Shown here piece by piece: positions 1 to 34,334 of a stretch of DNA of 34,334 nucleotides. The DNA is from Paracoccaceae bacterium. GTDB taxonomy: Bacteria; Pseudomonadota; Alphaproteobacteria; Rhodobacterales; Rhodobacteraceae. The DNA is taken from positions 1-34,334 of the forward strand of contig JAGWVA010000042.1 of NCBI GenBank assembly GCA_028875855.1, written 5' to 3'. The number at the start of each line of letters is the position of its first letter. Position 1 is the stretch's first letter. The notes beneath the pieces are model-generated. The model saw only the letters and a list, made by a program, of their open reading frames with translations, was not told the origin of the DNA and ran no database searches. Position numbers and translations under genes: made by a program.

Positions 1-18
1 GGGATCGCGTTGTCGCTA

Positions 19-41
19 CGCCCCGCCGGTTCGGCAGGGCG
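19..41 (-). terminator. Hairpin downstream of the HAD dehalogenase gene, possible weak terminator
   Basis: Arms CGCCC/GGGCG and GCCG/CGGC pair around a three-base loop with one internal mismatch, 15 bases beyond the stop codon of the minus-strand dehalogenase gene. No T-run follows on the minus strand, so intrinsic termination is uncertain. Confidence 0.35.
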
Positions 42-55
42 TACGATAAACACTG

Positions 56-745
56 TCAATTCCAGCGGCCGAAAATGATCGCCGGAAGTTCGGCTAATGT
101 CTTCACTTCCGCATCTGGATGTCCAGGGAGGCGTTCTGGCTTTTGACCGTAGCGATTACACCAAACGACCCTCATCCCGAAGGCGGAAGCACCATAGGCG
201 TCCCAGCCGTTAGAGGACTGGAAAGAGATTGCTCGCGCAGGTAGAGCCAGCGCATCTAGGGCAAGCTGGTAGACAGCGGGATCCGTCTTAAAACGCCCAG
301 CCATATCAGCCGACAGCACCTCATCGAAGAGTCCTTCCAATCCACCTGCCGATATGGCGTCGGAGAGCATCTGCGGCGTGCCGTTCGACAGGATCGCCGT
401 CCTAACACCGGCCGTGCGTAGTTGCCGCAACACGTCGGCGACCTCCGGATATGGGCTCAGTGTCCGGTAAAGGTCCATGAGTGCCGCGCGGCGTCCGGGT
501 GTGCCGAGGCCCAAGCTATCAAGTGCAAAGTCGAGGGCGTCGCCAGTGACTTGCCAGAAATCTACGTAATCCGCCTGCAGGCTTCGCAACCATGTGTATT
601 GGAGCTGTTTGTCGCGCCAGAGCGTTGTGAGATTAATCCGGTGTTCGTTCGGGACGTCCGGACATCTCGCCACCGCGGAAGAAAAGTCGAACAACGTTCC
701 GTAGGCGTCGAAGACGCATGCCTTGATCCGCGAGTCTACCTTCAC
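56..745 (-). CDS. Haloacid dehalogenase type II (HAD superfamily hydrolase)
   Basis: The 229-residue protein matches L-2-haloacid dehalogenases in length and motifs. Asp13 in the N-terminal CVFDAYGTLFD segment is the expected nucleophile. A central LSNGTP stretch is HAD motif II, FKTDP supplies the conserved lysine, and SSNGWDAYGASAFGM resembles the family's typical C-terminal motif. Such enzymes hydrolyse short-chain 2-haloacids in the cytosol, but the substrate here is not known. The start is a GTG that overlaps the stop of the upstream peroxidase gene by four bases (GTGA), implying translational coupling. The two genes form a small operon divergent from a DsbA-family gene. The family assignment is secure; haloacid specificity is inferred. 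Confidence 0.85.
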   Translation of the reverse strand: MKVDSRIKACVFDAYGTLFDFSSAVARCPDVPNEHRINLTTLWRDKQLQYTWLRSLQADYVDFWQVTGDALDFALDSLGLGTPGRRAALMDLYRTLSPYPEVADVLRQLRTAGVRTAILSNGTPQMLSDAISAGGLEGLFDEVLSADMAGRFKTDPAVYQLALDALALPARAISFQSSNGWDAYGASAFGMRVVWCNRYGQKPERLPGHPDAEVKTLAELPAIIFGRWN

Positions 746-1263
746 CGTCGCGTGCCTCGCACCGGATAGTCATTGGCAATCACGAAGCGCAGGCCACCGA
801 GGAGTGTGTCCAGCTCCGGGCGCACGAACGGTGCGTTGGCAACGTCGACGATTTGCAAGCATCCGTCAGGACGCAGCACGAAGAGACCGGGTTCGGGGAA
901 GGGGTGGTCAGTTTCCTTTTCCGACCGGGGATCGGAAATATAGAGACCAAGAGCCTTCATGGCTTGTTCACTCATTCCGTAAAGGAGCGGGAAGCCGGGT
1001 TGGGCAGCTTCGGCGACGATGCGAGTCTGTTCGGCACTGTCAGCGGACACCGCCGCGATCTCGACGCCAAGCTCCGTGAATGCGGACCGCTTCGTCTCAA
1101 GGGTCGCAAGGTAGCGCTTGCAGATCGGACAATGCTGGCCGCGAAAGACGAACAACGCCTGCCACTTTCCCGTTCCGCCGAAGGTAAAATCCGGCCCGTC
1201 CAGCCGTTTGAACGTCACCGGCGCAAAGTCCAGCCCCGGGTGCAGTTTTGTCGTCGTGGTCAT
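742..1263 (-). CDS. Peroxiredoxin-like (AhpC/TSA family) protein
   Basis: The 173-residue thioredoxin-fold protein has a CPIC motif (Cys45, Cys48) after the first strand, at the place of the peroxidatic cysteine of AhpC/TSA peroxiredoxins. Such proteins reduce peroxides using thiols. The reading frame stays open far upstream, but the extension would run through the divergent gene. The ATG at 1263 is chosen because an AGGA lies eight bases upstream, whereas the ATG at 1272 has its AGG directly abutting it. It is first in a two-gene operon with the dehalogenase and divergent from a DsbA-family oxidoreductase, suggesting a small redox or xenobiotic-stress locus. Substrate and reductant are unknown. 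Confidence 0.8.
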   Translation of the reverse strand: MTTTTKLHPGLDFAPVTFKRLDGPDFTFGGTGKWQALFVFRGQHCPICKRYLATLETKRSAFTELGVEIAAVSADSAEQTRIVAEAAQPGFPLLYGMSEQAMKALGLYISDPRSEKETDHPFPEPGLFVLRPDGCLQIVDVANAPFVRPELDTLLGGLRFVIANDYPVRGTRR

Positions 1264-1312
1264 ACGTGGCATCCTGTGGTGAGAAGTTAGCGTCTTGCGG
1301 TTTCCCTTGCTC

Positions 1313-1338
1313 TGGACAATAATAGAACGTATGGTCCA
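1313..1338. promoter_or_regulatory. Inverted repeat (candidate operator) in a divergent promoter
   Basis: Half-sites TGGAC and GTCCA, extendable to 8 of 9 matching positions (TGGACnATA), bracket a 26-base segment between the peroxidase and DsbA-family genes. Plausible promoters on both strands overlap it. On the plus strand these are TTGCTC at 1307-1312, 17 bases, then TATGGT at 1330-1335. On the minus strand they are TTGTTT at 1344-1339, 17 bases, then TATTGT at 1321-1316. A dimeric regulator bound here would control both genes; the regulator itself is not in the window. Confidence 0.4.
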
Positions 1339-1371
1339 AAACAACTGCGCAAATGCGTGAAGGAGCCGGAT

Positions 1372-2037
1372 ATGGCCACCGCATCTCACCCCTATCTCAT
1401 CTACGTCGCTGACCCGATGTGCTCGTGGTGCTGGGGTTTCACACCCACGATCATCGAGATTCGCAAAGCCTTCGGCGCGCGCCTGCCCGTTCGCCTTGTG
1501 ATGGGGGGATTGCGCCCTGGCACAAGCCATCCGATGGATGCGGCGTCGAAAGCGGAAACACGCCACCACTGGGAACATGTCGAGAAAGCCTCAGGTCAGC
1601 CCTTCGATTACGCGTTCTTTGACCGGGAGGGCTTCATCTACGACACGGAACCGGCCGCCCGCGCGGTTGTCGTTCTGCGTCGCGCCGGGCCGAGAGTCGG
1701 GCTTGCCGGGCTCATGCGCATTCAGCGCGCATTCTATCAAGAAAATCTGGATGTTACGCGGACGGAGGTGCTAACCGAACTGGCAGTCGAATTGGATCAG
1801 GACGCTGCCGCCTTCCGAGACGCCTTCGAATCAGAGGCCGCGCGCGAAGAAACACTCGATGATTTCGCACTCAGCCGTGCATTCGGGGTGAGCGGCTTTC
1901 CAACGTTGATCGCGGCGCGCGGCGCTGAAGGGCCCTATGCTCTTGTAACGCGTGGTTTCTGCTCGGCGGATCCTCTGATCCCTGCCCTCGAACGCTGGCT
2001 TGACAGTGCGCAGGGGCTCCAGCCGCAGACGCAATAG
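1372..2037 (+). CDS. DsbA-family protein (predicted thiol-disulfide oxidoreductase)
   Basis: The 221-residue protein has the CSWC active site (Cys17, Cys20) followed by WGF, and a cis-proline segment SGFPT (Pro177), the two hallmarks of the DsbA/2-hydroxychromene isomerase fold. No signal peptide is visible, so it is probably cytosolic like the FrnE-type members rather than periplasmic DsbA. The ATG at 1372 is chosen because AAGGAG lies six bases upstream; an in-frame GTG at 1357 has no ribosome binding site. It is divergently transcribed from the peroxidase/dehalogenase pair and shares their operator-like repeat. The exact substrate is unknown. Confidence 0.85.
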   Translation: MATASHPYLIYVADPMCSWCWGFTPTIIEIRKAFGARLPVRLVMGGLRPGTSHPMDAASKAETRHHWEHVEKASGQPFDYAFFDREGFIYDTEPAARAVVVLRRAGPRVGLAGLMRIQRAFYQENLDVTRTEVLTELAVELDQDAAAFRDAFESEAAREETLDDFALSRAFGVSGFPTLIAARGAEGPYALVTRGFCSADPLIPALERWLDSAQGLQPQTQ

Positions 2038-2047
2038 CGTTGGCGTC

Positions 2048-2072
2048 GCGGGCTTCCTTCGGAAGCTGCCGC
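2048..2072 (+). terminator. Stem-loop after the DsbA-family gene, possible terminator
   Basis: GCGGGCTTCC pairs with GGAAGC..CCGC around a TTC loop with a two-base bulge, eleven bases past the stop codon. A T-rich run is found only about 24 bases later, so it is a weak intrinsic terminator or a transcript-end stabiliser. Confidence 0.4.
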
Positions 2073-2631
2073 ATTGATTGGCCACATATCTTAGGTTTTT
2101 CTTGAAACTGCCAATCTGAAGGCGACAACCCTAAAGCAGGTGTGTCTACGGCTCGGTGAACGGCATCGACGTCGGCAAGGCGGGCTATCAACCCGTTGCA
2201 GATGCTTAGGCTGTTATAAAACGACTGCTTCTGGGTTCTTCGCTGCGGTGAACAAGCAATCGTTGTTGGGGCGGGGCCAGTAGTTGCTGGGTCCGCTTAC
2301 TGCACATCGCTGCCGTTCGGATCCGACTGCCGAATCGTTCATTTGGACTCGGAAGGGCCCTTTGCCGCGCCCTGATTGAAGGGCCGCAAGGCGCCCTCAA
2401 GATTTTCATTCATGGCCCAGCGGCCCGAACGCAGAAGCAGTCGTTCGTTGCGAAGCGTGAGTGATGGTAAAGGTCAAGAAGTGAACCAGTCCGGCCACCT
2501 CGCCATTTTACGATTGGCCTGGCGCTACGCGCGTTGCCGACATTCACGTCAGCAGCGGCTAACGTCCGACACCGGGCCCAGTCATCGCCTTGTCCATGAA
2601 GACAATCAGGCTCATTTCTCCTTTTTACCTA
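2073..2631. other. Gene-poor stretch before the thiamine operon
   Basis: No reading frame with a convincing start, ribosome binding site or recognisable family is seen. A run of about 20 sense codons ending at the TAG near 2206 has coding-like composition but a stop just upstream, so it could be a gene remnant. The stretch includes one copy of a 16-base sequence found again at 32824. It looks like degenerate intergenic DNA; no transposase or tRNA remnant is recognised. Confidence 0.5.
2386..2401 (+). repeat. 16-bp direct repeat, copy 1 (left of the thi-cob block)
   Basis: GCAAGGCGCCCTCAAG occurs here and identically at 32824-32839, both in non-coding DNA. The flanking bases differ. Together the copies bracket the entire thiamine and cobalamin gene block. 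Significance is unknown. Confidence 0.6.
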
Positions 2632-2660
2632 TTGACAGGCTCAAACCGCTTTCAGATGAT
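2632..2660 (+). promoter_or_regulatory. thiC operon promoter (sigma-70 type)
   Basis: A perfect TTGACA at 2632-2637 is followed after 17 bases by GATGAT at 2655-2660 (4 of 6 matches to the -10 consensus). Transcription would begin around 2667, just where the TPP aptamer starts. Confidence 0.65.
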
Positions 2661-2667
2661 CAATCTA

Positions 2668-2767
2668 CGTCAGGGGAGTCCCGCCTTGGGGACTGAGAGG
2701 CTGACAGGGGGTAACCCCGGTGAAGCGACCCTTTGAACCTGACCCAGTTGATGCTGGCGTAGGAAGA
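2668..2767 (+). promoter_or_regulatory. TPP riboswitch (THI element)
   Basis: The conserved core is plainly visible: GGGGAGTCCC, then CTGAGAGG near 2693, then the ACCCTTTGAACCTGA segment near 2739, and GATGCTGGCGTAGG closing the aptamer. This RNA binds thiamine pyrophosphate and represses the downstream thiamine genes. It lies 137 bases ahead of thiC on the same strand. A hairpin overlapping the thiC ribosome binding site suggests translational rather than transcriptional control. Confidence 0.95.
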
Positions 2768-2795
2768 CCGAAGGGCATTTCCGCGAGTCTCATAG

Positions 2796-5609
<2,814 letters not shown>

Positions 5610-5620
<11 letters not shown>

Positions 5621-5807
5621 TCTGAATGGCGCACCTGTAACAACCACCGCCCGGACCCTTGCCGCTCTGCTCGCGGAACACGGCTTCGACGCCGCCTCAG
5701 TGGCGACGGCGCTTAATGGCCAGTTCGTCCCGCGATCCGCGCGCGATGCGACCGCCCTTGAGGATGGCGTGAAGGTTGAAGTTCTTTCTCCGATGCAAGG
5801 AGGTTAA
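5610..5807 (+). CDS. thiS: Sulfur carrier protein ThiS
   Basis: This 65-residue ubiquitin-like protein ends in the diagnostic Gly-Gly, which ThiF adenylates and which then carries sulfur as a thiocarboxylate to ThiG. It starts with MRIDLNG, typical of ThiS. The ATG at 5610 is preceded seven bases upstream by GGAGGAG; a TTG two codons earlier is less likely. It overlaps the end of thiO, and thiG follows three bases after the stop. Confidence 0.93.
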
Positions 5808-5810
5808 AAA

Positions 5811-6569
5811 GTGTTCTACGGGGCTGAACTGAACTGCCGGCTAATGCTCGGCACCGCACAGTATCCGTCGCCGCAGATACTGCGGGAGGCAATCGCAGCT
5901 TCGGGCACTGAGGTGATTACCGTCTCACTGCGCCGTGAGGGATACGGCGGCAGTGCCTTCCGCGAGATTTTGCATGAGTGCGGTTGTCGCATATTACCCA
6001 ACACAGCTGGTTGTCACACGGTGCGCGAGGCTGTAACCACCGCCCAGATGGCTCGCGAGCTCTTCGGCACAAACTGGATCAAGCTCGAAGTAATCGGTCA
6101 CGCTGACACTCTGCAACCCGACCCATTTGCTCTGGTTGAGGCGGCGCGCATCCTGTGCGCGGAGGGATTCCAAGTGTTTCCCTATACGACAGAAGATTTG
6201 ATCGTGGGCGAGCGCCTGCTCGAGGCCGGTTGCCATGTGCTTATGCCGTGGGGTGCGCCCATAGGCTCGGGTCAGGGGCTCCGCAATATCGAAGGCTTGC
6301 GCACAATGCGGGCTCATTTTCCCGGCGTGCCGCTGGTGATCGACGCTGGGATCGGTGCGCCCTCGCAGGCGATGGCTGCCATGGAGCTTGGGTTTGACGC
6401 CGTGCTCCTGAATACTGCAGTCGCCAAGGCGCTCGACCCGGTTGCGATGGCGCGTTCCTTCGGGCAGGCGATTGCAGCAGGACGCGCCGCCTTCCAAGCG
6501 GGCCTCATGCCCCGGCGCGACTTCGCCGAAGCCTCAACCCCGATTTTTGGTCGCGCAGTGTTGGCATGA
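5811..6569 (+). CDS. thiG: Thiazole synthase ThiG
   Basis: ThiG condenses 1-deoxyxylulose 5-phosphate, dehydroglycine (from ThiO) and the ThiS thiocarboxylate to make the thiazole phosphate moiety. The 252-residue TIM-barrel protein has the WIKLEVI segment whose Lys91 is the expected Schiff-base residue, plus the [13 protein letters not shown] phosphate-binding loop. The start is GTG at 5811, behind a strong AAGGAGG in the end of thiS. Its TGA overlaps the thiE start (ATGA). Confidence 0.95.
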
Positions 6570-7177
6570 GCGTGCTAGATCCTTTCTATCTGATCGTCGA
6601 TGATGTGGTTATCCTCGAGCGGCTCGTTCCGCTTGGCGTCAGGCTGGTGCAACTGCGGATCAAGGACCGGCCTGACGATGAAATTCGTCGTCAAATCGTG
6701 CGGGCGCAGTCCATTTGCGACACCCACGGCGCCCAACTTGTGGTGAACGATTACTGGCGACTCGCGATCGAGCTTGGCTGCAATTTCGTCCATCTCGGGC
6801 AGGAGGACATGGACACAGCTGATTTCGGTGCCTTGCGACGTGCAGGAATCCGATTTGGCCTCTCGACACATGATGCGGCGGAACTGGCCCGTGCCCTCGA
6901 CGAGGGGCCAGCCTATGTTGCGCTCGGCCCGGTATATCCGACCTTGCTAAAGAAAATGAAATGGGGACCACAAGGGCTTGAGAGAGTGCGTCAATGGAAG
7001 CAGCTTGCTGGTGGGACACCTCTGGTCGGTATCGGCGGGCTGACGCCCGAACTGCTTCGTGGGCTGTTCGAAGCGGGTGCTGACAGTGCTGCCGTGGTGA
7101 CCGACATCAAGACGGCCCAAGATCCCGAGGCCCGTTGCCGCCAATGGATCAACGTAACAAGAGAGTTTCTCCCATGA
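6566..7177 (+). CDS. thiE: Thiamine phosphate synthase ThiE
   Basis: ThiE joins hydroxymethylpyrimidine diphosphate with thiazole phosphate to form thiamine phosphate. The 203-residue protein is a TIM barrel with [21 protein letters not shown] and [10 protein letters not shown] segments, all recognisable ThiE landmarks, and a C-terminal GIGGLTP phosphate-binding loop. The start ATG overlaps the thiG stop by four bases, and its own TGA overlaps the thiF ATG. The kinase that makes its pyrimidine diphosphate substrate, ThiD, is not encoded in the window. Confidence 0.93.
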
Positions 7178-8097
7178 CTCGATATATCCGACAAAGCTGC
7201 CTCCCCGAGGTTGGCGATGCTGGGCAGGCGCGGCTTGCAGCTGCACGGGTACTTGTCGCCGGGGCCGGTGGGCTTGGGTCTGCGGTTTTGCCCCTGTTGG
7301 CAGGAGCCGGGGTGGGCCAGATTACCCTTTACGATCCGGACAGGGTTGAGGAGCACAACCTGCACCGACAGACCCTCTATCGCATGAGCGACCTTGGCCA
7401 GCAGAAGGCACATGCTGCGGCGAAGCATTTGCAAGCTCTTAATCCCGATTGCTGCGTGACGTTCGCGACTACCCGTCTTGATCCCGACGCTGCGCGGCGC
7501 GAGATCGCCAACACAGATCTGGTAATCGATGCAGCTGACAATTTCGCGGTGAGCTATGCACTTTCTGACCTGTGTAAGGCTGCTGTCAAGCCCTTGGTGA
7601 GCGCCTCGGTGCTCGACCGGCGCGGCTACGCGGGAGGCTTCTGTGGGCGGGCGCCAAGCTTGCGCGCTGTGTTCCCCGACCCGCCACCTGTCGCCGCAAA
7701 CTGCTCAAGCGCGGGCGTCATGGGCCCGGCCGTCGCGACCCTGGGGGCTGTCCAGGCGCAGATGGCACTCTCAATCTTGTTGGGCCAAACCCCCTCACCA
7801 ATGGGACTGATTATCTCTGTTGATTTTTCGACGTGGCGCATGTCGCAGTTCCGCTTCGATGGTGCGCAGGAGCCAGAGGCAGCGTTTCCTGAGATCATCG
7901 CGTTTGCGGATATCCGGGATAGTGACCTTCTAATTGACTTGCGGGTAGGAGGCGTACCAGATCCAACAGAGCTTTCGATCCGCCCGGATCAGCGCGTCGT
8001 CTTTCTCTGCATAAGCGGGGTGCGCGCGTGGCGCGCGGCACGACATCTCGTCGACATGGGACACGAGAATGTAGCATTCTGTGCGTTGGGGGAATGA
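7174..8097 (+). CDS. thiF: ThiF-type adenylyltransferase with C-terminal rhodanese-like domain
   Basis: The N-terminal domain is an E1-like ThiF/MoeB/HesA enzyme: GAGGLGS nucleotide loop (residues 30-36), the HRQTLY segment with the conserved arginine, DAADNF (119-123), and a cysteine in ANCSSAGV (Cys177) at the position of the ThiF catalytic cysteine. It adenylates the ThiS C-terminal glycine. Residues from about 240 to 307 resemble a shortened rhodanese domain, with an active-site loop CISGVRA (Cys279). This suggests one protein both activates ThiS and delivers persulfide sulfur to it; that role is inferred. The zinc-binding CxxC pairs of E. coli ThiF are not seen. ATGA overlap with thiE fixes the start. 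Confidence 0.88.
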   Translation: MTRYIRQSCLPEVGDAGQARLAAARVLVAGAGGLGSAVLPLLAGAGVGQITLYDPDRVEEHNLHRQTLYRMSDLGQQKAHAAAKHLQALNPDCCVTFATTRLDPDAARREIANTDLVIDAADNFAVSYALSDLCKAAVKPLVSASVLDRRGYAGGFCGRAPSLRAVFPDPPPVAANCSSAGVMGPAVATLGAVQAQMALSILLGQTPSPMGLIISVDFSTWRMSQFRFDGAQEPEAAFPEIIAFADIRDSDLLIDLRVGGVPDPTELSIRPDQRVVFLCISGVRAWRAARHLVDMGHENVAFCALGE

Positions 8098-8620
8098 CTG
8101 TGGTACTGCTCATGAAAAACGGAATTGAGGCGATCGGGAGACCGGCTTTGGCGCGGTATAATGCAACAGCATGTCTGCAGAACTCAGGGGTTTGGCCTGC
8201 GTCACCGTAGACATTATTCCAAGTGAAATTAATCAGAATCTAGATTTTTTATCACTCAGGTCACCGAGGTTCACCCATTACTATCGGCGCAATTGGACCG
8301 ATTCTTGATCCGTTGATTGAAATTTTAGGTTTTTGTGATCGCGAGATGTTTGTGTTGCGACGACAGCGGCTACGGGAAGCTCTGTAGCGCAGCTCGGTGA
8401 ATGGCCGCAACTCAAGAACTAAATTGCAACATGAGCCTTGGTATCGTGCGATAACGGATTAGTGCGTGGGCGTTCGCACCGATCAAAGTCTGCTTCAAAA
8501 ATCCGCCGTTCCAAGTAGCTGTTTTCTGGGCCCCAAAAATATGAGGCAACTGAAGAGAGAGCGGGAAAGACTATCGCGATGAGCCAAGTTTCCAGTCTAT
8601 ACAGGATTGGCCGTCTGGAT
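8098..8620. other. Gene-poor stretch between convergent thiF and transporter genes
   Basis: No convincing gene is seen. A 69-codon frame on the minus strand has only a TTG start that overlaps the transporter stop and no ribosome binding site. There is no clear terminator for either convergent transcript. The sequence has an intergenic look like that of 2073-2631 and 32686-33320. Confidence 0.45.
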
Positions 8621-9703
8621 TTAATCAAGCAGGGATTCTGGTTTGGTCGACTCTGTGATCAAGTCATTATCATCTATCCCTGCCATTCGATAAAAAATCA
8701 TGGAAAATATCCAACCGGCTATGAATAGGCCGATAATCCCATAACCTAGGACGCCGAAATGGGTTGCGATAGCATTGATACCGCTCCAGAAGCGGCCCTT
8801 AAAGCCGAACTTTTCATGCAGAAGACCCAGCGTCTCGATGCTTCCCACCAGGAGCGCAACCAGAACCGATAGTGCAGTGATTGTCAGGTTGTAGTAGAGT
8901 TTTCGTATCGGTTTTACATAGGCCCATCCGTATGCGCCGATCATTAATAGGCCGTCAGCGGTATCGATCAGAGCCATGCCCGCTGAAAACAGCATCGGGA
9001 AGATCATGAGCGCCCAAGGTGACAATCCCTGAGCGCCGCCTGCTGCAGAGATGCCAAGAAGCCCCACCTCTGTCGCTGTGTCGAAGCCCAGGCCGAAGAG
9101 GAAGCCGAGCAGGTAGATCTGCCAGTTCCATTCGATCAGGTGAAAGAGGTTGCGCAGCAAACGTGCCATTAGTCCGCCTCCTGACAATAGGATATCCATG
9201 TTTCCCTCGGTTGGCGGGATGCCGCGGCGCAGGGCGCGGAAGCTCTTCCAGGTTGCCAACAGCACAACCATGTTTGCGGCGGCAATAGCGAGCAGGAAGA
9301 GTGCAGAGACTGCAGTGGAGATTGTCCCCCCGATCGCGCGCAACTGCGCAAAGCCCGGGCCTCGCAAGGCCGACGCAGTGGCGGCTACCACCGCCGAAAG
9401 AAGAACGACGATCGTGGAATGGCCTAACGAGAACACAAGACCAATCGCAAGGGGGCGTCGTCCATCTTGCATCAGCTTGCGCGTGATGTTGTCCACCGCT
9501 GCAATATGATCGGCGTCTACCGCATGTCGTAGACCGAAACTATAAGCCAGAAATGCGGTGCCGAGCAGAACCGGGTGGCTGCGAAACTCGATGATTGCGA
9601 TCAACCAGACTACGACATTGGTAATCAAGAGCGTTGAAGCCAAGGCGATAGCGCGTTTTCGAAAGCCGCCTTGAAATGTGGCCAGGATCGACGGTTGGTT
9701 CAT
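8621..9703 (-). CDS. NiCoT-family nickel/cobalt permease, probably cobalt uptake
   Basis: The 360-residue membrane protein carries the NiCoT (HoxN/NixA) signature RHAVDADHIAAVDN at residues 59-72, then FSLGHSTIVV, a LGFDTATE segment and an AGMALIDTADGLLM segment, among about eight hydrophobic helices. These permeases import Ni2+ or Co2+ across the inner membrane. The gene has its own promoter and B12 riboswitch, so cobalt for corrin synthesis is the likely substrate (inference). The ATG at 9703 is chosen because a GGGGGGAG ribosome binding site lies just upstream; seven upstream codons are disregarded. It follows cobF on the same strand. Confidence 0.93.
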   Translation of the reverse strand: MNQPSILATFQGGFRKRAIALASTLLITNVVVWLIAIIEFRSHPVLLGTAFLAYSFGLRHAVDADHIAAVDNITRKLMQDGRRPLAIGLVFSLGHSTIVVLLSAVVAATASALRGPGFAQLRAIGGTISTAVSALFLLAIAAANMVVLLATWKSFRALRRGIPPTEGNMDILLSGGGLMARLLRNLFHLIEWNWQIYLLGFLFGLGFDTATEVGLLGISAAGGAQGLSPWALMIFPMLFSAGMALIDTADGLLMIGAYGWAYVKPIRKLYYNLTITALSVLVALLVGSIETLGLLHEKFGFKGRFWSGINAIATHFGVLGYGIIGLFIAGWIFSMIFYRMAGIDDNDLITESTKPESLLD

Positions 9704-9724
9704 ATCTCTCCCCCCGACACCCAC

Positions 9725-9768
9725 CGTGCCGAAGTCATGCCGCCTAAAACGGCGAAGTTACAGGCACG
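9725..9768 (-). promoter_or_regulatory. Hairpin between B12 aptamer and transporter gene (expression platform)
   Basis: CGTGCC at 9725-9730 pairs with GGCACG at 9763-9768, and CGCC/GGCG at 9741-9754 forms the inner stem. The outer arm touches the end of the aptamer's closing helix, so the two structures could influence each other. The ribosome binding site (about 9704-9715) is just downstream. Confidence 0.4.
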
Positions 9769-9949
9769 ACAGGCAGGTCTCCTGGCTCGCGGGTCATCCC
9801 GAACGTCCCGGCCTTCCCGGTTTCCCAGTGGCCATGCGGGCGACGGTCGCCGCTACAGTTGCGGGGGCAGCCACGGATCGGGTCCTTCTGAGGTCTTCCC
9901 TACCATGTTCCCTTTTGATCCACCCGGCTTTGCCGGCGCGGAACCTGTC
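9768..9949 (-). promoter_or_regulatory. Cobalamin (B12) riboswitch upstream of the NiCoT gene
   Basis: Read on the minus strand, the element shows AAAGGGAA, then GGCTGCCCCCGCAACTGTAG, then CCACTGGGAAACCGGGAAGG, and the B12-box AGCCAGGAGACCTGCC. The ends GACAGG and CCTGTC form the closing helix. Adenosylcobalamin binding would repress the transporter 65 bases downstream, limiting cobalt import when B12 is sufficient. Confidence 0.96.
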
Positions 9950-9955
9950 TTATTC

Positions 9956-9984
9956 ACTATGGCTGGGGTTGCTTATGGTGTCCA
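9956..9984 (-). promoter_or_regulatory. Promoter of the riboswitch-NiCoT transcript
   Basis: On the minus strand TGGACA (9984-9979, 5 of 6 to consensus) is followed after 17 bases by CATAGT (9961-9956, 4 of 6). The predicted start near 9949 coincides with the first base of the riboswitch. It sits directly behind the cobF stop, so read-through from cobF is also possible. Confidence 0.55.
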
Positions 9985-9996
9985 GTGTGGAGAGGA

Positions 9997-10743
9997 TCAG
10001 GCGGGCGCACGGCGAAGCAAATATATGTCCATAATCCAGCCGTGTTGGTCTCTGGCCGCCGCGCGGCAGGAGACGATCTGCGCCCCCACGTCCGCCAATG
10101 GTCCCGACAGTACAATTTCTTCAGCCATGCCTACATAGGCTCCCCACCATATGGTGATCCCCTTGGGGTCGAGGGTTTGGAACGAACATTCACCGTCCAG
10201 CATCACTACAGCCGTATCGGCGTCCTTAGGCCAGCCGTTATCACGCAACTTGCGCCCCGTAGTCACCACGAATGGCGCACCAATTTCATTTAGCGCTATG
10301 GCGTGCGCCGCAGCCAGCGCCTGTATCGATGTTATCCCGGGAACGACTTCAACCGGCAGGTCGAGGCGGTCTGCGATCCGCAAGGTGCTGTCATAGAGCG
10401 AGGGATCGCCCCAGACCAAAAGTGCGACGCGTCCGGGCTTATCCAGATGTGCAGAGATCTCCCGCGACCATACCGTTGCAATGGTGTCGTGCCAGTCTTC
10501 GACGCCCCTATGATAATCGAGATTTCCAACATCGCGTCTTGGTAGGTCGAATTCTGCGATCCGGGTGCCTGAGTTTGTAACGACCTCGGCGCAAATTGTA
10601 CGGCGCAAGTCGACGAGGTCAGCCTTTCCCGCGCCTTTACGTGGAATTAGGATCAGGTCAGCCGAATTCATCGCTCGGATCGCTTGGAGGGTCAGATGTT
10701 CCGGGTTTCCAGTGCCAATTCCAATCAGGGACAGAGTGATCAC
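9997..10743 (-). CDS. cobF: Precorrin-6A synthase (deacetylating) CobF
   Basis: CobF is the SAM-dependent C1-methyltransferase that also removes the acetyl group after ring contraction in the aerobic cobalamin pathway. The 248-residue protein has the GIGTGNPEHLTL SAM-binding loop, LVWGDPSLYDS (the GDP motif of tetrapyrrole methylases), VVPGITSIQALAAAHAI, and the CobF-typical IWWGAYVGMAEEIVLSG. It starts with GTG overlapping the cobA stop (GTGA). It is the last gene of the minus-strand block starting at cobL. Its presence marks the oxygen-dependent route. Confidence 0.95.
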   Translation of the reverse strand: MITLSLIGIGTGNPEHLTLQAIRAMNSADLILIPRKGAGKADLVDLRRTICAEVVTNSGTRIAEFDLPRRDVGNLDYHRGVEDWHDTIATVWSREISAHLDKPGRVALLVWGDPSLYDSTLRIADRLDLPVEVVPGITSIQALAAAHAIALNEIGAPFVVTTGRKLRDNGWPKDADTAVVMLDGECSFQTLDPKGITIWWGAYVGMAEEIVLSGPLADVGAQIVSCRAAARDQHGWIMDIYLLRRAPA

Positions 10744-11468
10744 GGTCGTATCCCCTCTGCCAGTGGGCCATAAAAAATCAAAGCAGGGGCGCTGCCGACG
10801 TCCTGTGTCAGCCGGGCAGCAAGGTCAGTGATAGTGGTCCTTGTCAGCGCCTGTTCAGGATGCCCGACGGCTTCTGCTAAAAGGGCTGGTGTGTCGGCAG
10901 GTAGGCCGTGTGCCGTCAAAATTGCAACCAGCTCGGGAAAGGTGCGCTTGCCCATGTAAACCACAGTTGTCGCCGACGGATCGGCAAGCGCGGCTATGTT
11001 AAGCCCCTCGGGCAGCCCGCCTGTTAAGTCATGGCCCGTTACGAACTGTACCCGCCGCGCACTGATTCGACGGGTGAGGGGAATACTAGCTGCGGCCGCC
11101 GCCGCACAGGCCGAGGGCACGCCTGGGATGACTTCGAATGCGACGCCCTCGGCCGTGAGCGCCGTCATCTCTTCCTCCAATCGTCCGAAAAGTCCGGCGT
11201 CACCCGATTTCAGACGTACAACGCGCGCACCGGTAAGGGCGTAGTCGACCAAAAGCCTGCTCACCTGATCCTGCCTTGGCGATGCGCGGCCCGCGCGCTT
11301 GCCGACACCTACCAGATCCGCATCAGCCCGGGCATAGGCTAGGATTGGACCCGCTGAAAGATCATCGAAGAGGATCGCATCCGCCTCGGCTATCCGCTTG
11401 GCAGCCTTGAACGTAAGTAGTTCCGGGTCACCGGGACCCGAGGAAACGAAGGAGACGAAGCCGCTCAT
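10740..11468 (-). CDS. cobA: Uroporphyrinogen-III C-methyltransferase CobA
   Basis: CobA methylates uroporphyrinogen III twice to give precorrin-2, the entry point into corrin synthesis. The 242-residue protein carries GPGDPELLTFKA, the VGVGKRAG signature of SUMT enzymes, RLKSGDAGLFGR and VIPGVPSACAAAA. The residue before GPGD is Ser where most homologues have Gly-Ala, a minor deviation. Length fits a stand-alone SUMT without the CysG oxidase/chelatase domain. ATG overlaps the cobB stop by four bases, and its TGA overlaps cobF. Confidence 0.94.
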   Translation of the reverse strand: MSGFVSFVSSGPGDPELLTFKAAKRIAEADAILFDDLSAGPILAYARADADLVGVGKRAGRASPRQDQVSRLLVDYALTGARVVRLKSGDAGLFGRLEEEMTALTAEGVAFEVIPGVPSACAAAAAASIPLTRRISARRVQFVTGHDLTGGLPEGLNIAALADPSATTVVYMGKRTFPELVAILTAHGLPADTPALLAEAVGHPEQALTRTTITDLAARLTQDVGSAPALIFYGPLAEGIRP

Positions 11469-12772
11469 GAGGCCCCCGCGATGAGGTGGAAGAAGGTGCC
11501 GCTTACCCTGCCGCGCCGAGAGCCGCTTTCGGGCACCGGGCGATCCTCGGCGTCAGTTACAGTTGCTAGAGCGGCATCAGGCTGGGCGAGGATCGTGGCG
11601 TAGTGGAATTCGTGTCCTGCAAGCTGCGCGCCCCGAGGCAGTCCCAAGAGAGGTGCGAGCAGGCGCGCACGCCGATAACCAAGGTGCATCTTTCGCTTTG
11701 CGAAGCTTGAGGCCAGACCAAGGAGACCCGACATCTTATGCACGGTTCCCTGAGCATCCGTGAGGCTCGCACCTAGTACCATGTAACCCCCGCATTCGCC
11801 ATGAATGGGCCGGGTCTCCGCAAAGCGACGCAGTCCATTAAGAAACCCTGCATTAGCTGCGATCTTTCCTGCATGCAGCTCGGGGTAGCCGCCAGGCAAC
11901 CAGCACGCATCAGCCGCGAGATCCGGCGCCTCGTCGGCAAGTGGCGAAAACGGTAGAATTTCTGCCCCGGCGGCATGCCAGCTTTCCAGCATGTGAGGGT
12001 AGACAAACGAAAAGGCTGTATCTCGCGCCAGAGCGATCCGTTGTCCTGGTGGGGGAAGTATTGTGGCCCTGGGCACCGGGCCGTCGTTACTTGCGGCGGC
12101 CGCCAGAATTGCATCTAGATCGCAATGACTTGCTACGAGCTTAGCCATCGCCTGCAGCATTGGCTCAAGCTTCGGAAGTTCCTGCGCCTGCACAAGTCCA
12201 AGGTGACGCTCTGGCATCTCGATGCTGGCCTCCCGAGGCAGGGCACCGAATACTGGGATCCCGGCCTCTGCCATGCCGGCGCACAACAGCGCTTCATGCC
12301 GGGCGCTAGCGACTCGGTTCAACACAACGCCCGCGACCCGGACGTCTTCTCGGAACTGGGCTAGTCCCAGTGCCACCGCGGCCGCAGTTTGGGCTTGACC
12401 GCTTGCATTCAGGATCAGGATCACGGGCCAGCCCATAAGCCTGCCAATGTCGGCACTGGCCCCTGTGCCGCTGGCCCCGGGGCGCGCTACGCCATCAAAA
12501 AGACCCATGGACCCTTCGGTGATAGCAATGTCCGCGCCGACCGCCCGTTTGGCCAGATCTGCGATCTGCCCCGGCAGCATTGCCCAACTGTCAAGGTTGA
12601 CCGAAGTTCGTCCCGCCGCCGCTGTGTGAAAGGCCGGGTCAATGTAATCTGGTCCGGACTTGAACGGCTGCACGGTTATTCCCCTGTCACGAAAGGCCCT
12701 TGAAAGACCTAGCGTTAGCGTAGTCTTGCCTGTGCCTGATGCCGGGGCCGATATGATTAAGCCGGGGGTCAT
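11465..12772 (-). CDS. cobB: Hydrogenobyrinic acid a,c-diamide synthase CobB
   Basis: CobB amidates the a and c carboxylates of hydrogenobyrinic acid using glutamine and ATP. The 435-residue protein has an N-terminal P-loop-like SGTGKTT (residues 12-18), a [10 protein letters not shown] switch region, and a C-terminal class I glutamine amidotransferase domain with [11 protein letters not shown] and the nucleophile Cys327 in GECGGY. It overlaps cobM upstream (ATGA) and cobA downstream (ATGA). The product is the substrate of the CobN-containing cobaltochelatase, encoded in the other minus-strand block. Confidence 0.95.
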
Positions 12773-13551
12773 TGTCCCTCCGGAAAGCGTGGTGCTGTGC
12801 CGCGCGGACGAAAGCGGCGGTCATAATCGTGTGCGTAAAGGCGACTTTCGGCAAAGCCCTCAGCCGACAGGACAGACCCGACCAGAATCAGCGCGGTGCG
12901 CTCGATTCCCTCACCCAAAAGGCTCGTGATTGTGGCGAGTGTGCCCCGCAGCACGCGCTGATCCGGCCAAGAAGCGCGCCAGACAATTGCAACTGGGCAG
13001 TCAGCCCCGTAGTGCGGCGTCAACTCCTCCACTACGCGCGGCAGGGCATGTATCGACAAGTGAATCGCCAACGTAGCGCCGGTCGCACCGAAGGCGGCTA
13101 GCGTTTCGCCTTCTGGCATCGGTGAGGCGCGGCCCGTTGTTCGCGTCAACACAACGGATTGCGCGACACTGGGCAGGGTCAGCTCGGTTTCTAGAACTGC
13201 TGCTGCGGCGGCGAAAGACGGTACCCCCGGTGTTACATCGTAGGGGATGTCCAGCCCACGCAGTCTCCTTATTTGCTCGCCCATTGCGGACCAAACAGAC
13301 AAGTCACCCGAATGCAAGCGCGCGACGTCTTTGCCCTCAGCATGAGCATTGGCGATCTCATCGATGATCGCGTCAAGTGACATCGGCGCGGTGTTCAAGA
13401 TTCGGGCGCCTGGTGGGCAATGGGCCAGCACCCCTTCTGGCACTAGTGAGCCAGCATAAAGGCAAACAGGACAGGCAGAGATCAGATCCCTGCCGCGCAG
13501 TGTTAACAGGTCGGGAGCGCCAGGACCGGCGCCGATAAAATGAACGGTCAT
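12769..13551 (-). CDS. cobM: Precorrin-4 C11-methyltransferase CobM
   Basis: CobM transfers a SAM methyl group to C11 of precorrin-4 to give precorrin-5. The 260-residue protein begins with [18 protein letters not shown]. It carries [18 protein letters not shown] and [12 protein letters not shown], the usual tetrapyrrole methylase landmarks, and the CobM-type [17 protein letters not shown] overlaps the cobE stop by four bases, and its TGA overlaps cobB. It acts in the cytosol, directly before CobF. Confidence 0.95.
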
Positions 13552-13913
13552 CTTTCTGTCCTTTCGGCGATGGCGGCCGTGGCCATGCCATCTGGGGATT
13601 GCACGCGGGGGCCGAGAAGGCGCGCGCCTAGCCCTGCTCCGGCCAGCGCTGCGGCTTCGGCGAGGCTGCCGGCTCCGACAAGGGCGGTGACGCGGGGAGA
13701 ATGGGTGAGTACAGTCTGTCGGGCAAGATCGACCTGTGCGATAGACTGGATCGGCAAGCCGAGCATATTGGCGAGGGCTTGGAGGGCTGGCGCGTCGGCC
13801 TTTGACTCGACCGTGGCGAGCGCGCTGAGACCATCGGTCCCGGCCTCATCCAATGCTGCTTTAAGTGACGCGAGATTTGCGTTCCGCCGGAAGCCGATCC
13901 CCGCTACTCTCAT
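13548..13913 (-). CDS. cobE: CobE (CbiG C-terminal-like) cobalamin biosynthesis protein
   Basis: This 121-residue protein matches CobE/CbiG-C: it begins [16 protein letters not shown] and contains [17 protein letters not shown] and a [20 protein letters not shown] stretch typical of the family. CobE is required for efficient aerobic synthesis, but its precise role is unsettled; it may bind intermediates. The ATG at 13913 is chosen because it overlaps the cobL stop (ATGA) and fits family length; 14 upstream codons lie inside cobL. It overlaps cobM at its 3' end. Confidence 0.9.
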
Positions 13914-15103
13914 CGCGTGACGCTCCACTGCACCACTGGGCGGGCGGACTGCCACCCGCGCATACGTCCCAAAGGGTGTGCCTCGGCCAGATCAATGCGC
14001 AGAAGTTGGCCGCCCTTTTCAGCCGACCATCGAGCGAAAAGTGTCTCGCTTTCGAGTGTCACGGCATTGGCGACGATCCTCGTGCCTTCGGGGACAAGGT
14101 GCCACAGAGCCGTTAGTAATGCCTCGGAAGCGCCACCGCCAATAAAGACGGCATCGGGACGGTCCAGAGAATTCATCCCCTCGGGCGCGCGGGTGGTGGC
14201 AATGGTCAAACGGTCAGCGACGCCGAGGGCCTCGGCGTTTGCGCGGGCGCGTTCGGCGCGTATGGCATCGGACTCTATCCCGGTGGCATGGCTTCGTGGC
14301 GCGGCAAGCAGCCATTCGATCGAGATCGAGCCAGAACCTAGGCCAATGTCCCACAAATGCTCTCCGGCCCGCGGGGCAAGTGCGGAGAGCGTCACTGCAC
14401 GGATTGGCCGCTTCGAAATCTGGCCATCGTGGGCGAACAACTCATCAGGCAGCCCAGTGGCTAGGGGCATGCCGGGGCTGCCTGCGGCTTGGATCGCGAC
14501 TGCCACGGGCGCAATCCCGTCCGGCGGCATATTTGCAAGTACTGCGGCCGTCGATGTGGTGATCCGCTCCCGCGGGCCGCCAAGTGCCTCCATGCGCCAG
14601 AGGCGCGACGGACCAAAACCCTGCGCTACAAGCCAGTTGGCCAGTGCATGCACGGCGCCGGCATCGCGCATCAAGCAGAGTGCGCGGGCGTCTGGGGCGA
14701 GGTGCGGAAGAAGTCGAGCGTAAGGGGCAGCGTGAAGGCCGATGCAGGCGACTTCTTCCAGCCGCCAACCAAGATGAGCTGCGGCAAGCGAGAAAGTCGA
14801 TGGTGCCGGAAAGGCCCGCCATTCCCCTAGCTCCAGATGAACGGCTAGGCTTCCGCCTGCACCATGCCAAAATGGATCGCCTGATGCGAGTACCGCTACG
14901 CGGCGGCCCCTTAGCCCCAAAACTTGGGTCACGTCGAAAGGTACTGGCCATGGCCGTCCGCGCGCCCCTGCGTCAATCAAGTCGAGATGGCGGGGGCCGC
15001 CGATGACGATCTCTGCCGCATCCAGGGCTGCCTTTGCGGCAGTGGAGAGACCATCTCGCCCATTTTCACCTAGGCCAATCAAGGACAGCCACGGCTCAAT
15101 CAT
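13910..15103 (-). CDS. cobL: Precorrin-6Y C5,15-methyltransferase (decarboxylating) CobL
   Basis: CobL methylates C5 and C15 of precorrin-6B and decarboxylates the C12 acetate to give precorrin-8x. The 397-residue protein is bifunctional. The N-terminal half is a tetrapyrrole methylase (CbiE-like: LSLIGLGENGRDGL, VLASGDPFWHGAGG, APSTFSLAAAHLGW). The C-terminal half is a CbiT-like Rossmann methylase with LWDIGLGSGSISIEW and VFIGGGASEALL. The ATG at 15103 is preceded by AAGGAG; 34 upstream codons are intergenic. It is the first gene of the cobL-E-M-B-A-F block, and no riboswitch is visible in the 73 bases between it and divergent cobK. Confidence 0.95.
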   Translation of the reverse strand: MIEPWLSLIGLGENGRDGLSTAAKAALDAAEIVIGGPRHLDLIDAGARGRPWPVPFDVTQVLGLRGRRVAVLASGDPFWHGAGGSLAVHLELGEWRAFPAPSTFSLAAAHLGWRLEEVACIGLHAAPYARLLPHLAPDARALCLMRDAGAVHALANWLVAQGFGPSRLWRMEALGGPRERITTSTAAVLANMPPDGIAPVAVAIQAAGSPGMPLATGLPDELFAHDGQISKRPIRAVTLSALAPRAGEHLWDIGLGSGSISIEWLLAAPRSHATGIESDAIRAERARANAEALGVADRLTIATTRAPEGMNSLDRPDAVFIGGGASEALLTALWHLVPEGTRIVANAVTLESETLFARWSAEKGGQLLRIDLAEAHPLGRMRGWQSARPVVQWSVTR

Positions 15104-15176
15104 GCTGCGCTCTCCTTGATTCGGCGCCAAGTTCGCGCGAAAGCTCAGGTCGAGTGATGGATAGGGAGGCGAAACG

Positions 15177-15926
15177 ATGACCCGCGTTCTTCTTTTGGGG
15201 GGCACTACGGAAGCAAGCCAACTTGCCCGGACCCTCGCCGCGGTAGGAATGGATGCGGTGTTTTCCTATGCGGGAAGAACCGATGCGCCCATGACGCAAC
15301 CTCTTGCCACCCGAGTGGGCGGGTTTGGAGGAGTTGCTGGGTTGGTCAATTACCTCAAGGCTGAGGGCATCACCCATATCGTAGACGCGACGCACCCCTT
15401 TGCGGCAGGGATGAGTCGTAATGCTGTTGCGGCTGCTACACAGGCGCGCGTTCACCTCGTCGCTCTTGAGCGCCCAGCATGGGAGCCTGATCCGGTAGAC
15501 CGATGGACCCAAGTGGCTGATGTGCCCGCCGCGGTGGCTGCCCTGCCACATAATGCGACACGTATCTTCCTTGCCATCGGCCGCAAGCATCTTGCTGAAT
15601 TTTCCTCGAAGCCGCAGCATTACTACCTTGCTCGCCTCGTTGATTGCCCCAGGTTGCCTCTGCCCTTGCGTCATGTCGAAGCAGTGATTGCTCGCGGGCC
15701 GTTTGATTGCTCTGGTGATTTGGCACTGATGCGAAAGCATGGAATTGAGCTTCTTGTTGCTAAGAACGGCGGAGGTGTCGCGGCACGGGCCAAGATTGAT
15801 GCGGCCCGGGAGCTTGGTCTGCCGGTCGTGATGATCGAGCGCCCGTCCGTCCCCGATCGGCTGGTGCTTGGCACTACGGCCGCAGTGATGGACTGGATAA
15901 CTCATTCTGCATGCCTCGGCGTGTAG
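15177..15926 (+). CDS. cobK: Precorrin-6A reductase CobK
   Basis: CobK reduces precorrin-6A to precorrin-6B with NADPH. The 249-residue protein starts MTRVLLLGGTTEASQLAR. It contains HIVDATHPFAAGMSRNA, RIFLAIGRKHL and LLVAKNGGG, all diagnostic of CobK/CbiJ. The ATG at 15177 has GGGAGG eight bases upstream. It is the only plus-strand gene in this part of the cluster: it diverges from cobL and converges on cobJ, whose 3' end it overlaps by 25 bases, so the two transcripts are antisense at their tails. Confidence 0.94.
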   Translation: MTRVLLLGGTTEASQLARTLAAVGMDAVFSYAGRTDAPMTQPLATRVGGFGGVAGLVNYLKAEGITHIVDATHPFAAGMSRNAVAAATQARVHLVALERPAWEPDPVDRWTQVADVPAAVAALPHNATRIFLAIGRKHLAEFSSKPQHYYLARLVDCPRLPLPLRHVEAVIARGPFDCSGDLALMRKHGIELLVAKNGGGVAARAKIDAARELGLPVVMIERPSVPDRLVLGTTAAVMDWITHSACLGV

Positions 15927-16636
15927 ATATGCCGCCCGACTCTGCGTGTGGTAGAGTTGCCAAGGATTACTACCGTTCGCATGTCAGCCATCTCGGGCGT
16001 CGCCTCGGACAGCGTCACTGTGTCCAAACGCTCTTGTGGGGTGGAGACTGCCCGAGCGAAGGTGATCAACCGGCTGGCCTCGCATTCCTCTCGAAGAATA
16101 TCGAGCGTCCGACTGAACCCCTCTGGCCGGCTTGCCGAACGTGGATTGTAGAAAGCCATTGCGAAATCTGCTTGCGCGGCTAGCCGCAAACGGCGTTCGA
16201 TCAATGCCCAAGGTTTGAGATTATCCGAAAGGTTGATCGCGCAGAAGTCATGGCCCAAAGGGGCACCGGCGCGGGCGGCGGCGGCCAACATGGCGGTGAT
16301 GCCCGGCAGCACACGGATGTCGACGTGTTGATAGGATGGCTTAGCTTCCAGCGCTTCGAACACGGCCGACGCCATTGCGAAGACGCCGGGGTCGCCTGAT
16401 GAAACTACGACTACCCGCGCCCCATTCGCGGCAAGTTGCAAGGCTTGTGTCGCTCGGTCAAGTTCTACTCGGTTGTCGGAAGCATGCAGCGTCAACCCAT
16501 CGCGCGGCGCTACGCGGGCAACATATGGAATGTAACCGATGACATCCGTTGCTTCCGCGAGTGTGGCCGAGACTTCCGGCGTAACAAGGGCCTCGGCCCC
16601 CGGGCCAAGCCCCGCGACAGCGACCCATCCGTTCAT
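15902..16636 (-). CDS. cobJ: Precorrin-3B C17-methyltransferase CobJ
   Basis: CobJ methylates C17 of precorrin-3B and drives ring contraction to precorrin-4. The 244-residue protein has VAGLGPGAEALVTPE, DVIGYIPYV, VVSSGDPGVFAMA, VLPGITAMLAAAARAGAPLGHDFCAINLSD and FAMAFYNPRSASRPEG, the typical CobJ sequence. ATG overlaps the cobI stop (ATGA). It is the last gene of the riboswitch-controlled minus operon. Its final 25 bases overlap cobK on the opposite strand. Some relatives fuse CbiG or CbiH here; this one is the short single-domain form. Confidence 0.95.
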   Translation of the reverse strand: MNGWVAVAGLGPGAEALVTPEVSATLAEATDVIGYIPYVARVAPRDGLTLHASDNRVELDRATQALQLAANGARVVVVSSGDPGVFAMASAVFEALEAKPSYQHVDIRVLPGITAMLAAAARAGAPLGHDFCAINLSDNLKPWALIERRLRLAAQADFAMAFYNPRSASRPEGFSRTLDILREECEASRLITFARAVSTPQERLDTVTLSEATPEMADMRTVVILGNSTTRRVGRHIYTPRHAE

Positions 16637-17364
16637 AGCGGCATCTCGGGGCGGCGGCCCTGCCCATGCACGAGAACGATTGCGAAATACGGGCAGTCGC
16701 CTTCGGGCAGATCGGCCAGACGGGCCAAGCGCTGGTCTGGCATTGTGCCACGCTCAATCAGCCAAGCGGCGTCTAGTCGTCCTACTGCGGTCAGAGCGCG
16801 GCGGATTTTAGGCAAGTTTCGACCGGTTTTCATCACGACTAGCGCATCGGCGGCTGCCATCTGCCGTGTTAAATCGTCTTCGGGCAGTGTGCCCGCCAGA
16901 ACGGTCAATATGTCGTCACCCCAGGTAATTGGCTGACCTGTTGCTGTCCAGCAGCCTGACATACCGGTGATACCCGGGATCACCTCTATCGGTATGCGGT
17001 CCTTCAGGCGGACATAAAGGTGCATGAAGGAGCCGTAGAAGAATGGATCGCCCTCGCACAGGACGACGACCTCTTGCGACTGCGCAAGTACAGCGAGTCG
17101 CGCAGCCCACTCATCGTAGAACCGTGACAAGGCAGCGACGTAATCCGGGCTGTCGAAAGCCAGTTCCGTCGTCACGGGGTATTCCATGGCGTATTCGGTG
17201 CATCCCTCCTGCAGCATTCCGTTCACAATGCGGCGGGCTTGTCCCGCCCGCCCCGCCTTTCGGAAATAGGCGACGTGGCGCGCTCCGCAGATTGCGCGAT
17301 TGGCTCGCAGGCTCATCAAGTCGGGATCGCCGGGACCAAGACCTGCGCAAATGATGCGGCCCAT
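16633..17364 (-). CDS. cobI: Precorrin-2 C20-methyltransferase CobI
   Basis: CobI methylates C20 of precorrin-2 to give precorrin-3A. The protein (243 residues from this start) has ICAGLGPGDPDLMSLRA, VVVLCEGDPFFYGSFMHL, VIPGITGMSGCWTATGQPITWGDD and LVVMKTGRNLPKIR, all expected for CobI. Two starts are possible. The ATG at 17370 gives a four-base overlap with cobH, but AAAGGA abuts it. The ATG at 17364 has AAAGGA six bases upstream and is preferred. The stop overlaps cobJ. Confidence 0.94.
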   Translation of the reverse strand: MGRIICAGLGPGDPDLMSLRANRAICGARHVAYFRKAGRAGQARRIVNGMLQEGCTEYAMEYPVTTELAFDSPDYVAALSRFYDEWAARLAVLAQSQEVVVLCEGDPFFYGSFMHLYVRLKDRIPIEVIPGITGMSGCWTATGQPITWGDDILTVLAGTLPEDDLTRQMAAADALVVMKTGRNLPKIRRALTAVGRLDAAWLIERGTMPDQRLARLADLPEGDCPYFAIVLVHGQGRRPEMPL

Positions 17365-17366
17365 GG

Positions 17367-17996
17367 TCATTCCTTTCTACTGGCGAGGGCGTTGACTGCG
17401 GCAACAGTGACGGCAGAACCGCCAAGTCTTCCACGCACGACCATTGACGGCGCGGGCGGTTTAGCCATCAGCGCATCTTTCGACTCCGCCGCACCGACAA
17501 ATCCTACGGGGCAGCCGATGATTGCGGCCGGGCGAGGGCAGGCGGGGTCTTCGAGCATATTTAACAGGTGGAACAGTGCGGTCGGGGCATTTCCGATTGC
17601 GACTAGGGCGCCCTCCAGTTGAGGCCGCCAGAGTTCCAGCGCCGCGGCGCTGCGGGTAGTCGACATCTCTCGCGCGATACCCGGCACGGCTGCATCGTGC
17701 AAGGTGCAGATCACTCGGTTTTCGGCAGGCAAACGGGCGCGCGTGATCCCCTCGCTCACCATGCGGGCGTCGCACAAGATCGGGGCGCCTGCCTGAAGCG
17801 CTGCGCGGGCGATTTTAGCCATGTCCGTGGTGAAGTCGACGAAAGCTTCCAATCCGACGAACCCAAGCGCGTGGATCATTCGGACGACGACGGGTTCTTC
17901 TTCCGTCGTGAAGGCTGACAGGTCGGCCTCGTTCCGGATCGTTGCGAAGGACTGGCGGTAGATAGCAGCGCCGTCGGTCTCGTAAATATGGGGCAT
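17367..17996 (-). CDS. cobH: Precorrin-8X methylmutase CobH
   Basis: CobH moves the C11 methyl of precorrin-8x to C12, forming hydrogenobyrinic acid. The 209-residue protein carries the catalytic His42 in MIHALGFVGLE and the motifs ILCDARMVSEGI, TRSAAALEL, AIGNAPTALF and GCPVGFVGAAESK. The ATG at 17996 overlaps the cobG stop by four bases; the 90 upstream codons of the open frame lie in cobG and are not part of it. Its stop overlaps the cobI region. Confidence 0.96.
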   Translation of the reverse strand: MPHIYETDGAAIYRQSFATIRNEADLSAFTTEEEPVVVRMIHALGFVGLEAFVDFTTDMAKIARAALQAGAPILCDARMVSEGITRARLPAENRVICTLHDAAVPGIAREMSTTRSAAALELWRPQLEGALVAIGNAPTALFHLLNMLEDPACPRPAAIIGCPVGFVGAAESKDALMAKPPAPSMVVRGRLGGSAVTVAAVNALASRKE

Positions 17997-19153
17997 CAAG
18001 GGGCCATGAAGAGGGTGGCAGGGGAACGCATCAGATCCTCGGACGTCAGTATTCTTTCGGGCGGGTCGTTCGACTTGCCGTGAGGGATAAGGGCAAATCC
18101 ATTTGCTGTTGCGACAAGAGTCGCGGTGGCCGGAGCGGGATGAGCGCACCCCTTGGCGCAGCCTGAAACATGTAACGTCGCCTCTTCGGGCAAATGTGGG
18201 GCAATTGCACGGGCGATCTGCCGCGTCTCGGCGATCGCTTGAGTGCAACCGGGGGCGCCTGTGCATGCGTGGGTGCGCAGGATCGCGTCAGCCGGGTTGA
18301 GCAGCAGACCGTCAAGCGCGGGAAGACTGGAGTGGCCCGGGAGAAATAGGGCACGCCATGGGGTCATGCGAATTGAGCCGCCTAGATCAGCAAGTGCTGC
18401 GAGAGTGGCACTCGGCAGCAAGCCGAATGCAGCAGCAGCCAGAATGCCGCCTTCCGCCGGCCCAGCACCCGGTACTCGAAAGGCTGGCGCAGGAGGAAGG
18501 CCATTGACGAAAGCATTAGGAAGACGCGCCCCGCGCGCAAGGTGCTGACGCATACGACCACGGCCCTCCGTTACGCCGCCGGTTGAGATGAACCAATCCA
18601 TGAGGGCGAGGAGTTCTTCAGGCGCGTCAGCCTCCGAAACCTCCTTGCCCGAACTTGCCCCATCGGGTCGGAGGATAATGCTCGCATTGCTCGCGCGTTC
18701 GAGGCGGATATCGGTTGATATATCCTGTAGTACGGGTGCGGGGCCAACATCGATGGCAAGGCCGAATTTGGCGGGTAGGCGCGGCGCGCGGGTAGTGGCT
18801 TCACTCAGCGCTTGAGCGAGGTCCATAGTGCCATCGTTTGATCGGTGGAACGGCGTGACGATGATGTTCCTTGCTCGCTCCACCGCCGGGGCGGTGTCGA
18901 TCAGACCAAGTCTGAGGAGATCTTCGACCATCTTGGGATGATCCCCTTCTGCAATTCCGCGGATCTGAAGGTTGGCGCGCGACGTAAGTTCCACCAGCCC
19001 GCGTCCGAAGCGCTCCGAAAGCGCGGCGATCCCTCGCGCTTGATCGGCAGTTAGTTGGCCGTGGAGCGGACGAATGCGCATGACCAATCCATCCGCCGCC
19101 GCCATCGGCGTCAGCGCGCCGGGGCACTGGCCATAGACCTTGAATGTGCTCAC
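17996..19153 (-). CDS. cobG: Precorrin-3B synthase CobG
   Basis: CobG is the iron-sulfur monooxygenase that uses oxygen to hydroxylate precorrin-3A at C20 and form the lactone, the defining step of the aerobic pathway. The 386-residue protein resembles a short nitrite/sulfite reductase-like protein, with LTSRANLQIRG near residues 56-66. The four cysteines for the 4Fe-4S cluster are visible as CTGAPGC (Cys297, Cys303) and SGCAKGCAHP (Cys332, Cys336). It starts with GTG at 19153, overlapping the cobN stop (GTGA); an ATG 16 codons earlier lies in cobN. It is shorter at its N-terminus than some homologues. Confidence 0.93.
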   Translation of the reverse strand: MSTFKVYGQCPGALTPMAAADGLVMRIRPLHGQLTADQARGIAALSERFGRGLVELTSRANLQIRGIAEGDHPKMVEDLLRLGLIDTAPAVERARNIIVTPFHRSNDGTMDLAQALSEATTRAPRLPAKFGLAIDVGPAPVLQDISTDIRLERASNASIILRPDGASSGKEVSEADAPEELLALMDWFISTGGVTEGRGRMRQHLARGARLPNAFVNGLPPAPAFRVPGAGPAEGGILAAAAFGLLPSATLAALADLGGSIRMTPWRALFLPGHSSLPALDGLLLNPADAILRTHACTGAPGCTQAIAETRQIARAIAPHLPEEATLHVSGCAKGCAHPAPATATLVATANGFALIPHGKSNDPPERILTSEDLMRSPATLFMAP

Positions 19154-22100
19154 TTGCCACTCCCCAGTGACATGGCGATGGAATTGCGGCGGCTTTGCCA
19201 AAGTCCGGCCTCGTGCAATCGGAGAAATACATCGCGCATGTGCTCCAAGGCCTCGGGATTTTCACGGTCGAGGAACTCCATCAGGTCCGCGCGGCCCAGC
19301 GTTGCTTCGTGGTATGCGTCGAACAAATGAGGCGGCACGACACCTGCCAGATGGGCGAAAGCGGCCATATGATCCAGCGTTGCCGCGATCTCTGCGCCGC
19401 CCCGGAAGCCATGTGCCATCATAGCGTTCGCCCAGTCGGAATTTGTTGCCCGGGCGCGTACAACGCGGGCGATTTCCTCGGTCAGACTGCGTGCTTGCGG
19501 CTTGTCTGGGCGTGTCGCGTCGAGGTGATAGAGCGCAGGCGTATCTTTACCAAGCCGCGCCATGGCGGCGGCAAAGCCAGCCTCGTGGGCCGCGAAATCC
19601 TCTGCGAGGAGGATATCAGTTTCTGGTAGGTCCTGAGTATGGACGAAGCCGTCGGCGCTAAGCATTCGTGCCTCGAGAGCTGCACGGTCCTCATGGGATT
19701 GGCCGTCGCTGCCAATTGCCCAAGCTGAGGCCGAAAGCCACGCTTCGCCGGCTCGGGCCCTAGCTTCGGTTGAAAAGTCGGATATGTTTGCACCCATACC
19801 AAGTCCATATTGGCCGGGCTTGGGCGCAAAGACGCGGGGCGCGCGGTTGATGTAGGGATTTTCTGTCGGATCTTCGTCGCGGTTCGCCAAAGCTGCTGCG
19901 CCGGCCTCGAATAGTTGGGCGAGACTAGGGAAAACATCACGAAACAGCCCAGAGGCTCGGAGCGTCACGTCGATCCGTGGTCGGCCCAAGAGGGCAAGAG
20001 GGATCACCTCGAAGCCGCAGACGCGGGCAGCTCCCTCGTCCCATTTCGGGGTAAGTCCGGCAAGATGCATCGCCATTGCGAATTCCTCTCCAGCGGTACG
20101 CATCGTCGCTGATCCCCACAGGTCGACCACAAGACTGCGCGGCCAATCGCCGTGATCCTGCAAGTGGCGACGGATCAATGCCTCAGCCAATTTTACACCT
20201 TGGGCGTGGGCAGCGCGCGTCGGTACGGAACGAGGGTCCGTAGTGAATAGGTTACGCCCAGTGGGCAACACGTCAGACCGCCCCCGTGCGGGCGAGCCAG
20301 ATGGCCCCCCAGGAATGCGTTGGCCATCGAGTGCGGCCAGAAGTCCCGCGCGTTCAGCCGGGCCTTGATCGCCGCGACCGAAGATATGCAGCCCTTCGCC
20401 AAAGCGGCTTTCTTTCAGATCACAAACAAATCTGTCGATCCGGGTGATCGCCTCGGTCGGGGAAGCGTCCTGCGGCAGAGCAAGATCCTCTTCGAGACCT
20501 GCAGCGCGAGCCTCATCGCGGATCGCAGTAATGAGGCGCCCCCGCCGCGCAGGGTCGAGGCCATCAGCCGTGGAGTATTCATCCAGCAGGCTTTCAAGAC
20601 GCGCAAAGCCCTCGGGCAGCGCGGCCGCGATGAGCGGCGGCGGCACATGGCCGATCGTCACTGCGCCGATCCGACGTTTTGCCTGTGCGGCCTCACCCGG
20701 GTCGTTCACGATAAAGGGGTAGATAGTCGGTAAGTGGGCCGAGAGTGCTTCGGGCCAGCAGGTGTCAGAAAGAGCGACGGACTTGCCCGGAAGCCATTCA
20801 AGCGTGCCGTGTGCGCCCATGTGGATCAGGGCATGAACGCGTTGTGCCTGAAGCCACAGGTAGAAGGCTACATATGCATGGCGCGGCGTTGCGGTGAGGT
20901 CATGGTAATCGGCATCCCTCTCAGCCGGGCGACCGCGCTCTGGTTGAAGTGCAACTAACACTCGCCCCACGCGGAATGCCGCGAACTTGAAGGCGCCATC
21001 GGAGATTGCGGGATCATCTTCGGGCGCGCCCCAGGTGGCCGACAGAGTCTGTTGCAGAGTCTGCGGTAGAGCAGCCAAGGCAGCGCCATAGTCGGCAACT
21101 GGCCATGTCAGGGTCTCTTTTCTTAGGAGATCGCCCAGTCCCTCGAGTGGTGTGACGGCATAGCCGGCCTCTGCGAGGTCCGTTAGAAGTGCCTCGGTCG
21201 ATGCAAGCGCATCGAGGCCGACGGCATGGGCCATCTGATGTGCCCTTCCTGGATAGGTAGATAGCACGATGGCTAGATCGCGACATTCTCGTGGAGTTTC
21301 TGCGAGACGGTGCCAGGATTGGACCTTGGATACCGAGGCCGCGATCCTGTCCGCGTCCGCGCGGTGGCAGAAGCGCGAGAACTGTAGTTCGGGATCGCGG
21401 CTCCCAGGAGACTTGAAGCTGACGACGCCTGCGAAAAGTCGCCCGTCTACTTCTGGCAATACCACATGCATCGCTAGGTCGGCCGGGGACAGGCCGCGTT
21501 CGGACTTGGCCCAATCCCGCTTACGCGCCGTGGACAGAGCAACCTGAAATACTGGTACGCCCGGCGAGTCGAGGGGGGAGTGTCCGTCTTTGCTCTGGGC
21601 AGAGAACGCCGTGGCGTTTAAAATTGCCACCGGCGGATGTTCTGCAAAATGTTGAGTGATCCAGCGTGCGGCCGAGGGCGTCTTGAGCGATGGCGCGAAA
21701 ATACCGTATGCAGAAAAGCCGGCCTGTGCCAGTGCTGCAATCAGGGCATCGACTGGGCCCATGTCGGCAGCCGTCAGGTAGGATCGATAGAAGGTGACGG
21801 CTACCTGCGGGCCGTCCGCCGGCGGGTTTAATATCACACCGGCACCGGGCAGGTAGAGCCCTGTGTCTGGCAGCATCTTAGCCCCCGCGACCGGGCCTGC
21901 ATAAAGCCCTGCTGCGAGCGAAAGCTGTGCTAGAGCTGCCTGCGCTGCGACAGCGCCCCCCGCATCACAGAGCGCAGATAATCGTCTGAGGGTCGACACG
22001 GGCAGAGTGGACATGGCATCGAGTGCCAGGTCATCGCGCCCGTCAGCGGGCAGGATCGCAACGGCAATACCCCGCCGCTGTGCCAGATCGCGGAGGCTCG

Positions 22101-22401
22101 TTAGTCCGTAAGACCAATACGCCTCTCCTCCGATCAGGCGAACGAGTACTGCCTTGGCTTCCGTCAATGTCCTTTCAACATAGGCATCGACGGATAAAGG
22201 ATGGCGCAGCCCGACAAGGTTTGCCAGCCGCAAAGATGGCAGCGGATAGCCACTCTCCTTGGCACGATGCCATCCTGCCGCGAAGGCGCCGAGGTCACTG
22301 TCGGAAAAAGAAAGCACCACCAGATCTGCCGGGTCTTGGCCGGGATCAAAGGGGGCATCCGTCTCTTCCAGACCGTGACTTTCGCGGAAGATGACATGCA
22401 T
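19150..22401 (-). CDS. cobN: Aerobic cobaltochelatase large subunit CobN
   Basis: CobN is the large catalytic subunit of the ATP-dependent, three-component cobaltochelatase that inserts Co2+ into hydrogenobyrinic acid a,c-diamide. The 1083-residue protein starts MHVIFRESHGLEE, characteristic of CobN. It contains ALIHMGAHGTLEWLPGK, the conserved CobN/BchH histidine region, and PYINRAPRVFAPKPGQYG further on. It is somewhat shorter than the 1250-odd residues of some homologues. The partners CobS and CobT (AAA+ and VWA subunits) are not in the window. It lies six bases after cobW and overlaps cobG by four. Confidence 0.96.
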   Translation of the reverse strand: MHVIFRESHGLEETDAPFDPGQDPADLVVLSFSDSDLGAFAAGWHRAKESGYPLPSLRLANLVGLRHPLSVDAYVERTLTEAKAVLVRLIGGEAYWSYGLTSLRDLAQRRGIAVAILPADGRDDLALDAMSTLPVSTLRRLSALCDAGGAVAAQAALAQLSLAAGLYAGPVAGAKMLPDTGLYLPGAGVILNPPADGPQVAVTFYRSYLTAADMGPVDALIAALAQAGFSAYGIFAPSLKTPSAARWITQHFAEHPPVAILNATAFSAQSKDGHSPLDSPGVPVFQVALSTARKRDWAKSERGLSPADLAMHVVLPEVDGRLFAGVVSFKSPGSRDPELQFSRFCHRADADRIAASVSKVQSWHRLAETPRECRDLAIVLSTYPGRAHQMAHAVGLDALASTEALLTDLAEAGYAVTPLEGLGDLLRKETLTWPVADYGAALAALPQTLQQTLSATWGAPEDDPAISDGAFKFAAFRVGRVLVALQPERGRPAERDADYHDLTATPRHAYVAFYLWLQAQRVHALIHMGAHGTLEWLPGKSVALSDTCWPEALSAHLPTIYPFIVNDPGEAAQAKRRIGAVTIGHVPPPLIAAALPEGFARLESLLDEYSTADGLDPARRGRLITAIRDEARAAGLEEDLALPQDASPTEAITRIDRFVCDLKESRFGEGLHIFGRGDQGPAERAGLLAALDGQRIPGGPSGSPARGRSDVLPTGRNLFTTDPRSVPTRAAHAQGVKLAEALIRRHLQDHGDWPRSLVVDLWGSATMRTAGEEFAMAMHLAGLTPKWDEGAARVCGFEVIPLALLGRPRIDVTLRASGLFRDVFPSLAQLFEAGAAALANRDEDPTENPYINRAPRVFAPKPGQYGLGMGANISDFSTEARARAGEAWLSASAWAIGSDGQSHEDRAALEARMLSADGFVHTQDLPETDILLAEDFAAHEAGFAAAMARLGKDTPALYHLDATRPDKPQARSLTEEIARVVRARATNSDWANAMMAHGFRGGAEIAATLDHMAAFAHLAGVVPPHLFDAYHEATLGRADLMEFLDRENPEALEHMRDVFLRLHEAGLWQSRRNSIAMSLGSGK

Positions 22402-22407
22402 CGCAGA

Positions 22408-23442
22408 TCAGGCCCCCAACACCGCGCGGATGCGCGCTGCGTCCACGTGGCCCGTTTCGGCGATGACCACTAGATGCGACCGGCGAGGAGCTCCATCCCA
22501 GGGACGGTCGAACTGGCAGCGCACCCGTGCGCCTACTGCCTGTACAAGGAGCCGCATCGGTTTGCCGACAATTGCCACATAGCCTTTGACACGCAGGATA
22601 TTCAATTCCCGCGCCAATGTCTCGATGGCTGTAACTAGTACCCCCTGATCCGCGATCTCAGGTAGGTCCACAACGATCGTGTCGAAATCGTCATGTTCGT
22701 GATCATCCAACCCGTCGTGATGCGACGGCCGCTGTGCGAGGTCGTCTTCTGCCGCAGCATTGAGGCCAAGGATCACCGATGGGTCGATCGCGCCTTCGGT
22801 CACCGCAAGGATCGGGAGCCGGCGTGGCGCCTCTGCTTCGATTACCGCGCGGGCTGCAGCTATGCCGTCCTCTCCAACGAGGTCGGCCTTGGTTAGGAGG
22901 ATGAGGTCGGCGCAGGAAATCTGGTCCTCGAAGACTTCCGATAACGGCGTTTCATGGTCGAGGCTGTCATCTGCAGCTCTCTGGGCCTCTACCGCGGAAA
23001 GATCCGGAGCGAAGCGACCCGCTGCTACGGCTTCCGCATCTGCGAGCGCGATGACGCCATCTACAGTTATGCTTGAACGAATTGCTGGCCAGTCGAAAGC
23101 CTTGAGCAACGGCTTGGGAAGTGCAAGGCCTGAGGTCTCGATAATAATGTGGTCCGGGCGCTGTGGCAGCGCCATCAGTGCTTCCATCGTCGGGATGAAT
23201 TCGTCCGCGACGGTACAACAGATACAGCCATTGGCCAGTTCTACGATATTCTCTTCAGGGCAGTTCTCATCTGCACAGGAGCGCAGGATTTCGCCATCGA
23301 CACCGACGGTACCAAATTCGTTAACCAGCACAGCAAGACGTCGACCGCCCGCGTTCTGCATCAGATGTCGGATTAGCGTTGTCTTCCCCGAACCGAGGAA
23401 ACCGGTGACAACCGTGACGGGCACTTTGGTGAGGTCGCTCAT
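22408..23442 (-). CDS. cobW: CobW, G3E-family GTPase, putative cobalt chaperone
   Basis: The 344-residue G3E P-loop GTPase has GFLGSGKTT at residues 14-22, the family's GCICC metal-binding motif at 72-76, ETSGLALP after it, and TKAD as the base-recognition motif. A histidine/aspartate-rich stretch (HHDGLDDHEHDD) in the middle is likely an additional metal-binding segment. CobW proteins are believed to deliver Co2+ to the cobaltochelatase, which fits its place directly before cobN. The ATG at 23442 has AGGAG eight bases upstream and overlaps the DUF1636 stop. Confidence 0.95.
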   Translation of the reverse strand: MSDLTKVPVTVVTGFLGSGKTTLIRHLMQNAGGRRLAVLVNEFGTVGVDGEILRSCADENCPEENIVELANGCICCTVADEFIPTMEALMALPQRPDHIIIETSGLALPKPLLKAFDWPAIRSSITVDGVIALADAEAVAAGRFAPDLSAVEAQRAADDSLDHETPLSEVFEDQISCADLILLTKADLVGEDGIAAARAVIEAEAPRRLPILAVTEGAIDPSVILGLNAAAEDDLAQRPSHHDGLDDHEHDDFDTIVVDLPEIADQGVLVTAIETLARELNILRVKGYVAIVGKPMRLLVQAVGARVRCQFDRPWDGAPRRSHLVVIAETGHVDAARIRAVLGA

Positions 23443-23801
23443 AATTGAGACTCCTGCGGGGGAATGCGGGCAATGGATTGCTTGCGGAAGATGAGTGGGC
23501 GCTCGCGCCAAGGTACGAGGCCATCTGAACTGCGAGCGTAGGCTGCTGCGCCGGCGAGGATTTCCAGAGCGTCCTCGTGTGTCATACGACCATAAACATA
23601 TGACCAGGATCCGGGCGCAGAGAGAGCCACGGCTGCGCCGCTGTTGCAGGCGGAGAGACACTGCACCGGCACGATTCGGACATTCTCGGGGCAGGGAGCA
23701 GCGACAAGAGCTGCATGAAGCCGCTCACCTGGGCACGGAACGCCGGCCTCGGGATCCTGACCGGCTCGACAGGTGATGCAGACGTGTAGCGTAGTTTTCA
23801 T
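23439..23801 (-). CDS. DUF1636 family cysteine-rich protein, first gene of the cob operon
   Basis: The 120-residue protein has cysteines at 8, 11, 23, 37, 48 and 52. The CxxC near the start (CITC) and the later CLSAC give a C-x2-C...C-x3-C pattern like thioredoxin-fold 2Fe-2S proteins. I recognise it as a DUF1636 protein, a family often next to cobW; its biochemical role is not established. The ATG at 23801 is preceded by GAGGA within a hairpin. The B12 riboswitch lies just upstream, and the stop overlaps cobW (ATGA), so it is co-regulated with cobalt insertion. A metal- or redox-carrier role is a guess. Confidence 0.8.
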   Translation of the reverse strand: MKTTLHVCITCRAGQDPEAGVPCPGERLHAALVAAPCPENVRIVPVQCLSACNSGAAVALSAPGSWSYVYGRMTHEDALEILAGAAAYARSSDGLVPWRERPLIFRKQSIARIPPQESQL

Positions 23802-23834
23802 TCCGTCCTCTGTTCCCGGACGGGGAAGGACGGA
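23802..23834 (-). promoter_or_regulatory. Ribosome-binding-site hairpin ahead of DUF1636
   Basis: TCCGTCCT at 23802-23809 is perfectly complementary to AGGACGGA at 23827-23834, and TTCCC/GGGAA extend the stem around a five-base loop with a small bulge. On the minus strand the 3' arm contains the GAGGA ribosome binding site directly before the ATG, so folding would block translation. It is a strong candidate for the riboswitch's expression platform. Confidence 0.6.
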
Positions 23835-23903
23835 CGATGCGCGCCTGTGCATGGCCGCGCACACGTCGGTCACGGCACACCCCGGCCGCCCGTTTAGTCT
23901 CGA

Positions 23904-24085
23904 CGCTGGCAGGTCTCCCGGCTTACGGATATGGGCATTTGCCCTGCGGCGGCCCGCCTTCCCAGCATGATGCCAGTGGCAATCGGCAACCTCTCCGGTC
24001 ACGGTCGCGGGGGCGGCTGCGCTTTGAGGATTTTGGCACCCCTTGTCGCATTCCCTTTTGGCCTGTCGTATATCAGGCACCAGCG
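23904..24085 (-). promoter_or_regulatory. Cobalamin (B12) riboswitch upstream of DUF1636-cobW-cobN operon
   Basis: On the minus strand the element shows AAAAGGGAATGCG, CAGCCGCCCCCGCGAC, GCCACTGGCA, GGGAAGGCGGG and the B12-box AGCCGGGAGACCTGCC. CGCTGG and CCAGCG form a likely closing helix. It would shut off DUF1636, cobW, cobN, cobG, cobH, cobI and cobJ when adenosylcobalamin is plentiful. Confidence 0.95.
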
Positions 24086-24103
24086 CTGCTTCACCTGAAG
24101 CAG
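24086..24103. promoter_or_regulatory. 18-bp perfect inverted repeat between cobO and the riboswitch
   Basis: CTGCTTCA and TGAAGCAG are perfect 8-base arms around a two-base spacer (CC). It lies between the riboswitch's 5' end and a minus-strand TTGACA (24121-24116), at about the -10 position, and 35 bases before cobO. It could be an operator for both divergent transcripts or a hairpin at the 5' end of one of them. Confidence 0.45.
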
Positions 24104-24115
24104 GATAGCTTGCAT

Positions 24116-24121
24116 TGTCAA
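24116..24121 (-). promoter_or_regulatory. Candidate -35 element of the riboswitch-DUF1636 operon
   Basis: A perfect TTGACA on the minus strand lies about 35 bases upstream of the riboswitch. The 17-base-spaced -10 (TCAGGT) is poor and sits inside the 18-bp palindrome, suggesting an activated or otherwise regulated promoter. Confidence 0.35.
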
Positions 24122-24138
24122 GAACGAGGAGCGACGTC

Positions 24139-24756
24139 ATGTCCGACAAACCCGTCACCGATGAGCGCCACACCGCGAAGATGGCCAAGAAGAAGGCCGC
24201 TCGCGACAAGATCATGGCGGGCAAGACGGTAGAGAAAGGCCTGATTATAGTTCATACCGGGGCGGGCAAAGGCAAGTCATCGTCAGGTTTCGGAATGATC
24301 CTGCGTTGTGTGGCACACGGCATGCCCTGCGCCGTTGTGCAGTTCATAAAGGGCGCCTGGGATACGGGCGAGCGGCGTCTTCTGACAACCCATTTTGGTG
24401 AGCTATGCCAGTTCCACGCAATGGGTGAAGGTTTCACGTGGGAAACGCAGGACCGTGCTCGGGACATCTCCGCGGCTCGGGCGGGTTGGGAGAAGGCGAA
24501 AGAGCTGATCCGTGATCCAAAAATCCGCATGGTCCTTTTGGACGAGATCAACATCGCGTTGCGCTACGAGTATCTTCCTCTCGACGAAGTGTTGGGATTT
24601 CTGCAGTCTGAAAAGCCAGATATGACGCATGTCGTGCTGACGGGACGAAATGCGGCAGAGGGCTTGATCGAAATGGCTGACTTGGTAACCGAGATGACCC
24701 TAGTGAAGCATCCTTTCCGCTCCGGCATCAAGGCGCAAGTCGGGGTGGAGTTTTAG
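24139..24756 (+). CDS. cobO: Cob(I)yrinic acid a,c-diamide adenosyltransferase CobO
   Basis: CobO attaches the adenosyl group to cobalt of the corrinoid. The 205-residue protein has a P-loop GAGKGKSS (residues 41-48), VVQFIKGAW and a LLDEINIAL segment, and ends with VKHPFRSGIKAQVGVEF, typical of the CobA/CobO/BtuR family. The ATG at 24139 follows GAGGAG; an upstream TTG is disregarded. It is divergent from the riboswitch operon, with which it shares a short promoter region, and precedes cobQ by about 200 bases. No riboswitch is seen on its own strand. Confidence 0.95.
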   Translation: MSDKPVTDERHTAKMAKKKAARDKIMAGKTVEKGLIIVHTGAGKGKSSSGFGMILRCVAHGMPCAVVQFIKGAWDTGERRLLTTHFGELCQFHAMGEGFTWETQDRARDISAARAGWEKAKELIRDPKIRMVLLDEINIALRYEYLPLDEVLGFLQSEKPDMTHVVLTGRNAAEGLIEMADLVTEMTLVKHPFRSGIKAQVGVEF

Positions 24757-24953
24757 GTGGCTGCCGCTCGCTGCTTCGCCGCACCTACCGAGGCCCTTTG
24801 TCAGGATGGAAGAAACGCCATGTCCACTTTGCCTAGCTTTGGTTTTTTGGCTTTACCGCTACAAGTATCGATAAAGGCCAAAGGTCAGAAAGCAGTATCT
24901 TTATGGCCCAGCCTAACGCTTGCGTTGCACCACTTGGCCTTAGCGGGGGGCTT

Positions 24954-26399
24954 ATGCCAGCACTCATGATCCAAGGTGCAGGCTCAAACGTCGGCAAATC
25001 TATGCTGGTCGCTGGGCTTTGCCGAGCTGCGCGGATGCGAGGGTTGAAGGTCGCCCCTTTCAAGCCGCAGAACATGTCGAACAACGCTGCTGTCACCGCC
25101 GACGGCGGAGAAATCGGTCGCGCGCAGGCCCTCCAAGCCCGTGCGGCCGGTCTCGAACCAATGGTGGACATGAACCCTGTCCTGCTCAAGCCCGAGACAG
25201 ACGTCGGTGCGCAAGTCGTTGTTCACGGGCGGCGTATAGCTACGGTGAAAGCCCGGGAATACGCGGCAATGAAGCCGCAGCTGATGTCGCCGGTCTTGGA
25301 GTCATTTCGACGATTGGAGGCGGCGCAAGACCTCATAATTGTAGAGGGGGCGGGAAGTCCGGCTGAAGTCAACCTCCGCTCAGGCGATATTGCCAATATG
25401 GGGTTTGCTCGCGCCGCCGATGTGCCAGTCTTGCTCGTCGGAGATATAGACCGGGGCGGGGTCATCGCACAGATCGTGGGAACACAAGCCGTGCTTGACC
25501 CCGCTGACGCCGAGATGGTCGGTGGTTTTTTGATAAACAAGTTTCGCGGTGATCCACGGCTTTTTGATGACGGATACCGTCTGATCGAGGAGCGGACAGG
25601 TTGGCGCGGGTATGGTGTCCTCCCATGGTTTGCAAGCGCCTCTCGGTTGCCGGCCGAAGATGCTCTAGACCTTGGCCGCGCGCGAACTGACGGGCCATAC
25701 CGCGTGGTCTGCCTTGTGTTTTCCCGGATCGCAAATTTCGATGATCTCGACCCGCTCGCCGCCGAACCAGGTGTAAGCGTCACCATGCTTCGGGCGGGCG
25801 AGGCGCTGCCCGGTGATGCTGACCTGGTTATACTTCCGGGTAGCAAGTCGACCCGCGGCGATCTTGCCTTTATGCGCGCCCAGGGATGGGACGTCGACCT
25901 TGAGGCCCACCGTCGACGTGGTGGAGCAGTCCTTGGGATTTGTGGCGGATTTCAGATGCTGGGAAGGAGGATTGACGATCCGGAGGGCATCGAAGGACCA
26001 GCGGGAAGCAGCACCGGCCTTGGATTGCTCAATATCGAAACCGTCATGGGAGGGGACAAAACGCTAACGCGCGTCTCGGCCCGTCACGTTGGCACAGGAG
26101 CGATATTTGATGGCTATGAAATCCACATAGGTCGCAGTCGGGGCGACGATTGCGCACGCCCATTCGCGCATGTCGCGGGGCAACCAGAGGGTGCTACATC
26201 CGCTGACGGCAGAGTGATGGGAAGTTATCTTCATGGTATGTTCTCCGCAGATGAATTCCGCCGTGCTTTTCTTGAGGGACTTGGCGCTCAAAGCTCCGGC
26301 CTTGATTATCGAGCGGGCCTGGAGGCCACACTCGACGATCTTGCAGCGCATCTGCGGTCGCATCTGGATCTTGATGGAATCTTTAAGCTTGCCCGTTGA
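24954..26399 (+). CDS. cobQ: Adenosylcobyric acid synthase CobQ
   Basis: CobQ amidates the b, d, e and g side chains of adenosylcobyrinic a,c-diamide, using glutamine and ATP. The 481-residue protein starts [16 protein letters not shown], a P-loop-like dethiobiotin synthetase-type domain with [11 protein letters not shown]. It ends with a class I glutamine amidotransferase domain, nucleophile Cys330 in [10 protein letters not shown], followed by GSYLHGMF. The start at 24954 matches where homologues begin; an ATG at 24903 would add 17 residues, and neither has a strong ribosome binding site. It is convergent with the CobC-BluB gene 14 bases away. Confidence 0.94.
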
Positions 26400-26413
26400 G
26401 AAGGGCGCGGCGA

Positions 26414-28003
26414 TCAGCGGATCTCCCACTCGGTCATGACGTTTTGCTGCCAGCCATTCCGGTGCAAGAGCGGAGTGTCGTCACTAAAGGCTGGCCAGCC
26501 TAGACAGAGGTATGCTGCGAATTCCCAGCCTTTCGGAACCTCGAACAGCGCCTCCATCCGGCCGGGCTCGACAATTGAAACCATTCCTAGCCCAAGATTT
26601 TCTGCTCGCGCCGCCAGCCAGAGCGTATGGATGGCCATCGCCGTCGACTGTCTTAGCGTCTCCGGCATAGTCTGGCGGCCGAGGCCATGGCCCTCTTCCG
26701 GATCGGTAACGGTGAAGACCGCGAACTGTACCGGCGCGGATTCAAGGCCGGCGAGTTTGAGCTTTGTATAGGTTTGCGCCTGTTCGCCGGAATAGAGCGT
26801 CGCCGCCGCCCCGTTGCAGCGCGCAAATTCGACGCGGACAGCTGAGCGCAGCCCTGCATCTTCTACTCGTATTATCCTCCAGGGTCGTGCATTCCCGACC
26901 GACGGCGCGCTGTCTATCGAGGCGCGAAGGCGCCGGAGCACTTCCTCAGGAACAGGGTCGCGCCGAAAATGTCGCACATCGCGGCGCCAGTGGAGAAGGC
27001 GCGATAGTACTTCCGCTTCTTCGGTGCTGAAAGTCGTTGGACCCGCGAGTGCCGCTTCCAGGCGCTGCCATTCGTTTTCATTTCCTGGTAAGCCGAGGCG
27101 TAGCCAGTCCGGTCTTGCCGGAAAAGTTCGCGACCAGATCTTGTGGCGAGCGAGTCGCGCTTGAGCGGCCGCGCCCTCTGGCGTGCGATACAGGCGGAAA
27201 AGACTTGTACCACCGATCATTTCCCAGCCTCCACGAGCAATCAAGGTGTCGAGCCGAAGGGCATCCCTAGCGAGGCGCTGGCGTGTAGTCTCGGCCCATG
27301 CAGTGTCAAGCAGCGCACGCCGCCCGATCTCCAATGCCGGGCCCGAGACGGCCCAGGGTCCAGCGCGCTCTGCCATTGCAGAGATATCGCCAACGGGACC
27401 TAAAGCAAAACCAAGCCGAACTCCGGCGAGACCCCAGAACTTGCCGAAGGATCGCAGCACAATCAACCCGGGGCGGCCGCAGTCGGCAGCGAGCGAAAGC
27501 GCCGGATCTGGGTCGCCGAAGCTCTCATCAACGATCAGTCGTCCGACCTGCGGCAAGAGCGTGAGGAGTGCCTCAGGCCTCGTTCGTCGACCATCGGGGT
27601 TGTTTGGATTAACTACGACTGCGAGATCGGCTCCGGCGAGCTCATCAAGCTGCGCGACCTCTTCCACCACCCACCCTGCCGCGCGAAGGGCAGCAGCATG
27701 TTCGTTATATGTTGGCGCGAGGACACGCGCGCGCCCAGTTGGCGCGACATACGGAATGAGCTGTATCGCTGCCTGCGCGCCTGCGAGCGCAACCATCGGT
27801 GCCTCTGTGGCCCAAGCGAAGCGCGCGGCTTCGATCAGCTCTTCTAAGGCCCGTTTCGTAGGGAGAGCGGTCCATGACTCTGATGGCATAGGGGGCACTG
27901 GCCATGGCTGCCGGTTGATGCCAGTCGAAAGGTCAATCCAATCTGCGGCCTTGCCTCCGAACCCTGCGATTGCCTCATCCAGATTGCCGCCGTGATCGCG
28001 CAT
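26414..28003 (-). CDS. cobC-bluB: Fused CobC (threonine-phosphate decarboxylase-like) and BluB (5,6-dimethylbenzimidazole synthase)
   Basis: This 529-residue protein joins two cobalamin enzymes in one open frame. Residues 1 to about 322 form a class I/II PLP aminotransferase fold of the CobC/CobD type: VVNPNNPDG at 130-138, DESFGDPD, and the PLP lysine Lys188 in SFGKFWGLAGVRLG. It probably supplies the aminopropanol phosphate arm. Residues from about 324 form a BluB flavin-destructase: RRDVRHFRR with the presumed catalytic Asp342, APSVGNARPWR, and GLGMVSI with Ser476, and a GWEFAAYLCLGWP segment. There is almost no linker. The ATG at 28003 has GAGG five bases upstream and lies seven bases after the cobD stop. 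No frameshift is suggested; the frame is clean throughout. Confidence 0.92.
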   Translation of the reverse strand: MRDHGGNLDEAIAGFGGKAADWIDLSTGINRQPWPVPPMPSESWTALPTKRALEELIEAARFAWATEAPMVALAGAQAAIQLIPYVAPTGRARVLAPTYNEHAAALRAAGWVVEEVAQLDELAGADLAVVVNPNNPDGRRTRPEALLTLLPQVGRLIVDESFGDPDPALSLAADCGRPGLIVLRSFGKFWGLAGVRLGFALGPVGDISAMAERAGPWAVSGPALEIGRRALLDTAWAETTRQRLARDALRLDTLIARGGWEMIGGTSLFRLYRTPEGAAAQARLARHKIWSRTFPARPDWLRLGLPGNENEWQRLEAALAGPTTFSTEEAEVLSRLLHWRRDVRHFRRDPVPEEVLRRLRASIDSAPSVGNARPWRIIRVEDAGLRSAVRVEFARCNGAAATLYSGEQAQTYTKLKLAGLESAPVQFAVFTVTDPEEGHGLGRQTMPETLRQSTAMAIHTLWLAARAENLGLGMVSIVEPGRMEALFEVPKGWEFAAYLCLGWPAFSDDTPLLHRNGWQQNVMTEWEIR

Positions 28004-28010
28004 CTTTTCC

Positions 28011-28952
28011 TCAAAGAGTTCCCACAAATAACAGGACTACCGCCAGAACCAATAGTGTCCGGCGGTAAAGCCCGAGTGCTTTTGAAATGCCAATTGGATC
28101 GGGATCTCGTCCCTTCGCGTTTAACCAAGGTTCGTCAGAGAGCGTATCTCCGTAGAAGCGGGGACCGGAGAGCCGAATGCCAAGCCCACCAGCCATTGCC
28201 GCCTCAGGCCAGCCCGCGTTTGGGGATCGGTGTCTACCCGCGTCCTGCAACATCGATTTCAACGATGCACCTGGACGAGGTGAGACCAAAGCAAATAGCA
28301 ATGCGCACAAGCGCGCAGGTATCAGGTTTGCCACATCGTCGATCCTTGCGGCAGCCCAGCCGAAGGCTTCATGCCTTGGTGTTCTGTGGCCGATCATGGA
28401 ATCGAGAGTGTTTACCGCCTTGTAGCCTGCGATTCCCGGCAGGCCAAAAATAGCTCCCCAAAACAACGGCGCCACGATGCCGTCGGAGGCGTTTTCTGCC
28501 AAGCTCTCGATGGCCGCGCGCGCGACGCCGGCTGCGTCGAGTTGCTCCGTATCCCTCCCAACGATCATGGAAACTGCACGGCGCGCACGGGGTAGGTCGG
28601 CCTTGGCCAAAGGATCCGCTACCCTGCCGACATGCTCGTCGAGCGACCGCGCCGCAACAAGCGGCCAGGCGAGAACTCCCGAGAGCACGACCCCAAACCA
28701 ATTACCGGGTAATAGGGTTGTGATACCGGCCGCGACGAACGCTGTCAGAGTGATGACGATCAATGCCGCTACGAGCCCCGAGAGCCTGTCACGCATTGGT
28801 TGAATGCCCGCACTGTTCCACGTGTTGTCGAGCCAGGCGATCAGCGCACCGAGCCAGACGACGGGATGGCCAACGCGGCGATAGAGGCAATCGGGCCAAC
28901 CAAGTGCCCAATCGACCACCAGCGCAACTGCCATTGCTGTCGCCATTGTCAT
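28011..28952 (-). CDS. cobD: Adenosylcobinamide-phosphate synthase CobD (CbiB)
   Basis: CobD/CbiB is the integral membrane enzyme that links the aminopropanol phosphate arm to cobyric acid. The 313-residue protein has several hydrophobic helices and the family motifs HPVVWLGALI, RRAVSMIVGRDTEQLD, ESLAENASDGIVAPLFW, GYKAVNTLDSMIGH and GWPEAAMAGGLGIRL. The ATG at 28952 overlaps the stop of the upstream kinase (ATGA); 88 upstream codons of the frame belong to that gene. The order kinase-cobD-CobC fits a shared job in the arm-building branch. Confidence 0.94.
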   Translation of the reverse strand: MTMATAMAVALVVDWALGWPDCLYRRVGHPVVWLGALIAWLDNTWNSAGIQPMRDRLSGLVAALIVITLTAFVAAGITTLLPGNWFGVVLSGVLAWPLVAARSLDEHVGRVADPLAKADLPRARRAVSMIVGRDTEQLDAAGVARAAIESLAENASDGIVAPLFWGAIFGLPGIAGYKAVNTLDSMIGHRTPRHEAFGWAAARIDDVANLIPARLCALLFALVSPRPGASLKSMLQDAGRHRSPNAGWPEAAMAGGLGIRLSGPRFYGDTLSDEPWLNAKGRDPDPIGISKALGLYRRTLLVLAVVLLFVGTL

Positions 28953-29749
28953 CCCTGATACCCAATCCGGAAACGTACGATATGACGAAAACCCGCATCC
29001 CGAAGAGCCGCAGGCGTCGTTTCTGGTACTGTTCCCGGCGCAAAGATTAACCCACGTGCGGCCCCTGTGTGTGCGATGGTAAAGCCGAGCGCTCCGGTTG
29101 CGTGAGCCAAAGCCTCTGTTGGATCGTCTGAGGGGCCACGCAAGGCGAGTGTCCGACGTGCCGATTCCGAAGCGAGATCCGCAGCCTTTGAGAGATCGCC
29201 GCAGGCGGCTGGCCAAGCCTTGGCCAGATCAGCTATATCTGGGAAATTAACATCCTTTGCATCAGTTCGCCGCATTGGCCCAAAGAAACCCCCGATAATC
29301 TCCATTCGCGGTGGATGTGGAAATCTCGCCAGCACGCGACCCTCGCGAGAGGCCCAAAGGAGTCGCCCCGGATCCGACAGCATGAGCGGATCGACCGCGC
29401 CTTCCGTCTCGAGACAAGCCAGCATGATGGCATCTGGGTCTCTGGCACCCGCGACAAGTGCAAGCGCCACGCGCGCTGCAGTCGAGGCGCCTGCTCCGCC
29501 ACCGGCCGGCATGTCGAGGCGTAGAGCAAACCTTCCCGCTGGTCGCAGTCCAAGGCGCCGCAATAGGTAGGCGGCTTCGGACTGAGTAAGGACCTTTGCA
29601 TCCGGCTGGTGTAGTACGAAGGCGCCAGACACTCGCTGCGCGCGGGCAAATAGCGTCGGACAAGGGAGCGTAACTAAACCCACCGGTCCGTTGCGCCCGA
29701 TGCGCCCTTGTAACAGTTCACCGAAATGCCCCGGAACAACGACTTGCAT
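28949..29749 (-). CDS. GHMP kinase, PduX-like (probable L-threonine kinase)
   Basis: The 266-residue protein begins QVVVPGHFGELLQG, and residues 81-90 form the GHMP kinase P-loop-like PAGGGAGAST, followed by a helix. This layout and the neighbours suggest L-threonine kinase (PduX), which makes L-threonine phosphate, the substrate of the CobC domain encoded two genes downstream. That assignment rests on family and context rather than on a unique motif. The ATG at 29749 lies five bases after the phosphatase stop; there is no strong ribosome binding site. The stop overlaps cobD. Confidence 0.8.
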   Translation of the reverse strand: MQVVVPGHFGELLQGRIGRNGPVGLVTLPCPTLFARAQRVSGAFVLHQPDAKVLTQSEAAYLLRRLGLRPAGRFALRLDMPAGGGAGASTAARVALALVAGARDPDAIMLACLETEGAVDPLMLSDPGRLLWASREGRVLARFPHPPRMEIIGGFFGPMRRTDAKDVNFPDIADLAKAWPAACGDLSKAADLASESARRTLALRGPSDDPTEALAHATGALGFTIAHTGAARGLIFAPGTVPETTPAALRDAGFRHIVRFRIGYQG

Positions 29750-29754
29750 CAAGG

Positions 29755-30339
29755 TCAAGACAACGACCGATTGGTGAAGCTTATGGACCAAACCCCTTTT
29801 GTCACTGCCCGCAGCAGCGTGGCCGAGAGGGGCGCGATCTCAAAGCTCAGCCCCGCAGTAGGCGCTCCGAGTGCCAACCCGAGCGCAGCCCTGATGGTTC
29901 CCGCATGGGCAACGACAACGACAGTGCCGCCCGTTGTCAGTCCTTCCAGTGCGGGCGTCGTCCTGGCAAACATATCAAGAAAGCTTTCTCCAGACGGTGG
30001 GCGATGTCTCGCAATTTCTGCCCGTTCGAGCGTGCCCAAGTCTGGAATATCCCTCGGCAAGAGCCCCTCCCAGTCCCCAAAATCTTGTTCCCAAAGTCGG
30101 GGATCGCGCACAGCCGCTTGTTCGGGGAAAAGTGCTGCCGAAGTCTGCATGCAGCGGCGCGCGGGGCTAGTCACTAGGCGGGCGTTCGTCGCAAGCTGGG
30201 CCATTGTCGTGCGCGCCCGATTGAGTACCTCGTCTCCAGGCAGATGTGCGGCAGGATCGCTCCTTCCCGAAAGTCGTCCGTTAGCGTCGGACGGCGCATG
30301 ACGGATCAGAATCAAATTCGTCGGTTCTGCTCCGGACAC
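29755..30339 (-). CDS. cobC: Histidine phosphatase, probable alpha-ribazole phosphatase
   Basis: The 194-residue protein has LIRHAPSD near the start (His14, the phospho-histidine in the RHG/RHA motif of the phosphoglycerate mutase superfamily), RRCMQT, the acidic WEQDFGDWEG and a second histidine in VVAHAGTIRAA. In cobalamin clusters such proteins dephosphorylate alpha-ribazole phosphate or the final product; the symbol follows Salmonella usage and must not be confused with the CobC of the fusion. The start is uncertain: GTG at 30339 is chosen, an upstream TTG at 30390 lacks a ribosome binding site. It diverges from cobP. Confidence 0.82.
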   Translation of the reverse strand: MSGAEPTNLILIRHAPSDANGRLSGRSDPAAHLPGDEVLNRARTTMAQLATNARLVTSPARRCMQTSAALFPEQAAVRDPRLWEQDFGDWEGLLPRDIPDLGTLERAEIARHRPPSGESFLDMFARTTPALEGLTTGGTVVVVAHAGTIRAALGLALGAPTAGLSFEIAPLSATLLRAVTKGVWSISFTNRSLS

Positions 30340-30404
30340 GGTCTGTTTTTTCCCTTTTCCTGTGGGCAAATTGGTGATCTCTGCAGCCAAAGAGGAGAGG
30401 CGGC

Positions 30405-30905
30405 GTGATACTACTCATTACAGGCGGTGCGCGCTCGGGCAAGAGCAGCTATGCAGAGAGGCGGGTTGCCGAGCTTCCGGGGAGGCCTTGCTATATTGCC
30501 ACCGCCGAGATCTTCGACGTCGAAATGGCCGAGCGAGTGGCGCTTCATCGCAGTCGTCGCGGTCCGGAATGGCGCGAGCATGAGGCGCCGATCGACCTTC
30601 TTGCTGCCCTGACCCAGACCGACGGCGAAGGCCCCCGCCTTGTCGATTGCGTAACGCTGTGGCTGACGAACCTGATGCTCGTAGAGCGCGACTGGCAGGC
30701 AGACCTTGCTGCGCTCCTTAATGGTTTGCATTTGCAATCAAGCCCTGTGATTTTCGTTACAAACGAGGTGGGACTTGGAATAGTCCCAGATAACCCGCTC
30801 GCCCGCGCGTTTCGTGATGCGGCAGGCATCGTAAACCAAGCCCTCGCGGCCTCGGCTGACGAAGTGCAATTCGTCGTCTCAGGCCTGCCCATGAAGGTTA
30901 AATAA
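30405..30905 (+). CDS. cobP: Adenosylcobinamide kinase/guanylyltransferase CobP (CobU)
   Basis: CobP phosphorylates adenosylcobinamide and then transfers GMP to it. The 166-residue protein has GGARSGKS (residues 7-14), His48 in ALHRSRRGPEW as the likely GMP-accepting histidine, and VDCVTLWLTNLM and VTNEVGLGIVP, all diagnostic. It starts with GTG at 30405 behind GAGGAGAGG. Its TAA shares one base with the cobT ATG. It heads the plus-strand cobP-cobT-cobS lower-ligand operon and diverges from the phosphatase gene, leaving about 65 bases for both promoters. Confidence 0.95.
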   Translation: MILLITGGARSGKSSYAERRVAELPGRPCYIATAEIFDVEMAERVALHRSRRGPEWREHEAPIDLLAALTQTDGEGPRLVDCVTLWLTNLMLVERDWQADLAALLNGLHLQSSPVIFVTNEVGLGIVPDNPLARAFRDAAGIVNQALAASADEVQFVVSGLPMKVK

Positions 30906-31927
30906 TGTCTGCGACGATATTTCCCGCGGCGTCTTTTGCCGAATTGCGAGCTCGACTAAACGACCTCCCTTCTACCGACGTTCGGAGCATCGCCGCAGCC
31001 CGAGTGCGACAGGACAACTTGACGAAACCTCAAGGGGCGCTCGGCCGGCTTGAGGAATTGGCAATCTTCATGGCAGGCTGGCAGGGCTGCGAGCGACCCG
31101 TACTAAAGCGCGCGCAGGCGGTCGTCTTCGCCGGAAACCACGGAATTTGTCGGCAAGGCGTGAATCCATTCCCTCAAGAAGTGACCGCGCAAATGGTGGC
31201 GAATTTCCGCCGCGGTGGAGCGGCAATCAATCAACTCTGCCGGATCAGCGGGGCGGACCTTTCAATCATCCCGCTCGATTTGGATCTGCCGACTCATGAT
31301 TTCACCGAAGATTATGCGATGACCGAACTTGAGGTGCTCGATGCTATGGCTCGCGGTGCGGCGAGCGTCGACACAAACTGCGACATCATCCTGCTGGGAG
31401 AAATGGGGATCGGCAATTCGACAGTAGCGTCGGCTCAGGCCCGCGCTTTATTCGGTGGAACGGCCTGGGATTGGGTGGGCCCCGGTACCGGGGCAGATGC
31501 CGAGAAAATTGCGATTAAAGCGCGCGTAATCGAAGCTGGAATTGACCGCCATAAGCAAGTCATCGACAATCCATTCGTTATTTTGGCGGCTTTTGGTGGG
31601 CGTGAACAGGCGGCTATTTGCGGAGCCATTCTTGCCGCTCGAATGGCGAGGATACCAGTCCTGCTGGACGGTTTCATTTGCACTGCCGCAGCATCGATCC
31701 TCGCGCCTTTGGGTATCGGAGCGCTCGACCATTGTTTGGTGGGGCATAGTAGCGCTGAGCCTGGCCATCGCATGCTTCTGTCTGCAATTGGCAAGAAGGC
31801 GATCCTTGATCTTGGAATGAGGCTGGGAGAGGGCTCGGGCGCTGCCATAGCGCTTGGCATTGTGCGTGCCGCTTTGGCAGCGCATGAAGGCATGGCGACC
31901 TTTGCAGAAGCCGGGATTTCCGTCTGA
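30905..31927 (+). CDS. cobT: Nicotinate-nucleotide-dimethylbenzimidazole phosphoribosyltransferase CobT
   Basis: CobT makes alpha-ribazole phosphate from dimethylbenzimidazole and nicotinate mononucleotide. The 340-residue protein has LTKPQGALGRLE, VVFAGNHGIC, LGEMGIGNST, VILAAFGGREQAAI and RLGEGSGAA with Glu309 as the likely catalytic base. It fits directly with the BluB domain, which makes the dimethylbenzimidazole. ATG overlaps the cobP stop by one base, and its stop overlaps cobS by one. Confidence 0.96.
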   Translation: MSATIFPAASFAELRARLNDLPSTDVRSIAAARVRQDNLTKPQGALGRLEELAIFMAGWQGCERPVLKRAQAVVFAGNHGICRQGVNPFPQEVTAQMVANFRRGGAAINQLCRISGADLSIIPLDLDLPTHDFTEDYAMTELEVLDAMARGAASVDTNCDIILLGEMGIGNSTVASAQARALFGGTAWDWVGPGTGADAEKIAIKARVIEAGIDRHKQVIDNPFVILAAFGGREQAAICGAILAARMARIPVLLDGFICTAAASILAPLGIGALDHCLVGHSSAEPGHRMLLSAIGKKAILDLGMRLGEGSGAAIALGIVRAALAAHEGMATFAEAGISV

Positions 31928-32685
31928 TGGCGAGAGCATGGATCCGATCCCGTATTGACGAAACGAGGTTGGCGCTAATTTTGCTTACTCGGCTCCCGGT
32001 TGGGCGGCTGAACTCGGCACCTCCACTTTCGGCTGCGGCATGGGCTTATCCGCTTGCGGGAGCCGTGGTCGGAATAGTCTGTGGAGTGGCATTCCTTTCA
32101 GCACAATGGTTGGGTCTCCTTCCGTTGCCTGCAGCGATTATCTCGGTTGCAGTCGGTGTGGTGACCACTGGTGGCATGCACGAGGATGGGTTAGCCGACT
32201 TAGCCGACGGTTTCGGTGGTGGTGGCGATCGGGCTAGGAAGCTTGAAATCATGCGCGACAGCCGTGTCGGAAGCTACGGTGTAATCGCGCTTTGTCTCGC
32301 GCTGTTCCTGCGTTCGGTGTTGCTGGCCGAAGTTTTGCCGGGCCATCATCCGATTTTCACCCTCATCGCTGTTGGTGCTTTAGCCCGCGCACCGTTACCC
32401 TTCCTGATGCGGATTTTGCCCGCAGCCCGGGACGATGGTCTCGGCCATTCCGCGGCGTTCCGGATCGGGACTGCACAGGCGATGGTGGGCGGGATGATTG
32501 GGTTGCTGCTGGCGGCGCTTTTCCTACCCGCTTACTTCTTTGGAACGATTTTTGCGTCTGTCGCGGCCGCTGTTATGACGGGCTATTTGGCGCGCTGTCA
32601 GATTGGCGGCTTCACCGGAGACGTCCTTGGGGCCGCGCAGATTGCTTGTGAGTTGGCGGTGCTGTCGACGCTCGCGTCTGGCTAA
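31927..32685 (+). CDS. cobS: Adenosylcobinamide-GDP ribazoletransferase CobS (cobalamin synthase)
   Basis: CobS joins adenosylcobinamide-GDP with alpha-ribazole (phosphate) at the membrane, completing adenosylcobalamin (phosphate). The 252-residue protein has multiple hydrophobic helices and the diagnostic GGMHEDGLADLADGFGGG at about residues 82-99, followed by KLEIMRDSRVGSYG. The ATG shares one base with the cobT stop. This is the Salmonella-type CobS (CobV in Pseudomonas), not the chelatase subunit of the same name. No clear terminator follows. Confidence 0.95.
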   Translation: MARAWIRSRIDETRLALILLTRLPVGRLNSAPPLSAAAWAYPLAGAVVGIVCGVAFLSAQWLGLLPLPAAIISVAVGVVTTGGMHEDGLADLADGFGGGGDRARKLEIMRDSRVGSYGVIALCLALFLRSVLLAEVLPGHHPIFTLIAVGALARAPLPFLMRILPAARDDGLGHSAAFRIGTAQAMVGGMIGLLLAALFLPAYFFGTIFASVAAAVMTGYLARCQIGGFTGDVLGAAQIACELAVLSTLASG

Positions 32686-33320
32686 GTCTCCAAGTCAGCT
32701 CCGGTAGCTTGATGACGGCGGTTGGATCAAGTGCCAAGCAATAGCAGTCGCTCAACGTCGTAGAACTGCCGTCCAGAGTGGTAAGGTGCGTTTAGCAAAT
32801 GCTTTGATGACTGACCCCTGGCAGCAAGGCGCCCTCAAGTCCGCCGTTCACGACTACGCAAGAGCAACTTGGCACCGGACATTCCCCCGAGATCCAATTG
32901 AAGGTTGAGGACGCGGACGGGGCATGACTCGCCACAGCCGAAGGTAATGGCGGCGAGCAGCCAAAGGTTCCTATCAAACAACGACACCGCGACGATACCA
33001 AATCTTCGGAGCGCTGTTCCGAAAGCGAACTTTTTGTGAAACGCCAAGATCATGGCTGACGATCGCACAAGAGAAAGCTACAAGCCTGCTAGGCCGAGGC
33101 AGAAAGGCCTTTATGGATCATGGCATTCATATTGTTGGCGGAGCGTGGATCGAGACCTTAAGTGACGAGGCAGGCCGGGCTAGGACAAGCTCCCCTGGCC
33201 GCCGTTCCGTGTGCAAACTCAGGGGCTGAGATTGGAAAAGCTTCTCAGAGCTGCGCTACGGTGGGCGATATCGTTCGCCGGGTGGCACACGTTCTACGAC
33301 CTTAATCCCGGAGACCAGGT
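32686..33320. other. Gene-poor stretch after cobS
   Basis: No reading frame here has both a plausible start and recognisable homology. Short frames on both strands look like chance. The stretch contains the second copy of the 16-base sequence. A promoter for the ABC permease gene is expected near its end but is not obvious. Confidence 0.45.
32824..32839 (+). repeat. 16-bp direct repeat, copy 2 (right of the thi-cob block)
   Basis: GCAAGGCGCCCTCAAG is identical to 2386-2401 and in the same orientation. The neighbouring bases differ, so the identity is confined to about 16 bases. It lies 139 bases after the cobS stop. Confidence 0.6.
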
Positions 33321-34334
33321 GTGAGCTTCTCGATTGTCCCGATTTCGGCGCGCCGGCGGAGCCAGTTCAGCCTCTGGGATGGCCTTGCTGCGCTTCTGGT
33401 GGTGGGAACTCTGATTATGCTGGCTAGGGCTGGCTACGAAGTCGCTCAGCCGCTGCCGCCGCAAGGGCAATCCGTCATCACCCTCAATCCGGCTGCGTTG
33501 CCAGGATACGCTTTTCGTACTGCCCTGCGGATGCTTGCCGCGATGGCGCTGTCGCTGCTTTTCACTTTCACCTACGCAACCGCGGCTGCGAAGAGTCGGC
33601 GGGCCGAAGTGGTCTTGGTACCCATACTTGATATTCTTCAGTCGGTTCCGATCCTGGGCTTCATCTCGGTGACCGTGACCTTCTTTCTCTCCATGACGCC
33701 CGGTCACTATCTTGGCGCGGAACTCGCGGCGGTCTTCGCGATCTTCACCAGCCAGGCCTGGAACATGGCGTTCAGTTTCTACCAGTCCTTGCGCACGGTG
33801 CCGGTCGAACTGACCGAGGCCAGTTATTCGCTGCGGTTCGGCTCCTGGATGCGGTTCTGGAAGCTCGAAGTGCCCTTCGCGATGCCGGCGCTGATCTGGA
33901 ACATGATGATGTCGATGTCCGGGGGGTGGTTCTTCGTTGTCGCTTCTGAGGCGCTCAGCGTCGGCAACACCTCGATCTCATTGCCCGGTGTCGGCTCTTA
34001 CATTGCCTTGGCGATCGAGCAGCGTGATCTCTCCGCGATCGGATATGCCATTGCGACCATGCTGGCTGTCATCTTGCTCTACGACCAGCTGCTGTTTCGT
34101 CCGCTCATCGCATGGGCCGACCGATTTCGCTTCGTGCAGGAAACCGAGGTCGCGCCACCCAACTCCTGGGTGCTGAAGACGCTGAACCGCTCTCGGCTCG
34201 TCGCAGGCCTCGTTGCTCCTGCCGCATCCTTCTGGTCATGGACTTACCGCGCGTTCCCGCGTGGTCCCGAGCTGATGCCGCAGCCTGCCGGTATGGCCCG
34301 CCCAAAGATGAGAGGGCTAGATCGTTTTTGGCTG
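33321..34334 (+). CDS. ABC transporter permease (NitT/TauT-like, probably duplicated type), truncated by the window end
   Basis: An open frame of 338 codons runs off the right edge without a stop. It begins SFSIVPISARRR, then a membrane segment, then IPILDILQSVPILGFI-like sequence and the binding-protein-dependent permease EAA loop (EASYSLRFGSWMRFWKLEVPFAMPAL). This is the architecture of NitT/TauT-type permeases, including the duplicated COG4986 form. The GTG at 33321 has GGAG seven bases upstream. It lies outside the cob block; the substrate cannot be told. The ATPase partner, if any, would be beyond the window. Confidence 0.85.
   Translation, partial: MSFSIVPISARRRSQFSLWDGLAALLVVGTLIMLARAGYEVAQPLPPQGQSVITLNPAALPGYAFRTALRMLAAMALSLLFTFTYATAAAKSRRAEVVLVPILDILQSVPILGFISVTVTFFLSMTPGHYLGAELAAVFAIFTSQAWNMAFSFYQSLRTVPVELTEASYSLRFGSWMRFWKLEVPFAMPALIWNMMMSMSGGWFFVVASEALSVGNTSISLPGVGSYIALAIEQRDLSAIGYAIATMLAVILLYDQLLFRPLIAWADRFRFVQETEVAPPNSWVLKTLNRSRLVAGLVAPAASFWSWTYRAFPRGPELMPQPAGMARPKMRGLDRFWL

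Follow-up and report, generated by a model that had tools for sequence, protein, structure and literature searches.

A rare cobC-bluB gene fusion in a cobalamin biosynthesis cluster of Paracoccaceae and its probable origin from an overlapping gene pair

INTRODUCTION

In cobalamin biosynthesis, the aminopropanol arm and the 5,6-dimethylbenzimidazole (DMB) branch meet at CobS. A preliminary description of a 34,334-nucleotide stretch of DNA from a Paracoccaceae bacterium (contig JAGWVA010000042.1; hereafter the window) had proposed that one enzyme of each branch, a CobC-type PLP decarboxylase and a BluB flavin destructase, are encoded as a natural fusion in one clean 529-codon frame with almost no linker. 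It placed the meeting of the two branches only at CobS, which is right by established knowledge, and suggested that the fusion might organise the loop enzymes or balance the supply of both building blocks. The locus raises the question of whether this gene is real, how rare it is, how it arose and what the joining of the two enzymes achieves.

RESULTS

A single intact frame encodes a CobC-type and a BluB-type domain

The gene lies on the minus strand and runs from an ATG at 28003 to a TGA ending at 26414, giving a stop-free frame of 529 codons that is open upstream as far as a TTG at 28027. Its parts are as follows.

26414..28003, minus strand: cobC-bluB fusion gene, 529 aa (frame and two NCBIfam matches)
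27044..27994, minus strand: CobC-type threonine-phosphate decarboxylase domain, aa 4-320, with PLP lysine Lys188 (TIGR01140 above cut-off; best phmmer match PDB 9jfb)
27032..27043, minus strand: junction, aa 321-324 (GPTT), the gap between both profile matches
27035..27037, minus strand: codon 323 (ACG), the place of the bluB ATG start in the sister lineage
26426..27031, minus strand: BluB (5,6-dimethylbenzimidazole synthase) domain, aa 325-526, with Asp342 and Ser476 (TIGR02476 above cut-off; PDB 2isj)

The NCBIfam search showed that aa 4-320 match the whole of TIGR01140 (profile positions 1-331 of 331) with 321.2 bits against a cut-off of 290.55, and that aa 325-526 match positions 1-202 of 205 of TIGR02476 with 264.6 bits against a cut-off of 150. 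A frame with full-length matches to two families (E 7e-96 and 4e-79, respectively) is no chance result, and only about four residues separate the matches, so that the frame, the two domains and the near absence of a linker all stand as first described. Pfam placed Aminotran_1_2 in the N-terminal half and Nitroreductase in the C-terminal half; with aminotransferase and nitroreductase domains the only ones found by Pfam and NCBIfam, the polypeptide contains no CobT domain, and cobT is a separate gene (30905-31927).

The closest solved relatives by sequence were the threonine-phosphate decarboxylase 9jfb (E 2.8e-64) and the BluB 2isj (E 7.5e-34), the latter presumably from Sinorhizobium meliloti. 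In a 65-row alignment, Lys188 (motif SFGKFWG) was invariant in all 37 CobC-bearing rows, and Asp342 and Ser476 in all 33 BluB-bearing rows, with five fusion rows counted in both totals; beyond aa 262, the C-terminal tails of rows with only a CobC part were scattered by the aligner, and the residue counts come from columns away from there. In the chain record of 2isj, Asp342 and Ser476 fall opposite positions 35 and 170; on the assumption that this chain carries a tag of three residues, these would correspond to Asp32 and Ser167 in S. meliloti BluB. The N-terminal half thus combines a whole-profile match above cut-off, the PLP lysine and an aminotransferase-type fold, as in threonine-phosphate decarboxylases of the CobC/CobD type, and the C-terminal half combines a profile match above cut-off with equivalents of the catalytic Asp32 and Ser167 of BluB. 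From these features, the predicted activities are threonine-phosphate decarboxylation by the CobC domain and formation of DMB from FMNH2 and O2 by the BluB domain.

In the structure models, too, the N-terminal half is CobC-like in fold and the C-terminal half BluB-like, as expected. In the Foldseek comparison, 9jfb matched the second model with a TMt of 0.88 and 40% identity. A BluB fold was found at rank 29 with the first model, and its assignment is based on that match together with the sequence; the 50 Foldseek rows shown for the second model were all CobC- or aminotransferase-type chains, with no BluB entry among them. Low confidence at aa 287-308 in the first model resulted from the scattered tails of the CobC-only rows. 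The second model (m83d58e22a8a3; 24 rows) closed this stretch, with a mean pLDDT of 80.1 versus 85.5 for the first model; it was weak at aa 333-342, 437-440 and 508-526, and its pLDDT fell below 50 at aa 322-326 in the junction region. With a pTM of 0.55 and 0.59 in the two single-chain models, the relative placement of the domains is unreliable.

The fusion gene sits in a large aerobic cob cluster

The order of the cluster is cobF, cobA, cobB, cobM, cobE, cobL, cobK, cobJ, cobI, cobH, cobG, cobN, cobW, DUF1636, cobO, cobQ and cobC-bluB, followed by cobD, a BluE-like gene, a histidine phosphatase gene, cobP, cobT and cobS. Gene names follow family matches or the orthologues in the annotated cluster of Acidiphilium, and some letter names are our assumption. 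The genes around the fusion are listed below.

24903..26399, plus strand: cobQ (cobyric acid synthase), named from the annotated Acidiphilium orthologue (83% identical), convergent with the fusion gene
28011..28952, minus strand: cobD/cbiB, adenosylcobinamide-phosphate synthase (TIGR00380 above cut-off; ATG 28952 chosen among start candidates)
28949..29749, minus strand: putative BluE-like L-threonine kinase (position and GHMP-like PAGGGAGAST motif)
29755..30390, minus strand: histidine phosphatase, alpha-ribazole phosphatase-like, start not settled (PF00300; TIGR03162 at 87 bits, below the cut-off of 162.9)
30405..30905, plus strand: cobP/cobU kinase-guanylyltransferase (NF004469 above cut-off)
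30905..31927, plus strand: cobT, the user of DMB (TIGR03160 above cut-off)
31927..32685, plus strand: cobS, the meeting point of both branches (71% identical to the annotated Acidiphilium adenosylcobinamide-GDP ribazoletransferase)

The upstream neighbour of the fusion gene is cobD, whose stop is separated from the fusion ATG by 7 nt. The name BluE-like for the gene at 28949-29749 is our presumption from the GHMP-like motif and the position; Pfam and NCBIfam gave no match for it, and the PDB search gave one chance-level match. An orthologue of this gene adjoins cobD in all four relatives for which the region was at hand, despite its lack of a Pfam or NCBIfam model match.

Two cobalamin riboswitches were found in the window (9755-9963 and 23891-24099, both on the minus strand), and none was found directly upstream of the fusion operon in the window at the gathering threshold. 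The first precedes a gene for a NicO-family transporter and the second the DUF1636-cobW genes; a TPP riboswitch (2662-2782, plus strand) precedes a thiC-like gene, named by eye.

Five intact fusions are under purifying selection in both domains

The searches brought up five sources with an intact fusion, namely the genome of the window, Solirhodobacter olei Pet-1 (88% amino acid identity to the window fusion), the metagenome-assembled genomes (MAGs) WY4.bin28 (83%) and SKS4.bin26 (88%), and plasmid pACMV1 (87%). All five have an ATG-to-TGA frame of 1590 nt with no internal stop. A stop or frameshift near 27040, which would have undone the preliminary description, was looked for and not found; a local sequencing error there is excluded because the frame recurs in four other assemblies, and the fusion is natural. 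It is likewise hardly conceivable that assembly or sequencing error joined two genes, given the same frame in five assemblies and changes concentrated at third codon positions (83, 59 and 360 variable sites at codon positions 1, 2 and 3).

Whole-gene dN/dS was 0.05-0.13 over the ten pairs, the ratios being rough for the four pairs that include the window, where dS exceeded 1.3, and it was low in both domains. The linker (aa 319-326) was the least constrained stretch, with noisy values from eight codons. The fusion has been kept over up to 25% DNA divergence. At the sequence level, both domains are thereby shown to be under purifying selection, which is evidence for the importance of each domain and not for that of their fusion.

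In the genome of the window (99.97% complete), each family had one match above cut-off, both inside the fusion gene; the decarboxylase model matched at 10 further places and the BluB model at one, all more weakly and below cut-off. The three other fusion genomes and the pACMV1 record each had one BluB match (E 1e-20) and one CobC match (E 1e-60), both within the fusion, the search for Acidiphilium covering the plasmid and not the rest of the genome. BP8.bin108, which was also scanned for such copies, is the unfused genome G001 of the genus. An inactive domain is highly improbable, given that each domain scores above its curated cut-off, retains its key residues and has a low dN/dS, and that the genome has no second copy above cut-off.

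The fusion is real but rare

Within the genus, the fusion was present in three of seven genomes (G000, G004 and G005) and separate adjacent genes in one (G001), and the other three (G002, G003 and G006) gave no match at E 1e-30. Since the genus holds fused, split and no-match states and the split copy is not sister to the fused ones, these results suggest that the cob cluster has been gained and lost within the genus. Among the matches listed for the family sample, ordered by E-value, a stop-free full-length match occurred in one of 394 genomes, the window's own, and 274 genomes had some match at E 1e-60. The window's own genome was also the only fused one among 385 in the class sample (34 with a match at E 1e-70) and 398 in the phylum sample (39 with a match at E 1e-75). 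The three samples overlap, the family level has mostly one genome per genus, and very divergent fusions would be missed. Of 72,556 plasmid records, 96 matched at E 1e-30, and one covered at least 80% of the query, namely pACMV1 of Acidiphilium multivorum AIU301.

A genome-contig scan with a single fusion protein as query found nothing. The scan with three fusions as query, whose two N-terminal patterns bias the sample, gave 80 named loci from 86 relatives, of which three were fused and 18 had bluB directly downstream as a separate frame; in the other 59 no bluB was found within 1.5 kb downstream, a few of these being on short contigs. The match in genome G273 over aa 2-529 was rejected as a fusion, because it contains an internal TGA and corresponds to two adjacent genes, the TGA being directly followed by an ATG. 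Taken together, the fusion is real but rare, and the possibility raised at the outset that it is widespread is not borne out by the counts by clade.

In 12 of the 80 named loci (L083, L090, L093, L094, L098, L104, L107, L112, L115, L117, L130 and L136, including Tabrizicola, Gemmobacter and Pseudorhodobacter), a second BluB-type gene, 33-38% identical, begins about 1.8-2.5 kb before the cobC end. Those sampled in the BluB tree formed a separate branch.

The fusion probably arose once from an overlapping gene pair

The BluB tree, built from 49 rows, placed all the fusions in one clade (100/98), which together with the unfused pairs of Allgaiera indica, Acidimangrovimonas sediminis and an uncultured Defluviimonas formed a clade with 100/99 support; the split copy of the genus (G001, L133) was not sister to the fused copies. 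For the CobC tree, 7 rows that were long or distant were dropped from a set of 126, and of those without a neighbouring bluB roughly every third was kept, which left 65 rows. Here the fusions again formed one clade (100/100) with the same three pairs as sister group (96/92), the bootstrap being not settled. A quick tree of all 126 rows gave a single origin for the fusion label. Inside the fused clade the trees disagree, the BluB tree putting the window at the base and the CobC tree grouping it weakly with pACMV1. The fusion probably has a single origin.

In the three sisters, the bluB ATG lies 17 nt before the end of the cobC stop, out of frame. The distance from a conserved Ala codon to a conserved BluB Phe codon, counted by eye, is 25, 25 and 22 nt in the sisters versus 24 nt in every fusion, a net difference of a single base modulo 3. 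The bluB start codon has been lost in all five fusions, being ACG in the window, AAG in Solirhodobacter, Acidiphilium and SKS4, and GAG in WY4. In the other adjacent pairs, the bluB start lies between 17 nt before and 9 nt after the end of the cobC stop, many with ATGA or TGATG, and we infer that such close or overlapping spacing is the layout expected of translational coupling. These comparisons of sequence support a probable origin of the fusion from an overlapping, out-of-frame pair through a net one-base frame change within the overlap and loss of the bluB start.

At codon 315, an in-frame ATG is present in three of the five fusions (Solirhodobacter, the SKS4 MAG and Acidiphilium), and these could, judging by this codon, also make free BluB. 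In practice, two separate proteins might be made, either through a second translation start inside the frame or through a cut at the junction. Such an outcome would agree with the purine-rich stretch, seen by eye, upstream of the codon-315 ATG in these three, with the use of this ATG as bluB start in the pACMV1 gene table and with the low model confidence at aa 322-326. However, codon 315 is CTG in the window and CTT in WY4, the window fusion has no in-frame ATG, GTG or TTG between codons 299 and 342, and the native bluB start is lost in all five, making separate proteins improbable. At the fusion locus of pACMV1 (NC_015178.1, 65327-66916), the gene table lists only bluB, starting at codon 315, and leaves the CobC half unlisted though the frame is intact; the table used is incomplete and the original record may differ.

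DISCUSSION

The evidence points to a genuine bifunctional polypeptide that very probably co-produces two activities. The protein would be made as one chain with both activities working. The N-terminal PLP domain would decarboxylate L-threonine O-3-phosphate to aminopropanol phosphate for CobD/CbiB, a reaction established for the family, with activity of R. capsulatus CobC in the available part of PMC6249242, and the C-terminal domain would use O2 and reduced FMN to form DMB for CobT, as is established for the BluB family (PMC7242693, in the part available). The main effect would be an obligate 1:1 output of two loop-building activities, presumably a small step past the tight coupling of neighbouring genes already seen in relatives. 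Channelling or direct hand-over between the domains is unlikely, because aminopropanol phosphate goes to CobD and DMB to CobT, and the streams join only at CobS, several steps later.

Loop assembly is membrane-associated, and the fusion might act as a scaffold that ties BluB to the CobC-CobD module and to this assembly, with a kinetic gain over the free enzymes. The gene order BluE-like, cobD, cobC-bluB would suit such a scaffold, as would the persistence of the fusion over its range of divergence in a cluster common to another order. Yet the product streams meet only at CobS, the junction is poorly constrained and the genes remain separate in 30 distinct unfused pairs of neighbours; a scaffolding role is an unlikely reading. 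As for the benefits first proposed, nothing beyond co-expression emerged, and the data fit equally well a frame slip fixed in an overlapping pair. Co-production of the two activities by one bifunctional chain remains the preferred reading.

The fusion is also found outside its order. Solirhodobacter olei belongs to the Paracoccaceae (Rhodobacterales), whereas Acidiphilium is a member of the Acetobacteraceae, in another order. The cob clusters of S. olei and of pACMV1, a plasmid typed as conjugative, aligned over 22,876 nt in three blocks with 92.1% identity and in the gene order of the window. Since the sister lineages of the fusion are Paracoccaceae, we infer that pACMV1 most likely acquired its copy from a donor of the Rhodobacterales type. 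In the available part of a study of Acidiphilium genomes, about 7% of the inferred horizontal transfers came from Rhodobacterales (PMC7677001); the words cobalamin and vitamin B12 are absent from its main text. That the fusion is an adaptive unit tying flavin destruction to the demand of corrin-ring completion, with its cluster selected in transfer between Rhodobacterales and Acidiphilium, is quite unlikely.

The locus captures a gene fusion beside its unfused nearest relatives, with an overlap joined by a small frame change and a lost start codon still recognisable. It is also a natural case in which to ask whether cobalamin output changes when two enzymes from separate B12 branches are joined. 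Gene tables may list only half of a fusion, as for pACMV1, so that pathway surveys may call CobC absent.

Each of the two enzyme families is already known, and the protein is a new fusion of known enzymes. A description of a CobC-BluB fusion, or any characterisation of one, was not found in the open-licence literature, whose coverage is incomplete, and an earlier mention is possible. The full-length CobC domain is shared with stand-alone CobC/CobD proteins (R. capsulatus CobC; PDB 9jfb), which have no BluB attached, and the BluB of Sinorhizobium meliloti (PDB 2isj) is a separate protein. The cobC-bluB pairs of the Paracoccaceae Allgaiera, Acidimangrovimonas and uncultured Defluviimonas have the same order and orientation and are sister sequences, but there the genes are two overlapping frames. 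In bifunctional CobBC (NF053748), a CobC-type domain is likewise fused to a B12 enzyme, but the partner is CobB, and the window protein scored 95.2 bits against the cut-off of 950. CobC2 of the M. extorquens plasmid pCMU01, given as 519 aa in PMC3621897, was considered and set aside, as bluB is a separate gene there. The BluB/CobT2 fusion of Propionibacterium freudenreichii, the activity of which is reported in the title of PMC4657239, is rather widespread in Actinobacteria, with few isolated entries elsewhere, according to the available part of that paper. There too, BluB is joined to another late B12-pathway enzyme in one polypeptide. As far as that part of the paper goes, its partner is CobT and BluB is N-terminal, with a proline-rich spacer of about 34 aa, whereas in the fusion described here the partner is CobC and BluB is C-terminal, with almost no linker.
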